Of a DNA stretch of 64,000 nucleotides, positions 1 through 64,000 are shown one piece after another. Source of the DNA: Gilvimarinus polysaccharolyticus (GTDB taxonomy: Bacteria > Pseudomonadota > Gammaproteobacteria > Pseudomonadales > Cellvibrionaceae); contig NZ_LFIJ01000001.1 in the NCBI RefSeq assembly GCF_001187555.1, positions 238,307 to 302,306 of the forward strand, written 5' to 3'. How positions within the stretch are numbered: position 1 is the first letter of the stretch; the number at the start of each line of letters is the position of its first letter. Under the pieces are notes generated by a model. That model was not told the DNA's origin, ran no database searches, and was given only the letters and a program-made list of their open reading frames with translations. The position numbers were made by a program, and so were the translations under genes.

Positions 1-788
1 TCGATTTGCCCCGATTGCGCATAAGCCGCAAGTGCGTTACCCCAGCAGGTTAGCTCAATGGCGGCGGGGTCGATGCCGCGCTCTTTCATTAAGTGGGCGG
101 TTTTGGGGACCGACAGCGGATCGCTTACGCCCCAATCGGCCGAGCTGTCGACAATAATGCGCTCGGGGCCGTACTGGCGAACGATTTCGGTCATGCGCTC
201 GGAGCCCATTTTGGTGTTGGGATAAATAGTAAAAGCGGCCCAAGCACCGGCATCTAACACGCTTTGCACGGTTTCTTCGTTATTGTGGTCGATTACCAAC
301 TTGTGGGGCGGAACACCCATTTCGAGGGCGACATCAATACTGCGAATAACGCCGTTCTTTTTGTCACGGTGAGGTGAGTGTACCATCACCACCATATCGT
401 GCTCGACGGCAAATTTAAGCTGTGCTTGGTAGATAAATTCTTCGGCTGGCGTGATTTCGTCGTAGCCAATCTCGCCGATGGCAACAACGCCTTCTTTCAG
501 TGCAAAGTTGGGTAAAATCTCTAAAACCTCGCGGGCAAGCCCTTCGTTATTGGCCTCTTTAGAGTTAATGCCAATGGCGCAATAGTGGGCAATGCCAAAC
601 TGCGACGCGCGAAAACGCTCCCAGCCGACTAGGCTTGAAAAATAATCGACAAAACTACCCACGTTAGTGCGCGGCTGGCCCAGCCAAAACGCGGGCTCGA
701 TGACGGCGCGAATACCCGCGGCGGCCATGTTTTGGTAGTCATCAGTGGTGCGGCTGACCATATGAATATGCGGGTCAAAGAATTTCAT
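1..788 (-). CDS. eboB: TatD-like metal-dependent hydrolase, EboB-type (partial, runs off the left edge)
   Basis: About 262 codons are present and the C-terminus lies outside the window. The protein opens with a metal-binding H-x-H (DPHIHM). Further metal-ligand type residues follow in order: the Glu in GEIGYDE, the His in VHSPHRDK, the His in IDHNNEE and the Asp in VDSSADWG, as in the amidohydrolase/TatD superfamily. The stretch EPAFWLGQPRT near residue 31 is typical of the TatD-related member of Ebo/EDB clusters rather than of DNase TatD. The start ATG overlaps the stop of the upstream EboA gene (ATGA, 785-788), so the two are translationally coupled. Ebo proteins are thought to move a precursor metabolite from cytoplasm to periplasm. 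The substrate here is unknown. Confidence 0.8.
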   Translation of the reverse strand, partial: MKFFDPHIHMVSRTTDDYQNMAAAGIRAVIEPAFWLGQPRTNVGSFVDYFSSLVGWERFRASQFGIAHYCAIGINSKEANNEGLAREVLEILPNFALKEGVVAIGEIGYDEITPAEEFIYQAQLKFAVEHDMVVMVHSPHRDKKNGVIRSIDVALEMGVPPHKLVIDHNNEETVQSVLDAGAWAAFTIYPNTKMGSERMTEIVRQYGPERIIVDSSADWGVSDPLSVPKTAHLMKERGIDPAAIELTCWGNALAAYAQSGQI

Positions 789-1696
789 AGCTCACTCTCG
801 CTGTTGTCGGTTACTAAATGGGCAAATTGAGTTTGATTAAGTTGACCACCCAAAGCCGCATCAATAGCGTGTGCGACTTGAATGTCTGACTCGGTTTCGG
901 CTAGCTGTTGTACCGCCGTGTACTGCTCGGCGCGGGCTAAGCCGAGCACGATCGCGGAGCGGCTGCTGGCATCGGCGGTAGGCCATAGACACTCAGCTAA
1001 GGCACGGCTGCGCTCGGCGTGGCTGGATTCAAGGCATAACCATAAATCGTGGCTAATCACGCGGCCAGCACTGGCTCGCTCATCGGCTAGATCAAGTGCA
1101 ATACGGGTTAGTTCGGCGCTACGGCGCTCGTCTAACCCGATAACGCGATGCAGTGGCAGCTCTAAGAAAAGTGCCTTAATGACCAGCTGGTTCCAGCCGG
1201 TGGCGTCAAAATGTTTAACAGGGTAGGGGTTATCCAACGCCATCGCGCTAAATACGCTCACCATATTGCTGCGGCAGCCTTCACCCGCGCGCCAAACAAA
1301 TCGTTCGGCAGCCGGCAGTAGCGCTAACGCACGATACAGCGCACAGGTTTCGCCCTCGTCGGCATACACAAATAAAGACTCAAAGCTCTCTGTGAAGCTC
1401 GGCTCGGTTAAATCGTTGCGGGCACAGATCAGTGCCACCCGTAGCAGCTCCAGCAAATTCCAATGCTGTGGCGCCCAATCGGGGGCGGCGTTTTTGCAGG
1501 CTGCCAGCTCGGGCTCGCTAAGCGTAAGTGGTACTCGTTTGGCGTGGCGGCTAGCCATGGAGATAAGCGCGCTAAAGCGCGAGTGTTCGGCGCCGGCGGC
1601 TATCTCGCGTTGTGACTTTTGCCAAAAATCGAGGGCCGCGTCGCTAAGCCGTGGTTCTAGTAATTGCGCAAGTAGTATTATTGTTTGATCGGTCAT
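785..1696 (-). CDS. eboA: EboA-domain protein, metabolite-traffic cluster
   Basis: This 303-residue, mostly helical protein has no signal peptide or membrane span. Its C-terminal third carries the run LELPLHRVIGLDERRSAEL, the hallmark stretch of EboA-domain proteins. A TatD-like partner follows directly with a 4-nt overlap, which supports the assignment. EboA is the first gene of the conserved Ebo/EDB clusters of cyanobacteria, Pseudomonas and others, usually with a UbiA prenyltransferase, a dehydroquinate-synthase-like enzyme and further genes. Those would lie to the left of the window. The molecular function of EboA is not known. No strong Shine-Dalgarno sequence precedes the ATG. It is divergent from djlA. 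Confidence 0.75.
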   Translation of the reverse strand: MTDQTIILLAQLLEPRLSDAALDFWQKSQREIAAGAEHSRFSALISMASRHAKRVPLTLSEPELAACKNAAPDWAPQHWNLLELLRVALICARNDLTEPSFTESFESLFVYADEGETCALYRALALLPAAERFVWRAGEGCRSNMVSVFSAMALDNPYPVKHFDATGWNQLVIKALFLELPLHRVIGLDERRSAELTRIALDLADERASAGRVISHDLWLCLESSHAERSRALAECLWPTADASSRSAIVLGLARAEQYTAVQQLAETESDIQVAHAIDAALGGQLNQTQFAHLVTDNSESEL

Positions 1697-1903
1697 AGAA
1701 TTTCGCTACTTTGGTGAAGCGTCGATTATACGTAATCGCCCGAGGGTTATCGAGCTACGCGAGCAAATGCATGTTCTGTATGTGGTAACGGAGCCTGCAC
1801 TGTAAAGATATGTGGCTCAGATGTTAACGTCACGGAGTTCATCGGTGTTTGCTTAATAATGGTAAGCTTGCGCTTTATTAGCAATCTTATAGTCGAGGAC
1901 TGC

Positions 1904-2701
1904 ATGATCGGTAAGATAATGGGTGGCATATTGGGTTTTGTGGTTGGCGGGCCGTTACTGGCTATGCTGGGTGTGTTTATTGGCCATATGTTTGATAAAG
2001 GCTACCGCAATCAAGCTCAAATGGCTTCCCCTGAACAGCAGGCGATCATCCGCCAGTGTTTCTTTGAGACGACTTTTACGCTGCTAGGGTATCTCGCTAA
2101 AGCCGACGGGCGAGTGAGTGAGGCCGAAGTCGAGAAAACCGAGCAATTGATGACGCAAATGGGCTTGCCTCCCGAGCAGCGCCGTGTGGCAATTAACCTC
2201 TTTAAAGAGGGCTCAGATGCCGCGTTTAGCCCAGAGGCAGTTTTGTCGGCGTTTCGCACGCGCTGTGGCAATAATCGCAATTTGGTGAATGCGCTGCTGT
2301 CGTATTTGGTGAACTTGGCGCTAGCCGATGGCCAGTTTGATGCCGCCGAAGAGCGAGTTTTGCGAGAAGTTGCGGCAGCATTGGGTATTAACGGCTTTGC
2401 CTTTGAGCAGATGTTGCGCATGATTAAAGCGCAGCATTCGTTTTCGGCCGGTGGTGGCTATCAGTCGGCCGGTGGTGGCCAGCCCCGTGGCGGCGATTTG
2501 GCGAATGCCTATGCGGCCCTCGGGGTTGATGCAAGCGCGTCAGACTCCGAGTTAAAAAAAGCTTACCGTAAATTAATGAGCCAAAATCACCCCGATAAAC
2601 TTGCAGGTCAAGGCTTGCCCGAAGACGCAATTAGGGCGGCCACCGAGCGCTCGCAAGAGATTCAGGTGGCGTACGATATGGTAAAAAAATCTCGGCAGTA
2701 G
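1904..2701 (+). CDS. djlA: DjlA, membrane-anchored DnaJ-like co-chaperone
   Basis: A 265-residue co-chaperone that stimulates DnaK from the inner membrane. A Gly-rich hydrophobic N-terminal segment (about residues 3-27) is the anchor. A TerB-like helical domain occupies about 45-150, followed by a Gly/Gln/Ser linker. A C-terminal J domain (about 200-265) carries the HPD motif at about 229-231. The ATG at 1904 is chosen because GAGGA sits 5 nt upstream; an in-frame start at 1859 would put 15 unlikely residues before the anchor. It converges on the ferritin-like gene and ends at a shared hairpin terminator. Confidence 0.9.
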   Translation: MIGKIMGGILGFVVGGPLLAMLGVFIGHMFDKGYRNQAQMASPEQQAIIRQCFFETTFTLLGYLAKADGRVSEAEVEKTEQLMTQMGLPPEQRRVAINLFKEGSDAAFSPEAVLSAFRTRCGNNRNLVNALLSYLVNLALADGQFDAAEERVLREVAAALGINGFAFEQMLRMIKAQHSFSAGGGYQSAGGGQPRGGDLANAYAALGVDASASDSELKKAYRKLMSQNHPDKLAGQGLPEDAIRAATERSQEIQVAYDMVKKSRQ

Positions 2702-2725
2702 GATACACTTGAAACCTGTAATCTG

Positions 2726-2761
2726 TGAGCGGTAATCAACGGTGCATCACCGCTCATTTTT
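2726..2761. terminator. Stem-loop terminator after djlA
   Basis: TGAGCGGT (2726-2733) pairs with ACCGCTCA (2749-2756) and is followed by five T residues on the plus strand. It lies in the short gap between convergent genes and could serve both strands, although the T run favours djlA. Confidence 0.6.
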
Positions 2762-3299
2762 ACGTGCCGATATGCTCAATTAATTCGACTAAATCATCGG
2801 CGTGCTCTTCTTCTTGCGCTAATAAATCCTCTAAAATTCGTCGTGTAGTAGGATCTTTTTCAGCAACAAAGTTAATCATCTCACGATAACTGCTTATCGC
2901 GATTCGCTCGGCCACCAGATCTTCTTGTAGCATTTCTAGGGTGGTTCCCCCCGAGTGATAATCGCTGTGAGAGCGGTTTGATAATTCATCTGGATTCATT
3001 TTGGGTACACCGCCGAGCTGAGCAATACGTTCGGCCAATTTATCGGCGTGTTGCTGCTCCTCTTGCGCATGCTCCCAAAATTCGGCCGATGCCACTTTAG
3101 CACCGCGTCCATGGGCTGTGTAGTAATGCGCTTTGTAGCGCAATACACAGATTAATTCGGTGGCTAAGGCCTCGTTTAAAAGCTCGATGATTTGATCTTT
3201 GTCTTGCGTGAAATCTTCGGTGACGGCGCCGTTCATCATATGTTTACGTGCTAGCGCGCGGCGGTTATCCAAGTCTTTGATAAATGCGCTGTGTGTCAT
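2760..3299 (-). CDS. Ferritin-like/bacterioferritin-type diiron protein
   Basis: A 179-residue four-helix-bundle protein. The di-iron ligand pattern is visible: Glu in ELLNEALATE, then EExxH in the helix EFWEHAQEEQQHADKL, then Glu in LQEDLVAERI, and a second EExxH in LAQEEEHADDL. This matches the bacterioferritin/ferritin-like superfamily, which oxidises and stores iron or protects against peroxide. No haem-ligand methionine could be assigned with confidence. The ATG at 3299 is preceded by AGAGGT at proper spacing; a longer in-frame start at 3344 would overlap the upstream stop. It lies 44 nt downstream of the BON-domain gene, so the two are probably one transcript. Confidence 0.8.
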   Translation of the reverse strand: MTHSAFIKDLDNRRALARKHMMNGAVTEDFTQDKDQIIELLNEALATELICVLRYKAHYYTAHGRGAKVASAEFWEHAQEEQQHADKLAERIAQLGGVPKMNPDELSNRSHSDYHSGGTTLEMLQEDLVAERIAISSYREMINFVAEKDPTTRRILEDLLAQEEEHADDLVELIEHIGT

Positions 3300-3343
3300 G
3301 TGATTACCTCTCGCTAATTGATTGATGAAAGATTTTCCGGGCA

Positions 3344-4015
3344 TTAATGTTCAATGGTTAAGTGGTTATGAACTCTAGCGATATCGGGGTGCTTAGTGAC
3401 TATTGCTTCAGCCAGTTTGCTCTGAGCTTCGTGGACTACTGAGCCCGACAGCGTGACTTCATTAAGATGGGTGTCTACATTGATGCCAATGGCGTCAATG
3501 TTAGACGATGAAAGCAGCTCGGTTTTGATCGCGGCGGTGGTCGACATGTCGGAAATATATTCCACAAAATTCCGACCTGGCTCTCGGTTCTCGTTATCCA
3601 CCTGCTCTTCATCAATAGTAATTTTATTGTCGACCTCGGCAATACCATCAATCCCCATAACAATGTTTGTTGCCAGTTCCTTGTCAATTTGATGGGCGAC
3701 AGCACCTGTTAATGTTGCGGTTGACGAGGATACTGTGGCGCTAATGTTGAACGGGTTTAGGTGCTCGTTTAATGCCAGTACAGCGCTTAAGCGTCCCTCT
3801 AACCAGCCATCACGATACGCTGCTTGATCGGACTCCCAGCTCTGTCCTTGATCTTGGCTGAAGGCTTGCCAAAACTCAGCGGGGCTGGGTTTGTCGGCGT
3901 AAGGGCTTTTAGTGTTGGCGCCGATAGCCGTTGATACCGAAAATGCTGTGACTAACGCGGCAGAGGTTACGGGCACGATCATTTGAATAAATGAATTGGT
4001 ATTAGGGCTGTGCAT
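3344..4015 (-). CDS. Periplasmic protein with two BON domains (OsmY-like)
   Basis: A 223-residue exported protein. The N-terminal hydrophobic stretch (about residues 10-33, ending AIGANT) looks like a signal peptide. Two BON domains follow. The first is at about 88-140, with the G-I-x-x-V-x-N-x-I pattern (GIDGIAEVDNKITI). The second is at about 158-223, with HLNEVTLSGSV and ARVHNHLTI. BON domains bind phospholipid; OsmY is induced by osmotic stress and stabilises outer-membrane proteins. The gene heads a probable operon with the ferritin-like gene. A sigma-54-type site lies upstream at 4087-4101. Confidence 0.8.
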   Translation of the reverse strand: MHSPNTNSFIQMIVPVTSAALVTAFSVSTAIGANTKSPYADKPSPAEFWQAFSQDQGQSWESDQAAYRDGWLEGRLSAVLALNEHLNPFNISATVSSSTATLTGAVAHQIDKELATNIVMGIDGIAEVDNKITIDEEQVDNENREPGRNFVEYISDMSTTAAIKTELLSSSNIDAIGINVDTHLNEVTLSGSVVHEAQSKLAEAIVTKHPDIARVHNHLTIEH

Positions 4016-4086
4016 GAGATTTGCTCCACGGTGAAGTCTATGGTTTGTCGTAAGACAAAGTTCAAAATAAGTTGGTGACCTGTTAT

Positions 4087-4101
4087 GCGTAAATCGTGCC
4101 A
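4087..4101 (-). promoter_or_regulatory. Putative sigma-54 promoter of the BON-domain gene
   Basis: On the minus strand the sequence reads TGGCACG-ATTT-ACGC. The GG (-24) and GC (-12) elements have the required 12-nt offset. The predicted start is about 60 nt before the ATG at 4015. Confidence 0.5.
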
Positions 4102-4353
4102 GCGACCTCCCAGTGTTTATTTCCAGTCGTGTGCTGGCCAGGGAGGTGCAGTCTCTACGCCGGCTGAAGCGATGTGGCTGTAGTCATGGCGGTGCTATTT
4201 AGCTCGGCTGTTGAATTTATTCTTGTCTTACGTTTTTACCGAGGTAAGGCGTTATGTGCAATTTTGTGAAAAATATACAGAAATAGAGCGTTGCGCCTAG
4301 CTGTTATTTAATGAACAGTCTTTTGCTTTGGTGTTATTTACGTATTTTTGAGC

Positions 4354-4368
4354 TGGTACGGTTTTCGC
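4354..4368 (+). promoter_or_regulatory. Putative sigma-54 promoter of the AI-2E family gene
   Basis: TGGTACG-GTTT-TCGC keeps GG and GC at the sigma-54 spacing. It departs from TGGCACG at one position. It would start transcription about 75 nt upstream of the ATG at 4457. Confidence 0.4.
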
Positions 4369-4456
4369 AACAGAGTGCCCTTTGTCTGGCCACCCTGTAG
4401 TTAGTGGCTATTTTTCCGAGATAGCCATAATGGCAAACACCTGAGGCACAAACAGT

Positions 4457-5632
4457 ATGTCTACATCAAGCAAGCTTCCCGCAGCTACAGAAGAGTTTAA
4501 TACGAGTGTTGTGGCCAATAGCGTCCGGTTAGCGCTTAAGTCGTTATCGGTTTTGGCGATACTCTACACCTTGTATTTTTCCCAGACATTATTGATTCCT
4601 ATTTTTGTAGCGGCATTTATAGCACTTTTCTCAAGCCCAATAGTTAGGTTGTTGGGTGCTATATACATTCCCAAACCTGCAGCTGCATTGCTGGTGATAG
4701 GTGCTTTAATTGGCGGTCTTGGTTATCTGTTTAGCTTGCTGGTCGCGCCTGCCACACGTTGGCTGCAAGTGCTGCCAACATTGGCGGACAAAATTGCTAA
4801 TGAAATGGGCGAGATGGGGGAGTCCTTCTCGGCAATTAAAAAAAGCGTGATGTCAGGGTCGACTAACGATGGCGATTCAATCGAAAAGGCTGTCGACTCG
4901 ACTCTGCATTCAGTGGTCTCGGTGCTGGCTGAGACTACCGCTGCGTTTGCTGTCCAGGTGGGGGCGGTGGTGGTGATTACTTATTTCTTTCTGGTGTTTG
5001 GTGAGGAGCTTATGCGTCATGTCGTCAAAGCTCGCCGAACATTCAGTGCTAAAAAATCAACGGTCGTGGTGTTTCAGGCGGTACAAACCGATATCTCTCA
5101 CTATGTTCTGGTGATTTCTCTTATTAATGTTGGTTTAGGCTTGGCGACAGCAGGTGCTATGTATCTGTTGGGGGTAGAAGATGCGCTGCTGTGGGGGGCG
5201 CTGGCGACGCTACTAAACTTTGCCCCTTATGTCGGGCCAATGTTGCTGGTAATTATTTTAACGGGGGTGGGCTTTATGGAGTTCACAAACTGGACGAGTG
5301 TGGTATTGGTTCCAGGTGCTTTTTTATTGCTTAATTTTATAGAGTGTCAGTTGGTAACGCCTACTCTATTAGGGCGTCGTTTTAATATGAACCCGCTTTT
5401 GGTTGTACTTTGGATGTTTGCTTGGGGTTGGTTGTGGGGTGCTGTGGGAATGTTAATTGCCATTCCGCTACTGGTTTTTAGCCGTATTCTAGCCTCTCAC
5501 CTCGACTTGATGGGCGCGTGGGTTGGGGTGCTTGATGGCGGTTATGATGAGCCCTCTAGTAATGGGCAGAGTACCTCTGCATGCGCACCGGCTGTGTCCA
5601 GCACTGCAGAAAGTGAGCCGGTAGAGTCGTAA
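4457..5632 (+). CDS. AI-2E family transporter (PerM/TqsA-like)
   Basis: A 391-residue inner-membrane protein of the AI-2E/UPF0118 family. Paired hydrophobic helices lie at about residues 30-65 and 70-95. A soluble stretch of about 100-155 follows. Then comes the family's C-terminal cluster of spans, including the region around LWGALATLLNFAPYVGPML and WGWLWGAVGMLIAIPLLVF. Some relatives export autoinducer-2 and others act as Na+/H+ antiporters, so the substrate cannot be read from sequence. The last 35 residues are polar and low-complexity. GAGG lies 10 nt before the ATG. A sigma-54-like site precedes it. Confidence 0.8.
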   Translation: MSTSSKLPAATEEFNTSVVANSVRLALKSLSVLAILYTLYFSQTLLIPIFVAAFIALFSSPIVRLLGAIYIPKPAAALLVIGALIGGLGYLFSLLVAPATRWLQVLPTLADKIANEMGEMGESFSAIKKSVMSGSTNDGDSIEKAVDSTLHSVVSVLAETTAAFAVQVGAVVVITYFFLVFGEELMRHVVKARRTFSAKKSTVVVFQAVQTDISHYVLVISLINVGLGLATAGAMYLLGVEDALLWGALATLLNFAPYVGPMLLVIILTGVGFMEFTNWTSVVLVPGAFLLLNFIECQLVTPTLLGRRFNMNPLLVVLWMFAWGWLWGAVGMLIAIPLLVFSRILASHLDLMGAWVGVLDGGYDEPSSNGQSTSACAPAVSSTAESEPVES

Positions 5633-5782
5633 TGCTGGTCGTGGGGTTGCGTGAATATTTATGTGTAAAAACTGCTGCGTTATGTGCAGATGTTGCAAGT
5701 AATTTAGCCTGCGATCAAAGCGGAGGCCTTTTAATTTCCAGTGTTCTCTCTGCAGGCCAATGTAATCAAGGGGTTTACAAGT

Positions 5783-5797
5783 TGGCACGTTGTTTGA
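5783..5797 (+). promoter_or_regulatory. Possible sigma-54 promoter (degenerate -12) of the DUF1328 gene
   Basis: TGGCACG-TTGT-TTGA has a perfect -24 element, but GA replaces GC at -12. It shares the flank TTTACAAGTTGGC with the porin-gene site near 33374. It lies 70 nt before the ATG at 5867. Confidence 0.35.
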
Positions 5798-5866
5798 GTT
5801 ATAAACACTGTAAGCTGCTAAAAACGATCTTTGGTAACGCAGCATTAACCGTAAAGGAGAATAGCT

Positions 5867-6031
5867 ATGTTAGGTTACGCAATTTTATTTTTTGTTATCG
5901 CACTTGTGGCCGCGGTGTTTGGCTTTGGTGGCATAGCCGGTGCCGCTACCGGTATTGCACAAATATTATTTGTCATCTTTTTAGTGCTGTTTATTCTGTC
6001 ACTTATTTTCGGTCGCCGTCGCAAGCTTTAG
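5867..6031 (+). CDS. UPF0391/DUF1328 small membrane protein
   Basis: This 54-residue protein is almost entirely two transmembrane helices separated by a Gly/Ala-rich turn ([12 protein letters not shown]), and it ends in GRRRKL. The size, the turn and the basic tail match the DUF1328 (YtjA-like) family of small inner-membrane proteins. Their function is unknown, though they are often induced with other envelope-stress genes. A strong AAAGGAG lies 7 nt upstream of the ATG. It sits between the AI-2E gene and a DUF883 gene. Confidence 0.85.
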
Positions 6032-6136
6032 TATTTTAATCTATGACGGCGTAGTGAGTTATTGGCAGTGAGGGGCGTTGCCCAATCAGTAATGATCCCG
6101 CTGCCGTAAAGTTCGCAAGATCAAGAGGAATTTGAA

Positions 6137-6439
6137 ATGGCTACACAAACCAGTAAGTCGAGAAAATCTAGTAACAGCCACGCAGAGGAGGTCACTATGT
6201 CTGAAGCAATTGATCAAATTAAAGATGCGACATCAAGTGTTTACGACGCGGTAGGTTCAATCGGGTCGGCCGGCGCTGCCGGTGCTCGAGTCAAGGTCGA
6301 AGAGGGTAAAGTACGGGCGCGTGAATACGGTGATCGCGCCGAAGACTTTGTCCGTGAGAGTCCTTTGGTAACCGTCGGTGTTGCCTTTGCCGCAGGTTGG
6401 TTGGTGTCTCGTTTATTAAAATCCTCCAGTAAAGAGTAG
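6137..6439 (+). CDS. DUF883-family membrane-anchored protein (YqjD/ElaB-like)
   Basis: A 100-residue protein with an amphipathic, charged N-terminal helix region and one C-terminal membrane helix (about 76-94, VTVGVAFAAGWLVSRLL), as in YqjD/ElaB. In E. coli those tail-anchored proteins bind ribosomes at the membrane in stationary phase. Two starts are possible. The ATG at 6137 is preceded by AAGAGGAA, and the ATG at 6197 by the stronger GAGGAGGT with 4-nt spacing, so a 20-residue shorter form may be made. The next two genes resemble yqjE and yqjK. Confidence 0.75.
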   Translation: MATQTSKSRKSSNSHAEEVTMSEAIDQIKDATSSVYDAVGSIGSAGAAGARVKVEEGKVRAREYGDRAEDFVRESPLVTVGVAFAAGWLVSRLLKSSSKE

Positions 6440-6445
6440 TGCCTT

Positions 6446-6973
6446 ATGGCACATCAAAGCGTTAATGATAAGAGCGGGGCCAGTAAGCCCCGCTCAGTTG
6501 ATTCTGAATCGTGCTCGAAGCCTACAGAACCGTCCAGTGATGCAGCCGGTAATCGTATAGCGCAAGAGTTTCAGCAGGCGATCGCTATAGGTGATGAGCT
6601 GATAGGAAGCTTAAAAGCCTACACTGAGTTACTTGGCCTAGAAGCTTTGTTGGCGTTTAAGAGTATTCCTGCCTTGTTGGCCAGTTGGTTATTGTTGTTG
6701 CCTGCAATGCTGTTAACTTGGTTGTCTTTTTCCGCCTTATTGGCTTGGGTAGGTTTCAGTGTTAGCGGGATTCCGGTTGTTGGCTTTGGTGTATTTTTTG
6801 TTATGCAGCTGCTTTCGCTGTTGGTATTGTGGTTTTGTGTAAAACGTTATCGTCGACGCCTGAGCTTGCCTGAGTCTCGGCAGCAGTTAAAAACCTTTAT
6901 TCAGGGAGTGCGCCATGAGTTTAGTCAATCGAATCCAGAGCAAAAGTCTAGAGCTCAACCACCGGAAAGCTAA
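6446..6973 (+). CDS. YqjE-like membrane protein (phage-holin-superfamily)
   Basis: A 175-residue protein with a polar N-terminus, then two hydrophobic segments (about residues 75-101 and 107-130) and a basic tail. The topology and the position after a DUF883 gene match YqjE of the yqjDEK operon. No enzymatic motif is seen. It starts 7 nt after the previous stop, and its 3' end overlaps the next gene by 59 nt in another frame. Confidence 0.6.
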   Translation: MAHQSVNDKSGASKPRSVDSESCSKPTEPSSDAAGNRIAQEFQQAIAIGDELIGSLKAYTELLGLEALLAFKSIPALLASWLLLLPAMLLTWLSFSALLAWVGFSVSGIPVVGFGVFFVMQLLSLLVLWFCVKRYRRRLSLPESRQQLKTFIQGVRHEFSQSNPEQKSRAQPPES

Positions 6974-7157
6974 ATTGGCTGAGATGATCAGTGTTGAGTA
7001 TGGCGATGTTGATCGCCGTTCATTATTTTGGGGTGCCGTAGGTGGGGCGGTAGTGGCCGGTTTTCTTGCCGAGCGTCTAGCGCCTAGCAAAAACCTACCC
7101 CGCACACTTTTACGTTATAGCGGTTTGAGTTTAAGCCCCTGGCATTGGTTAGGTTAG
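6915..7157 (+). CDS. Small hypothetical membrane-associated protein (YqjK position)
   Basis: An 80-residue protein with a charged N-terminal half and a short Gly/Ala-rich hydrophobic segment (about 39-56). GGGAG lies 7 nt before the ATG. It overlaps the previous gene by 59 nt, which supports co-translation. It occupies the yqjK place in a yqjD-yqjE-yqjK type operon, but the sequence alone does not prove the family. Confidence 0.5.
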   Translation: MSLVNRIQSKSLELNHRKAKLAEMISVEYGDVDRRSLFWGAVGGAVVAGFLAERLAPSKNLPRTLLRYSGLSLSPWHWLG

Positions 7158-7226
7158 CTTGCGTTAGGTCTCGTTAGTCTACCCACTTAAGCTTAGCCCA
7201 GCCAGTTTATACGCGGTCTAAGCGGT

Positions 7227-7244
7227 ACAGTGCAGTTGCACTGT
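7227..7244. promoter_or_regulatory. 18-bp perfect palindrome upstream of the sigma-54 activator gene
   Basis: ACAGTGCA-GT-TGCACTGT lies about 200 nt before the start at 7447. It is the only perfect long palindrome seen in this 289-nt gap and could be an operator or an activator binding site. Nothing else in the gap (7158-7446) was recognised. Confidence 0.35.
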
Positions 7245-7446
7245 GTATCGTCAATAGTCCAGCGCGACTGTGCCAGAGGCGAGTAATTGACCTGTGAGGG
7301 TTTCGCTCTGTGAAGCAAGACCAAGATAAAGTATCTAATCAGAGTTTATAGATGCAAATGTCTGCGCAAGGAAAGAGAAAAGGTGTAGCATTAGCCGTTG
7401 GAGCAGCGAGCTTAGACGCTGGATTAAAAATTACGAGGATGACAGT

Positions 7447-8757
7447 GTGGCGCAAATTTTACTGGTTGACGATGATTTAGGCTTTTTAGAGGCGACTACT
7501 GAGCTTTTGGAGCTTCTTGAGCATACTGTGGTATCGGCCAGTACCGTCGCCCAAGCGCAGCAAGCCGCAGCGGGGCGCTCTTTTGACCACGTCATACTCG
7601 ATTTGATTATGCCTGATGGCAGTGGTTTGCATGTTCTGGACTCTATAAAGAATCGTGATCAAACCAGTGTGACATTAGTGACTGGTCATCCATCGGTAAA
7701 GTCTATTGTCAAAGACCTTTATGGCCCGAATATATCGTATTTAATCAAGCCCATAGATCTGGCGCAGCTGCAATCGTTATTTGCCACTGATGATAGTGAT
7801 CATGAGTTAGACACAGCATTGCATTTTGGTCACTTAGTGGGTGAATCCGCTCCGATGCAAAAACTGTATCAGATGATCGAGCGAGTCTCAAAAACCCAAG
7901 CTAATGTCTTGTTAATGGGTGAAAGCGGTGTCGGTAAAGAGGTGGTAGCCTCGGCCATTCATGCCGCGACTAATCCTAAAGGCGGCTTTGTGCCTGCTAA
8001 CTGTGGTGCGTTTACTCGAGACCTGATTAGCAGTGAGCTGTTTGGTCATGAAAAAGGCGCATTTACCGGAGCCACTCACCGCAAAGCGGGCTTGTTTGAG
8101 CTGGCCGATAAAGGCACCTTGTTTTTGGATGAGATCACCGAGATGCCGATTGATCAGCAGCCCAATTTATTGCGGGTGCTAGAAACTCATAAAGTGACGC
8201 GCTTAGGGGCTACCAGCTCGATTGACGTTGATTGTCGAGTTGTCTCGGCTACTAACCGTAGCGAAATGGATATCGCTGAGCAGGGCTGTTTACGCGAAGA
8301 TTTGTATTTTCGGTTGGCGGTGTTCCCAGTACATATTCCGCCATTACGCCAACGTGTCGACGATATTCCACTCTTGATTGAGTATTTTTTGGCGGCGTTT
8401 AATCGTCAGTATAAGGCTAGCGCTAAAATAGACCCTAAGGATATGGCGCGTTTACAGGCATACGATTGGCCCGGTAATATCCGAGAATTGCGTCACGCAG
8501 TACACCGCGCATTTATTATGGCTGACCCCGACACCCAGCTGTTGGTGTTACCCGATGATTTGTCGTCGCCTTTTTCTAAGGTGGGTGATCAAAAACATGC
8601 CGGGATCACTGTGGGGAAAACAGTTGAAGACGTAGAGCGAGAGCTGATCGAATCAACTTTAGAGCATTTAGACGGTGACAAGAAAAAGGCCGCTGAAATG
8701 CTGGGCGTAAGTTTAAAAACGCTCTACAACCGTTTAAATAGCTACGCTGAAGAATAA
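7447..8757 (+). CDS. Sigma-54-dependent response regulator (NtrC family)
   Basis: A 436-residue activator. It has an N-terminal receiver domain (about 1-120) with the acidic DDD pair near residues 8-10, the phospho-acceptor Asp52, the switch Thr in LVTGH and the Lys in LIKPI. An AAA+ domain (about 135-370) has Walker A GESGVGKE, the GAFTGA loop that contacts sigma-54, and Walker B GTLFLDEI. A Fis-type HTH closes the protein (AAEMLGVSLKTLYNRL). It starts at a GTG following GAGG. The next genes encode a kinase-fragment and full kinases, so phosphate input probably comes from them. It could drive the sigma-54-like sites found in this window, which is inference. Confidence 0.9.
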   Translation: MAQILLVDDDLGFLEATTELLELLEHTVVSASTVAQAQQAAAGRSFDHVILDLIMPDGSGLHVLDSIKNRDQTSVTLVTGHPSVKSIVKDLYGPNISYLIKPIDLAQLQSLFATDDSDHELDTALHFGHLVGESAPMQKLYQMIERVSKTQANVLLMGESGVGKEVVASAIHAATNPKGGFVPANCGAFTRDLISSELFGHEKGAFTGATHRKAGLFELADKGTLFLDEITEMPIDQQPNLLRVLETHKVTRLGATSSIDVDCRVVSATNRSEMDIAEQGCLREDLYFRLAVFPVHIPPLRQRVDDIPLLIEYFLAAFNRQYKASAKIDPKDMARLQAYDWPGNIRELRHAVHRAFIMADPDTQLLVLPDDLSSPFSKVGDQKHAGITVGKTVEDVERELIESTLEHLDGDKKKAAEMLGVSLKTLYNRLNSYAEE

Positions 8758-8791
8758 TACAAAATACAATATAACCATGGCGAGGACTCTT

Positions 8792-9040
8792 ATGAGTAGT
8801 GACACACAGCGTTTATTCCACGATGTGCGAAACCCGCTCAATAATATTTCGGTTAATGCCGAGCTTGGAAAATTAACGCTAGAGCGTACAAATGATACTG
8901 AAAAAGCCGTTGTTATTTTCGAGCGTATATTGCAAGAGTGTCGCCGTTGCGACGAGGTTCTTACTGAGCTTCGTGATCAATTAGTATCCGGCGAGCAACC
9001 ATCTGCGGTATCCAGCACTCATCCTGGAGATGACACTTGA
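8792..9040 (+). CDS. Stand-alone histidine-kinase dimerisation (DHp/HisKA-like) domain protein
   Basis: An 82-residue soluble protein whose core reads FHDVRNPLNNISVNAEL near residues 9-25. This is an H-box of HisKA type with the phospho-acceptor His followed by D-V-R-N-P. A second amphipathic helix follows (VVIFERILQECRRCDEVLTEL). There is no ATP-binding domain, so it cannot be a kinase by itself. It may be a phosphotransfer or decoy partner of the activator before it and the kinase after it. The ATG at 8792 is chosen for GAGGA 5 nt upstream, over an in-frame ATG at 8777. Its TGA overlaps the TTG start of the next gene. Confidence 0.65.
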   Translation: MSSDTQRLFHDVRNPLNNISVNAELGKLTLERTNDTEKAVVIFERILQECRRCDEVLTELRDQLVSGEQPSAVSSTHPGDDT

Positions 9041-10542
9041 TCGGTTTTTTTCATGAAGGCCAGAAACTCTCTGGTCGATCGTGGTTGCTGGTATTGCTCG
9101 CATTGGTGATATTTTTTATTGTTAGTATGAGCACGGCTTATCGCTCGATAGGTGTGATGCATGAAAACAATAAAAGTGTTACTAATACCCTAGAAGTGTT
9201 AGCGCTGATTAAAGAATTAAAAGTTGAGTTGATCAATGCCGAGAGCGGTCAGCGTGGGTATTTGTTGACCAGTGATGGCCAGTATCTTAAACCCTACCAT
9301 GATGCTTTGGGTAAAACGGATGAATTACTCGCATCGTTGTCTGCTGCGACGACGGAACTTCCGGTGCAGCAAACTCGCTTTAAAAACGTGTTCTCTATGA
9401 TCAATAAAAAAATTGATCATATGCAGGAAACGGTATCTTTGGTTCACGCCGGCGAGCGCCAGCAGGCGGTAGATCGAATTCGCTCCGATGTGGGCGTGGG
9501 CTTAATGCGCGAACTTAGTGAGTTAATAGATGCAATGGAGGCCGATGAGCTGTTGCTGCTATATAAACATCGCGGTGAGTCTCAGCAGGATCGTCAATTT
9601 ATTTTACAATCGTTGTTTGCGACTAATATTTTAGGGCTAGTATTATCGCTCGTGATTTTTTTAGCAGTTTATCGCAGCTCACGACGAGTCAGCACCCTTT
9701 ATGCACAGATTGAACAAGCCAATAGCCGGTTAGAGGATAAGGTTGAGGAGCGTACCTTTGCTCTACAGCAATACTCTGACGAGCTGCAACGCAGTAATCG
9801 CGAGCTAGAGGAGTTTGCGTTTGTGGCATCGCACGACTTGCAGGAGCCTTTGCGTAAAATTCGTGCTTTTGGTGATAGGTTGCTTAAAAAGTACAGCAGT
9901 GAATTGGGTGATTCTGGGGCTGATTATATTGCCAGGATGCATGCCGCGTCTGAACGTATGTCCCATCTGATTGATGACTTGCTTAGTTTCTCTCGGGTAA
10001 CCACGCAACAAAAACCGTTTGAGCCGGTTGCTTTAAATTCAATCTTAAAGAGTGTGCTGGACGATCTTGAGTACGCGATTGATGATACTGAGGCTGTAGT
10101 TGAGGTGGGCGATTTACCCGAAATAGACGCCGATAAAACTCAGATAAGCCAAGTTTTTTTGAATTTGCTGGGCAATAGTCTTAAGTTTCGCCGTCCTGAT
10201 GTTGCACCCATTGTTAATGTGTATTGTGAAGCTCTGGATGCAGAGAGTGTGCCGGATGAAGATGGATCTGAGCCTCGCGATTGGATTCGTTTAGTGGTTA
10301 GTGATAATGGCATAGGCTTTGACACGCAATATAATGATCGGGTTTTTAGCTTGTTTCAGCGGCTGCATGGCCGTGATCAATACAGTGGCACGGGTATTGG
10401 CTTGGCATTGTGCCGTAAGATTGTTGAGCGCCATGGCGGCACTATTGTCGCCGAAAGTGAGGTGGGGGTAGGGACCCAATTTATTATTACAATGCCAACC
10501 AGTCAATATGAACTGATAGCCGTAGGGGAAGACCTTTCATGA
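9037..10542 (+). CDS. CHASE3-domain sensor histidine kinase
   Basis: A 501-residue inner-membrane kinase. TM1 lies at about 15-36. An extracytoplasmic CHASE3-type helical sensor with the conserved AESGQRGYLLT stretch follows. TM2 lies at about 190-212. Then come a coiled-coil, a HisKA domain with SHDLQEPLRKI, and a HATPase_c domain with N (NLLGNSLKF), G1 (DNGIGFD) and G2 (GTGIGLAL) boxes. The HisKA region is of the phytochrome-like/EPLR type. The start is a TTG sharing bases with the previous stop (TTGA) after GGAG. The following receiver gene overlaps its stop (ATGA). Confidence 0.85.
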   Translation: MIGFFHEGQKLSGRSWLLVLLALVIFFIVSMSTAYRSIGVMHENNKSVTNTLEVLALIKELKVELINAESGQRGYLLTSDGQYLKPYHDALGKTDELLASLSAATTELPVQQTRFKNVFSMINKKIDHMQETVSLVHAGERQQAVDRIRSDVGVGLMRELSELIDAMEADELLLLYKHRGESQQDRQFILQSLFATNILGLVLSLVIFLAVYRSSRRVSTLYAQIEQANSRLEDKVEERTFALQQYSDELQRSNRELEEFAFVASHDLQEPLRKIRAFGDRLLKKYSSELGDSGADYIARMHAASERMSHLIDDLLSFSRVTTQQKPFEPVALNSILKSVLDDLEYAIDDTEAVVEVGDLPEIDADKTQISQVFLNLLGNSLKFRRPDVAPIVNVYCEALDAESVPDEDGSEPRDWIRLVVSDNGIGFDTQYNDRVFSLFQRLHGRDQYSGTGIGLALCRKIVERHGGTIVAESEVGVGTQFIITMPTSQYELIAVGEDLS

Positions 10543-10982
10543 ATATAGAAAAGAAACCGTTAGTTATTTTGATGGCTGACGACGATGCTGATGACCGATT
10601 ATTAACCGAAGAAGCATTGGTAGAAAGTCGTGTGCTTAATGAGTTGCATTTTGCCGAAGATGGCGTTCAGCTTATTGAGTATCTAAAAGGTGAGGGTGAA
10701 TTCTCCGATCGCAGTAAATACCCTATGCCGGGCTTGATTTTGCTCGATTTAAATATGCCGAAAAAAGATGGCCGAGAAGCGTTGGCCGAGATTAAAGGTG
10801 ACCCAGCTCTACGGCGTATTCCGGTCGTTATTTTGACAACATCTAAGGCCGAAGAAGACATGATAAAAGGCTACGATTTGGGCGCAGCGTCTTATATTTC
10901 TAAGCCGGTAACGTTTGACGCACTGGTCGATTTGATGCGCACCCTAGGTAAATACTGGGTGGAATTTGTCGAGCTACCATAG
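10539..10982 (+). CDS. Single-domain response regulator (Rcp1-type receiver)
   Basis: A 147-residue lone receiver. It has the acidic cluster DDDADD (about 15-20), the phospho-acceptor in LLDLNMPKKDG, the switch Thr in LTTSK and the Lys in ISKPV. The insert after strand 2 and the LNMPKKDGREAL motif are typical of Rcp1-like receivers that pair with phytochrome-like and CHASE3 kinases. It overlaps the upstream kinase by 4 nt, so it is probably that kinase's direct partner. There is no output domain. Confidence 0.85.
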   Translation: MNIEKKPLVILMADDDADDRLLTEEALVESRVLNELHFAEDGVQLIEYLKGEGEFSDRSKYPMPGLILLDLNMPKKDGREALAEIKGDPALRRIPVVILTTSKAEEDMIKGYDLGAASYISKPVTFDALVDLMRTLGKYWVEFVELP

Positions 10983-11000
10983 AGGCCTTGCATAGTTTTT

Positions 11001-12962
11001 ATGAAAGACGTAAAGCTGCTTATTGTCGATGATGATGAAGATGATTTTTTACTCGCCCGTGACTTGCTAGATGAAATAACAACGGGGCCTTATTTTCTTG
11101 ATTGGGCCTCAAGCTACGAAGAGGGCCGCGAGCACCTGCGTAGTAATGTTCATGATTTATGCTTGATGGATTATAAACTTGGTGCTCGAGACGGCATCGA
11201 GCTGTTGGGCGAGGCGCAATCGTTGGGCTTTACTGGCCCGATCATTTTGCTCACAGGGATGCATCAGGGCGAAGTCGATATGCAAGCGCTGCAAGCGGGC
11301 GCGGTAGATTATCTGGTGAAGGCCAGCCTTAGTGCCGAGCAGCTGGCTCGAGCCATCCGCTATGCGTTGGCACGCCGGGAGATGGAGCGTGAACGAGTAG
11401 AGCGATTAAAGGCGGAGTCGGAGAATCGTTCAAAAAGTGAATTTTTAGCCCATCTAAGTCATGAACTTCGCACACCGCTCTCGGCGATACTTGGTTTTAC
11501 CGAGCTGTTGTTAAATACTAATAAAGACGTCGAATCGGCCGGCCACTTGCGAGTAGTGCACCGCAATGGTCAACATCTACTCGGATTGTTAAACGATATA
11601 CTCGATTTATCAAAAATTGAGGCTGGTAAGCTTGAGTTGGAGCCTCAGCAGGTTTATCTGTCGTCTTTTTTAACTGATATTTATTTCTTAATGCGCGGCG
11701 CGGCCATCGATAAAAATCTCGATTTGTTTATGGAAACCCCATCACCGCTGCCACGCCGAATTGTCACAGATCCTACGCGCTTGCGCCAAGTGTTGTTAAA
11801 TTTAATTGGCAACGCGATTAAATTCACCAATCATGGACAGGTCATTGTCAGAGTCGAAATGGCCACTAACGATGACGTGGAGCAATTGCACTTTTGGGTC
11901 ATTGACTCCGGTGTGGGGATTACGCCCAAATCTCAAATGGCAATATTTCAACCGTTTGTTCAGGCAAAAGATTCTTATGCACCATCTCAAGCCGGTACTG
12001 GGTTGGGGTTGGCCATTAGTCGTCAACTGGTCGAGCGTTTGGGTGGGGCTATTGAGGTAACCAGTGAGCCAGGCACGGGGAGTACTTTTAGTTTTTATAT
12101 TGCGACGGGTGAGGTGCCTCTTGCTGATCGTGAAATGTTTACCCTCGAATTTGATATTGAGCGCGGCCCGTTAAGTGAAGCGCCCAGTTTAAGTGGGCGA
12201 GTTTTAGTGGTCGATGATTTGCGTGATTTGCGGATGTTGATTGGTCACTTCGTAAAAATAACCGGCGCAGAGGTTAGTTTTGCACACAATGGTGTAGAGG
12301 CGCTGGACCGAATTAAATCGAGCAAAATGCAAGCGGCCCCCTACGATTTAGTGTTAATGGATATTCATATGCCGGTTATGGGGGGGCATGAAGCGGCGCA
12401 AAATTTGCGTTTGAGCGATCAAACTACACCGCTTGTAGCCCTAACTGCTGCGCATATGAAAGGCGATATGGACGCTTGCTTAGAGTCCGGTTTTAATGGC
12501 TACTTAAGCAAGCCTGTTGATCAAACCCAGCTGCATGGTTTATTGCAGCGTTACCTGAAGATGGCGGTGGCTTTACCTGCGGCCGATGCGGAGCCCGCAA
12601 GCGCTACCTCTAAGGGGAAAAATCAGCCAGTTATTATGGTGGTCGAAGACAATCCCGATGCATTACTGGCAACCACCGGTTTGCTGGAGCTACTGCATTG
12701 GCGAGTATTGGGTGCTGGGTGCGGCGAAGAAGCGCTGGCATTATTGGAGAATGAATTGCCCAGTATTATCTTACTGGACGCTAATCTACCGGATATGGAC
12801 GGTTATCAATTGGCGCAATCTTGCCAGTTACGGGCTCCATCCGCGCGCTTGATTTTAGCCAGTGGCGAGCCGTTAGACGAGGTGCGAGCGAAACAATCGG
12901 GAATAGAGTTTGGCCTGTTAAAGCCATTGTCATTGGCAGCGCTGGAGCAGGTGCTTAATTAA
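11001..12962 (+). CDS. Hybrid histidine kinase: REC-HisKA-HATPase-REC-REC
   Basis: A 653-residue cytoplasmic protein without membrane spans. Receiver 1 (about 1-125) has Asp in LCLMDYKLG. A short coil leads to HisKA (H-box AHLSHELRTPL, near 150) and HATPase_c (boxes NLIGNAIKF, DSGVGI, GTGLGLAI). Receiver 2 (about 400-515) has the Asp in LVLMDIHMP and Lys in LSKPV. Receiver 3 (about 535-650) has LLDANLPDMDG and LLKPL. An N-terminal receiver before the kinase core means it may read phosphate from upstream proteins. It is the last gene of the phosphorelay cluster, 18 nt after the lone receiver. Confidence 0.88.
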   Translation: MKDVKLLIVDDDEDDFLLARDLLDEITTGPYFLDWASSYEEGREHLRSNVHDLCLMDYKLGARDGIELLGEAQSLGFTGPIILLTGMHQGEVDMQALQAGAVDYLVKASLSAEQLARAIRYALARREMERERVERLKAESENRSKSEFLAHLSHELRTPLSAILGFTELLLNTNKDVESAGHLRVVHRNGQHLLGLLNDILDLSKIEAGKLELEPQQVYLSSFLTDIYFLMRGAAIDKNLDLFMETPSPLPRRIVTDPTRLRQVLLNLIGNAIKFTNHGQVIVRVEMATNDDVEQLHFWVIDSGVGITPKSQMAIFQPFVQAKDSYAPSQAGTGLGLAISRQLVERLGGAIEVTSEPGTGSTFSFYIATGEVPLADREMFTLEFDIERGPLSEAPSLSGRVLVVDDLRDLRMLIGHFVKITGAEVSFAHNGVEALDRIKSSKMQAAPYDLVLMDIHMPVMGGHEAAQNLRLSDQTTPLVALTAAHMKGDMDACLESGFNGYLSKPVDQTQLHGLLQRYLKMAVALPAADAEPASATSKGKNQPVIMVVEDNPDALLATTGLLELLHWRVLGAGCGEEALALLENELPSIILLDANLPDMDGYQLAQSCQLRAPSARLILASGEPLDEVRAKQSGIEFGLLKPLSLAALEQVLN

Positions 12963-13092
12963 CCGTATGTTTTTTTGGGTGTGACTATGGTTATTTGTAA
13001 GCCGTCGTTTTAGCCGTGTAAAAGTTGCAAAAATACCGCTTAACAAGCATGAAATGATGCGTTTAACCCGCTTAATACGGTTAAATAATAGT

Positions 13093-13107
13093 TGGCACGC
13101 TTCGCGC
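13093..13107 (+). promoter_or_regulatory. Putative sigma-54 promoter of the small lipoprotein gene
   Basis: TGGCACG-CTTC-GCGC has a perfect -24 element and GC at the right -12 spacing. The inverted repeat TTTAACC/GGTTAAA (13062-13085) lies directly upstream. The ATG is at 13203, leaving a leader of about 84 nt. Confidence 0.5.
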
Positions 13108-13202
13108 ATATAGTAAAACACGTAACGCTAGCTATGGGGCTGATAGGCACCGCGCCGTGTAGTTAGAACGAAAAGCGAACTGCCAATACCTAGGAGCAAA
13201 AA

Positions 13203-13409
13203 ATGAAAGTAATTAAAAATTTGTTGTTAATGATGTTGATTTCCGCCCCATTGATGGCTTGCGACACAAACGATGGTGGTGCTGAAAAATTGGGTGAAAA
13301 GCTAGATAACGCCGCAGAAAGCACGAAAGATGCGGTGCAAGATACCGCTGATAAAGTTGGTGATGGCGTTGAAGATGCTTGTGAAGAAGTATCGGGCGAA
13401 AACTGCTAA
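13203..13409 (+). CDS. Small Asp/Glu-rich lipoprotein
   Basis: A 68-residue precursor with a basic start and a hydrophobic segment ending in the lipobox LMAC, so Cys20 should be acylated. The mature part is acidic and helical with repeated Lys/Ala/Asp spacing (EKLGEKLDNAAES, DAVQDTADKVGDGVED), and it contains two more Cys residues. It resembles small stress-induced lipoproteins but no family is claimed. GGAG precedes the ATG. It is monocistronic, with its own sigma-54-like site and terminator. Confidence 0.7.
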   Translation: MKVIKNLLLMMLISAPLMACDTNDGGAEKLGEKLDNAAESTKDAVQDTADKVGDGVEDACEEVSGENC

Positions 13410-13464
13410 TTCTGCACAATTTGGTATGTAATAAATAATACCAAAATAGTGTGGCGCAGTATAA

Positions 13465-13501
13465 ACGGTGGTGTACTCTATAGTGCATCACCGTTTTTTT
13501 A
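13465..13501 (+). terminator. Rho-independent terminator after the small lipoprotein gene
   Basis: ACGGTGGTG (13465-13473) pairs with CATCACCGT (13486-13494) with one G-T pair, followed by a run of seven T. Confidence 0.85.
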
Positions 13502-13546
13502 TGTCTTAATCTATTGATTTTGACCGATTCCAAAAGAGTTAATTTT

Positions 13547-15136
13547 ATGACACCTCGTCGTTACGTGATCGGCCGTTTGATGTTGGTATTTTTGTGTGGG
13601 CTTTCATTCAGTTCAGCCGTAATGGCTGTGCCGAGTCTAAATGTTGGCTTTGGCGACAGCTCTGCTGCCTCAAGTATGCAGTCGTCAAGCGCGAGCTCTA
13701 AATCCGGCGCTTGTGATGATGGTTCCTGTGAAGACAAATCAGAGTCTCCCCACTCACTGTCGGTCGATATTAATAACGTTATTGATGTTGATAAGGTAAC
13801 CGACAGTTGGGAGGGTAGTGTCGAGTCGGCACTTAAGCGATTGGGTTTTGAATCGACGGTGTCTGGGCGGGGTTTAGCCACAGGGGTAATCGTTTTAATT
13901 GCTGTGGCTGTTGTTGTTTTTTGTCGCTGGGTGTTAAGGAATATATTTTCTCGCTTGCGTGCAGCCCGCAAGCGTTTTCGTTTTAATCACCGGCGTTTAA
14001 AGTTTTACCAGGGTCTAATAAATATTATCGTTATTTTGTTTGTTTTTTTGTTTGCGGGTATGGCGATATTGGTGGTGGGCTGGGGCGGTGTTGCAGAGTT
14101 AACCGTTAATGACGCGGTTATGGCATGGTTTGAAAGCCTGTTTAGTTTTTTAATTGCACTTATTATTGCCGTTATTTTATTTGAGTTGCTATCGGCTGCG
14201 GTAGAGCATTATTTTTATCGATTAGAAAAGCGAGGCAGCTCTCGGGTTAATACTCTTGTGCCAATTGCACGTAATACACTTTATGGTGTTGTGTTAGTCA
14301 TATTTGGCATTACGGTTATCTCCGAGTTAGGCATTGATGTAACCCCCATTTTGGCCGGTGCAGGGGTTATAGGTATCGCAGTAGGGTTTGGTGCTCAAGC
14401 ATTAATTAAAGACGTTTTGAATGGCTTTATTGTTATTTTAGAGGACTTAATTCAAGTAGGCGATATTGCCTGTGTGGGTGAGCGAACAGGTTTGGTCGAA
14501 AAGATAACGCTACGTAAAGTCCAGCTTCGAGATTTAGATGGCCGCGTCTATACCGTGCCTTTTAGTGAGATTACTGTTATTGAAAACTACACCAAACACT
14601 TTAGTTACTATTTGTTCAGTGTTGGCATTGCCTATCGCGAAAGCCCTGATGAGGTGATAGACGTGTTGACCGCTGTAGGCGCTGAGCTGCAAGCAGATGA
14701 GGCTTTTAAAGATCTTATCTTAGAGCCACTAGAGGTGCTGGGGGTTGATGCGTTTGCCGATAGCGCCATTATGATCAAAGCTAGAATCAAAACACTGCCG
14801 ATTCAGCAGTGGAAGGTAGGGCGAGAGTTTAACCGGCGAATGAAATATGCTTTTGATGCGCATAATATTGAGATTCCCTTTCCACATCAAACGCTGTATT
14901 TTGGTGAAGATAAAAATGGCCACGCACCCGCTGCGCGAATTATGGTCGAGCGTATGACCGCCGCAGATGACGAGGCCGGAGCCGAGCTAAATGCTAAGGC
15001 CGAGGGTGATTCAGACGATCGGCAGGCTAAAACGTCCGCCACCACCCAGGCCAAATCATCAGTCACCGCGCAAGGCGCGCAACAACATTCATCGAATGAT
15101 GTGGTTGATTCTGACGGTGCTCGTACAGAGTCTTAG
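13547..15136 (+). CDS. MscS-family mechanosensitive channel
   Basis: A 529-residue protein with an N-terminal signal-like segment and a Ser-rich linker. Hydrophobic spans lie near 105-130, 165-190 and 200-225. The pore-lining TM3 is rich in Gly/Ala (GAGVIGIAVGFGAQALIKD, about 275-295). The beta-rich MscS body follows, with the FIVILEDLIQVGD and VYTVPFSEITVIENYT stretches. The last 60 residues are low-complexity Ala/Ser/Thr/Gln. The ATG at 13547 is preferred over the TTG at 13514. The channel releases osmolytes on hypo-osmotic shock. Confidence 0.85.
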   Translation: MTPRRYVIGRLMLVFLCGLSFSSAVMAVPSLNVGFGDSSAASSMQSSSASSKSGACDDGSCEDKSESPHSLSVDINNVIDVDKVTDSWEGSVESALKRLGFESTVSGRGLATGVIVLIAVAVVVFCRWVLRNIFSRLRAARKRFRFNHRRLKFYQGLINIIVILFVFLFAGMAILVVGWGGVAELTVNDAVMAWFESLFSFLIALIIAVILFELLSAAVEHYFYRLEKRGSSRVNTLVPIARNTLYGVVLVIFGITVISELGIDVTPILAGAGVIGIAVGFGAQALIKDVLNGFIVILEDLIQVGDIACVGERTGLVEKITLRKVQLRDLDGRVYTVPFSEITVIENYTKHFSYYLFSVGIAYRESPDEVIDVLTAVGAELQADEAFKDLILEPLEVLGVDAFADSAIMIKARIKTLPIQQWKVGREFNRRMKYAFDAHNIEIPFPHQTLYFGEDKNGHAPAARIMVERMTAADDEAGAELNAKAEGDSDDRQAKTSATTQAKSSVTAQGAQQHSSNDVVDSDGARTES

Positions 15137-15295
15137 CTAGGCCATAAGCTTGAGAGCTGGGTTAAAATTAAAGAGGGCGTATATTATGGACTCACAATAA
15201 TCCGCTTTTTCAGCCGCTATACGATTGGTATTGTGACGCTGTGTTGTACTGCTGTATTGCGTTAGATCAGTTTTAGATAAATTTTGGAGAGTTAC

Positions 15296-16744
15296 TTGTC
15301 GTTTATATGCAGTTTTAAACGTTATGTCAAAGCAGTATTGCGTTTGTGTGTCACTTTGTTTTTGTTTGCTGCCATTACGGCTCAGGCGCAAGTGTTGGTA
15401 CGCTTAGCTGAAAAAAATGTTCAAGTACCGGCGATACTTCCTGCTCTTACCTCGGTGGCGCAAGCAGGTTTTGTCTATGAGCCGGTATTTAACAGCAGGA
15501 TGTACCTCGTTGAGGCCGGAGTAGGTCACAGCGAAACGGTTATTTTAGTGCATGGCTTGGGTGAAAACGGCTACCGAGATTGGCGTGCGGTTATTCCCGC
15601 GTTGGCACAGCGTTATCATGTGTTAGCGATGGATTTACCGGGTTTTGGTTTGTCTCAAAAGCCCAGTGGCCGGTATTCACCTACTCAATACGCGCGAGTT
15701 ATACAGTGGTTGGTCAGTCAAACCGGGCAAGAGCGTGTCTACTTAGTGGGGCATTCTATGGGAGGCGCGGTAAGCTTGCGTTACGCCGCGAGTTTCCCCG
15801 AGACGTTACATCGGGTTGTACTGGTTAGCGTAGCGGGGGTGTTACAGCGCGCTGCCTTTTTAAGCCATTCAAGCGCGCTGCCGATAGTAAGCGACGGGGT
15901 TCCGTACATCAATAAGCTACCCACTCCAATAAAGGATATGGCCGGCGAGCAGTTGCGAGACTGGGGTAGCCGGTTATTAAGCTATGCCGAACGTTTGCCT
16001 GACCCTATGGCCGTGTTGCACGCCAGCGATACGGCTTGGTCGGGATTGTTGGGGGATCAGCCCAATGCCAATGCAGCGTTGGCCTTAGTCGGAGAAGATT
16101 TCACCCAGGCCTTTGATCAAGTTGCTATGCCCGCATTGATTGTTTGGGGTGATCAAGACCCTATAGCACCGCCGCGCACAGGAGTACTGCTGGAAGGCCA
16201 GCTGCCAAATGCTAAGCGTGTAGTGTTTAACAACACTGGACATGTACCTATGTCGCAGGCCGATAAATTTAATACATTGCTGCTCGACTTTTTAACCGCC
16301 CCTATCGAACCTACCCAACAAGATAAACGACCTTTGTCGAGTGGTGACTTAACCTGCCATAACTTGCGCGATCAACATTACACTGGGGTTTTTAATGCGA
16401 TAGATTTACGTGGCTGCAACGGCGCGGTGCTTGATACGGTTCAGGCCACCTCAATTTATATTGCCGATTCCGATGTCGAGCTGCGCAATGTAAAAGTGCT
16501 ATCGCAACAAGTGGCTTTAACGGTAAATCAATCGCAAGTTACTATGACTAACGGCGAATTGATCGGTCGCAAGGGTATTGTTGTCAGTGCCAGTCAGTTG
16601 GATCTAGCGGGTGTCACGGTGCGGGGCAGCGAGTCGGCGGTGAGCGCTACCGAGCCATCAACTGTTATATTCTCGGTCAGTAATATTCATGGCCCGACGA
16701 TCAATCGTGCGGTACACGGTGTGTTTGAGTTGGGCTCAGAATAG
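15296..16744 (+). CDS. Secreted alpha/beta hydrolase with C-terminal beta-helix-like tail
   Basis: A 482-residue precursor with a signal peptide ending near AITAQAQ. The alpha/beta-hydrolase core (about 60-330) shows the oxyanion HG in VHGLGENG, the nucleophile elbow GHSMGG, the acidic residue in WGDQDPIAP and the catalytic His in NTGHVPM. After a linker, the last ~130 residues are short beta-strand repeats (IYIADSDVELRNVKVL, VALTVNQSQVTMTNGEL, VVSASQLDLAGVTV) that look like right-handed beta-helix rungs. The start is most likely the TTG at 15296 with GGAGAG 4 nt upstream. The substrate is unknown; esterase or lipase-like activity is likely. Confidence 0.7.
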   Translation: MSFICSFKRYVKAVLRLCVTLFLFAAITAQAQVLVRLAEKNVQVPAILPALTSVAQAGFVYEPVFNSRMYLVEAGVGHSETVILVHGLGENGYRDWRAVIPALAQRYHVLAMDLPGFGLSQKPSGRYSPTQYARVIQWLVSQTGQERVYLVGHSMGGAVSLRYAASFPETLHRVVLVSVAGVLQRAAFLSHSSALPIVSDGVPYINKLPTPIKDMAGEQLRDWGSRLLSYAERLPDPMAVLHASDTAWSGLLGDQPNANAALALVGEDFTQAFDQVAMPALIVWGDQDPIAPPRTGVLLEGQLPNAKRVVFNNTGHVPMSQADKFNTLLLDFLTAPIEPTQQDKRPLSSGDLTCHNLRDQHYTGVFNAIDLRGCNGAVLDTVQATSIYIADSDVELRNVKVLSQQVALTVNQSQVTMTNGELIGRKGIVVSASQLDLAGVTVRGSESAVSATEPSTVIFSVSNIHGPTINRAVHGVFELGSE

Positions 16745-17188
16745 CTGAGCTAATTTACTAGAAATAAAGTGTCGCTCAGAATTGTAGTGAGGCTTTTCAG
16801 GGAGCGATGTAAAGTACCTGCAATTCTTCTTGACCGTTAGGTACCATCTAGTTTCAGCGCTGCTTACCAGTACTCTTCCTTTTTTTGCTGGGGGTGGACG
16901 GTATTCTTGGCGCTAATCGACGCCAGTTTCTTATCTCATTGTTATATCTGACTAGCAATAATCTATAGCTTACCTTTATTGGGGAATGACCATTCATTTG
17001 AGGTTTTATCAGTGAAATTGGTTGTTTTTTTAAAAATACACTTGTAATCGGTTACATTATAGGGAAGAATTGCGTGACGATACAGCTGGTGTCGTATAAA
17101 ACAGATAAAGGCCAGGCTCCATATGTAGCTGCTAACTTTCTTGCCACGCGCACGTAGAGACAAGGCCAAAAATAAATGAGGCTAGTCC
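16745..17188. other. 444-nt region upstream of the TonB-dependent receptor gene
   Basis: No gene is supported here; short open frames on either strand lack ribosome-binding sites and recognisable products. The region is AT-rich near 17000-17060 and holds a LacI-type operator candidate at 17043-17056. It probably contains the receptor promoter and a long leader. Confidence 0.5.
17043..17056. promoter_or_regulatory. LacI-family-type operator candidate upstream of the TonB-dependent receptor
   Basis: TGTAA-TCGG-TTACA is a perfect 5-bp-arm palindrome of the form bound by LacI/GalR-family sugar regulators. The following CATTAT could be a -10 element, so a bound repressor would block transcription. 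No LacI regulator gene is in the window. Confidence 0.45.
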
Positions 17189-20100
17189 ATGATAAGAACA
17201 CTCCCCCAAAAACGAATTCTGTCCACTTGGATTTCAGCGTTGTCCCTCGCGGCGACAGCCAGTGCAGTCCAGGCTCAGCAAGGCTCATATGATGAGGAAC
17301 TGCTCGAAGAGGTTGTGGTGCGTGGCATTCGCAGCTCTCAGCAGGCCGCTGTGGATGTAAAGCGCGACTCTAAAGTCATCGTAGACTCGATTGTGGCAGA
17401 TGATATCGGCAAGCTGCCGGATGTCACTATTGCCGACTCTCTTCAGCGTGTAACGGGTGTGCAAATTCAGCGCACTGCAGGCGAAGGTACCAGTTTAAAC
17501 GTGCGCGGTATGCCACAGGTGCTGACCACCTTGAACGGCGAGCAATTCTTAAGCCCTTGGTCTATCACCGATGTAGGTGCCAATTATGGCGATATCCCCG
17601 CCTCGATGATCGCGGGTGTGGATGTGTATAAATCGCAAAGCGCGAGCCTCTCGGCAGGCGGTATTTCTGGTGTTATTAATTTAAAAACTCGTCGTCCGCG
17701 TGACTTAGAGCAAGGCTGGACGGCTGTTGGTAGTGCAGAAGTATCACAAGGCTCGATTACCGAAGACGACAATTACAACACTAATGCGTTTGTGGGTTAT
17801 AACGGCGACCGCTTCGGTTTTACTCTTGGTGCTTTTAAATCTAACTCTAACGCAGCCAACTACCAGATTTGGGAAGACGTCCGTTTAGGGTTTGTTAATG
17901 CCGGCGGTGATCCCCTGGATCTGAACGGTAATGGCGATTTAAGTGATCGTTATTTGGTGCCCGGTGGGTACGGTGTTAGTGCCTTTGTTATGGAGCGCGA
18001 GCGCGAAGGTTTTGCCGGCTCCTTGCAGTTTGATATTACCGATGCGTTGCAGCTAACTGCGGATGTGTTCTACACCAAGATGGATCAGTATGACCGTGGC
18101 GTGCGCACGCAGTTTAACGGCAGTAACAGCGATAACTACGACGTATTGCGTCCAGGTACGCAAACTCAGTTTGCAACAGTTGTCCCGGCAGAGGGCGATA
18201 CCCCTGAGCGTGTGATCAACTCGTTGCAAGTGGCAGTGGTCGAAGCGCCTGATTTTCAAGCCACCACGCAGAGTAGACAAAATCACACAGACGCCCTTAA
18301 TGCTAACGTAGAGTTAAGCTTTGACAACGGCGGTCCGTTTACCGGTTCGGTTCGCTATATTCACGCCGAAGCTGAAAAAGATTATGCCAACGCCAGTTTT
18401 CAGCAGGGCACCCCCGAATGGTACTGGGTCGATGAAGATGAGGATGGTCAGGATGATCCGGTCGAGCCGTTTTGGGTTACGGTGGATTACACCGAAGAGT
18501 ATCCAACCTTCCAGTTTGAAGATGACTTATCCAGCACCGATCGTTTAAACCTGTTTCAAGCGTTTGCCGATGGTACCCATGATGATGCGACACTTGACGC
18601 TTTACGTGCTGACGGCTCTTACGACTTCGAGTTCTCGGGTTTTACATCGATAGATTTCGGGGTTCGTTACGGTCGTCGCGACGTTGATCACACTCGATTT
18701 ATTTACATGACTCCAACGGGTTATTACTCTACATGGGCCGATTCAAATGTGCCCGAAGAGTTGTGGTATGAGCCGTTGCCGGGTGATTTTATTTGGCAGC
18801 AATACCCAGATTGGAACGACTTTAAAGGCAATGCTGATTTAGGCCTCGCCCCCTATGAAGAGTTGCGTGATCAGTTGATCTCTTACAATGATTTCGGTCC
18901 TTTTGAAGGCTGGGGCAGCGGGGTCGCCGCACTAGATCCCAAAAGTCTGGACGATCTGAGCGGTTTTATGAACTTCGTCTACCCCGGCGCACAAGAGTTT
19001 GCCGATCCATCGCGCGCGTACTCGGTGGTGGAGGAAGAGACGTCGGGTTATGTACAGCTTAATTTTGAAAACCTAGATGGTCTGTTTGGTGTGCCGTTTG
19101 ACGGCAATATTGGTGTGCGCGTCGTTGAAACCAATCGTGAAGTTGTAAACAGTGTTTACGACCAAGGCGCGGTACCGACAGAAGGTACTTACTATGGTGG
19201 CGGTTACTCTGCCACGTACGGTCAGCCGCAAGGTTGGCAGGTAATGTACAAAACCTTGGGCACCGAAACCACCGAGACATCATTTACCGATGTGCTGCCC
19301 TCAGCCAATATTAACTTTTATCCGCGCGAAGATTTAATTGTGCGCTTGGGTTATAGCGAGACGATGTCACGCAACGACCTGATGAATGTGGGTGAGGGTG
19401 AGTCGCTGTGGTATCAGGAGTATCGCGTGTACACGCCAGATGGCAATCAATTGGACGAGAACGGCGAAGCTTACAAAGTGGTCACCAGCCCAGGCGGCGG
19501 TAACGATCAAGGCAACCCGTATATCGATCCTTGGCGTGCCAACAATTACAACCTTTCAACCGAGTGGTATTTTGGTGAAGGTGGTATTTTGGGCGCGGGC
19601 GTGTTCTTGATTGAGGTTGAAAGCGCGGCGCAAACACTGCAAGAACAGCGTCAATACCCAGATTCAGACGGTGTAATTCGCCGTTCTGCCAACATCTGGA
19701 CGACACAAAACGTTCCTGCCTCCGACCTTAAAGGTTTCGAAGTGGGGTATAAGCAAGCGCTGACTTTCTTGCCTGGTATTTTGTCTGATACCGGTATCGA
19801 GGCCAACTATACCTATTCAGATAACGACTCTGGCAGTGTTGACCTTGAGGGTAACAGCTTTCCGCTTAACTCCAACTCAGAGCATCAAGCCAACTTGGTG
19901 TTGTGGTATCAGGGTGACAAGTTAAGTTCGCGGATCGCCTACAACTGGCGCAGTGAAATTTTTCAGGGACAGGTAGGTTTAAACACCAACGAGGCACCTA
20001 TCAGTTTGGGCAACTGGTCTGAGTCGGCCGGTTACTTGGATGCCTCGATTAACTACGACATCAACGATAATATCGCGGTCTACTTACAAGGCACTAACCT

Positions 20101-20203
20101 GACCGAGACCGATTATCGCAACTATGCGCAGTTTGAAGGTCAGTTCCGATCTTTGAATGTGCAAGAGCGTCGTGTGGCACTGGGTATCCGCGCGCGTTTG
20201 TAA
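17189..20203 (+). CDS. TonB-dependent outer-membrane receptor (polysaccharide-utilisation type)
   Basis: A 1004-residue outer-membrane transporter with a signal peptide (cleavage near SAVQAQ) and a Ton-box-like EEVVVRGI at about residues 36-43. The plug domain carries DDIGKLPDVTIADSLQRVTGVQI and LNVRGM. The barrel has the family stretch LPSANINFYPREDLIVRLGYSETMSRNDL and ends in VALGIRARL. The plug pattern belongs to the large receptor subfamily expanded in Xanthomonas, Caulobacter and Cellvibrionales for oligosaccharide uptake. The esterase gene just downstream suggests an acetylated plant or algal polysaccharide substrate. It ends at a strong terminator. Confidence 0.9.
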   Translation: MIRTLPQKRILSTWISALSLAATASAVQAQQGSYDEELLEEVVVRGIRSSQQAAVDVKRDSKVIVDSIVADDIGKLPDVTIADSLQRVTGVQIQRTAGEGTSLNVRGMPQVLTTLNGEQFLSPWSITDVGANYGDIPASMIAGVDVYKSQSASLSAGGISGVINLKTRRPRDLEQGWTAVGSAEVSQGSITEDDNYNTNAFVGYNGDRFGFTLGAFKSNSNAANYQIWEDVRLGFVNAGGDPLDLNGNGDLSDRYLVPGGYGVSAFVMEREREGFAGSLQFDITDALQLTADVFYTKMDQYDRGVRTQFNGSNSDNYDVLRPGTQTQFATVVPAEGDTPERVINSLQVAVVEAPDFQATTQSRQNHTDALNANVELSFDNGGPFTGSVRYIHAEAEKDYANASFQQGTPEWYWVDEDEDGQDDPVEPFWVTVDYTEEYPTFQFEDDLSSTDRLNLFQAFADGTHDDATLDALRADGSYDFEFSGFTSIDFGVRYGRRDVDHTRFIYMTPTGYYSTWADSNVPEELWYEPLPGDFIWQQYPDWNDFKGNADLGLAPYEELRDQLISYNDFGPFEGWGSGVAALDPKSLDDLSGFMNFVYPGAQEFADPSRAYSVVEEETSGYVQLNFENLDGLFGVPFDGNIGVRVVETNREVVNSVYDQGAVPTEGTYYGGGYSATYGQPQGWQVMYKTLGTETTETSFTDVLPSANINFYPREDLIVRLGYSETMSRNDLMNVGEGESLWYQEYRVYTPDGNQLDENGEAYKVVTSPGGGNDQGNPYIDPWRANNYNLSTEWYFGEGGILGAGVFLIEVESAAQTLQEQRQYPDSDGVIRRSANIWTTQNVPASDLKGFEVGYKQALTFLPGILSDTGIEANYTYSDNDSGSVDLEGNSFPLNSNSEHQANLVLWYQGDKLSSRIAYNWRSEIFQGQVGLNTNEAPISLGNWSESAGYLDASINYDINDNIAVYLQGTNLTETDYRNYAQFEGQFRSLNVQERRVALGIRARL

Positions 20204-20244
20204 GCTCTCCTACCCCAAAACTTGTAGGGCAAGTGCATAGCTTT

Positions 20245-20277
20245 GTGGGAGTCGGGAAACCGGCTCCCACTTTTTTT
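20245..20277 (+). terminator. Rho-independent terminator after the TonB-dependent receptor
   Basis: GTGGGAGTCGG (20245-20255) pairs with CCGGCTCCCAC (20260-20270) across a GAAA tetraloop, with one G-T pair, and is followed by seven T. Confidence 0.9.
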
Positions 20278-20373
20278 GTTTATTATATTTAAAGTGATTT
20301 AACGCGGCAGTAGGTTACCTGTTAAGTCCGCGATATAGTAAGCAGACAATAAAGCATAGAGTGGAGTGATGTG

Positions 20374-21447
20374 ATGATAATGAAATCTTTAATAGCGGCT
20401 TTGACGCTATGGTTAGCAACCGCTTGCGCAGCGGCGCCTTCTGAGCAATTGCAGCCCCGGGTGTTAAATACCAACACCGTGTTGAGCGCTGATTCCGTAC
20501 GCTTGATCGGGCGATTCGATACCCGCGTGTCCGGTCAGGCCGCCTTTACCTGGCCTGGTTCGGCAGTCGAGTTTCGCTTTGCCGGCTCAACGGCGACTAT
20601 TCGATTGGCCAGCAGCGCCGATATTCGTTTTTTACTGGAAGTTGACGGTCAGCCATCAGAGTTATGGGTTAAGGCCGGCGAAGCGGATTACTCGCTGGCT
20701 TCTGGTTTGGCAAATGCCACACACAGCGTACGGCTGACGCGCTTGGCCGAATCGTTCTCGGGGGTGACTCGTATCGTCTCTAACCCCGTGACTGATGGGA
20801 AATTGCTGCCGCCACCTGCCGCCCCTAAACGTCGCTTGCTGGTTTTAGGTGACTCAATTACAGCCGGTTACGGCGTCGAGGGAGCAAGTAAAAGTTGTAG
20901 CTACTCACAGGCCACCAGCTCACCGGTACTAGCTTACGCTGGTGTGGCGGCCCGACAACTAAACGCCGATCTGCACAGCATTGCGTGGTCTGGCATTGGT
21001 GTGTGGCGCTCTTACGGCGAGCAGGAGCCTGCAAACCCGACGATAGGCGAGCGGCGTCAATTAACGCTTGGCGATGACTTTAACAGTCCTTGGGCGGTAA
21101 CACGCTACCGCCCTGATGCGGTGGTTATCGCCATTGGCACCAACGATTTTTGGCAGGGCAGTGCCGCAGGGTATCGCGCGGCCATGACGCAATTAGTATC
21201 ACAACTGCAAACCGATTACCCCCAGCGGCCCATCTATTTAATGGTCAGTCCGATGCTTACGGGCGACGCTCGCGCGGCGCAGCAAGCTGACCTTGATGCG
21301 ATTGCTTCAGGTCTGGTTGAGGTGATTGATTTGGGCAAAATTGAGCCGGCAGATGGTTACGGCTGTGATTATCATCCTAATGTAATAACTCAACAGCGGT
21401 TGGGTGAAGCGTTGGCCCAAAAGCTGGAAAATGATTTGGATTGGTAG
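20374..21447 (+). CDS. CE2-type carbohydrate acetyl esterase (SGNH hydrolase)
   Basis: A 357-residue exported enzyme. A signal peptide ends near TACAAAPS, and an ATAC stretch makes lipidation possible but not certain. A beta-sandwich domain at about 30-145 precedes the SGNH domain. Block I is VLGDSITAGYG with the nucleophile Ser, block III is AIGTNDFW, and the C-terminal GCDYHPN carries the catalytic His. This two-domain order matches carbohydrate esterase family 2, which removes acetyl groups from xylan or mannan oligosaccharides. GGAG lies 7 nt before the ATG at 20374; the preceding in-frame GTG at 20371 is an alternative. Confidence 0.8.
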   Translation: MIMKSLIAALTLWLATACAAAPSEQLQPRVLNTNTVLSADSVRLIGRFDTRVSGQAAFTWPGSAVEFRFAGSTATIRLASSADIRFLLEVDGQPSELWVKAGEADYSLASGLANATHSVRLTRLAESFSGVTRIVSNPVTDGKLLPPPAAPKRRLLVLGDSITAGYGVEGASKSCSYSQATSSPVLAYAGVAARQLNADLHSIAWSGIGVWRSYGEQEPANPTIGERRQLTLGDDFNSPWAVTRYRPDAVVIAIGTNDFWQGSAAGYRAAMTQLVSQLQTDYPQRPIYLMVSPMLTGDARAAQQADLDAIASGLVEVIDLGKIEPADGYGCDYHPNVITQQRLGEALAQKLENDLDW

Positions 21448-21486
21448 GTTTGGTTGATGCTCTAACCTGCGAGACTAAAGTCCAAT

Positions 21487-21521
21487 AAAAAAGCCGCTAC
21501 CTAAAAAGATAGCGGCTTTTT
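21487..21521. terminator. Bidirectional terminator between the CE2 gene and the pseudo-tRNA
   Basis: AAAAAGCCGCTA (21488-21499) pairs with TAGCGGCTTTTT (21510-21521). Because both arms carry A/T ends it has a U run on either strand. It can stop the esterase transcript and the minus-strand tRNA transcript. Confidence 0.85.
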
Positions 21522-21524
21522 GTA

Positions 21525-21614
21525 TGGTGGGCCTTCCCAGACTCGAACTGGGGACTTGCCCCGACGTTAATGAAAAAGTGAGTCGGATGCTCTAATCAAC
21601 TGAGCTAAAAGCTA
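21525..21614 (-). pseudogene. Degenerate tRNA copy (pseudo-tRNA)
   Basis: The D arm, T arm and 3' end with CCA are almost identical to the intact CAT tRNA 117-130 bp away. The 5' acceptor strand is changed and no longer pairs with AAGGCCC. The anticodon loop holds 13 extra bases, so the stem CCGAC/GTCGG encloses 16 nt and the CAT anticodon is not in place. It is therefore not expected to give a working tRNA. It lies directly after the terminator of the intact copy. Confidence 0.8.
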
Positions 21615-21651
21615 ATAAAAAAGCCGCTACCTAAAAAGATAGCGGCTTTTT
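21615..21651. terminator. Terminator directly after the CAT tRNA
   Basis: This is the second copy of the same hairpin: GCCGCTA pairs with TAGCGGC inside A and T runs. It lies immediately 3' of the tRNA on the minus strand. Confidence 0.85.
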
Positions 21652-21654
21652 ATA

Positions 21655-21731
21655 TGGTGGGCCTTCCCAGACTCGAACTGGGGACCTGCCGATTATGAGT
21701 CGGATGCTCTAACCAACTGAGCTAAAGGCCC
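21655..21731 (-). tRNA. tRNA with CAT anticodon, probably tRNA-Ile2 (or elongator tRNA-Met)
   Basis: A 77-nt tRNA with encoded CCA. The acceptor GGGCCTT pairs fully with AAGGCCC; the D arm TAGCTCAGTTGGTTAGAGCA and T loop TTCGAGT are canonical. The anticodon loop is CTCATAA, giving CAT. The acceptor pairs C4-G69 and C5-G68 match those that mark E. coli tRNA-Ile2 for lysidine modification by TilS, whereas elongator tRNA-Met has U4-A69 there. Ile2 is therefore favoured, but this is inference. It lies 217 bp downstream of rpoD on the same strand. Confidence 0.9.
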
Positions 21732-21905
21732 TTAACTTGTCTTTTTACTCTCTGGGGGCGTCGCGTCCTCGCTTCAGGCGGTCACGTACTTAATGTACGC
21801 TCCCTTCTTCAGCTCCGGTGCTTCTACCCAGAAAGCAAAAACCCTGCGTTAAGCAGAGTTGTCTTGATTTCTGCAGTACTCGGTGCAGTACATCTAGTCG
21901 ATCTT

Positions 21906-21935
21906 TTGCGGCCCGCATTATAGTGCGGGCCGCAA
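21906..21935. other. Perfect 12-bp-stem hairpin downstream of rpoD
   Basis: TTGCGGCCCGCA pairs with TGCGGGCCGCAA around a TTATAG loop, 14 nt after the rpoD stop codon. On the rpoD strand it is followed by A residues, not U, so it is not a classical terminator. It may stabilise the mRNA end or work with Rho. The rest of the gap to the tRNA holds small inverted repeats, such as CGTAC/GTACG near 21785, and nothing coding. Confidence 0.6.
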
Positions 21936-21948
21936 CTAAATTAAAACC

Positions 21949-23757
21949 CTATTCGTCTAAAAAGCTGCGCAGGTGATCGGAGCGCGAAGGATGACGCAAT
22001 TTGCGTAAGGCTTTGGCTTCGATCTGACGGATACGCTCACGAGTAACGTCGAACTGTTTGCCCACTTCCTCAAGGGTGTGGTCGGTGTTCATGTCGATAC
22101 CAAAGCGCATGCGCAGTACTTTTGCTTCGCGAGCGGTAAGGCCCGAGAGCACTTCACGAGTAGACTCGGTTAAGCCAACACTGGTGGCAGACTCTACTGG
22201 TGAGACGATGGTGCTGTCTTCAATAAAGTCGCCCAAGTGCGAGTCTTCATCGTCACCGATAGGTGTTTCCATCGATATAGGTTCTTTGGCGATTTTCAGC
22301 ACCTTGCGAACTTTATCTTCTGGCATTTCCATGCGCTCGCCCAACTCTTCGGGGGTGGGTTCGCGGCCCATTTCCTGAAGCATCTGGCGCGATACACGAT
22401 TGAGTTTGTTGATAGTCTCGATCATGTGCACGGGGATACGAATGGTGCGAGCCTGATCCGCAATCGAGCGGGTGATGGCCTGACGAATCCACCAGGTGGC
22501 GTAGGTCGAGAATTTGTAACCACGACGGTATTCAAACTTATCAACGGCTTTCATTAGGCCGATGTTGCCTTCTTGGATTAGATCCAAGAACTGCAGGCCG
22601 CGGTTGGTGTACTTTTTCGCAATAGAAATTACCAAGCGCAGGTTGGCTTCAACCATTTCTTTCTTGGCGCGACGTGCCCGGGCTTCGCCGATGGACATGC
22701 GACGGTTAATTTCTTTAATGGTGCTAAGCGGTAAGCCGCTTTCGACTTCTACTTGATTTAATTTGCGTTGGGCGCGAGCGATTTCTGGCTCGTAGGTTTT
22801 TAAGGCCTCAGAGTAATCGCGCTTTTTGGCAATAATTTCGCTGATCCACTGGTCGTTAGACTCGTTGCCAGGAAACTCTTTAATAAAGGTTTTACGCGGC
22901 ATTTTGGCTCTGCGAATACACAGTTCCATAATAGCGCGTTCTTCGCGGCGAGCGCGGTCAAGAATGTTGCGCACGTTAACGTAAACGGGTTCAAACTGGC
23001 GTGGCGGAAGCTTAAAGAACTTGAAGATTTCGCCTAGGGCGTCGAGTTCTTTATCGGCTTGTTTGCTGTCACGACCATTTTTCTCGATAACCTTTTCGGC
23101 TTTGGCCAACTGTTTTTTCAGTGCGCCAAAACGCTCTTTTGCCTCATCGGGATCAACGCCCGTAGGTGTTTCGTCCTCTTCGTCGCCATCCTCTTTTTTT
23201 GCCGCGGCGGGTGCGCCGGCGGTGGGGATCTCGTCCGAGGGGTCGAGCCAACCGATGATGACGTCAGCCAGGCGGCGCTCTTCTTTTTCGACCATTTCGT
23301 ATTCGGTTAAAATGGCCTGAACAGATCCTGGCCAGTAGGCGATGGCGTGCATCAGCTCGCGCACACCCTCTTCGATACGTTTGGCAATGGCAATTTCGCC
23401 TTCCCGGGTTAGCAGCTCAACGGTGCCCATTTCGCGCATATACATGCGCACTGGGTCGGTGGTGCGACCGGCTTCGGTTTCAACCGCGGCGAGTGCTGCC
23501 GCAGCTTCTGCCGCAGCGATTTCATCGGCAGAGGAATCGCCATCCGCCATCAACAGGTCATCGGCATTGGGGGCTTGTTCAAACACCCGAATACCCATGT
23601 CGTTGATCATTTGAATGATGTCTTCGACCTGATCTGGATCGGAGATGTCCTCTGGTAGGTGATCGTTCACCTCGGAATAGGTTAAATAACCTTGTTCCTT
23701 ACCTCGGGCGATAAGCTCTTTGATTCGAGACTGTTGCTGTTTAGCGTCGTCAGCCAT
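21949..23757 (-). CDS. rpoD: RNA polymerase primary sigma factor RpoD (sigma-70)
   Basis: A 602-residue housekeeping sigma factor. Region 1.1 is at the N-terminus, region 1.2 is at about 98-130 ([11 protein letters not shown]), and an acidic non-conserved insert contains DGDEEDE. Region 2 follows ([41 protein letters not shown], then the promoter-melting [13 protein letters not shown]). Regions 3 and 4 close it, with the -35-binding helix [17 protein letters not shown] and the usual C-terminal LRSFLDE. It is the last gene of the rpsU-yqeY-dnaG-rpoD group and has a 147-nt upstream gap that may hold its own promoter. Confidence 0.98.
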
Positions 23758-23904
23758 TATGGACCCTGTAAAACGTAGCGGTTAAAAAAGCAAGCGCGGG
23801 ATTATACCGTAAAGCATGAGTTAGATGCTAGGTGAACGGTGAAAATGCGCGGATATTAACGCGATTTGGTGCGGTAATGGTGCGTAGGTTTAGGCTTGGT
23901 GAGT

Positions 23905-25965
23905 TTAGTGTAGTTTTTGTCCGAGCGCTTCGGCGACCAGTGCCTCTTTTTCGGCGCGACTCAGTTTGCGGCAGTCGCTGCTGCGTAATTTGGCTAGGGC
24001 GCGTTCGCGACTGGGTTCGTGCAGTAAGTTGCGGGCTTTTTCTAGACAGTGGGAAAAGGCGGCGCTTAGGTCGTATTCGATGACTTCGCTGCGCTCATCC
24101 TTTGGCCGGCTTAGGTGCGCTGCGGCGCGCAGCATGTCGTGTCCGGCAATGGCGGCGAGCTTTTCAGTCTCGTCCGGCCCGTAGTTGGCGCGCCAGTGCC
24201 CCAGAATATGAGACAGCTGATAATGGCTGCGCTCGTGCAGCAATTTAAGTAGGCGACCTAGTTGGCGTAGTTCGCCGTTGTTTTGGCTTAGCCATGCATC
24301 GTGGTCGGGGGCCTCGGCTGCCAGTGTAGGGTGGGCCAGTAATAAAGCGATGGCTTTTGTGTGGGCTTGCATCAAATATTGACTGCTGCGTTTGGCGCTA
24401 ACACTGCTGGTTGGCTCGTTATCGAGTTTAGGCTCGGGTATATCGTCGTAAGCGCTAGCCGGCAGTGATTCAAAATCGTCGTAGTCGACGGGGATGTCAT
24501 GTTCGTGATAGCTGGGCGGCTCACTTTGGGTGTCGTCAGGCCAGTATTCTGGGGCGGCATCGTGCGTTGGTGATTCGCGGGTTAAACGCTCGGGCTGGAT
24601 ACTGGGTTCTTGCCGGGCGGGGTGGCTTTGTGGCTCGGGCTCTTGTTGTGATGGCAGCGGCTCGGGGGTGTCTACTAGCTCCTCGAGGGTGGTGCGGTTT
24701 AAGCCGGTGCGTGTGGCCAGCGCCTCAAACATTAATTCGCGAAACACGCCTTTAGGTAGCTTGGCCAGTAGTGGCGCGGCGCGTTTACTTAAGTGAGCGC
24801 GGCCCTCCATGGTGCGAATATTGATGCCTTCGGCGGCGGCGTCAAATAAGTAATCTTCTAGGGGCACGCCCATGTCGATCAGGTTTTCAAATTTCTCTGG
24901 GCCGATTTGACGCACTAGGGTGTCTGGATCTTCGCCGTCGGGCAAAAACAAAAACTTCACCTGGCGTCCGTCGGTCATGGCCGGCAGTGATGCTTCAAGG
25001 GCTCGGGTGGCCGCTCGACGGCCGGCGTTATCGCCGTCAAAACAAAAAACGACTTCGCTGGTGTAGCGAAACGCTCGCTCTAGGTGTTCTTCTCCGCAAG
25101 CGGTGCCAAGTGTCGCGACGCCGTAGCGAATGCCAAATTGCGCCAGTGCGACCACGTCCATATAGCCTTCGACTACCAGTAGGCGGGGCAGGTTGCGGTA
25201 GGCTTGGCGTGCTTCGTGTAGTCCGTAAAGCTCACGGCCTTTATGAAACACTGGGGTTTCGGGCGAGTTGAGGTATTTGGGTTTGCTGTCGTCCAGTACT
25301 CGCCCGCCAAAGCCGATGACTCGTCCGCGAGTGTCGCGAATTGGGAACATAATACGATGGCGGAATCGATCGTATAGTCGGTCAGAGTCTTCGGGTTGAA
25401 TCAGCATTCCGGCCGTTAGTAAGCCGTCGCGATTATCGCCATTGGTGCCCAGAGCTTTGAGTAGGTTGTCCCAGCCGGGTGGGGCATAGCCGACACCGTA
25501 GTCGCGGGCGATTTGACCGTCTAGGCCGCGACCTTTGAGGTAGTCGATGGCTTTGCTTTTGCCGGGGTGTTGGCGCAGTTGCTCTTGGTAGAAATCGTTG
25601 GATTTCTCTAGCAGCTCGTAGAGTCGCTTGCGCAGTCGTTCTTGACGCGTGGCCTCGGGCTTTTGCTCTTCGCGGGGAACTTCCATGCCGCACAGGTGGG
25701 CGAGTTGTTCAACCGCCTCGGGAAACCCGGTGCGCTCATAATCCATTAAAAAGCCCACCGCATTACCGCTGGCGCCGCAGCCAAAACAGTAAAAAAACTG
25801 TTTGTCGGGGCTTACGGTAAACGAGGGGTTTTTTTCGTCGTGAAATGGGCAGCAGGCGCTGTAGTTTTTGCCGGTCTTTCTTAGTTTGACGCGGTGATCT
25901 ACCACCTCGACGATGTCGACGCGGTCTAACAGTTCGTCAATAAAAGACTGGGGGATGCGGCTCAT
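23905..25965 (-). CDS. dnaG: DNA primase DnaG
   Basis: A 686-residue primase that makes RNA primers for replication. The N-terminal CHC2 zinc finger is at about 38-65 (Cys-x2-His then Cys-x2-Cys: CCPFHDEKNPSF, YCFGCG). The catalytic core follows with the RFRHRIMFPI and TOPRIM motifs (VVEGYMDVVAL, FDGDNAGRRA). A long Pro/Glu/Ser-rich linker (about 425-530) leads to the C-terminal DnaB-binding helical domain. The linker makes it longer than the E. coli protein (581). It lies between yqeY and rpoD. Confidence 0.97.
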   Translation of the reverse strand: MSRIPQSFIDELLDRVDIVEVVDHRVKLRKTGKNYSACCPFHDEKNPSFTVSPDKQFFYCFGCGASGNAVGFLMDYERTGFPEAVEQLAHLCGMEVPREEQKPEATRQERLRKRLYELLEKSNDFYQEQLRQHPGKSKAIDYLKGRGLDGQIARDYGVGYAPPGWDNLLKALGTNGDNRDGLLTAGMLIQPEDSDRLYDRFRHRIMFPIRDTRGRVIGFGGRVLDDSKPKYLNSPETPVFHKGRELYGLHEARQAYRNLPRLLVVEGYMDVVALAQFGIRYGVATLGTACGEEHLERAFRYTSEVVFCFDGDNAGRRAATRALEASLPAMTDGRQVKFLFLPDGEDPDTLVRQIGPEKFENLIDMGVPLEDYLFDAAAEGINIRTMEGRAHLSKRAAPLLAKLPKGVFRELMFEALATRTGLNRTTLEELVDTPEPLPSQQEPEPQSHPARQEPSIQPERLTRESPTHDAAPEYWPDDTQSEPPSYHEHDIPVDYDDFESLPASAYDDIPEPKLDNEPTSSVSAKRSSQYLMQAHTKAIALLLAHPTLAAEAPDHDAWLSQNNGELRQLGRLLKLLHERSHYQLSHILGHWRANYGPDETEKLAAIAGHDMLRAAAHLSRPKDERSEVIEYDLSAAFSHCLEKARNLLHEPSRERALAKLRSSDCRKLSRAEKEALVAEALGQKLH

Positions 25966-26007
25966 AGAGGGATTTTAGCCGCTTTATGATCGGCGGCGAT
26001 AGCCTTA

Positions 26008-26460
26008 TTAGCCTAGGCTCGCTTTAATTCGGCGGCTGACATCGCCCATGTCGGCACGACCTTGCACCTGCGGCTTGATCAGGCCCATAACTTTACCCAT
26101 ATCGCGCATTTCACTGGCGCCAGATTGGCTAACGGCTTTGGTAATAATGTCGTCGAGTTCGGCGGCACTTAAAGGCTGAGGCATAAACTCTTGGATGATT
26201 ACAATCTCGGAGCGTTCTTGGTCGGCCAGCTCAGTGCGTCCGGCGTCGTCAAACTGAGCAATAGAGTCGCGACGCTGTTTTAGCATTTTATCTAAAACGA
26301 CAAGTATGCGAGCGTCATCAAGCTCGACGCGTTCATCGACCTCGATTCGTTTGAATTCTGACATCACCAGACGCAAAACAGCCACGCGCGCCTTTTCTTT
26401 GGCTCGCATGGCGGTTTTCAGCTCGTCATTGATGCGGGTTTTCATTGCAGATGCTGCCAT
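26008..26460 (-). CDS. yqeY: GatB/YqeY-domain protein
   Basis: A 150-residue helical protein with the family features KTRINDELKTAMRAKEKARVAVLRLVMSEFKRIEVD and, near the C-terminus, DMGKVMGLIKPQVQGRADM. The latter resembles the tail domain of GatB that binds tRNA. Its role is not established. It commonly sits between rpsU and dnaG, as here. AGGG lies 7 nt before the ATG at 26460; an internal ATG five codons later is an alternative start. Confidence 0.92.
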   Translation of the reverse strand: MAASAMKTRINDELKTAMRAKEKARVAVLRLVMSEFKRIEVDERVELDDARILVVLDKMLKQRRDSIAQFDDAGRTELADQERSEIVIIQEFMPQPLSAAELDDIITKAVSQSGASEMRDMGKVMGLIKPQVQGRADMGDVSRRIKASLG

Positions 26461-26539
26461 AAATAGACCCTATCTTTTAGTGAGCTTGCAGCCGAAGCTG
26501 GCTATTGCTAAGCCGGTTACGGCTTAGCAATAGGCGCCA

Positions 26540-26755
26540 TTAATACAGGCGCTGAAACTTACGTGATTCGCGCTGTACTTTTTTGGCGTGACGTTTAACG
26601 GCAGCGGCCATGTTGCGCTTACGAACAGCTGTGGGCTTCTCGTAAAATTCGCGGCTGCGAACTTCTGCCAAAACACCTGCTTTTTCGCAAGAACGCTTGA
26701 AGCGACGTAGAGCAACGTCAAACGGCTCGTTTTCTTTAAGTTTTACTGAAGGCAT
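26540..26755 (-). CDS. rpsU: 30S ribosomal protein S21
   Basis: The 71-residue, very basic protein starts [21 protein letters not shown] and ends [10 protein letters not shown], which matches bS21 along its whole length. S21 helps in base pairing between mRNA and the anti-Shine-Dalgarno sequence. It is the first gene of the macromolecular synthesis operon, with a near-consensus promoter 65 nt upstream. Confidence 0.98.
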
Positions 26756-26819
26756 GTCTTTACCTTTGGTTAATAAAGGCCCGCGGCCCTATAAATGACT
26801 CGAGTTCTAAGGGGCGCAG

Positions 26820-26848
26820 ATTCTAACGACTAATCTATCGGCCTGCAA
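26820..26848 (-). promoter_or_regulatory. Sigma-70 promoter of rpsU
   Basis: On the minus strand TTGCAG (26848-26843) and TAGAAT (26825-26820) are separated by exactly 17 nt. It is suitably placed to transcribe rpsU and the genes after it. Confidence 0.7.
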
Positions 26849-26983
26849 GCGCCCGACGCGATTTTTTGTTTAATTGCGTGAGTTTTTGTGTCGCTTGCTG
26901 GCCCCAGTTGCGCGCGGTCTATATGATAGCGACCCAAATGTCCTGTGCGACACTAATTTATTGACGACTACTGAGAATCTGTT

Positions 26984-28048
26984 GTGAGCAAACCCATGTT
27001 GGTTTTGGGCATAGAAACCTCTTGCGATGAAACGGGCTTAGCCCTTTACCACACCGAGCGCGGGCTTTTGGCCCACGATTTATACTCGCAGGTGGCTGTG
27101 CACGCCGAATACGGTGGTGTAGTGCCGGAACTCGCCTCGCGCGATCACGTGCGTAAAATACTGCCTCTGATTCGCCAAGTGCTGGCCGATGCCGATTGTG
27201 CTGCCGAGGAGATCGATGGTATTGCTTACACCACCGGCCCAGGCTTGGTGGGGGCGTTAATGGTGGGTGCTAGCGTTGGCCGTGCGTTGGCCTTTGCTTG
27301 GGATGTGCCGGCGGTGGGTGTGCATCATATGGAGGGCCACCTGTTGGCGCCTATGCTAGAGGATAATCCACCGGAGTTTCCGTTTGTGGCGTTGCTGGTC
27401 TCTGGTGGCCATACGCAACTGGTCAAAGTCGAAGGCATCGGCCACTACCAATTATTGGGCGAGTCGCTCGATGATGCCGCCGGCGAAGCATTTGATAAAG
27501 CCGCTAAAATGCTCGATTTAGATTACCCCGGTGGGCCGCAAATTGCGCGCTTGGCCGAGCGTGGCACTGCTGGCCGCTTTACTTTTCCGCGCCCGATGGT
27601 CGATCGCCCCGGGCTTGATTTTAGTTTTAGTGGCTTAAAAACCTACACTTTAAATACCGTGGCCGCGCACGCCACTGCCGATGGTTTGCCGGATGACCAA
27701 ACCTCGGCGGATATTGCCTATGCGTTTCAAGAGGCCGTTGTCTCAACCTTGGTTATTAAATGTCGTCGCGCGTTACAGGCGCACAATTTAAAGCGTTTGG
27801 TGATCGCCGGCGGCGTGTCGGCCAATACTCAGTTGCGCGTCGAGCTGGAAGCGGCGTTAGCCAAAATGAGCGCCGAAGTGTTTTATGCGCGTCACGAATT
27901 CTGTACCGACAATGGCGCGATGATTGCCTACGCCGGTGCCCAACGTTTGGCTGCTGGGCAGTGTGAGCCGTTGGCGGTGAATGTGCGTCCGCGCTGGCCG
28001 CTGGACACCTTGCCGCCACTTGATGCCCCCGCCGCAGACAACCGCTAA
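26984..28048 (+). CDS. tsaD: tRNA N6-threonylcarbamoyladenosine transferase TsaD
   Basis: A 354-residue ASKHA-fold enzyme that transfers the threonylcarbamoyl group to A37 of ANN-decoding tRNAs with TsaB and TsaE. The family start [12 protein letters not shown] is present. The metal-binding His pair is in [10 protein letters not shown] (about 115), and nucleotide-binding Gly-rich runs are visible ([22 protein letters not shown]). The GTG at 26984 or the ATG four codons later could be the start. It is divergent from rpsU. Confidence 0.96.
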
Positions 28049-28061
28049 TAAAGAGGCCACC

Positions 28062-28421
28062 ATGGACATTGTTTATATTCGCGACCTTGAGATTCAAACC
28101 ATTATTGGGATTTACGACTGGGAGCGCCAAGTGCGTCAAACCGTGAGTCTTGATATTGAGATGGCGAGCGATATCCGCCGAGCAGCCAAAACCGATGACA
28201 TTGCCTACGCGCTAAATTATAAAGCGGTTTCAAAGCGGATTATCGCTTACGTTGAGCAACGCGATGCACTATTGGTGGAGTCGCTTGCCGAAGAGATTGC
28301 CGCGTTAGTGCAGGAAGAGTTTGCTGTGCCTTGGTTGCGTTTGCGCTTGAGTAAGCCGGGTGCATTGCGCGGCGCACGGGATGTGGGCTTGATTATTGAG
28401 CGTGGAGATAAGCCGGCATGA
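28062..28421 (+). CDS. folB: Dihydroneopterin aldolase FolB
   Basis: A 119-residue enzyme of folate synthesis that converts dihydroneopterin to hydroxymethyl-dihydropterin. It starts MDIVYIRDLEIQTIIGIYDWER, with the conserved Glu and Tyr of the family. LSKPGALRGARDVG near the end carries the catalytic Lys. The ATG at 28062 follows AGAGG; longer in-frame starts inside tsaD are unlikely. Its TGA overlaps the folK ATG. Confidence 0.95.
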   Translation: MDIVYIRDLEIQTIIGIYDWERQVRQTVSLDIEMASDIRRAAKTDDIAYALNYKAVSKRIIAYVEQRDALLVESLAEEIAALVQEEFAVPWLRLRLSKPGALRGARDVGLIIERGDKPA

Positions 28422-28933
28422 AGCCTGTGTACTTAAGTTTGGGCAGTAATATCGAGCGTTATCGACACATTACCGCGGCGCTGGAAGCGTTGGCCGATGA
28501 GTTTGGTGGGTTGGATGTGTCTACTGTTTATGAGAGTGAATCGGTGGGCTTTGAAGGCAGTCACTTTTTAAATTTAGTGGTGGGAGTTTACAGCGGGTTA
28601 AATATTACCGAGTTGTCTGCGCGGCTCAAGCAAATTGAGGACGACAATGATCGCAACCGCGACGGTCCTAAATTTAGTCCGCGTACCTTAGATATTGATA
28701 TTTTGCTTTACGGTGATTTTGTTGGCACCACGGCGGGTATAGAGCTGCCGCGAGACGAAATTAACAAAAACGCCTTTGTGTTACAGCCTTTGGCTGAGCT
28801 TGCCCCTGAGCTGAAACACCCACAACTTGGCAAAACCTATGCCGAGCTGTGGCACGCTTACGATAAAACACGACAAAAACTGTGGCCAGTTGATTTTAAC
28901 TGGCGTGATATGGCGCTGCCTTGCAGTTATTGA
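28418..28933 (+). CDS. folK: HPPK, 2-amino-4-hydroxy-6-hydroxymethyldihydropteridine pyrophosphokinase
   Basis: A 171-residue kinase that takes the FolB product to the diphosphate. It has the family's YLSLGSNIERYRH start. The pterin-binding and catalytic stretch FSPRTLDIDILLYGD carries two Mg-binding Asp residues. The usual RDGP is represented by NRDGPKFSPRTLD. It overlaps folB (ATGA), so the two are coupled. A hairpin GCTCTAAG/CTTAGAGC follows at 28947-28975 without a clear T run. Confidence 0.94.
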   Translation: MKPVYLSLGSNIERYRHITAALEALADEFGGLDVSTVYESESVGFEGSHFLNLVVGVYSGLNITELSARLKQIEDDNDRNRDGPKFSPRTLDIDILLYGDFVGTTAGIELPRDEINKNAFVLQPLAELAPELKHPQLGKTYAELWHAYDKTRQKLWPVDFNWRDMALPCSY

Positions 28934-29010
28934 TGGCATAACTTTGGCTCTAAGGCTTGTGGTCAGTCTTAGAGCTGTGTGCCCCTACCAAATACGCTCA
29001 AAACCTGCGT

Positions 29011-29976
29011 TTATAGCCAGCGCAGCTTTCTAAATACCCCAAGCAATACTGCGCCCATCGTTGCCATTAACCCCATCGCAATAAAATAACCGTAGCGAAA
29101 CTGCAGTTCGGGAATGTACTCGAAGTTCATGCCGTAAATGCCGGCAATAAACGTTAACGGCACAAATATCGCGGTAATAACCGTTAATACTCGCATGGTG
29201 TTATTTAGGGTATGCGATGAAAGAGATAAATAACCTTCGATTAAGTCGCCACAAATTTCGTAGTACATTGCGGTTAAGCTGTTGACTCGCTCGCTGCGGT
29301 CAAACAAGTCTTGCAGCGCGTGTCCGGTGTCGGGTGATTGCTGAATAAATATATCTGGGGTCTCGTGCAGCAAACTTGCAGCTACTCGCTCGTGGTAATT
29401 GAAGGTACGTTTTAGTTTACGCAAGCGCGATTTAAAGGCGATTAAGGTGCGCATTAGCTCGTCGTTAGGGCGCTCTTGCATTAAGTCTTCTAGGTCATTA
29501 ATGCGCGCTTCAAAGGTGAGTACAACATCTAGGTAGCGCCCCACCGAGTAATGCATAACACGTACCGCCAGCATTGCCGGTTTACGCAGTAGTGCTATCT
29601 CGGGATTGGCCCAGTTTTTTTCGACACTGACAGAGCGTCCTTGGTGAATGCTAATTAAACAGCGCGGCTCAACAAAAAGCGCAATAGGGACTTGGTTGAT
29701 GTTCAGGTCTTCGTCAAAATCGGTAATGCCGCTGTAGCGAATCAGCACATGGTTGTCGAAGGTTTCGGTCTTAGGTGGGTGACGTTTACGCTGCGCGTCC
29801 TCAATAGCCAGTGGGTGGCAGCCTTGCTCCAGTAGCAGGTCTTTCTCATCGTCGACATCTTCGCTTTCGATATCAATCCACAAATAAGTGTTGTCGTCCT
29901 TGCGCCACAGGTCTATTTGCTCGATACCGCCGCGCTGCACTTGTCCATCGTCTGTTAATAAAAGTGTTTTTATCAT
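29011..29976 (-). CDS. corA: CorA-family divalent-cation transporter
   Basis: A 321-residue protein with a large cytoplasmic N-terminal domain and two C-terminal transmembrane helices (about 262-282 and 295-314). Between them is the signature YGMNFEYIPEL with the GMN selectivity motif. It imports Mg2+ and possibly Co2+/Ni2+, or works as an efflux-type ZntB/CorA relative. The short N-terminal domain and IRYSG stretch are typical of CorA-like proteins of gammaproteobacteria. It is monocistronic, 30 nt after folM. Confidence 0.9.
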   Translation of the reverse strand: MIKTLLLTDDGQVQRGGIEQIDLWRKDDNTYLWIDIESEDVDDEKDLLLEQGCHPLAIEDAQRKRHPPKTETFDNHVLIRYSGITDFDEDLNINQVPIALFVEPRCLISIHQGRSVSVEKNWANPEIALLRKPAMLAVRVMHYSVGRYLDVVLTFEARINDLEDLMQERPNDELMRTLIAFKSRLRKLKRTFNYHERVAASLLHETPDIFIQQSPDTGHALQDLFDRSERVNSLTAMYYEICGDLIEGYLSLSSHTLNNTMRVLTVITAIFVPLTFIAGIYGMNFEYIPELQFRYGYFIAMGLMATMGAVLLGVFRKLRWL

Positions 29977-30006
29977 GCTGATTTCCTTTGCGTAGCTGAG
30001 GGCGCG

Positions 30007-30747
30007 TTAGTTACTGAGAGTGCGGCCGCCGTCTACGGCGAGAATTTGGCCGGTAATGTAGGGCGCATCGGTTAATAAAAAATCAATGGTGCGGGCGATA
30101 TCATCGGCTGCGCCGGCGCGTTTTAGGGCAATTTTATCGACAATAGCGGCTTTGGCGTCGGCATCTAGTGTTGCGTTATCTTCAGGCCATAAAATAGCCC
30201 CTGGTGCGACGCCGTTGACGCGTACATCTGGGGCCAGCTCGCGGGCTAACGATTTAGTCAGCATGACGTTGCCGGCTTTGGCAAGGCAGTACAAAGTGTG
30301 TTGCTTAAGCGGGCGGTCGGCATGAATGTCGGCTATGTTGATAATCGCTCCAGAGGTTTTTTTGAGTGCGTAGGCTAAGTGCTGCGCCAAAAAGAACGGC
30401 GCTTTTAAATTGCTGCCCATAAGGTCGTCCCATTGTTGCTCGGTAGCGCTGCCGATGGGCGTTGGATAAAAGGTAGAGGCGTTGTTGATTAGGGCATCTA
30501 GGCGCCCCCAGTGATGACTTGCCGAGTGCGCTAACGCCTCGAGCTCGCTGGGTTGGGTTAAATCGGCCGCTAACGTTAAGGCCGATTCGGCTCGCAGCGC
30601 ATTAAGCTCGGCGGCCAGTTGTTTGGCCTCTGCGCTGGATGAGCGGTAATGCACCAGCACTCGCCAACCTTTAGCGTGTAAGCGACGTGCGGTTGCGGCG
30701 CCTATACGGCGGGCTCCGCCGGTAATCAATACTACGGGTGCGCTCAT
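30007..30747 (-). CDS. folM: Short-chain dehydrogenase, pteridine reductase/FolM-like
   Basis: A 246-residue Rossmann-fold enzyme. The NADPH-binding motif [16 protein letters not shown] has the Arg characteristic of pteridine reductases in place of the usual Gly-rich pattern. The active site is Tyr-x-x-x-Lys in YCLAK, and the C-terminus ends with [12 protein letters not shown]. It likely reduces dihydrofolate or dihydromonapterin. Its ATG overlaps the stop of cca by 4 nt, so the two are translationally coupled. Confidence 0.85.
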
Positions 30748-31985
30748 TGGGTTTGATCCTTACGCTGTTGTTGCTGTAGCTCTTTAAGTCGTTGCAGGCG
30801 TTCGGCATCTATCGCTGCGCCCAACTCAAGCCCCTGTAAGCCGCTGGCAACTAACGTTTTAACATCTACCTGTTGGCACAGCTCAAGGGCGCGCAGTAGG
30901 TATTGTGGTTGCGAATAGTCACACTGCTCAAAGCCGGTGCGCCCACGAGAGTCCGCTTCGCAGGCTAGCAGCAATTGTGCAAACCGCTCGGGGCGGCGCA
31001 GGGCATCGGTTTGTTTGATGAGTTTGAGTAGGGTGTCTGGGCGCAACTCAAAAGCGCGATGGACATGGGTGTGGAATTGCGCTGCCAGCAGGCCGAGGTC
31101 GCGACACTCATTGGGTACCGCGAGTCTTTTGCACAAGGCTTTAATTACTGGCAAACCTAACTGCTCGTGATTGATATGGCGAGGCCAGTTGTCAGCTGGG
31201 GTTTTGCCTTTGCCTAGGTCGTGCACCAGAGCGGCAAAGCGTACGCAGGTGTCGTCTGATAATAAGCAAGCTTGTTGCAGCACCATTAAACTGTGTACGC
31301 CCGTGTCGATTTCAGGGTGATGTTGGGGCGGTTGCGGAATGCCAAATAACTGATCGAGTTCGGGTAAAATTTTTGCTAAAGCGCCGCAAGCTCGCAACAC
31401 CTGAAAAAACACCTCGGGGTTGCGCTCGCCTAACGCGCGAGACATTTCTTTCCATGCGCGCTCGGCGACTAAATGATCGGCTTCACCGGCCTCGACCATC
31501 GAGCGCATTAAATCGGTGGTAGTTTTGGCAACGGTAAACCCTAAGTGATGGTAGCGTGCGGCAAACCGAGCGATGCGCAAGATGCGCACAGGATCTTCGC
31601 TAAAAGCGTCGGAGACATGGCGCAGTTTTTTATCGCGAATATCCTGTGCGCCATTAAAGGGGTCAAACAACTGGCCTTGTTCGTCCTCGGCGATAGCGTT
31701 GATAGTCAGGTCGCGACGGATTAGGTCCTCTTCGAGGCTGACATCGGGGCTGGCATGAAACGCAAAGCCGGTATAGCCCGGAGCGGTTTTGCGCTCGGTG
31801 CGGGCGAGGGCGTATTCCTCTTTTGTGGTGGGGTGTAAAAATACCGGAAAGTCTTTGCCTACCGGGGTAAATCCTTTGGCCAGCAGCGCCTCGGGGGTGG
31901 CACCTACCACCACCCAGTCGCGCTCGTGATAGGGATAACCCAACAGTTTATCGCGTACCGCGCCGCCCACTAAATACACTTGCAT
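30744..31985 (-). CDS. cca: Multifunctional CCA-adding enzyme
   Basis: A 413-residue class II tRNA nucleotidyltransferase. The motif [14 protein letters not shown] and the metal-binding D-x-D of [10 protein letters not shown] are at the N-terminus. [12 protein letters not shown] and the [15 protein letters not shown] motif select CTP and ATP. The C-terminal half carries an HD phosphohydrolase domain (VHDLGKG, and [11 protein letters not shown]), so the protein is the long multifunctional form. It repairs or completes the 3' CCA of tRNAs. It is co-transcribed with folM. Confidence 0.95.
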
Positions 31986-32106
31986 GAGATTACGTGCCCA
32001 TTGTTTTTTTATAGAGGCTCCATGTTAGACAATTTCTTTATTAAATGCGCGTATTATGCTTGTTTGCCATACGCCTTAAGGGTAGAGTTAAGCACTTAAT
32101 CTATTG

Positions 32107-32223
32107 ATGAAACTTTTTATGTTACTTCTGTTAATCGCAATGTTTGTCCGCACTGCACCGCGCCGAGTTTGGCTGGCGGTGGCGGCAGTTTGTTGCGCTA
32201 AGAAGCGGGTAGCTAAGTGTTAA
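32107..32223 (+). CDS. Candidate small hydrophobic protein (38 aa)
   Basis: The predicted peptide has a hydrophobic N-terminal half (MLLLLIAMF), a second Val/Ala-rich stretch and a basic, Cys-containing end (CCAKKRVAKC). There is no good Shine-Dalgarno sequence, and no family is recognised. The terminator 30 nt downstream is the main reason to list it; the transcript could equally be a small RNA. Confidence 0.25.
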   Translation: MKLFMLLLLIAMFVRTAPRRVWLAVAAVCCAKKRVAKC

Positions 32224-32252
32224 ATTGATTCATTAATAACACACTGACTCTT

Positions 32253-32285
32253 AAAGGCCGCAGCATTTCACTGCGGCCTTTTTTG
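32253..32285 (+). terminator. Rho-independent terminator before the EamA gene
   Basis: AAAGGCCGCAG (32253-32263) pairs with CTGCGGCCTTT (32271-32281) around a CATTTCA loop, and the T run continues to 32284. It ends a plus-strand transcript that starts in the cca-EamA gap. Confidence 0.85.
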
Positions 32286-32361
32286 TTTAAGGCTTTTGGT
32301 GGCAGTGCAGCGGCGAATCGCTCCTACGTATGGGGCGACTGGCTGCTATGAGGAAAAATCC

Positions 32362-33243
32362 ATGCCGGTGTTAATTGCTTATGTTTTTGTCGTGCTTATT
32401 TGGGGTACTACACCACTCGCGATCGTTTGGAGTAATGGTACAGGCCATTTTACGGTGGCGGTATTGTCACGCATGTTGTTGGCGCTGCTTGTCGCATTAA
32501 TGATTAACGCGGTTTTAGGGCGGCGTTTGTTTGATCGGCCTGGAGCCAGCCACGTTTATTTTATCGCCTCGATCGGGCTATTTCCCAATATGCCACTGGT
32601 GTATTACTCGGCGCAGTTTATTCCCTCGGGTTTGATAGCCGTGCTGTTTGCGCTGTCGCCTTTTGTGACTGGGGTGTTGTCGATGATTATTCTTAAAGAT
32701 AACCCATTTAATCGGCGGCGTTTATGTGCCTTGGTGTTGGCGGTGTTGGGTTTGGCGGTGATTTTCCGTAGCCAATTGGCGTTAGACAGTGATGCGGCTA
32801 TTGGCATTGTGGGAATCTTAGGCTCTTGCGTATTGTTTTCCAGCAGTAGTGTATTGCTTAAAGCGCGGCGCACGAGTGTGGATGCGTTTAATCAAACCAC
32901 CGGTGCGTTGTTGTTTGCGATGCCTGGGCTTATAACGTTTTGGTGGCTGGCCGGCGCCCCCATGCCGCAGCTGCCCACTCAGGCGGTGGCGGCGGTGGTT
33001 TATTTGGCGCTGTGCGGCTCGTTATTAGGGTTTACATTGTTCTTCTTTGTGTTGTCGCGGTTATCGCCCTCGGTGGTGTCTTTGATTACGTTAATGACAC
33101 CGATACTCGCGCTTGGTAGTGGTGCTTTATTGGCGGGGGAGCGTTTGAGTGTAGAGGCTGCAGTTGGCACTGTTTTGGTGTTTTTAGCGCTGATCATGTA
33201 TCTCGATGTGGTTGCATTTTTGCGCCGCCCAAAACTGACTTGA
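32362..33243 (+). CDS. EamA/DMT-family transporter
   Basis: A 293-residue inner-membrane protein with about ten hydrophobic helices arranged as two EamA repeats. The first begins YVFVVLIWGTTPLAIVWS, and the second lies around LGSCVLFSSSSVLLKAR. It exports or imports small metabolites; the substrate is unknown. The ATG at 32362 follows GAGGAAAA; a longer frame from 32296 adds 22 unlikely residues. It is monocistronic. Confidence 0.85.
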   Translation: MPVLIAYVFVVLIWGTTPLAIVWSNGTGHFTVAVLSRMLLALLVALMINAVLGRRLFDRPGASHVYFIASIGLFPNMPLVYYSAQFIPSGLIAVLFALSPFVTGVLSMIILKDNPFNRRRLCALVLAVLGLAVIFRSQLALDSDAAIGIVGILGSCVLFSSSSVLLKARRTSVDAFNQTTGALLFAMPGLITFWWLAGAPMPQLPTQAVAAVVYLALCGSLLGFTLFFFVLSRLSPSVVSLITLMTPILALGSGALLAGERLSVEAAVGTVLVFLALIMYLDVVAFLRRPKLT

Positions 33244-33382
33244 GGTTACTGCGCTAGATTGGTGCTAAGTGCTTGCAAGGCTCTAATCACTGCACAAGCG
33301 TGGTGCTCTTGAGTTTATTTTGATTTTGCTTTTTCTTCTTCATTTTATCTTAACCTATTGTTTTTTAATGGTATTTACAAGT

Positions 33383-33397
33383 TGGCTCGGTCTTCGC
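33383..33397 (+). promoter_or_regulatory. Putative sigma-54 promoter of the TorF-type porin gene
   Basis: TGGCTCG-GTCT-TCGC keeps the GG-N10-GC spacing, with one change in the -24 element. It is preceded by TTTACAAGT, as at the DUF1328 gene. The ATG at 33508 is about 110 nt downstream. Confidence 0.4.
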
Positions 33398-33507
33398 TAT
33401 TAGTCCGATAAGCTTGTTCGGTAAGCCATCGACAGCTACGGGACTCCAACACAAGAATCGGGAGCCACCTTAAAAACAGTTGCCATTAGAAACTAGAGGA
33501 AGATTCC

Positions 33508-34167
33508 ATGAAAATGATTAACAAAAAATTACTGGCTAGTGCTGTCGCAGCGTCAGCTATCGCGTTGAGCGCATTTGCACCGGTTGCCAATGCTGAAGTA
33601 TCGGCATCAGTAGGTGCTGCAAACATGTACTACTGGCGCGGTCTTGATTTGGGCAATGGCGATCCGGCCATTTCTGGCGACATTAGTGTTAGCAGCGGTG
33701 GATTCTACGGCGGTGTTTGGGGATCATCTGGTGATGCGTCTGCGGGAACTGAGTACGATTTGTTTGTAGGCTATGGTGGTGAGGCCGGTAGCTTTACTTA
33801 TGACGTAAGCTTGTGGAACTACAACTATCCTAGCGCTCCTAACAATGTTGACGGCTCTGATGGTTCACCTGATCTGGGTGACTTAACCGAGGCGGTTGTC
33901 TCGCTTGGTTATGGTCCGGTTGCAGTGACTTATTATCACGGTCTGGAAGATCTGGATGATTACTGGTACACCACTGTTGGCGCAACTTTTGATAAGTTTA
34001 GTGTGACTTACGGTTTGCATGAAGATGATTTGTCTCACGTTGATTTGGGCTATGCTTTTAACGACAACTTGAGCTTTACCATTGGTAAAGTAGTTGACGA
34101 TGTAGATGGCTCGTACGATGACGACGTGAAATTTATAGTTTCTCTGAGCCTGCCTATTGAGTTCTAA
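33508..34167 (+). CDS. TorF-family putative outer-membrane porin
   Basis: A 219-residue precursor with a signal peptide (cleaved near VANAE) and then alternating beta-strand segments. The family start is VSASVGAANMYYWRGLDLGNGDPAISGD. The strands are rich in Tyr/Gly/Asp, and the protein ends KFIVSLSLPIEF with a terminal Phe, as outer-membrane beta-barrels do. Its solute is unknown. GAGGAAG precedes the ATG. It is monocistronic with its own terminator. Confidence 0.85.
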   Translation: MKMINKKLLASAVAASAIALSAFAPVANAEVSASVGAANMYYWRGLDLGNGDPAISGDISVSSGGFYGGVWGSSGDASAGTEYDLFVGYGGEAGSFTYDVSLWNYNYPSAPNNVDGSDGSPDLGDLTEAVVSLGYGPVAVTYYHGLEDLDDYWYTTVGATFDKFSVTYGLHEDDLSHVDLGYAFNDNLSFTIGKVVDDVDGSYDDDVKFIVSLSLPIEF

Positions 34168-34225
34168 GGCGGCCAGAAAAAAGAATCTGTTTCGCTAACA
34201 GGTATGACAGCGATATGATGCTGTA

Positions 34226-35363
<1,138 letters not shown>

Positions 35364-35368
35364 TGTGG

Positions 35369-36733
35369 TTATACGATGACGGCGCCGGGCAGTGCTAGCT
35401 CAAAGCGCGCGCCGCCCAGCGGCGAGTGGTCAATAGTGAGCTTGCCGCCATAATTGCAGGCAATGTCAGCGCATACGGCTAAACCAATCCCTTGGCCTGG
35501 CATTGCAGTGTCGAGCCGTTGGCCGCGCTCGAGTGAACTGCTGCGTGCGGTGGCGGCAATGCCGGGGCCATTATCGTCTACTTGCATGGTGAGTAGCTGC
35601 TGGTTTAAACGCGCGGTAACGGTAACGGTGCCTTTGCCGTATTTGCAGGCGTTGTCTAATAAGTTGCCTGCTAGCTCCATTAAGTCTTCTTCATCTCCCA
35701 CAAACGCAATATTCTCAGGTACGTCGAGATTTATGCTTAGGCCTTTATCTCGATAGATTTTTTTGAGCGACTCGGTTAACCGCTCTAGCGTGTGACGCAG
35801 TGGTATTTGTGTACCGCTACCGGCATGTTCGCTAACTGCCTTTTGCAGTTGGTATCGGACGACTTTTTCCATGCGTTCTACCTGCTCGTTGATGTGTTGT
35901 TGGTAGTCTTCTCTATCGCTGGTGGCTTTTAGGACCGCCAGTGGGGTTTTAAGACTGTGTGCTAAATCGTTAACTCGGTTGCGATAGCGGCTACGCAGTT
36001 GAGTTTCACGCATTAATACTTCGTTAAGTCGGTCTATTACTTGTTGGATTTCATGTGGGTAGTTGCCAATCAAGGTTTGACTAACGCCGCTGCGCATCAG
36101 TCCTAAAGACTGCGCTAAGCGCGCTAAAGGTGCAAGTGCCCAGCCGGTGAGTAATATTTGAGTGGCCAGCAATACCAGCGCGACCAACCCTAAACCTTGC
36201 CAAAGCTGAGTGCGATAAGCAACTAGCGCTAGCTGAAAACTTTTAGTGTCGTGCAGTAGGGCAAATCGAAACGGGTGCGTGGCGCTGTGCTCGTCCTCCC
36301 ATAACGTGTCAAATTGTGCGAAAAAGTAGTGCTCATTGCCGATTTTACTGCGCTGAAAGTGCATTTGCCCAGGGCGCCACTGGGGTGAGAAATCTGCAAA
36401 GCTTGGTGCGGGGCTGAGTAGCTGGCTGGAGTTAGAGCGCCAGACTAAGCTGCCTTGGGTGTTGTACACAAACGCGGCAATGCCCGAGGTGTTTTGTTCA
36501 AGGTCGGGCTCTATTAGGGTGCCAGGCAGTTGCAGGCGTGCACCGGTAGGGTTGGAGCTGAGCTCGGCAAGGCTAAACAGTAAATAAAAGTAACGCTCTA
36601 GCCGCACTTGCTCGGAGGCTTCTAGGCTGTGGCGGTAGGCGCGGTCGAGTGCGGCTCCGGCAATCATAAGCACGATCGGCAACACCAGCAGTGAGCCGAT
36701 CAATAAGCGCGACTTAAGTGTGGCACGCGCCAT
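35369..36733 (-). CDS. phoQ: PhoQ-like sensor histidine kinase
   Basis: A 454-residue inner-membrane kinase. TM1 is at about 8-28, followed by a periplasmic sensor of about 150 residues. TM2 is at about 178-200, then HAMP. The H-box DLAHSLKTPLAVLKA has the H-S-L-K-T-P form of PhoQ proteins. HATPase_c follows with NLLDNACKYGKG and DNGPGI boxes. It starts 1 nt after the stop of the regulator gene, so the two form one operon. The long acidic Mg-binding patch of enteric PhoQ is not obvious, so the signal may differ. Confidence 0.8.
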   Translation of the reverse strand: MARATLKSRLLIGSLLVLPIVLMIAGAALDRAYRHSLEASEQVRLERYFYLLFSLAELSSNPTGARLQLPGTLIEPDLEQNTSGIAAFVYNTQGSLVWRSNSSQLLSPAPSFADFSPQWRPGQMHFQRSKIGNEHYFFAQFDTLWEDEHSATHPFRFALLHDTKSFQLALVAYRTQLWQGLGLVALVLLATQILLTGWALAPLARLAQSLGLMRSGVSQTLIGNYPHEIQQVIDRLNEVLMRETQLRSRYRNRVNDLAHSLKTPLAVLKATSDREDYQQHINEQVERMEKVVRYQLQKAVSEHAGSGTQIPLRHTLERLTESLKKIYRDKGLSINLDVPENIAFVGDEEDLMELAGNLLDNACKYGKGTVTVTARLNQQLLTMQVDDNGPGIAATARSSSLERGQRLDTAMPGQGIGLAVCADIACNYGGKLTIDHSPLGGARFELALPGAVIV

Positions 36734-36734
36734 G

Positions 36735-37427
36735 TTATTGAGGCTGAGCAGGGCTGGGGGGGAGGTTAAAGCGATACCCCAGACCACGCAGGGTGCTGAT
36801 GGGGGCGAGACTGCCGTCAGGGTCGAGTTTTTTGCGCAGCCGGCCGATAAATACCTCGATCACATTGCTGTCGCGATCGTAATCTTGAGCGTATAGATGC
36901 TCGGTTAGCTCGGTTTTGGATAATGTTTTACCGGCGTTGAGCGCTAAGTACAGCAGCGTATTGTATTCGTAGCTGGTGAGCTCGATAGGCTGCTCTTTAA
37001 GGGTCACCGTTTTGGCGTCGGTATCGATGACTAAGGGGGCAAATTCTAGTCGGTTTTGAGCGGCGCCGTGGGCGCGGCGTAGCAGTGCTTGGATGCGTGC
37101 GCGTAACTCTTGGGGGTGAAACGGTTTGGTGAGATAGTCATCGGCGCCGGCCTCTAAGCCTTTGACTTTGTCTTGCCATGCGTCGCGAGCGGTTAACACT
37201 AAAATAGGCGCGTCACGGCCGCTTTTACGCAGTTGGGTAATTAAGCTTATGCCGTCAATTTGAGGTAGGCCGAGATCGATAATCGCGAGATCGTAGGCGT
37301 ACTCGTTTGCCATAAATAAGCCATCGCGGCCATCCGCTGCACTGTCTACCGCGTAACCTTCGGCGGTTAGTTGGCGGACCAGTTCGGTGCGCAGTGCGGT
37401 GTCATCCTCGACGATCAATAAGCGCAT
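36735..37427 (-). CDS. phoP: PhoP-like OmpR-family response regulator
   Basis: A 230-residue regulator with a receiver (acidic EDD near 7-9, phospho-Asp in IIDLGLPQIDG, Thr in VLTAR, Lys in LTKPF) and a C-terminal winged helix (about 130-225) with DRDSNVIEVFIGRLRKKLD. The stretch ARDAWQDKVKGLEAGADDYLTKPFH is closest to PhoP. It is preceded by a PepSY-protein gene, an arrangement often seen for PhoPQ-type systems outside enterics. Confidence 0.85.
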   Translation of the reverse strand: MRLLIVEDDTALRTELVRQLTAEGYAVDSAADGRDGLFMANEYAYDLAIIDLGLPQIDGISLITQLRKSGRDAPILVLTARDAWQDKVKGLEAGADDYLTKPFHPQELRARIQALLRRAHGAAQNRLEFAPLVIDTDAKTVTLKEQPIELTSYEYNTLLYLALNAGKTLSKTELTEHLYAQDYDRDSNVIEVFIGRLRKKLDPDGSLAPISTLRGLGYRFNLPPSPAQPQ

Positions 37428-37464
37428 AAATTCTCTTTACCTACTTGTGTGGCTAGATTGGCGA

Positions 37465-37755
37465 CTACTTGAGCGGTTGGCCGCTGTTGGCATCTATAAG
37501 TACTGAGTGAATACGGCCGTTGGGCTGTAGGAGCTTGACCCGAAACGCTGTGCGTCCTCGAGCGATTACCTGTTTTACACCAATCACTTTACCGCCGTAC
37601 AAGCGGCTTGCGATCTGGCCCGCTTTGGCTGCGGCAATGGCGCACTGTGAGCCGCTTACTACTGTGGCACCGTGTGCGTAGGGCTTATGTGCGGCGGCGG
37701 CCGGTAATGCGGTGCCGAGTAATAAGCCGGCGATGATGCAGTAGAGTCGTGTCAT
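37465..37755 (-). CDS. Secreted PepSY-domain protein
   Basis: A 96-residue exported protein with a signal peptide ending near LPAAAAH. One PepSY domain follows (about 30-95), with the pattern AAKAGQIASRLYGGKVIGVKQV and the strand pair FRVKLLQPNGRIHSVLIDANSGQPL. PepSY proteins modulate proteases or accompany two-component sensors. It lies 37 nt upstream of phoP, and a role in the same signal pathway is inference. Confidence 0.8.
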   Translation of the reverse strand: MTRLYCIIAGLLLGTALPAAAAHKPYAHGATVVSGSQCAIAAAKAGQIASRLYGGKVIGVKQVIARGRTAFRVKLLQPNGRIHSVLIDANSGQPLK

Positions 37756-38096
37756 AATTTGAGGTCAAAGCCGTGAGTTTGAGGAGCTATTGTACTGTGC
37801 ATTACCCTTACACCGAAAGCTCGCAAAATGATGCCAGCTTTCGACTGTGTTGTGGCGGTCAAGCTAGGGGCTGACCGTTAAGAATCAGGTGTAAGCATAA
37901 CTTGGCGAGTCTGAACCCGTGCTGAAAATAACACCACTGGTGTGTCTAATGTGGCAATTATGCGGCGACAGATCACTCGGCGGTGTAAAAGGTGTATGTA
38001 ATTATGCTTGGTTTGCAGCAAAACCCGCAAAACCCGTGTGTAAACAGGTATAATCGCCGCTATTTTGCAGCATATTTAAAGAGATAGGTTTACGCC
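37756..38096. other. 341-nt divergent region between the PepSY gene and proA
   Basis: No coding potential is seen. It has an inverted repeat CGAAAGCT/AGCTTTCG at 37814-37843 near the PepSY-phoPQ start and a -10 element TATAAT near proA. No PhoP-type direct repeat was recognised. Confidence 0.45.
38049..38054 (+). promoter_or_regulatory. -10 element of the proA promoter
   Basis: A perfect TATAAT lies 43 nt before the proA ATG. No clear -35 element is seen at 17 nt, so the promoter may be weak or activator-dependent. Confidence 0.45.
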
Positions 38097-39362
38097 ATGG
38101 TGGATACGGTTTCGGTAGCAGAGTATATGGTCCAGGTTGGACGCCAAGCGCGCGCCGCCTCGAGAGTGTTGGTCGCCGCGAGTACCAAGGTTAAAAATGA
38201 CGCATTGCACGCAATGGCGCATGAGCTAGACACTGCTCGTGAGGCCCTGGCGGCTGAAAATGCTAAAGATTTAGCGGCCGGTCGTGCCAATGGTCTAGAT
38301 GCCGCACTGCTCGATCGTTTGGCGCTTAAGCCGGCCACCATAGATGGCATGATCGAAGGCTTGCAGCAGGTGGCGGCATTGCCAGATCCTTGCGGTGAGA
38401 TCACCGATATGAGCTACCGCCCGAGTGGCATACAAGTGGGTAAAATGCGTATGCCATTGGGCGTGGTCGGTATTATTTACGAGTCGCGCCCCAATGTCAC
38501 CATCGATGCGGCAAGCCTGTGTCTCAAATCTGGCAACGCTGCTATTTTGCGAGGCGGCAGCGAGGCGATTCACTCTAATCGGGCTATTGCTGATTGTATT
38601 GCTCGTGGTTTAAGCGCTGTTGGTTTGCCTGAAACTTGTGTGCAAGTGGTGCAAACCACCGATCGTGCGGCGGTAGGCGCACTGATTACTATGCCTGAGT
38701 TTGTCGATGTGATTGTACCGCGTGGCGGCAAAGGCTTGATCGAACGTATCTCAAGTGAAGCTTCGGTGCCGGTTATTAAACACTTAGATGGTATTTGCCA
38801 CGTCTACATCGATGCCAAGGCCGATCTCGATAAAGCTTTCGCGATTGCATTAAACGCCAAGACTCATCGCTATGGTGTGTGTAATGCCATGGAGACCTTG
38901 CTGGTAGATGCCGCAGTAGCCAAGGCCATCTTACCGCGCTTAGCTGACGCTTTTAGCGCCGAGGGCGTGGAATTGCGCGGCTGCGACAAAACCTGTGCGA
39001 TTATTAGTGCTACAGCTGCCAGCGACGAGGACTGGGCGACTGAGTATCTGGCACCAGTGCTGTCTATTAAAGTGGTCGAGTCACTGGAGGAGGCGATGGA
39101 TCATATTGCCCGCTATAGCTCGCAGCACACAGAGGCTATCGTTACCGAAGATTACAGCCGCGGTCGTCGTTTTATTACCGAGGTGGATTCCAGCTCTGTA
39201 ATGATTAATGCCTCGACCCGCTTTGCCGATGGGTTTGAATATGGCTTGGGTGCCGAAATTGGTATTTCGACCGATAAAATTCACGCCCGAGGTCCGGTTG
39301 GGTTGGAAGGGTTAACTTCGCAAAAATGGATTGTATTTGGCGATGGCCAGATTCGTCACTAG
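38097..39362 (+). CDS. proA: Gamma-glutamyl phosphate reductase ProA
   Basis: A 421-residue enzyme of proline synthesis that reduces gamma-glutamyl phosphate to glutamate semialdehyde. It is an aldehyde-dehydrogenase-fold protein. The [30 protein letters not shown] block is characteristic. The catalytic Cys lies in [13 protein letters not shown], and the C-terminal [11 protein letters not shown] is the family end. It opens a block of cell-wall and lipoate genes in the Pseudomonas order. Confidence 0.97.
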
Positions 39363-39404
39363 CGTGAGCGTAATGTTTGGGCTTTGGCGGCGGAATAGCT
39401 TCTT

Positions 39405-40049
39405 GTGAGAAAAAAAATCGCCATTTTGGGCGGCACCTTTAATCCGGTGCATAACGGTCATTTGCGTTTGGCGCTGGATTTAGTGCAGCAGGTCGGGTTT
39501 GATGAAATGCGGCTGGTGCCGTGTCATATCCCCACGCACCGCGCCACACCTGATGTGGATAGTGTGTGTCGGGCGAAAATGGTCGAGTTGGGAATTGCCG
39601 GCAACCCCAGCTTACAAATGGATGATCGCGAGTTGGTGCGCGGCAGTACATCTTACTCGGTCGACACTTTGATTCAGTTGCGCGATGAATATGGCGCTGA
39701 CTGCTCACTGAGTTTGGTGATGGGGTTAGATGCCTATCTCGGGTTAACCCGTTGGCACCGCTGGCGCGAGCTTTTACAGTTGGCGCATTTGTTGGTGATC
39801 GACCGACCTGGTTATCAATTGCCAGCAGTCGGCGAGCTGGCCGAGTTTGATGCTCGGCACCGAGCTGATGTCGAGGTTTTGGCTTTGGCACCTGCGGGCG
39901 CGGTGACACACCTTAATATTCGGGCGCTCGATATTAGCGCCACAGAAATTCGCGCGCTGACGGCGGCGGGGCAGTCTACCCGCTATTTATTGCCAGAGTC
40001 GGTGCGCCGTTATATTGCTGAACAGCAACTATACAGAGCGCGAGATTGA
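39405..40049 (+). CDS. nadD: Nicotinate-nucleotide adenylyltransferase NadD
   Basis: A 214-residue enzyme that adenylates nicotinate mononucleotide in NAD synthesis. The nucleotidyltransferase motif GGTFNPVHNGH (H-x-G-H) is at the N-terminus, and the second motif ISATEIRAL is near the C-terminus. The start is a GTG. A probable terminator overlaps the stop codon. Confidence 0.96.
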   Translation: MRKKIAILGGTFNPVHNGHLRLALDLVQQVGFDEMRLVPCHIPTHRATPDVDSVCRAKMVELGIAGNPSLQMDDRELVRGSTSYSVDTLIQLRDEYGADCSLSLVMGLDAYLGLTRWHRWRELLQLAHLLVIDRPGYQLPAVGELAEFDARHRADVEVLALAPAGAVTHLNIRALDISATEIRALTAAGQSTRYLLPESVRRYIAEQQLYRARD

Positions 40050-40072
40050 TCGTTAGGTCGCGCGCTTTTTTT
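40037..40072 (+). terminator. Probable terminator at the end of nadD
   Basis: AGCGCG (40037-40042) pairs with CGCGCT (40061-40066), followed by TTTTTT. The 18-nt loop is long and the stem includes nadD codons, so it may only attenuate transcription into rsfS. Confidence 0.5.
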
Positions 40073-40116
40073 GGGTTTTTACAACACGTAATTTACGAAA
40101 CATAAATAGGTAACCA

Positions 40117-40458
40117 ATGTCAGATTCAATCCATGCGCTTATCCTTGAAGCGTTAGACGATTTAAAAGCACGCGATGTTACAGAAGTCGATGTGCGTGGT
40201 AAGAGCGATGTGATGGACACCATGATTATCGCTACCGGCACCTCAAGCCGTCATATTCGCTCGATGGCCGTGCATGTAATCGAAGAGTCGAAAAAGGCCA
40301 ATAAAGCACCGTTAGGCGCGGAAGGCTTAGAGGGGAGCGATTGGGTACTGGTGGATTACGGCGATACCGTGCTGCACGTTATGCTGCCAGAGGCGCGCGA
40401 GTTTTACGATTTAGAAAAGCTGTGGTCGGTATCACCGGCTAATCGTACAGAAGATTAG
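40117..40458 (+). CDS. rsfS: Ribosomal silencing factor RsfS
   Basis: A 113-residue protein that binds uL14 and blocks subunit joining during starvation. The family pattern is present: [27 protein letters not shown], and [21 protein letters not shown] with the conserved W-x-L-x-D-Y-G-D. It is followed by rlmH after 7 nt, the usual pair. Confidence 0.95.
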
Positions 40459-40465
40459 TCTCGCG

Positions 40466-40936
40466 GTGCGGGTTAGATTAATTGCGGTGGGCAGTAAAAT
40501 GCCCAGTTGGGTGCAAGATGGCTATAACGAATACGTTAAGCGCTTGCCCCGTGGCGACCTTGAATTAGAGTTGGTTGAATTGCCGTTAGCGCCGCGAGGT
40601 AAAAATAGCGATATTCAGCGCGCCATGGAGCGTGAATCTGAAGCGATTCGGGCCGCCATTGGCAAGGGCGACCGAGTCGTTGCGCTGGATGTATTAGGTA
40701 AAAGTTGGAGCACTGAGCAGTTGGCCGAGCAATTGGCGGGTTGGCGTATGGATGGCCGGCATGTCAGCTTGCTGATTGGTGGGCCAGACGGATTGGCACC
40801 CACTGCGCTGGCACTGGCCGAACAGCGTTGGTCGCTGTCGGCGCTAACCTTGCCACACCCACTGGTGCGGATTGTACTTGCCGAGCAGTTGTATCGAGCG
40901 TGGACTATTTTGCATAACCATCCTTATCACAAATAA
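40466..40936 (+). CDS. rlmH: 23S rRNA (pseudouridine1915-N3)-methyltransferase RlmH
   Basis: A 156-residue SPOUT methyltransferase. The knot and SAM-binding region [10 protein letters not shown] and the C-terminal [32 protein letters not shown] are diagnostic. It methylates the pseudouridine in helix 69. It starts with GTG. Confidence 0.96.
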
Positions 40937-40977
40937 TACCAAGGCGCCGAGAGTGCTGAGTAGGATCTGACCCATCT

Positions 40978-42834
40978 ATGTCCGAAGCAAGCCACTTTAA
41001 AGATCACCACCGTGAGGCGCGTTTGTTTTTTTCGCGCGCGCTGGTTGCCGGTGGCGTAATTGTGCTGTTAACGGGCATTTTGGTGCTGCGTTTTTTTTCG
41101 TTGCAGGTAGATCATCACGAAGATTATGTTACTCAGTCAGATCGCAATCGCGTGCATGTATTACCCATCCCGCCTACTCGCGGCTTAATTTACGACCGCA
41201 ACGGTAAGCTGTTGGCCGAAAATCGTGCCAGTTACACATTATCAATTGTTCACGAGCGAGTGTCTGATTTAGCCGAAACGCTAGAATTTCTTGCTACGTT
41301 GGTTGATATTTCTGCTAACGATATTGAAAAGTTTAACGACCAACTGCGTCAGCGTCGCCGCCCATTTGATGCCGTTCCATTGCGTTTTGGTTTGACCGAG
41401 GTCGAGCTTGCGCGGCTGGCGGTTAATGAGTTCCGTCTAGATGGTGTTGAGGTGCACGCACAGCTGGTACGTCACTATCCAGAGGGCGATTTGTTTGCTC
41501 ATTCAATAGGTTATGTTGGCCGTATTAATGAACAAGAGCTATCGGAATTTGACCCCGATGAATACCAGCGTTATAGCGGTACACACTCGATTGGCAAGAT
41601 AGGTCTAGAGCGCTTTTATGAGCCTGAATTATTAGGTGAGGTGGGCTACCAAAACGTAGAAACCAATGCTCGCGGCCGAGTATTGCGTGTTTTAGACAGC
41701 GGCGACCCTAAGCCCGGCAGTGATCTTATTCTGCACGCTGATATTGAGCTGCAAAAAGAGGCGATGGCTGCTCTTGATGGGCATCGCGGGGCGGTGGTGG
41801 CCATCGATGTAGCAACCGGCGGTGTGTTGGCGGCGGTCAGTGCACCAAGCTTTGACGCTAATTTATTTGTTACCGGTATCAGTTTTAAAGACTATCGCCA
41901 GCTCAACCAATCTAAAGATTTGCCCTTGTTTAATCGTTTCTTGCAGGGCCAGTATCCACCGGGTTCGACGATAAAGCCGGTGGTCGCTATGGCGGGCCTA
42001 CATTATAAAGTCATCACCTCCGAGACAACGGTACACGATCCAGGTTTTTACAAACTTAAAGACAGTAGCCGTCTCTATCGTGATTGGAAGCGTTGGGGGC
42101 ATGGCCCCAACGTAGATTTAAAACAGGCGATAGCCGAGTCTTGTGATGTCTATTTTTACGATCTCGGTTTTAATCTGGGGATTGATAAAATGCATAGCTT
42201 TGGCGATCAGTTTGGTTTGGGTGAAAAAACCAATATTGATTTGCCCAGCGAGCGCCGAGGGTTGTGGCCTTCTCGGGATTGGAAGCGCGGTGCTCGCGGA
42301 GAGTCTTGGTATCCGGGTGACAGCTTGAATGTCTCTATCGGTCAGGGAGATGTCTTAGCAACGCCGTTGCAGTTGGCTTCGATGGTGTCGACCATCGCTC
42401 ATCATGGGGTGCGTTTGAGACCGCAAATAGTAGCATCAATAGCTGGCGAGCCGCGCCCGCCTATCGTCGATCAGAATGTCGATGTCGAAGAGTCAATTAT
42501 GGCACTTGGTATCGAGGCGATGGCTGAGGTGGTGCATGGTAAACACGGCACCGCGCAACGTATTGCCCAGGGCGCTAAGTATAAAATGGCAGGCAAAACC
42601 GGTACCGCACAAGTGGTGGCGATTGCACAAAACGCTGAGTATGACTCGGATGCACTGAGTGAGCGCAACCGAGATCACGCGTTATTTGTAGGTTTTGCAC
42701 CACTGGATAACCCTAAAATTGCAGTAGCCGTGTTGCTCGAAAATGCCGAGTCCGGTTCGGGGGCCGCAGCACCTATTGCCCGGCGTGTATTTGATGCGTG
42801 GCTCTTAAACGAGCACGGCGAGTTACGGGAGTAA
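40978..42834 (+). CDS. mrdA: Penicillin-binding protein 2 (MrdA)
   Basis: A 618-residue class B PBP, the transpeptidase of the elongasome. One TM helix lies at about 21-43. The dimerisation/pedestal domain contains RGLIYDRNGKLLAENRASY. The transpeptidase domain has SxxK in PPGSTIKPV (about 330), SxN-type SCD in AESCDVYF, and KTG in MAGKTGTAQ. It works with RodA, whose gene follows. Confidence 0.97.
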   Translation: MSEASHFKDHHREARLFFSRALVAGGVIVLLTGILVLRFFSLQVDHHEDYVTQSDRNRVHVLPIPPTRGLIYDRNGKLLAENRASYTLSIVHERVSDLAETLEFLATLVDISANDIEKFNDQLRQRRRPFDAVPLRFGLTEVELARLAVNEFRLDGVEVHAQLVRHYPEGDLFAHSIGYVGRINEQELSEFDPDEYQRYSGTHSIGKIGLERFYEPELLGEVGYQNVETNARGRVLRVLDSGDPKPGSDLILHADIELQKEAMAALDGHRGAVVAIDVATGGVLAAVSAPSFDANLFVTGISFKDYRQLNQSKDLPLFNRFLQGQYPPGSTIKPVVAMAGLHYKVITSETTVHDPGFYKLKDSSRLYRDWKRWGHGPNVDLKQAIAESCDVYFYDLGFNLGIDKMHSFGDQFGLGEKTNIDLPSERRGLWPSRDWKRGARGESWYPGDSLNVSIGQGDVLATPLQLASMVSTIAHHGVRLRPQIVASIAGEPRPPIVDQNVDVEESIMALGIEAMAEVVHGKHGTAQRIAQGAKYKMAGKTGTAQVVAIAQNAEYDSDALSERNRDHALFVGFAPLDNPKIAVAVLLENAESGSGAAAPIARRVFDAWLLNEHGELRE

Positions 42835-42842
42835 CCCACACA

Positions 42843-43988
42843 GTGCCCAGCCAAGATTTTTTACGTCGTCTTCCCGAGTCGGATCGCACCCTGAGAAAAC
42901 GTGACCGATTGCAGCAGCGCTTGCATGTTGATTTTTGGTTGCTGCTGCTGCTGATTATTATTTCTAGCGGCGGGTTGGTGGTGCTGTTTAGCGCTAGCGA
43001 TCAATCTTTGGCGACCATAAAGCGTCAGGGGGTGTATTTTTTATTGGCCTATTTCGCCATGCTGGTAACCGCTCAAGTACCTGTGCATTTTATGCGGCGT
43101 ATGGCGCCCTGGGCTTACGCTTTGGGGGTGGTGTTACTGGTGCTGGTGGTGCTGCATGGGGTGGGTGCTAAAGGCGCGCAGCGCTGGTTAAGTCTAGGCG
43201 GTTTTCGTTTTCAGCCCTCAGAGGTGATGAAGTTGGCAATGCCTGTGACGATTGCCGCTTATCTTGGCCAGCGGCACTTGCCCCCAGTGTTTAAACATGT
43301 ATTTTGGACGCTTGCATTGGTGGCGGTTCCGACAGTACTTATTATTAAACAACCGGATCTAGGAACCTCTATTTTGGTGGCCGCCTCGGGGTTGATGGTG
43401 TTATTTTTTGCTGGACTATCATGGCGCTATATCTTGGCCGCAGTAACGCTATTAATGGCGAGCTTGTGGCCACTGTGGCACTTTGTATTGCATGATTATC
43501 AAAAAAAGCGCGTGTTAACACTCCTTAATCCTGAGGATGATCGGTTAGGTGCGGGTTGGAATATTATTCAATCCAAAACGGCTATTGGCTCTGGCGGGGT
43601 GCCGGGTAAGGGCTGGTTACATGGCACTCAATCACATCTAAATTTTTTACCTGAAGGGCATACCGATTTTATCATTGCTGTGTTGGCCGAAGAGTTTGGC
43701 TTGATTGGGGTGTTAATTTTGCTGAGTCTTTATATGTTGGTGGTGTTGCGAGGTATGACGATAGCCGTACGTGCGCAAGATAGCTTTGGACGTTTGCTGG
43801 CCGCGAGCATTACTTTAACGTTTTTTGTTTATGTGTTTGTTAATATCGGCATGGTTTCAGGACTGCTGCCAGTGGTGGGGGTGCCTTTGCCGCTAGTGAG
43901 TCAGGGCGGCACATCAATCGTTACCTTATTGGCGGGTTTCGGTATTTTAATGGCAATTGCTACCGAGCCGCGCAAGGTGATTCGGTAA
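42843..43988 (+). CDS. rodA: Rod-shape-determining SEDS glycosyltransferase RodA
   Basis: A 381-residue SEDS-family polymerase with about ten TM helices. Hallmarks are GAQRWLSLGGFRFQPSEVMKLAMP, IKQPDLGTSI, LPEGHTDFI and the C-terminal PLPLVSQGGTSIV. The GTG at 42843 is chosen because it follows the mrdA stop by 8 nt. An in-frame start at 42798 would overlap mrdA by 37 nt and add a basic tail. Confidence 0.95.
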   Translation: MPSQDFLRRLPESDRTLRKRDRLQQRLHVDFWLLLLLIIISSGGLVVLFSASDQSLATIKRQGVYFLLAYFAMLVTAQVPVHFMRRMAPWAYALGVVLLVLVVLHGVGAKGAQRWLSLGGFRFQPSEVMKLAMPVTIAAYLGQRHLPPVFKHVFWTLALVAVPTVLIIKQPDLGTSILVAASGLMVLFFAGLSWRYILAAVTLLMASLWPLWHFVLHDYQKKRVLTLLNPEDDRLGAGWNIIQSKTAIGSGGVPGKGWLHGTQSHLNFLPEGHTDFIIAVLAEEFGLIGVLILLSLYMLVVLRGMTIAVRAQDSFGRLLAASITLTFFVYVFVNIGMVSGLLPVVGVPLPLVSQGGTSIVTLLAGFGILMAIATEPRKVIR

Positions 43989-44037
43989 TGATGTTGTCTA
44001 ATTCTTTTGTTGATTACATGAGTTTTCGGGAGGCACT

Positions 44038-45066
44038 TTGTTTTTGAGTTGTCGTAAGTCGGTTGTGGGTGTGACGTGTCGCAGGCTGCCAATACTATTA
44101 TTGCTTTTAACGAGCACAGTACGAGCTGATTATACCTCGAGCCCAAAGGCGCAAGTGTTCATTGATCGCATGGTGACTGAGCATCAATTTTCGCGCGAAT
44201 CATTACAAGCGTTATTTTATCACGCTAACAAGCGTCAGACGATTCTCGATGCGATCTCTCGCCCAGCCGAAAAAACCAAAAGCTGGGCTGATTACCGTAA
44301 TATTTTTATAAAAGACGCACGCATTAAAAGTGGCGTAAAGTTTTGGCTGGATAATGCCGATGCGCTGGCGCGCGCCGAACAAGAGTTTGGCGTGCCGGCC
44401 GAATATATTGTTGCCATTATTGGTGTCGAGACACTTTACGGGCGTGTTACAGGTAGTTATCGGGTGATTGATGCCTTGAGCACTTTGGCGTTTGATTATC
44501 CGCCGCGCAGTGATTTTTTTACCCGCGAGCTTGAGCAATATTTATTGTTGACCCGCGAGCATCAACAAGACCCTCTGAGCCATAAAGGCTCTTACGCCGG
44601 GGCAATGGGTTACGGTCAGTTTATGCCTTCTAGTTACCGCCATTATGCGGTAGATTTTGATGGAGATGATTTGCCCGATATTTGGAATAATTTACCCGAT
44701 GCCATTGGCAGTGTGGCAAATTACTTTAAAAGCCATGGTTGGCAGCCCGGTAAACAAGTGGTGCTACGCGCGCGGCCTGAGGATACCCTAGATAGTACTA
44801 TTGTTTATAATCAAATAGTGCCGCCGGAACACAGTATTGGCGGGTGGATGAAAGCAGGCTTAAAGCCTATCAGCGCTGTTCCATCTGAGACTCTTGCGCT
44901 GGCAATTAAACTTGATGGCGCACTGGGAGACGAATACTGGTTAGGCTTTAACAACTTTTATGTCATTACACGTTACAATCGCAGCCATATGTACGCCATG
45001 GCGGTACATCAGTTAGCGCAAGCGATTGTTCTTGGGTATCAAGCCGATGGACGCGACCATGAATAA
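44038..45066 (+). CDS. mltB: Lytic murein transglycosylase B
   Basis: A 342-residue periplasmic enzyme with a hydrophobic signal segment (about 17-30) and no lipobox, so it is probably a soluble form. The catalytic Glu lies in IIGVETLYGR (about 130), followed by GAMGYGQFMPSSYRHYAVDFDGDD, the substrate-binding block of family GH103. The start is a TTG with GGGAGG 4 nt upstream. Its end overlaps the start of rlpA. Confidence 0.9.
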   Translation: MFLSCRKSVVGVTCRRLPILLLLLTSTVRADYTSSPKAQVFIDRMVTEHQFSRESLQALFYHANKRQTILDAISRPAEKTKSWADYRNIFIKDARIKSGVKFWLDNADALARAEQEFGVPAEYIVAIIGVETLYGRVTGSYRVIDALSTLAFDYPPRSDFFTRELEQYLLLTREHQQDPLSHKGSYAGAMGYGQFMPSSYRHYAVDFDGDDLPDIWNNLPDAIGSVANYFKSHGWQPGKQVVLRARPEDTLDSTIVYNQIVPPEHSIGGWMKAGLKPISAVPSETLALAIKLDGALGDEYWLGFNNFYVITRYNRSHMYAMAVHQLAQAIVLGYQADGRDHE

Positions 45067-45874
45067 AATAGGGTGGTTGATCTTATGTGCCGTAGTGTCG
45101 GTTGCCGGCTGTTCTAGTCAGAGCAGTAAACCGCCTAGCCGCTATCATATCGATCAAGATGTTGGCCCGAGCGGCGAGATCGATTTATCTCATGTGCCAG
45201 ATGCGATACCCAAAACCGAGCCGCGTACTCGTGCTGGCAATAAAAACCCTTATACCGTGTTGGGTAAAACCTATTACCTTATTGAGGATGAAACGAGCTA
45301 TAAAGAGCGCGGCAACGCCTCTTGGTACGGCAAAAAGTTTCATGGGCATAAAACTTCTAACGGTGAGATTTATGATATGTACGCTATGACGGCGGCTCAT
45401 AAAACCCTGCCAATTCCCTCTTATGTTCGAGTAACACATTTAAACAATGGCCGTAGTGTGGTTGTTAGGGTGAACGATCGTGGGCCGTTTCATCAAGGCC
45501 GTATTATTGATTTAAGCTACGCTGCTGCGCAGCGATTGGGTATTTCTAAAACGGGCACTGGCCCAGTCGAAGTTGAGATTATCGTGCCGGGCGATACACC
45601 GCCGCCGCCATTAAAACCCGATGATCGCCCCGCCAGCCATGCAGGTGGCTTTTACCTGCAGGTGGGAGCTTTTGCTAGCGCTGCGGCGGCAAACCGTCTG
45701 CGTGATAAAACAGCTGCGGCTACTGAGGCGCGGGTGTTTATTAGTGAGATTAACGCCGCTCAGCCGCTCTACCGTGTCAAGATAGGTCCGTTGGCCGATC
45801 AGCAAGAGGTTGCGCGGGTGCGAGAACAACTGCCGGCTGTGGGTGTTTATAATAGCCATCTAGTGAAAGATTAA
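45059..45874 (+). CDS. rlpA: RlpA, septal-ring lytic transglycosylase lipoprotein
   Basis: A 271-residue precursor whose lipobox VAGC puts the acylated Cys at about residue 18. The double-psi beta-barrel (about 85-175) has ASWYGKKFHGHKTSNGE and VRVNDRGPFHQGRIIDLS, with the catalytic Asp/His pair of RlpA. A C-terminal SPOR domain (about 200-270, FYLQVGAFAS and YRVKIGPLAD) binds denuded glycan at the septum. The start at 45059 overlaps mltB by 8 nt; an ATG at 45047 is possible. Confidence 0.93.
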   Translation: MNKIGWLILCAVVSVAGCSSQSSKPPSRYHIDQDVGPSGEIDLSHVPDAIPKTEPRTRAGNKNPYTVLGKTYYLIEDETSYKERGNASWYGKKFHGHKTSNGEIYDMYAMTAAHKTLPIPSYVRVTHLNNGRSVVVRVNDRGPFHQGRIIDLSYAAAQRLGISKTGTGPVEVEIIVPGDTPPPPLKPDDRPASHAGGFYLQVGAFASAAAANRLRDKTAAATEARVFISEINAAQPLYRVKIGPLADQQEVARVREQLPAVGVYNSHLVKD

Positions 45875-45959
45875 GAAAATCTTTACGGCTTTACGTTACA
45901 CTTTACAGATTAAACTTTGCGACCATATTGATTCACTGACTTAAAAAGACTGGATATTC

Positions 45960-47108
45960 ATGTTTGTTAAAACCTTAGCCGCTTGCGGCCTATTGACCCT
46001 TACTTTGGTAGCTAATGCGCAACAGGTATTGATTCCCGCCGCGCCGCAACTGGCCTCATCGGCCTACATTTTGCTTGATGCCGACACCGGTAAAGTTATC
46101 GTTGAAGAAAACGCCGATGAACAATTACCGCCGGCGAGTTTAACCAAAATGATGACGAGCTACATTGTGACGTCGGAACTGGAAGACAACCGATTAAACG
46201 AAAACGACATGGTCAACATTAGCGTTGCGGCCTGGAAAATGGGCGGTTCGAAAATGTTTGTCCGCGAGGGTACCGAGGTGTCGGTCATCGATTTGCTGCG
46301 CGGTATTATTGTTCAGTCGGGCAACGATGCAAGTGTGGCTTTGGCGGAGCATATTGCCGGCGGTGAAGGTGCATTTGCCGATGTTATGAATCAAACGGCT
46401 AGTTTACTGGGGATGACTGGCAGTCATTTTGTTAACGCCACCGGCTGGCCGGCCGAAGGGCACCTAACCACCGCGCGCGATTTATCGCTGTTGGCACGGG
46501 CCATTATTAATGATCACCCAGAATACTACGACCTTTATAAAGAGAAGTATTTTTCTTACAACGGCATTAATCAGCCAAACCGTAACCGTTTGTTGTTTCG
46601 TGATAATTCGGTTGATGGCTTAAAAACGGGTCATACTGAGGCGGCAGGTTACTGCTTGGTAGCTTCGGCGAAACGGGGTGATATGCGTTTGGTGTCTGTG
46701 GTTATGGGGACCAATACAGAGGAAGCCCGCGCCGTCGAGACGCAAAAGCTACTGGCTTATGGTTTTCGTTATTTTGAAAATCAAACCCTCTATCGCGCGG
46801 GTGAAACACTGGAAAGTACGCGAATTTGGTACGGCGAAACTGATCGCCTGACGCTGACGGTGGCCGCCGATGTGGTAGAAACCATCCCTCGTGGTAGCCG
46901 TGATGATATTAAAGTTGAATTACAGATTCCTGATATTATTAAAGCCCCCATTGAAAAAGGCCAGCAAGTCGGCACTTTAACGTTGACACTTAACGGTGAA
47001 ACCATCGCCGAAGTGCCTGCCGTAGCACAAGCCGCCGTCCCTAAGGCGGGATTTTTTGCCCGCATTATGGATGCGATCAAGCTGTTTGTTACCGGTTTGT
47101 TGAGCTAG
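45960..47108 (+). CDS. dacA: D-alanyl-D-alanine carboxypeptidase (PBP5/6 type, DacA/DacC)
   Basis: A 382-residue low-molecular-weight PBP. A signal peptide ends near VANAQQ. The active-site SxxK is in PASLTKMMTSY, SxN in VQSGNDASVAL and KTG in GLKTGHTEAAGYC. A C-terminal beta-sandwich domain leads to an amphipathic anchoring helix (FFARIMDAIKLFVTGLLS). It trims pentapeptides in the murein. Confidence 0.95.
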   Translation: MFVKTLAACGLLTLTLVANAQQVLIPAAPQLASSAYILLDADTGKVIVEENADEQLPPASLTKMMTSYIVTSELEDNRLNENDMVNISVAAWKMGGSKMFVREGTEVSVIDLLRGIIVQSGNDASVALAEHIAGGEGAFADVMNQTASLLGMTGSHFVNATGWPAEGHLTTARDLSLLARAIINDHPEYYDLYKEKYFSYNGINQPNRNRLLFRDNSVDGLKTGHTEAAGYCLVASAKRGDMRLVSVVMGTNTEEARAVETQKLLAYGFRYFENQTLYRAGETLESTRIWYGETDRLTLTVAADVVETIPRGSRDDIKVELQIPDIIKAPIEKGQQVGTLTLTLNGETIAEVPAVAQAAVPKAGFFARIMDAIKLFVTGLLS

Positions 47109-47211
47109 CTGAATTGTTATGATGATCGCGCGTGTTGGCTGGGATTGATTGTCCTGCCAGCACCCGCATTTTTTGCTACAATCGCCCGCTATGCTATAGC
47201 GAGGTGAGCCT

Positions 47212-47478
47212 GTGCAAGAACCCCCAAAAATTGAATTTCCCTGTCCTGACTACCCCATCAAAGTATTGGGCGATGCCGGTGAAACACTCTATTCGCTTGT
47301 AATGACGGTAATGGATGAGCACGCGCCGGGTTTTGATCGCGAGCGCACCACTGTCAGAGATAGCGGCAAAGGCCGCTTTCAGTCGGTAACAGTTTTTATT
47401 ACAGCGACTGGCATAGAGCAGCTCGAAACGATTCATCAGGCGCTGCGGGCAAGCCCGGTAACTAAAGTCGTTTTTTGA
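47212..47478 (+). CDS. ybeD: YbeD/DUF493 family protein
   Basis: An 88-residue protein with the ferredoxin-like family features. It starts [18 protein letters not shown] and continues with [17 protein letters not shown]. YbeD is thought to be regulatory and is almost always next to lipB. The GTG start has a clear GAGGTGA upstream. Confidence 0.92.
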
Positions 47479-47480
47479 TC

Positions 47481-48125
47481 ATGCCGCTCGATCAGCTAGA
47501 TGTTCACGATTTGGGCACGCGCGATTACCTGAGTACCTGGCAGGCAATGTCGGCTTTTACCAGCGCACGCGCTTCTGACGCGGCCGATCAGCTTTGGTTA
47601 GTGGAGCATCCTGCGGTGTTTACTCAGGGCCAAGCGGGCAAGCCCGAGCACTTGTTAGCGGTTGAGGGTATCGAGCTGGTGCAAAGCGACCGTGGCGGGC
47701 AGGTGACCTATCACGGGCCCGGTCAGTTAGTGGCTTATCCATTATTGGATCTACGTCGCCGTAAGTTAGGCGTGCGTCAGCTTGTTAGTCTTATCGAACA
47801 GGTTATTATTGCGGTATTGCACGGTTATGATATTGACGCGTATGCCCGCCCAGACGCTCCCGGTGTGTATGTGGCGGGAGATAAGATCGCCTCGCTGGGC
47901 TTACGGGTGCGACGCGGCTGCAGTTTTCACGGTTTGGCATTAAACGTCGATATGGATCTATCGCCATTTGAGCAGATTAACCCCTGCGGTTATGCGGGCT
48001 TAAAAATGACCGATATGGCGCGTTTAAGGGCTGTTCCCGTGGCTATGAGTGCGGTCAAAAACGCATTGATCGATCAGTTTGTACAGAAGTTGGACTACAA
48101 AACCGCTATAATATCCGCCGCTTAA
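47481..48125 (+). CDS. lipB: Octanoyl-ACP:protein N-octanoyltransferase LipB
   Basis: A 214-residue enzyme that moves octanoate from ACP to lipoyl domains. Diagnostic stretches are [29 protein letters not shown], and [28 protein letters not shown], followed by the catalytic Cys and Lys in [14 protein letters not shown]. The ATG at 47481 is taken as the start; a TTG at 47475 overlapping the ybeD stop (TTGA) is an alternative. Confidence 0.96.
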
Positions 48126-48191
48126 TGACTGGCGCGCTTTACTTGATGCGTACCCACTCTCAAATTTTTGTATTAATGGCCTCGGGCCCGA

Positions 48192-49217
48192 ATGAGTTTG
48201 ACTATGACGATTGAAATACCCGATATCCAGCCCGTAAAACGCACGCGCCGTCATAAGCAAGGTGAAAAACTGCGCGATGCGGATAAGGTTGAGCGAATTC
48301 CGGTAAAAGTCATTGCCACCGATGCGGTCGAGGTGCCCCGTAAGCCTGATTGGATTCGGGTTCGAGTACCTGCCTCGCCCGAGGTGGATAGAATTAAAAA
48401 GCTATTGCGTAAAAATAACTTGTCGTCTGTGTGCGAAGAGGCAAATTGCCCCAACTTGGGTGAGTGCTTTAGCGGTGGCACCGCCACTTTTATGATTATG
48501 GGTGATATCTGTACCCGTCGTTGCCCATTTTGCGATGTGGGCCATGGCAAACCCAATGCATTGGATGAGCAAGAGCCTATTAAATTGGCAGAAGCCATTG
48601 CTGAGTTGCGCTTGAAGTATGTGGTTATCACCTCTGTTGATCGGGATGATTTGCGCGATGGCGGTGCTGGCCACTTTGCCGATTGTATTCGCGAGTCTCG
48701 TGCGCGTTTGCCGAATTTACAGGTTGAAATTCTCACCCCCGATTTCCGTGGGCGTATGGAGCCGGCGCTGGATATTTTAGAGCGTGAAGCCCCCGACGTG
48801 TTTAACCACAATCTCGAAACTGTGCCGCGTTTGTATCGTCAGTCACGCCCAGGCGCTAACTACGAATGGAGCCTAACGCTGTTGTCTGAGTTTAAAAAGC
48901 GTCGCCCCGATGTGTTAACTAAATCGGGTTTGATGGTGGGTTTGGGGGAGACCAAAGAAGAAATATTCCAGGTGATGCGCGATATGCGCGAGCATAACAT
49001 TGATATGCTGACCATCGGCCAATACCTACAGCCGTCAAAAGATCATTTGCCGGTCGAGCGTTATGTACACCCCGATGAATTTGCCGAGTACACCGCACTG
49101 GCTAAAGAGCTAGGTTTTAGCCGTGCTGCATGTGGCCCGCTGGTGCGTTCGAGCTACCACGCCGACAAGCAAGTGCAGGGAGATGACGTACAGCAATGGT
49201 CGGGTGTTGAGCGTTAA
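48192..49217 (+). CDS. lipA: Lipoyl synthase LipA
   Basis: A 341-residue radical-SAM enzyme that inserts two sulfurs into octanoyl groups. The auxiliary cluster ligands are [12 protein letters not shown], the radical-SAM cluster is CTRRCPFC, and the C-terminal Ser ligand is in RSSYHA. It acts after LipB, whose gene precedes it by 66 nt. Confidence 0.98.
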
Positions 49218-49232
49218 TTGAGAGTGTTAACA

Positions 49233-49742
49233 ATGTGCGAGCCCGCATGGCGTCGGGTTCGTCTTGCCGATCATCCGCGTTATCTTGATCAGGTTGCAAT
49301 CTGGCATCACCGTGAGTGTTTGCGTCAAGGGCTGCAAAGCCGTCAGCAGACGCGACGCGAGCGTTTGCTCAAGCATTTAAATCACCTTACTTCAGTACCA
49401 CAAACATGGTTGGCGCTAAAGCCAAGCAGCGCTGAGCTAATCGGCTGCGTCAGTGTTGTAAGTTATCATCTTGGTGCTCAGCCCGGCACGCCCCAAGCCG
49501 ATACACCACTGTGGTTAAGCAACCTTTATGTTGCCCCCGAATGGCGCCAGCAGGGCGTTGCCAGCGGTTTGATTACCGGAGTTAAGCAGTTTGCTCGCGA
49601 GCTATCTATGCCCGAGTTGTGGCTAACTGCGACGGACCAGTCGGATTTTTATAGCCGACGTGGTTGGCGCTTAGTGCGCCAAGCTAAGTTGGGTGGTCGC
49701 TGGGTGAGTGTTATGAGTCATAGTCTTGTTGATGCGCCATAA
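49233..49742 (+). CDS. GNAT-family acetyltransferase
   Basis: A 169-residue protein with the GNAT acetyl-CoA loop in APEWRQQGVASGLI (R-x-x-G-x-A/G). The preceding LSNLYVAPEW strand and the C-terminal ATDQSDFYSRRGWRL are also typical. The substrate is unknown. Near-cognate starts directly after the lipA stop add five codons; the ATG at 49233 is preferred. Its 3' end overlaps the convergent GDPD gene by 32 nt. Confidence 0.8.
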   Translation: MCEPAWRRVRLADHPRYLDQVAIWHHRECLRQGLQSRQQTRRERLLKHLNHLTSVPQTWLALKPSSAELIGCVSVVSYHLGAQPGTPQADTPLWLSNLYVAPEWRQQGVASGLITGVKQFARELSMPELWLTATDQSDFYSRRGWRLVRQAKLGGRWVSVMSHSLVDAP

Positions 49743-50421
49743 AACTCTCGACTTGATCGGTAAACACCGCATCGACGCCTAATTTATTTAAGTATTGCCA
49801 CTCGTCCGAGTAATTGGCGGTATACACCCAGTGTTTTAAGCCTCGGCGCTGAATATCACTGCTAAGCTCAGCGCTGGTGGTAACCAGTGCGGTATTGCAT
49901 GAGTATGCCGCTAGCTGCTCTGCGCAGGCAGCGTAGTCCAGCGGATCACTGGCGAGCAAAACACCGCGCTTGAGTTGTGGCAATAATTGTTTGGCGCGAA
50001 ACAGCTCGTGGTGGTTAAAACTCGATAGTAATATGTGCTCTAAGTTACCACCGAGGGCTGCGCGCTGCGCTTGCAGCGCTTGGATGACGTTGTCGGTGGC
50101 GCCGGCATTTTTAATCTCGATATTCAGTAAGCACTGCTCCCCGACTAATTCTAATACCTGTTGTAAGGTGAGAATCGGTTCGCCATTTTCAAGCCGCGCC
50201 GCATCTAATTGTTCGCGGCTGCAAGTCCACAGCGCGCCGTTGCCGTTGGTGACCCGGCCCAAGCGGTGGTCGTGAATAATGTACAGTTCGCCGTGCAGCT
50301 GCCATACATCTATCTCGATGCCGGCACAGCCGAGGGTTAAAGCCCGCGTTATCGCCGCGAGCGAGTTTTCGGGTAAGTCATGGCCGGGGCCGCCGCGATG
50401 AGCGATGCACTGCATAGTCAT
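49711..50421 (-). CDS. Glycerophosphodiester phosphodiesterase
   Basis: A 236-residue TIM-barrel enzyme. It has the catalytic His and Arg in IAHRGGPGHDLPENSL, the metal ligands in GIEIDVWQLHGELYIIHDHRLGR and a Glu-Lys pair in LLNIEIKNAG. It hydrolyses glycerophosphodiesters to an alcohol and glycerol-3-phosphate. No signal peptide is seen, so it is cytoplasmic (UgpQ-like). Confidence 0.9.
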   Translation of the reverse strand: MTMQCIAHRGGPGHDLPENSLAAITRALTLGCAGIEIDVWQLHGELYIIHDHRLGRVTNGNGALWTCSREQLDAARLENGEPILTLQQVLELVGEQCLLNIEIKNAGATDNVIQALQAQRAALGGNLEHILLSSFNHHELFRAKQLLPQLKRGVLLASDPLDYAACAEQLAAYSCNTALVTTSAELSSDIQRRGLKHWVYTANYSDEWQYLNKLGVDAVFTDQVESFMAHQQDYDS

Positions 50422-50528
50422 AAGTGTTTAATCCTATCGTTACGTGAGTGATAATGACGCGGGCTCGGTAAGGTCGTTATTGAGTATCACTCTATTTAAA
50501 ATTACGCTTGCTGGAAAGGAATTTTAAT

Positions 50529-51041
50529 GTGTTAAAGATGTTACTGCTCAGCGGTTGTATTGTGGTGTCTTTGTTGTTGGCGCGATTGATGGACAAAGTA
50601 GTCCGAGATCTGGCAATCAAGCGCTCAGTCAGTCTATATCGGGTTGAGTACATTAATAAAGTTACGCATTTTGCCTTGTTATTTTGCACGGTGGTGGCTA
50701 TCTGCTTAGTGCTGGGGCTGGGCTACGGTGATGTCACCCTATTTTTGTCGTCAATCTTTGCCGTGGTGGGTATTGCGTTGTTTGCTCAGTGGTCGATATT
50801 AAGCAATATCACCGCCAGTGTGATTATATTCTTCGGTTTTCCTTATCGAGTGGGAGATCGTATTCAGGTGCTCGACCCCGATTTTGAAATGATCGGGGTC
50901 ATCAGTGAGATTACGATGTTTCATGTTATCGTCCGGCTCGATGATGGCAATACTGTGACTTATCCCAACTCGATGATGTTACAGCGAGCGGTATTGAAAG
51001 TTAGCAGCAATACGCAATTACTGTCGCCCGACGAAAGCTAA
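50529..51041 (+). CDS. Short MscS-domain membrane protein
   Basis: A 170-residue protein with three hydrophobic segments (about 5-20, 48-66 and 74-97). It then has a truncated MscS-type beta domain: FGFPYRVGDRIQVLDPDFEMIGVISEITMFHVIV, with PNSMM. It lacks the C-terminal alpha/beta vestibule of full MscS channels. GTG at 50529 follows AAGGAA; a TTG at 50508 has no ribosome-binding site. Confidence 0.75.
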   Translation: MLKMLLLSGCIVVSLLLARLMDKVVRDLAIKRSVSLYRVEYINKVTHFALLFCTVVAICLVLGLGYGDVTLFLSSIFAVVGIALFAQWSILSNITASVIIFFGFPYRVGDRIQVLDPDFEMIGVISEITMFHVIVRLDDGNTVTYPNSMMLQRAVLKVSSNTQLLSPDES

Positions 51042-51198
51042 TTTATTAGGTTTCTACCCGCTTGGGCGCACTCCCTTGCGCCCTGTAACGTCTTTAGCTG
51101 TTATTGATCGTGATTACAACTTTAGGCGTTTATCAATACGTCCAGCTTTGGGCCAAGTAATTGTCCCTGCTTAGCCGGTCGCGCTATAAAAGATTGCT

Positions 51199-52392
51199 TT
51201 AACTCAGTACTTTACCAATTGCTTGGCTTAAATAATCAAGATTGGCATTGCTAACGCCAGCAATATTGACTCGGCTGTTATCGGTCATATACACGCTAAA
51301 CTCACTTTTCAATTGTGTAACTTGCGCCGTACTTAAGCCTAAAAAGCTGAACATGCCGCGCTGTTGGGCGATAAAACTAAAATCGATTTGTTGTTGCGTA
51401 CTATTAAGTGCACTGACCAGTTGCTCGCGTAAACCACTGATGCGCTCGCGCATGTCGGTCAGTTCTTGCAGCCATAGTGCGTGCAAACTTTCGCTGTGAT
51501 AAATAATGTCTACCAGCGAGCTGCCGTGTGCGGGCGGCATGGAGTATAGGCCTCGGGTAATACTTAATACTTGGCTTAAGCTGGCGCTAGCTGCAGTGGC
51601 CGACGGCGCGACAATACTAAGGCTGCCGGTACGTTCGCGGTATAACCCCAAGTTTTTTGAAAACGATGTAGCGAGAATCAGCTCGGGTAGTTTATCGGCC
51701 ATAAGCCTTACTCCGTAGGCATCTTCGGCAATACCATCGCCAAAGCCCTGATAGGCCATATCAATAAATGGTGTAAAGCCGCGCTCGGCGGCAAGCTCGG
51801 TTAGTTTCTGCCATTGGGTTGGGGTTAAATCGGCGCCGCTGGGGTTGTGGCAGCAAGCGTGCAATAGAACTAAATCATCTTTTCCGGCTTGGCTTAAGGT
51901 GGTAAGCATGGCCTCAAAATCAATCGCATGTCGGTTAAAGTCGTAATAGGGGTATTGCTTTAATGTGATGCCGGCACTGCTAAGCAGCGGCACATGGTTG
52001 CCCCAGGTTGGGTTGCTTACCCAGATGGTGGCATTGGGGTTGGCTTTGGCAATTAGCTCGGCGGCAGTGCGCAGTGCACCGCAGCCGCCGGGGGTTTGTA
52101 TGGTGGCTACCCTTTGTTCACGAATCACTGCATGTTGCTCGCCAAAGGCCAGCGCCGCTGCGGCTTGGTTGGCACCAGGCACACCCGCAGGTGGTGTATA
52201 CACCTTGCTCGACTCGCTTTGGTAGAGCTCGGCCTCAGCTTGTTTCACGCAGGCTAAAATTGGCGTATTACCTTGCTCGGTTTTGTACACACCAACGCCT
52301 AAATCGACTTTATCTGGGTTGTTATCGGCGTGGTAGGCGGCGCTCAAGCCTAAAATAGGGTCGGCAGGCAATAGTGGCAGCTTGGTGAACAT
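51199..52392 (-). CDS. Class I aspartate/aromatic-amino-acid aminotransferase
   Basis: A 397-residue PLP enzyme of the AspC/TyrB group. It has the family start LPADPILGL and VDLGVGVYKTEQG, and CCHNPSGADLT. The PLP-binding Lys is in ATSFSKNLGLYRERTG, and the substrate-carboxylate-binding Arg is expected near the C-terminus (SRVNIAG). It exchanges amino groups between aspartate or aromatic amino acids and 2-oxo acids. The ATG at 52392 follows AGGAG. Confidence 0.93.
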   Translation of the reverse strand: MFTKLPLLPADPILGLSAAYHADNNPDKVDLGVGVYKTEQGNTPILACVKQAEAELYQSESSKVYTPPAGVPGANQAAAALAFGEQHAVIREQRVATIQTPGGCGALRTAAELIAKANPNATIWVSNPTWGNHVPLLSSAGITLKQYPYYDFNRHAIDFEAMLTTLSQAGKDDLVLLHACCHNPSGADLTPTQWQKLTELAAERGFTPFIDMAYQGFGDGIAEDAYGVRLMADKLPELILATSFSKNLGLYRERTGSLSIVAPSATAASASLSQVLSITRGLYSMPPAHGSSLVDIIYHSESLHALWLQELTDMRERISGLREQLVSALNSTQQQIDFSFIAQQRGMFSFLGLSTAQVTQLKSEFSVYMTDNSRVNIAGVSNANLDYLSQAIGKVLS

Positions 52393-52532
52393 AGGGGCTC
52401 CTGAGTAGGTAGGCAATACGTATGGCCGTAAAATACCGCGGCGGCAAAAATATCTGGCGTGGATAATAGCGCAAAATAACCGAGCGCGCAGAGCCTAAAG
52501 AATTGTGGGCGTCGAATGGTGGGGGTGGCTAT

Positions 52533-52567
52533 AAAAAGGCCGTCGCACCGTTGAGGGGATACGACGG
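52533..52567 (-). terminator. Terminator of the yebG transcript
   Basis: On the minus strand CCGTCG and CGACGG pair around a 16-nt loop, and the stem is followed by CC and five T. Confidence 0.55.
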
Positions 52568-52675
52568 TTAAGCAAGCGGCAGTACGGTGTGGAAGCTGTG
52601 TCCTGCCGCGAAGTTCCTGTTGTGGTACAGGATCCGCGCCGTGTGGAGTGATGGCTGGTGAAGGCCATCCGGCGC
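52533..52675 (-). ncRNA. Candidate structured RNA / yebG 3' region
   Basis: Four hairpins follow one another: GCGCCG/CGGCGC enclosing GATGGC/GCCATC (52636-52675), CCTGT/ACAGG (52616-52631), GCGGCAG/CTGCCGC (52576-52609) and CCGTCG/CGACGG (52540-52567). On the minus strand the last hairpin is followed by TTTTT, as in a terminator, so the whole could be the yebG 3' UTR or a small RNA cut from it. On the plus strand the loops carry GGA triplets, the CsrA/RsmA target motif, but no terminator is seen there. No known RNA family is recognised. Confidence 0.3.
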
Positions 52676-52712
52676 AGTGGTTTAATGTACTTTGTGTTTA
52701 GCGTGGTTGCTG

Positions 52713-52991
52713 CTATTGGTTTGCCACCAGTGGGGTCACGCTGCTGGCAGGCGACACCTCTAATAGCAGCTCGGGCTTACCTTTGCAGGCTCGTGCCAAT
52801 TCATCACTTTTACCTGCCAGCAATAGACCGATGGCCTCGCTGTGTTCTTCACTAATACCTTTAATCGATGTTTCAATCAGTTCGGTAATATTGGCAGCCA
52901 ATTCCAGCATTTTATCGTGAGCTTCGGCAGCTTTTTTATCATCAAACATCTTTCCATCCCGATCACATTTCCAAACGGCGACTACAGCCAT
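52713..52991 (-). CDS. yebG: YebG-family SOS-response protein
   Basis: A 92-residue protein matching YebG. It starts MAVVAVWKCDRDGKMFDDKKAAEAHDKMLELA, as YebG proteins do, with the conserved A-x-A-x-D-K-M-L run. YebG is a DNA-damage-induced protein of unknown activity. A GGAGGT lies 6 nt before the ATG. A consensus LexA box overlaps its promoter. Confidence 0.88.
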   Translation of the reverse strand: MAVVAVWKCDRDGKMFDDKKAAEAHDKMLELAANITELIETSIKGISEEHSEAIGLLLAGKSDELARACKGKPELLLEVSPASSVTPLVANQ

Positions 52992-53011
52992 GATTAACCT
53001 CCATTGCGACA

Positions 53012-53027
53012 CTGTTTGCATGTACAG
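53012..53027. promoter_or_regulatory. LexA (SOS) box of yebG
   Basis: CTGT-TTGCATGT-ACAG fits CTGT-N8-ACAG exactly. It overlaps the -10 element of the yebG promoter, so LexA would block transcription until DNA damage. Confidence 0.9.
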
Positions 53028-53052
53028 TATTTTATTGTGGTGTTGGTGTCAA
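53024..53052 (-). promoter_or_regulatory. Sigma-70 promoter of yebG
   Basis: On the minus strand TTGACA and TACTGT are separated by exactly 17 nt. The -35 element is perfect and the -10 element lies partly inside the LexA box. Confidence 0.8.
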
Positions 53053-53130
53053 GCAAATGCATGGGGCGGAGTTTATTTTTCCTGTTCTTTTACGGATGAG
53101 CTAGGGATAATAAGGCACATTTAAGCCGTT

Positions 53131-54750
53131 ATGGGACTGTATGTGACTAAAACGCCCCCCGAGCCCAAAACAGAGCAACAAGCGGTTAACCGCCCCGGAC
53201 TGCTGCGCTCTAGCAGTAAGGTGGGGCTGATGACCATGACCTCGCGAGTACTAGGGCTGCTGCGTGATGTGGTGTTTGCCCACACCATTGGTGCCGGTGG
53301 CGGCGCCGATGCGTTTTTTGTCGCTTTCAAAATTCCCAACTTTATGCGCCGATTATTTGCCGAGGGTGCCTTTGCGCAGGCGTTTGTGCCGGTGTTGTCC
53401 GAGTATCGCGCACAGGGCACCTTGGCTGCGGTAAAGGCGTTGGTGGATCGCGTGGCTGGTGGTTTAGGGTTAGTTTTGTTGCTGGTCACCGCGTTGGCGG
53501 TGCTGGGTGCGCCATTGGTTGCTGCTGTGTTTGCTCCAGGCTTTCATGCCGATCCAGAGCAGTTTGCCTTGGTCACCGACATGATTCGAATCACGTTTCC
53601 GTACCTAATGCTGATCTCCCTAACAGGGCTAACCGGTGCGATTCTTAACAGCTACGACCATTTTGCAATACCCGCATTTACCCCCGTACTGTTGAATGTG
53701 TGCCTGATTGGCGCGGCATTATTGGCGGCGCCCCAGTTTGATCCGCCCGCCTTAGGGTTGGCGTGGGGCGTGTTGGCGGCGGGGGTTGTGCAGTTTGTGT
53801 TTCAATTGCCGTTTTTGATGCGCCTGCAATTGTTGCCCTCACCCAAAGTGGATTGGGCCGACCCGGGCGTAAAGCGTATTTTGGCGCTTATGTTGCCGGC
53901 ACTGTTTGGTGTGTCGGTAAGTCAGATCAATTTAATGCTCGATACCATTATTGCGTCTTTGTTGCCCAGCGGCAGTATTTCTTGGCTGTACTACTCCGAA
54001 CGCTTGGCTGATTTGCCTCTTGGGGTGTTTGCGATCGCCATTGCTACCGTAATCTTACCCAACTTGTCGCGCCAGCATGCCGCCCGCGACCCAGACAGTT
54101 TTGCCCATACGCTCGATTGGGCGTTGCGGTTAATTTGCTTAATTGCTCTGCCGGCCATTGTTGCGTTGGTGATTTTAGCCGAACCAATACTGGTGACCTT
54201 GTTTCAGTACGGTGCCACTGGCGCCGCTGATACCGCGATGGCGGCGCTCAGTTTGCGGGCCTACGCTTTGGGGCTGTTGGCCTTTATGCTAATTAAAGTG
54301 CTGGCGCCTGGTTTTTTTGCGCGCCAAGACATGAAAACACCCGTGCGTATTGGCGTTATCGCTATGGTGGTTAACATGGTGCTTAATATTGCGTTTGTAG
54401 TGCCATTACATTATTACTGGCAGGTTGGTCATGTCGGGTTAGCCTTGGCTACGTCGCTTGCGGCTTACGTTAACAGTTTTTTGTTGTATCGCGGCTTGCG
54501 CCGCTTGGGGGTCTATTGGCCGCATCGCGGTTGGCCAGTATTTGGGCTGCAAATGCTGTGTGCCAATATCGCTATGGCGCTGATGTTGGTGGCGCTGATG
54601 ATGGTTTGGCCCAATTGGGTAGACTGGTCAGCGGGGCAGCGTATTTGGCGCTTAGCGTTAGTTTGCGTGGCGGGGGCGCTGATCTACGCTGTAGGTTTGT
54701 TGTTAACGGGATTTAAACTCGCCAATTTGCGCCACGTCTCGCGCCATTAG
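53131..54750 (+). CDS. murJ: Lipid II flippase MurJ
   Basis: A 539-residue membrane protein with about 14 helices. The N-terminal SSSKVGLMTMTSRVLGLLRDVVFA and the central AFFVAFKIPNFMRRLFAEGAFAQAF are characteristic of MurJ/MviN. It flips the peptidoglycan precursor lipid II. The ATG at 53131 is used; a GTG four codons later is possible. It precedes ribF, as in many gammaproteobacteria. Confidence 0.96.
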   Translation: MGLYVTKTPPEPKTEQQAVNRPGLLRSSSKVGLMTMTSRVLGLLRDVVFAHTIGAGGGADAFFVAFKIPNFMRRLFAEGAFAQAFVPVLSEYRAQGTLAAVKALVDRVAGGLGLVLLLVTALAVLGAPLVAAVFAPGFHADPEQFALVTDMIRITFPYLMLISLTGLTGAILNSYDHFAIPAFTPVLLNVCLIGAALLAAPQFDPPALGLAWGVLAAGVVQFVFQLPFLMRLQLLPSPKVDWADPGVKRILALMLPALFGVSVSQINLMLDTIIASLLPSGSISWLYYSERLADLPLGVFAIAIATVILPNLSRQHAARDPDSFAHTLDWALRLICLIALPAIVALVILAEPILVTLFQYGATGAADTAMAALSLRAYALGLLAFMLIKVLAPGFFARQDMKTPVRIGVIAMVVNMVLNIAFVVPLHYYWQVGHVGLALATSLAAYVNSFLLYRGLRRLGVYWPHRGWPVFGLQMLCANIAMALMLVALMMVWPNWVDWSAGQRIWRLALVCVAGALIYAVGLLLTGFKLANLRHVSRH

Positions 54751-54802
54751 GGTTGCTGTTGTATACTCACGCGTCAGATTTTCCGCCGTCAACAGGTTCA
54801 GT

Positions 54803-55783
54803 GTGAACAATCAGACTCCAGAATTCATTCGCGGTTTATACAACTTGCGCGAGCGCCATCGAGGGTCTGTGGCCACCATTGGCACGTTCGATGGTGTGCA
54901 TTTAGGGCATCAGGCGATACTGCGACAACTCAAAGATGTGTCTGAGCGTCTGCAGTTGCCCTCTGTGGTGATCTTATTTGAGCCTCAGCCTCACGAGTAT
55001 TTTGCACGCGAGCGGGCACCGGCACGGTTAATGCGGCTGCGTGAAAAGCTCGAAGCGCTGTTTGCCGCTGGTGTAAACAAAGTATTATGTCTGCAGTTTA
55101 ATGAGGCGTTTCGCAGCCTAACGGCGCATCAATTTATTGCTCAGGTGCTGGTGGGTGGTTTAGGTATTCGCCACTTGGTGGTGGGTGATGATTTTCGCTT
55201 TGGCTGTGATCGCGCTGGCAACTATCAATTATTGCAAGAGGCGGGCGCCGAGCTGGATTTTGGCGTGACCGACACTTGTACTTTAACGCTCGCGGGTGAG
55301 CGGGTGAGCAGCACTCGTATTCGCGAACATTTGCAGGCCGGTGAATTTGCCCAAGCTGAGGCCTGCCTAGGGCGGCCCTATGCGATTAGTGGACGAGTAG
55401 GGCACGGTAAAAAGCTGGGGCGTGAGTTAGGTGTGCCCACCGCTAATGTGCGCTTGCAGCGTTATCGAGCGCCGCTCTCGGGGGTTTTTGTGATCAGCGC
55501 TTTATTGGCCGATGGCAAGTGCTACCCAGGCGTTGCTAACGTTGGAGTAAAGCCTACGATAGGCGGTGATATTGAGCCGTTATTAGAAGTGCACTTACTG
55601 GATTTTGATCGAGATATTTATAGCCAACCGGTAACGGTGATGTTTCACCAGCGGTTGCGAGCTGAGCAAAAGTTTGCATCGCTCGCGGCACTCACCGCAC
55701 AATTGCAGGATGATATTCGAGGCGCGCGGGCGTATTTTGCCGTCGTGTCACCGGCATCTATCCAACCACACATTCTTAACTGA
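54803..55783 (+). CDS. ribF: Bifunctional riboflavin kinase/FAD synthetase RibF
   Basis: A 326-residue enzyme that makes FMN then FAD. The adenylyltransferase half has [15 protein letters not shown] (H-x-G-H type) and [12 protein letters not shown]. The kinase half (about 195-320) has [20 protein letters not shown] and [13 protein letters not shown]. The start is GTG. It is followed by ileS after 13 nt. Confidence 0.96.
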
Positions 55784-55796
55784 CTTTGAAAAGACC

Positions 55797-58598
55797 ATGA
55801 CCGATTACAAAGCAACGTTGAATTTGCCCCATACATCGTTTGCCATGAAGGCTAACTTGGCCCAGCGCGAGCCGGAGATGCTCAAAGCGTGGGCGAACGA
55901 TGATCTATACCAACAAATTCGTGCCGCACGTAAGGGCTGCGAGTCGTATATTTTGCATGATGGCCCCCCCTATGCAAATGGCGATATTCACATTGGTCAT
56001 GCCGTTAATAAAATTCTTAAAGATATTATCGTTAAGAGCAAAACCTTAAGTGGTTTTGACGCGCCTTACGTCCCCGGCTGGGATTGCCATGGTTTGCCGA
56101 TTGAGCACAATGTCGAGAAGAAACACGGCAAGGCGGGGGTTAAGTTAGACGTAAAAGCGTTTCGACAAAAATGCCGCGAATACGCTACGCGTCAGGTCGA
56201 TGGTCAGCGGAAGGATTTTATCCGTTTGGGGGTGTTAGGTGACTGGCACAACCCTTACCTCACGATGGACTTTACCTTCGAGGCCGATATTATTCGCGCG
56301 TTAGGTAAGATCGTCGAAAATGGCCATTTGCAGCGCGGTTTTAAGCCCGTCTACTGGTCAGTGGTCGGTGGCTCAGCATTGGCTGAGGCCGAGGTGGAGT
56401 ATCAAGATAAAACCTCATTCAGTATCGATGTAAAGTTTGCTTTTGCCGATCAAGATGCCGCCGCTGGCGTGTTTGGTGACTTAGCCGGTAATGGCCCGCT
56501 GTCCGTGGTTATTTGGACCACCACGCCATGGACTTTGCCGGCCAACCAAGCGGTGAGTGTTAACCCCGAGTTGGATTATGTTGTAGTTGCAGTGGCGGGT
56601 GAGCGCTTAGTTATGGCCGAAGGCTTGTACGAGTCGGTTATGGCGCGCGCGGGCATCGAAAACTTTACCGTGGTAGGCCGTGTTAAAGGCTCCGCTCTCG
56701 AAGGGCAGAACCTACAGCATCCGTTTTATGAGCGTCAGGTGCCGGTTGTGTTGGGTGATCATGTCACCTTAGATGCTGGTACGGGTTGTGTGCACACCGC
56801 GCCTGATCACGGCATAGATGACTTTGTGGTAGGGCGTAAATACGATATAGGTACGCTTAATTACATCGATGATAACGGCTTATACCGTGATCATGTGCCA
56901 ATGTTTGCCGGCGAGCATGTGTATAAAGTTGATGAAAAAGTTATCGACTTATTAAAAGAAAAAAGCGCACTGTTTTTTGAGAGTAAAATCACTCACAGTT
57001 TCCCACACTGCTGGCGCACCAAAACACCGCTGATTTTTCGCGCGACGCCGCAGTGGTTTGTCAGTATGACTAAAAACGATTTGCGTGGCCAAGTAGCAAA
57101 ATCGGTTGAAGGTGTGCAGTGGGTGCCCAGCTGGGGACGTGCGCGTATCGACTCGATGCTGGAGTCTAGCCCCGATTGGTGCATTTCTCGACAGCGCACA
57201 TGGGGTGTCCCCATTGCGTTGTTTGTGCACAAAGAAACCGGCGCGCTGCATCCCCGCACCGCCGAGCTAATTGAGCAAGTGGCGCTGCAGGTTGAAAAAA
57301 CTGGCATGGACGCTTGGTACGACTTAGATGCTAGCAGTTTGTTGGGGGCCGAGGCTGCTGAATACGATAAGGTGACCGACACGTTAGATGTTTGGTTCGA
57401 TTCTGGTGTTACGCATCACGCCGTGCTGCAGCAGCGTGAAGGTTTGCACTACCCGGCCGACTTGTATTTAGAGGGTTCAGACCAGCACCGCGGTTGGTTT
57501 CAGTCGTCGCTTAAAACCGCAATGGCAATGAACGGCACCGCACCTTACAAAACGGTTTTGACCCACGGCTTTGTGGTAGATGCTGACGGACGTAAAATGT
57601 CTAAATCTATCGGCAATACGGTGGCACCGCAAAAAGTGATTAATGAGCTGGGTGCCGATGTGTTGCGTCTTTGGGTGTCGGCTACCGATTTCAGCTCTGA
57701 GATGAGCGTGTCCGATGAAATTCTAAAACGTACCGCTGACTCATACCGTCGCATTCGCAATACCGCACGTTTTATTTTATCCAACCTCAACGGTTTTGAT
57801 CCGGCGACTGATTTGGTGCCCGAAGATGAACTGCTGGCGCTGGATCGTTGGGTTGTTGGGCGTGCGGCTCAATTGCAGGAAGAGTTGATTCAGTGCTACG
57901 ACAACTTTCAGCTGCATCAGGTATACCAAAAGCTGCATAATTTTTGTGTGGTTGAGCTTGGTGGTTTTTATCTGGATATTATTAAAGATCGGCAGTACAC
58001 CACTAAAGCGGATTCACGTCCGCGCCGCTCGGCGCAAACGGCGCTGTATTATTTGGCCGAGGCGTTTACACGCTGGATTGCACCGATACTAAGCTTTACC
58101 GCCCATGAAATGTGGCAGCAATTACCAGGTAAGCCCAGCGGCAGCGTGTTTACGGCCGAATGGTTTGTATTGCCAAAATGTGTTGATGCTCGGTTGGGTG
58201 ATGACTTTTGGCGGCAAGTAGCGGATGTTAAAAATGCCACGAATAAAGTCTTGGAGGCCAAGCGCGGTGAGGGTGCCATAGGTGGTTCATTGTCTGCTGA
58301 GCTCACCCTATATTGCGACGAGAGCCTGCTGAGCCAGTTGGCGCGGGTAGGGGATGAGTTGCGGTTTATTTTAATTAGCTCGGCCGCCACCTTGGCGCCA
58401 TTAAGTAGTGCTGGTGATGATGCTGTGAGTACGGATGTTAATGGTTTGAGTATTGCCGTACAAAAATCTGAGCAACCTAAGTGCGCCCGCTGTTGGCACT
58501 TTCGTGCCGATGTTGGCTCTGTTGCCGCACACCCAGAAATTTGCCAGCGCTGTGCTGATAATATTGAGGGTGCCGGCGAAGTCCGACACTATGCCTAA
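55797..58598 (+). CDS. ileS: Isoleucyl-tRNA synthetase
   Basis: A 933-residue class I synthetase. HIGH is in [10 protein letters not shown] (about 64) and KMSKS in [10 protein letters not shown] (about 600). The editing domain lies between, and the C-terminal zinc knuckles are CARCWHF and CQRCADN. The start ATG at 55797 begins [13 protein letters not shown]; an upstream in-frame start lies within ribF. Its stop overlaps the region before lspA. Confidence 0.98.
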
Positions 58599-58608
58599 GG
58601 TGATGGCC

Positions 58609-59130
58609 ATGTTTAAAAAAATAGCGCACCCGTGGTGCTGGTATATGCTGGCACTGGTGGTGTTTGTTTTGGATCAGTGGAGTAAAACGGCGATAGTGGC
58701 AAGTTTAGATTACAATTCACCACTTGTGCTGAATGCGTACTTTAATTTTACCTTGCTATATAACCCCGGCGCGGCCTTTAGCTTTTTAAGTGACGCCGGT
58801 GGCTGGCAACGCTGGTTTTTTACCGCGATAGCGGCGGTATTTAGCGTTGTGATTGTGGTTTGGTTGGCGCGTTTGCCCAAAGTCCGCTGGCTAGAGGCGA
58901 TGGCGTTAGGGTTTGTTTTAGGCGGTGCGCTAGGCAACTTGTACGATCGAGTGATGCTTGGCCACGTTGTAGATTTTATCGTTGTGCATTATCAAGATAG
59001 TTATTTTCCAGCGTTTAATCTTGCCGATGCCGCGATTTGTTTTGGCGCCTTCTGGTTGATTGTGGATATGTTGTTCGGTTCTAAAGTGGCCGTCGCCGAG
59101 ACCGCTCGTAACGGTGACTCTAATGCGTGA
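58609..59130 (+). CDS. lspA: Lipoprotein signal peptidase LspA
   Basis: A 173-residue inner-membrane aspartic peptidase with four helices. The catalytic Asp residues are in GALGNLYDRV and FNLADAAI, and YNPGAAFSFL is conserved. ATG at 58609 is chosen because AAGGTG lies 6 nt upstream; longer starts overlap ileS. It matures the lipoproteins of this window. Confidence 0.96.
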   Translation: MFKKIAHPWCWYMLALVVFVLDQWSKTAIVASLDYNSPLVLNAYFNFTLLYNPGAAFSFLSDAGGWQRWFFTAIAAVFSVVIVVWLARLPKVRWLEAMALGFVLGGALGNLYDRVMLGHVVDFIVVHYQDSYFPAFNLADAAICFGAFWLIVDMLFGSKVAVAETARNGDSNA

Positions 59131-59572
59131 TTTGACGGTTGGGCCTGGTACCCGCGTAACTTTGCACTTTTCATTAGCCTTGCCGGATGGCCAGTTAATC
59201 GATTCTAATTTTGAAGGTTCGCCGGCCACTTTTACAGTGGGCGATGGAAAACTTTTAAAAGGCTTTGAGCAGGCGCTGTTTGGTTTACGCGAGGGCGCAC
59301 AAGAAGAGTTAACCATTAAGCCAGAGGCCGGTTTTGGCGCCCATAACCCTAATAATCTGCAAACGATTCCACGCTCCGACTTTGAGGCAGATCTGGAATT
59401 GAGCCAGGGGTTAATGTTGTCGTTTTCCGATGCGCAGAATACCGAATTACCTGGTGTCGTCGTAGAGTACAATGACGAAGAGGTAACAGTGGATTTTAAT
59501 CACCCGCTGGCGGGGCGTGATATCACCTTTAAAGTGGCGATCCTGCAAATAGAGCCCGTGCAAGTACACTAA
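59123..59572 (+). CDS. fkpB: FKBP-type peptidyl-prolyl isomerase FkpB (SlpA)
   Basis: A 149-residue FKBP with the family's GTRVTLHFSLALPDGQLIDS and LLKGFEQALFGLREG. The insert-in-flap region gives it chaperone-like features. It overlaps lspA by 8 nt; an in-frame upstream start inside lspA is unlikely. It belongs to the ileS-lspA-fkpB-ispH operon. Confidence 0.94.
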   Translation: MRDLTVGPGTRVTLHFSLALPDGQLIDSNFEGSPATFTVGDGKLLKGFEQALFGLREGAQEELTIKPEAGFGAHNPNNLQTIPRSDFEADLELSQGLMLSFSDAQNTELPGVVVEYNDEEVTVDFNHPLAGRDITFKVAILQIEPVQVH

Positions 59573-59590
59573 CATCGACAGGTTTTACTA

Positions 59591-60523
59591 ATGCAAATCA
59601 AATTGGCCAACCCCCGCGGCTTTTGTGCGGGGGTCGATCGCGCGATTGATATCGTCAACCGGGCGCTAGATGTGTTTGGTGCACCTATCTATGTGCGTCA
59701 TGAAGTGGTCCACAATAAATTTGTGGTCGATACGCTGCGCGAGCGCGGAGCAGTGTTTGTCGATGAGTTAGAAGAAGTACCTGATGACGTCATTGTAATT
59801 TTTAGTGCGCACGGTGTGTCGCAAGCGGTGCGTGACGAAGCGGCAAAACGCGCTCTACAAGTGTTTGACGCCACCTGTCCGCTGGTGACCAAGGTGCATA
59901 TGGAAGTGGCTCGGTACAGTCGAGATGGCAGTGAATGCATCTTAATTGGCCACGCAGGTCACCCCGAGGTAGAAGGCACTATGGGACAGTATGACGCCGG
60001 TAACGGTGGCAAGATGTATTTGGTTGAATGTGTTGCCGATGTTGCCAGTCTTAGCGTGGTAGACCCGTCGCGTTTAGCTTACGTTACCCAAACTACGTTA
60101 TCGATGGATGACACGGCTGAGATCATCGCCGCTTTGCGGGCAAAGTTTAGTGATATCCAAGGGCCGCGCAAAGACGACATTTGTTATGCTACTACCAATC
60201 GCCAAGATGCAGTGCGTCAGCTGGCACTAGAGTGTGATTTGGTTTTGGTGGTTGGCTCCCCTAATAGCTCAAACTCCAACCGTTTGCGCGAGCTGGCCGA
60301 GCGCTGTGGTACCGAGGCCTATTTAATAGATTCTCCCGCGGATATTAACAACGCTTGGTTAACCGGTAAGAATCAAATTGGTATTACTGCAGGTGCATCA
60401 GCGCCAGAAACTTTAGTGCGGCAAGTGGTGGAGCATCTGGCTGTAATGGGGGCTGATTTTCCGCAAGAGATCGCTGGGACACCGGAGACTATTAGTTTTT
60501 CTCTGCCTAAAGAATTACGTTGA
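59591..60523 (+). CDS. ispH: 4-hydroxy-3-methylbut-2-enyl diphosphate reductase IspH
   Basis: A 310-residue iron-sulfur enzyme for the last step of the MEP isoprenoid pathway. Its three cluster Cys residues are in [22 protein letters not shown] and [10 protein letters not shown]. The C-terminal [12 protein letters not shown] is diagnostic. Its 3' end overlaps the convergent pseudopilin gene by 9 nt. Confidence 0.97.
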
Positions 60524-61045
60524 GGTTGCACATTCGGATTCACCTATTCGCTCTTTACGGATCCTGCCACCTCTAGATAGTACTAGAGAATATCCGCCGT
60601 GTTCTGCGTTGTCTGAACAAATAGTGATGGTTCCGGCTTGGAAGGCGCTTTTGCGCTTTCCGCTCGCCCAATGGCTTTCGCCAGTTCCCAAGTATGAAAT
60701 GTAATCCTGTAGTGGTCGATTACCTTTTACCTTAATGGATTCATGTAGCTCGTGATGAGTTTGTAGTAGAAGCTCGTCTTCGTCATAGAGCCCGTTGTGG
60801 TTGTCATCGTGAAATATGCGCCAGCCTTGTTGCCAAGTTGAATTAGCTTGCATCGTAACTCGGCTATTGGCTTTGACTGCGTGGGATCTTGCCGTTTGAG
60901 TCGCATCGAATAACGCCCATGTGGCAGTTTCGATGCGTGAGCTGCGAATTAAGTGATCAAAAGCAGGTATTGCTATGGTAAAAAGAAGAGCGCCAATAGC
61001 CAGTGTGATTATCATTTCAATTAAGCTAAATCCTGATGTTTTCAT
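60515..61045 (-). CDS. GspH/FimT-family pseudopilin (minus strand)
   Basis: A 176-residue protein with a short leader and the prepilin-peptidase site [15 protein letters not shown] (Gly before Phe, Glu at +5). A hydrophobic helix and a GspH/FimT-like C-terminal domain follow ([27 protein letters not shown]). It faces the plus-strand pilin operon, with divergent promoters in 61046-61203. It may be a minor pilin or a type II secretion pseudopilin. Confidence 0.8.
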
Positions 61046-61203
61046 AGGTTGCGTCCATGCTCTTGGTCGAATGTATCCGTTTGATCTTCCATGATGACCG
61101 TATGTCGACAGTGCCAAGCAAATGCTGAAGTGCTGTGATAGTTTTGGAAATATAGTAGATGAAAATAAGTGCGTCAAATTTTGCAGCAGAGGGGAGTAGC
61201 TCA

Positions 61204-61761
61204 TTGAAACACCTAAACTCTAGTAAAAACAAAGGCTTCACTCTCATAGAGTTGATGGTCACGTTGGTAGTAGCTGCGGTTCTTGCAACTGTCGCCTTGC
61301 CCAATTTTAGAACTATGATTTTTAATAGTCGCTCTGATGGTCTAGGTGAAGAGCTAGTGTCGGCTTTGCAGGCAACGAAGGCTGAAGCTGTTAAACGAGG
61401 TCGAAGAGTCAGCCTTTGTGCCAGTAATGGCGATGGCTCTGGGTGTGCTGGCGATTGGGCCAACGGGTGGCTGATGTTTGTTGATGGTGCCGCTTCTGAT
61501 GAAGCTGCTACGCCTGTGGTGGGGGCGACAACTGATATTTTACGACATATCAATAATTTAGATGATGCGGCAGTGATTACTGGTAATGCTGATTTTGTTC
61601 GCTATACCAGCACTGGGCAGTTGGCTCGTATCGGAGGTACTGCCAATACCACACCTGTAGTCTTGAGCGCGTATGTAGATGGGTGTGAGGGGGATAAGCA
61701 GAGCAACATCACAATTGGTGTTGCAGGCATGATGAATGTAAACGAAGTAAGGTGTCCGTGA
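61204..61761 (+). CDS. FimT/FimU-like minor pilin
   Basis: A 185-residue prepilin with the cleavage site KGFTLIELMVTLVVAAVL. The FimT/GspH domain includes ALQATKAEAVKRGRRVSLCAS, and CAGDWANGWLMFVD is the conserved Trp-Gly-Trp region. A TTG at 61204 with AGGGGAG upstream seems the best start; an ATG at 61159 would add 15 residues to the leader. It is the first gene of fimT-pilV-pilW-pilX-pilY1. Confidence 0.8.
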   Translation: MKHLNSSKNKGFTLIELMVTLVVAAVLATVALPNFRTMIFNSRSDGLGEELVSALQATKAEAVKRGRRVSLCASNGDGSGCAGDWANGWLMFVDGAASDEAATPVVGATTDILRHINNLDDAAVITGNADFVRYTSTGQLARIGGTANTTPVVLSAYVDGCEGDKQSNITIGVAGMMNVNEVRCP

Positions 61762-62165
61762 TGAATAAAAGCAATCGTTATGCAAATAAACAGGCTGGCG
61801 TTACCCTAATTGAGGTATTGGTAACGGTATTAATTATTTCTACTGCACTAATGGCCCTTGCTTCCTTGCAAACACGCGCATTGCAGTACAATAGTAGTGC
61901 CTATTTACGGTCTCAAGCTAACATTATCGCTTACGATATTTTTGAACAAATGCGCGCATCCTCTACTGCTAATGCGGTAGTAACTGGGGCTGCTGTGGTA
62001 ATGCCTGATGTTGATGCTCTAGCTGCCCAGTTGCCTGCTGGGACGGGTAATGTTGTATGCGCTGCGCGGGTATGTACTGTAACTTTGACGTGGAGCGAGC
62101 CCACGCAAAGCCAGGCAGGCGACAATATGGAAAACACAACATTCGCTTATGCTTCGAGGATTTAA
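61761..62165 (+). CDS. pilV: Type IV pilus minor pilin PilV
   Basis: A 134-residue prepilin with the QAGVTLIEVLVTVLIISTALMALASLQ leader and helix of PilV. Its ATG overlaps the previous stop (TGATG). PilV helps prime pilus assembly with PilW and PilX. Confidence 0.85.
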   Translation: MNKSNRYANKQAGVTLIEVLVTVLIISTALMALASLQTRALQYNSSAYLRSQANIIAYDIFEQMRASSTANAVVTGAAVVMPDVDALAAQLPAGTGNVVCAARVCTVTLTWSEPTQSQAGDNMENTTFAYASRI

Positions 62166-62174
62166 GAGGTGAAT

Positions 62175-63203
62175 ATGAATCGCCAAAAGGGTTTATCGCT
62201 GGTCGAATTAATGATATCCATCGCTATTGGTTTAATGTTGATGACGGGTATCGTGCAGTTGTTTCTTTCTAGTAAAGAGGTATTTAACACCCAGCAGGGG
62301 ATGTCTCGGCTGCAGGAGACCGGTCGTCTAGCGGTCGAATTTATGAGTAGAGATTTACGTCAAGCGGGTTACATGGGGTGTGCGTACCTGACTGATTGGA
62401 ATATCAACTCAACATTAAATAATGGCCATGCATTCAGTAATAATTTTGAATTTGGTACTCCTTTACAGGTATATGATGCTTCTGCTCCGCCAGCAACAAT
62501 TCCTCTTGTTCCTGGGCCCAAAGCTGGTACCCAGGTGCTGGTAGCTTATACGGCTAACGAAGCCTCGGCGTCAGTCAGTCAAGCAAATACATCTAGTAGT
62601 GTATTCGTGGACTTGATACCTCCTGCCAACCAAAGTTGTCCTAGTGGTATTTGTGAAAATGACATTGTGGTCGTAGCTGACTGCGATAAAGCAATGGTGT
62701 TTCAGGCTACCAGTGTGAGTGAGCAAGGTGTGCAGGTGGAGCTTGGGCATGCGGCAGGGGCTGACCCTGGCAACGCTCGTACCAATTGGGGTGGGAATCC
62801 AGATAATTTGGTTGAAACCTTTGATGTGGGGGCTGAGGTCTTCAAAATTAATACTGTGGTGTACTACGTTGCAGAAGACGCAGATGGTGAAGTTGGGTTA
62901 TATCAAAAAATAGGCAGTAATCCGGCTTTTGAGCTGTTGCGTGGAGTAGAAGATTTTAATGTGTTGATTGGTGTGGATGGCAATGCGGATCGAGCAGCCG
63001 ATAACTATGTAGCACATGGGGCCGTTGCTAATTGGATGGATGCTGTGGCCGCGCAAATTGAGGTGTTGGTTCAGACTCCAAATGATGGGGTCGCCAGCGA
63101 AGAGCAGACGTACGAGTTCGGAGGCGCAGAAATTACCGCTGCGGATAATCGAATTCGCAAAGTGTTTACTACCACGGTAGGCATCAGAAGTAAGTTGCCT
63201 TAA
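62175..63203 (+). CDS. pilW: Type IV pilus minor pilin PilW
   Basis: A 342-residue prepilin with QKGLSLVELMISIAIGLML and the PilW mark FMSRDLRQAGYMGC. The large C-terminal domain ends near TTTVGIRSKLP, as is usual for PilW. The ATG at 62175 follows AAGAGGT; GTG at 62169 is an alternative. Confidence 0.88.
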   Translation: MNRQKGLSLVELMISIAIGLMLMTGIVQLFLSSKEVFNTQQGMSRLQETGRLAVEFMSRDLRQAGYMGCAYLTDWNINSTLNNGHAFSNNFEFGTPLQVYDASAPPATIPLVPGPKAGTQVLVAYTANEASASVSQANTSSSVFVDLIPPANQSCPSGICENDIVVVADCDKAMVFQATSVSEQGVQVELGHAAGADPGNARTNWGGNPDNLVETFDVGAEVFKINTVVYYVAEDADGEVGLYQKIGSNPAFELLRGVEDFNVLIGVDGNADRAADNYVAHGAVANWMDAVAAQIEVLVQTPNDGVASEEQTYEFGGAEITAADNRIRKVFTTTVGIRSKLP

Positions 63204-63214
63204 AAGGAGAAATT

Positions 63215-63739
63215 ATGAATTGCCAAGTCATTAATCGGGCAGGCCAGGCAGGGGTCACTTTAATTGTAGGTTTGATAATGGTGCTTGTCATGACTGTCCT
63301 TGGTCTTTCGGCTATTCGTGGAAGCGGATTACAAGAGCAAATGGCCGGTAATATGCGCGACCGTCAATTAGCATTCCAAGCATCCGAGGCGGCTTTACGT
63401 GAGGCAGAGGTTCAACTTGAAGTGCCAGCCCCGCCCATTGGTAGTAGTCAGGGATTTAAAGAATCGCTTAATCAATCAAGCACAGCTTTTTGGTTGGATT
63501 ATGAGAACAATTGGTCGGCGTTAGCCGCAGATTATTCTAACCATATCGACCACGTTAAAGAACGGCCAAAATACTTGGTGGAGGAGGTCAGGTTCTACTC
63601 GAGTGGCCTTGATGGCAACCCTGTTGATTTGTCAAGTATGCTCAATAAGGGTATGGAAGTGCGTTATCGAGTTACCGCACGTTCCACTGGTGGTTCAACT
63701 GATGCGAATGTAATTTTGCAGTCTTCTTACCGCAATTAA
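63215..63739 (+). CDS. pilX: Type IV pilus assembly protein PilX
   Basis: A 174-residue protein with a class III-like leader, QAGVTLIVGLIMVLVMTVLGLSAIRGSGLQEQMAGNMRDR. As in other PilX proteins the Glu at +5 is missing. It is 11 nt after pilW and before pilY1. Confidence 0.88.
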   Translation: MNCQVINRAGQAGVTLIVGLIMVLVMTVLGLSAIRGSGLQEQMAGNMRDRQLAFQASEAALREAEVQLEVPAPPIGSSQGFKESLNQSSTAFWLDYENNWSALAADYSNHIDHVKERPKYLVEEVRFYSSGLDGNPVDLSSMLNKGMEVRYRVTARSTGGSTDANVILQSSYRN

Positions 63740-63774
63740 GCAATCTGTTTGCATGAGCAACACGGAGTAAAACC

Positions 63775-64000
63775 ATGAACAGAACAAAATTGACTATTTT
63801 TCTTAGGCAGCCAGTGCGTGTGGTTGCTGCAATCGCAACGATAGTGCTAACGCTTGGAAGTGTCCACTCTGTACACGCTATAAATCTAGCGCAATCGCCG
63901 TTATTTTTGGCGCGTCCGGTTGCCCCTATTGTTATGCTGAATATGTCCAACGATCATCAGCTGTACTTTAAGGCTTATGATGATTATTCGGATTTAGACT
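63775..64000 (+). CDS. pilY1: PilY1-like pilus tip/adhesin protein (partial, runs off the right edge)
   Basis: The first 75 codons are present. A long signal peptide ends near VHSVHA. Then comes the PilY1 N-terminal pattern LAQSPLFLARPVAPIVMLNMSNDHQLYFKAYDDYSDLD. This is the variant with S-N-D-H in place of the D-x-S-x-S MIDAS run. GGAG lies 7 nt before the ATG. The beta-propeller and any von Willebrand region lie outside the window. Confidence 0.85.
   Translation, partial: MNRTKLTIFLRQPVRVVAAIATIVLTLGSVHSVHAINLAQSPLFLARPVAPIVMLNMSNDHQLYFKAYDDYSDLD

Follow-up and report, generated by a model that had tools for sequence, protein, structure and literature searches.

The window analysed here, a 64,000-nucleotide stretch of Gilvimarinus polysaccharolyticus DNA (NZ_LFIJ01000001.1, positions 238307-302306), begins within a complete six-gene eboABDEFC cluster, and the assignment of its first genes to ebo is close to certain. 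The cluster is of a known but little-understood kind, associated with bringing a metabolite into the periplasm, its gene order having already been published in PMC5133447 among the arrangements of other phyla. We consider it a complete, functional member of the ABDEFC lineage that most likely makes a cyclitol-containing, membrane-associated helper letting a metabolite or precursor cross the inner membrane, and we give this reading a probability of about one half.

The ebo cluster at the window edge

The initial annotation had described EboA and a TatD-like EboB as a coupled pair on the minus strand, placed at the edge of an ebo cluster. Both reading frames are present and share ATGA at the eboA stop, the in-window eboB frame (3-788, minus strand, 262 aa) being truncated by the window edge. 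Adding the genome stretch to the left brought out all six genes, including the EboD, EboE, EboF and UbiA-family EboC that had been predicted there, so the description was borne out. The genes are co-directional in the order A-B-D-E-F-C (Table 1), with overlaps of 40 bases between eboD and eboE and 17 bases between eboF and eboC, and a gap of 72 bases between eboE and eboF, all counted from the first listed starts. No transporter gene was seen among the six in the open reading frame list and family searches. In L002:9600-16200, a stretch spanning the whole cluster, the coding strand has no promoter-like sites besides the two upstream of eboA; over both strands of these 6601 bases three sites were found against a shuffle mean of 5.8, and the shuffle mean near eboA is 0.7 per 401 bases.

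Table 1. Features of the ebo cluster in window-relative coordinates (L002 flank coordinate minus 14307)
Feature	Position	Strand	Size or distance	Remark
eboA	785..1696	-	303 aa	first cluster gene; EboA-domain profile match
eboB, TatD-like metal hydrolase	-108..788 (1..788 inside window)	-	298 aa	complete
eboD	-1271..-108	-		left of window edge
eboE	-2371..-1232	-		left of window edge
eboF	-3868..-2444	-		left of window edge
short eboC	-4586..-3852 (L002:9721-10455)	-		left of window edge
eboA stop/eboB start overlap, ATGA	785..788	-		read from sequence
promoter-like site TCGATA - 17 - TATAAT	1725..1753	-	29 bases before eboA	consensus match only
weaker promoter-like site	1799-1827	-		upstream of eboA; consensus match only

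Profile searches gave each protein a family. As anticipated, the 303-aa product matched the NCBIfam EboA_domain model NF035938 (147 bits, cut-off 50); it scored 192.5 bits against the narrower EboA_family NF035937, under the cut-off of 320, and a Pfam search returned no family for it. EboB, 55-95% identical to EboB of six other genomes in alignments, matched Pfam TatD_DNase PF01026 (44.6 bits, cut-off 27), and EboE, a TIM barrel, matched NF035939 (414.6 bits, cut-off 250). EboF belongs to the type I phosphodiesterase family (Pfam Phosphodiest PF01663, 189 bits, cut-off 23) and EboD to the sugar phosphate cyclase superfamily (PF01761, 111 bits; PF24621, 107 bits). EboD passed the cut-off of NF004852, which is named 3-dehydroquinate synthase (528.6 bits versus 333), and fell under that of the AroB model TIGR01357 (197.7 bits versus 305). 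EboC matched the UbiA family PF01040 (64.4 bits, cut-off 34.2). Because the short EboC scored 77.5 bits against the curated NCBIfam EboC model, under its cut-off of 250, automatic annotation may miss eboC of the ABDEFC lineage; automatic names such as 3-dehydroquinate synthase, phosphodiesterase and UbiA prenyltransferase may likewise mislead for ebo proteins.

The AlphaFold model of EboA (mean pLDDT 95) is an all-helical, HEAT-like solenoid, for which Foldseek found nothing at E 0.001 or below. Placement in a known fold family was rejected, the best Z being only 9.3 amid many HEAT/armadillo proteins, a score that may reflect a common helical arrangement.

The distribution of EboA was counted by profile scores over the cut-off, with the window's own genome included. 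EboA is present in 7 of 8 genomes of the genus and 34 of 144 of the family, where one more genome gave a weak match only. Among genomes drawn from the class and the order it was found in 14 of 369 and 7 of 293, respectively. The view that ebo clusters are rare in gammaproteobacteria thus stands for the class and the order and fails for this lineage. In the stretches fetched from the 34 family genomes the order was ABDEFC in 18, DECABF in 8, DCABEF in 3 and ABCDEF in 3, making four different complete orders, and 2 held A and B only. The family therefore holds several kinds of ebo cluster, and in the window's genus the cluster is nearly fixed.

The two loci with eboA and eboB alone (L144 of G298 and L152 of G341) showed no other ebo gene within the 20 kb fetched. 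An adjoining eboA-eboB pair, with the other ebo genes absent from the fetched stretch, was also seen at seven Planctomycetota loci (L025, L029, L030, L033, L035, L038, L039), whose EboB is 74-81% identical to that of the window's relatives. All seven of these genomes carry an EboE-like gene elsewhere, over the curated cut-off in five; at L032 there was a weak EboE fragment only. The Planctomycetota pairs suggest that genes were exchanged long ago and that the cluster has split.

Short EboC in a single clade

We surveyed EboC across 126 EboA loci, 50 from genomes fetched by taxonomic place or from Trinickia and 76 from a contig scan. Loci L022-L024 were left out as duplicates lying on the same contigs as G316 (Cellvibrio sp. 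UBA8526), G343 and G344 (Marinimicrobium), with which they shared 31 of 31, 38 of 38 and 37 of 39 sampled 500-mers, respectively. EboC was found in 100 stretches (46 and 54), and 97 were kept after dropping three partial ones whose first Asp motif could not be read (G316, G732, L051). Counted from the first Asp motif to the C-terminus, EboC measures 177-180 residues in all 19 ABDEFC clusters and 229-248 residues in all 78 clusters of other orders. A new set from the family of Trinickia, which we take to be a Burkholderiales genus, held EboA in 6 of 200 genomes; beyond Trinickia itself, its three ABDEFC clusters gave 180-181 residues and its two DECABF clusters 229. Short EboC was thus seen in 19 of 19 and then in 3 of 3 new ABDEFC clusters, and full-length EboC in 80 of 80 clusters of other orders. 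In G316, a further ABDEFC cluster, the EboC frame is interrupted, and inspection by eye places its C-terminal half with the short forms.

The short form is about 54 residues shorter, and in an alignment of the window genome's EboC with 62 others the gap sits at a single place. The 19 short proteins have one or two hydrophobic segments after the RxE site versus three or four in 75 long ones, indicating that two helices have been lost. A FastTree phylogeny built on the joined EboB, EboD, EboE and EboF sequences of 89 clusters unites all 20 ABDEFC clusters in one clade (support 1.0), within which Trinickia branches outside all the others. The deletion is therefore most simply a single event, and the 19 of 19 are not 19 independent cases. 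Nine pairs of short EboC were compared by simple counting; seven gave dN/dS of 0.04-0.11, and in the other two dS was saturated. For all six genes the ratio was 0.00-0.21 where dS was unsaturated, with frames taken from the first start codon, so that extra N-terminal residues in some may inflate EboA of G337 and G339. Short EboC thus marks one clade under purifying selection and has been kept intact despite the two-helix loss. This clade, which includes Cellvibrio, a genus of which laboratory strains exist, offers a natural minimal version of ebo.

The short EboC of L024 (Marinimicrobium) was modelled by AlphaFold with a mean pLDDT of 91.7, as eight long helices and two short ones. The predicted structure has the UbiA fold with eight transmembrane helices, the last lying outside the aligned core and leaving seven within it; the window genome's own EboC has seven hydrophobic segments. 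The UbiA core consists of nine helices, against seven in the core of this AlphaFold model of L024. With VIA-align 2 the model aligned to 6m31 over 210 of 239 residues (Z 19.6, rmsd 3.7); UbiA-kind membrane entries filled the top eleven rows (Z 12.7-19.6), and soluble prenyl synthases appeared from 12.5 downward. The best Foldseek match was 7bpu (E 1.9e-05).

Residues at the assumed active sites

Residue analysis singled out three assumed reactions, namely transfer by EboC, hydrolysis by EboF and the choice of substrate by EboD. The first Asp motif, NDxxDxxxD, is kept in all 97 EboC with a readable motif. The second, DxxxD, was seen in none of the 94 EboC in which the region from 12 residues before to 14 after the RxE site could be placed (three of the 97 could not be placed); at the UbiA second-motif place, 94 of 97 carry a stretch of the type T-x-x-[SAG]-[RKQ]-x-E. 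The genome's own UbiA has both Asp motifs. Judged from these motifs, an EboC without the second DxxxD could still be active as a transferase. Our motif result differs from the account of the EboC site in PMC6282210, where the predicted site holds a cluster of four donor-binding residues.

In the type I phosphodiesterase/nucleotide pyrophosphatase family we take the six metal ligands to be the Asp and His positions given below, all six falling on Asp or His in 2gsn with one numbering offset; the EboF/2gsn alignment consists of short pieces, of which the third (H363) is weak by itself. The Thr nucleophile is kept in 86 of 89 EboF (one has K at this place), together with two of the six ligands, D194 in 88 and H413 in 89. 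The other four are replaced: D54 by V in 86, H214 by Q in 88, D257 by E in 88 and H258 by Y in 88, with gaps in the rest. EboF therefore has two of six ligands plus the Thr, short of the set expected for type I phosphodiesterase/nucleotide pyrophosphatase activity. The missing second Asp motif of EboC and the four lost ligands of EboF imply that these two assumed enzymes may not carry out their textbook reactions.

By contrast with the four solved dehydroquinate synthases, EboD follows another cyclase at the sites compared, a comparison made against solved enzymes. Its active-site stretches KVAL and LDFGH align with KVAL and VDFGH of 4p53, presumably a valiolone-type synthase, and it lacks the KY[GA] and LNLGH of those synthases. 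V209 and D267 occur in 89 of 89 EboD, as in 4p53 and unlike the four synthases; E205 is kept in 88 of 89, and H270 and H286 in all. EboD thus resembles cyclase 4p53, not dehydroquinate synthases, at the diagnostic sites. Since the genome has a further gene of the dehydroquinate synthase family at a different place, the shikimate pathway can probably do without EboD. In EboB, H7, H9, E106, H137, H168 and D218, which we take to be the expected metal-site residues, are kept in 88-89 of 89 proteins, and EboE has many invariant acids and histidines.

Proposed function, cargo and known ebo systems

In the proposed scheme, EboD would turn a phosphorylated sugar, probably sedoheptulose 7-phosphate, into a C7 cyclitol that EboE and EboB would modify. 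The UbiA-fold EboC, in the inner membrane, would join the cyclitol to a prenyl chain or hold such a chain there; EboA would scaffold the ebo proteins, and EboF would bind a phosphorylated ligand or catalyse with a non-standard site. Our data cover the genes with their families and order, the residues retained or lost, selection and phylogeny; we infer the helper compound, each reaction step and the same role in this bacterium. As the loss of two helices would change the membrane cavity of EboC, the donor or acceptor may differ in this lineage, or EboC may work as an oligomer. Speaking for this scheme are the co-directional genes, the 4p53-like sites of EboD, the EboB metal site, the EboC fold and first motif, the low dN/dS and the export phenotype in Nostoc, in which the scytonemin monomer reaches the periplasm only if eboA, B, C, E and F are intact (PMC6282210). 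Against it stand the absence of a recognisable cargo gene, the residue losses in EboC and EboF, and the naming of EboD by NF004852. The covered parts of the ebo literature, moreover, report no isolated ebo product, and the activity reported for a Maribacter EboC is on quinoline acids, not cyclitols (PMC9235831).

Alternatively, the role of the six genes might be purely biosynthetic: they would yield a finished isoprenoid-cyclitol compound that protects or repels, without any transport, and the Nostoc export defect would be indirect. Yurchenko et al. (PMC5133447) put this forward, and it draws on the enzyme-like ebo sequences, the want of a transporter gene among the six and the P. fluorescens EDB phenotype as given in PMC6282210. 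Since Nostoc ebo mutants retain the scytonemin monomer in their cytoplasm (PMC6282210) and the standard catalytic residues are absent from EboC and EboF, we regard this as possible but tentative. The same residue losses lend something to a carrier without synthesis, in which EboC and EboF mainly bind, an A-B-C-F complex moves the metabolite and the short EboC would be a trimmed-down part of that complex: 0 of 94 EboC have the second Asp motif, EboF retains two of six ligands, the eight-helix EboC of the model is under purifying selection, and the EboA solenoid is a common scaffold shape. Such a carrier is doubtful, however, given the Thr nucleophile retained in EboF, the metal-site residues retained in EboB and EboD, and the finding that crude membranes with the long Maribacter EboC farnesylate 8-hydroxyquinoline-2-carboxylic acid, the heated control being inactive (PMC9235831). 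That reported transfer also counts against a pure pseudoenzyme view, by which EboC and EboF are lipid-holding and phosphate-ligand-holding partners, not transferase and phosphatase; we think this unlikely. Were it true, ebo would be an undescribed kind of small-molecule transfer system and the eight-helix EboC its minimal form. As for a decaying or silent relic, the shortness of EboC and its score under the curated model could be read that way, but all six frames are open in this genome and its sisters, dN/dS lies far under 1 and the short EboC is common to the whole clade. The selection test already contradicts a relic, which we consider barely credible.

Right of the cluster lies a divergent DnaJ-like gene (DjlA by eye) and left of it a YidB-like gene. 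The nearest gene of a polyene-type cluster is 7.4 kb left of eboC. This cluster (L021, L002:1-2291), presumably of the aryl-polyene (APE) type, comprises ketosynthases, an ApeP-like dehydratase, an aromatic amino acid lyase, a halogenase-like flavoprotein, an acyltransferase, a thioesterase and an AMP-binding enzyme. A DUF1501 and DUF1800 gene pair at L002:3167-6439, left of the cluster and separated from it by a long gene whose start is lipoprotein-like, showed no link to ebo. That ebo serves the aryl-polyene-type pathway is suggested by the position of its ketosynthases, lyase and dehydratase left of ebo and by ketosynthase genes near ebo in six of the seven ebo-bearing genomes of the genus. 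Yet genus-mate G338 has the DjlA gene, TauE and ketosynthases here and no ebo, its DjlA-TauE gap measuring 4.8 kb; ebo and ketosynthases lie on separate contigs in G336; and seven of the window genome's own polyene proteins had no close counterpart in any of 13 ABDEFC loci from other genera (10 extended downstream, most with about 10 kb or less upstream), the positive control G334 within the genus matching as expected. A dedicated ebo-polyene link is thus unsupported, and we consider it very improbable. Outside the genus, G314 alone had distant ketosynthase matches downstream (25-29% identity, L210:11053-16872), possibly another polyketide cluster.

No cargo gene was recognisable in the examined flanks, and no cargo-naming neighbour was common to several genera. 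The exported metabolite suggested by the initial annotation is thus neither favoured nor contradicted by the neighbourhood. Clustering of the flank genes of 19 of the 20 ABDEFC-type loci (L031 left out) gave genus-level synteny, and the cargo could not be read from it; among the 25 largest gene families, families 0 and 1 span genera, and their first residues resemble those of regulators and transporters. The genes ahead of eboA in G313 resemble, by eye, nadD, rsfS, rlmH and penicillin-binding genes, which would be housekeeping functions.

The cluster shares its six families, co-directional and clustered, with the ebo operon of eustigmatophyte plastids, Bacteroidetes and Cyanobacteria (PMC5133447); the order there is ABCDEF rather than ABDEFC, and EboC is about 54 residues shorter here. 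With the Nostoc punctiforme cluster (PMC6282210) it has the EboA, B, C, E and F families in common, but its EboC is short, and the same function in this bacterium is putative. The EDB cluster of Pseudomonas fluorescens NZI7, likened here by the description in PMC6282210, likewise represents a gammaproteobacterium with a full ebo set, to which extra genes and a nematode phenotype are added. Maribacter Ubi-297, the EboC that transfers farnesyl in crude membranes (PMC9235831), shares the UbiA fold and first Asp motif; its model has ten helices, against eight predicted transmembrane helices in short EboC. How the ebo genes aid metabolite passage to the periplasm is the general question behind the minimal, short-EboC version. 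The closest solved fold to short EboC is the archaeal DGGGP synthase 6m31; by comparison, a stretch of two helices and the second Asp motif are missing from the short EboC. The short EboC, the absent second motif and the EboF ligand loss were not found in the covered parts of published ebo protein analyses, supplements aside. New in this work are the tie between short EboC and the order ABDEFC, the loss of the second motif in EboC and of metal ligands in EboF, and the likeness of EboD to 4p53.
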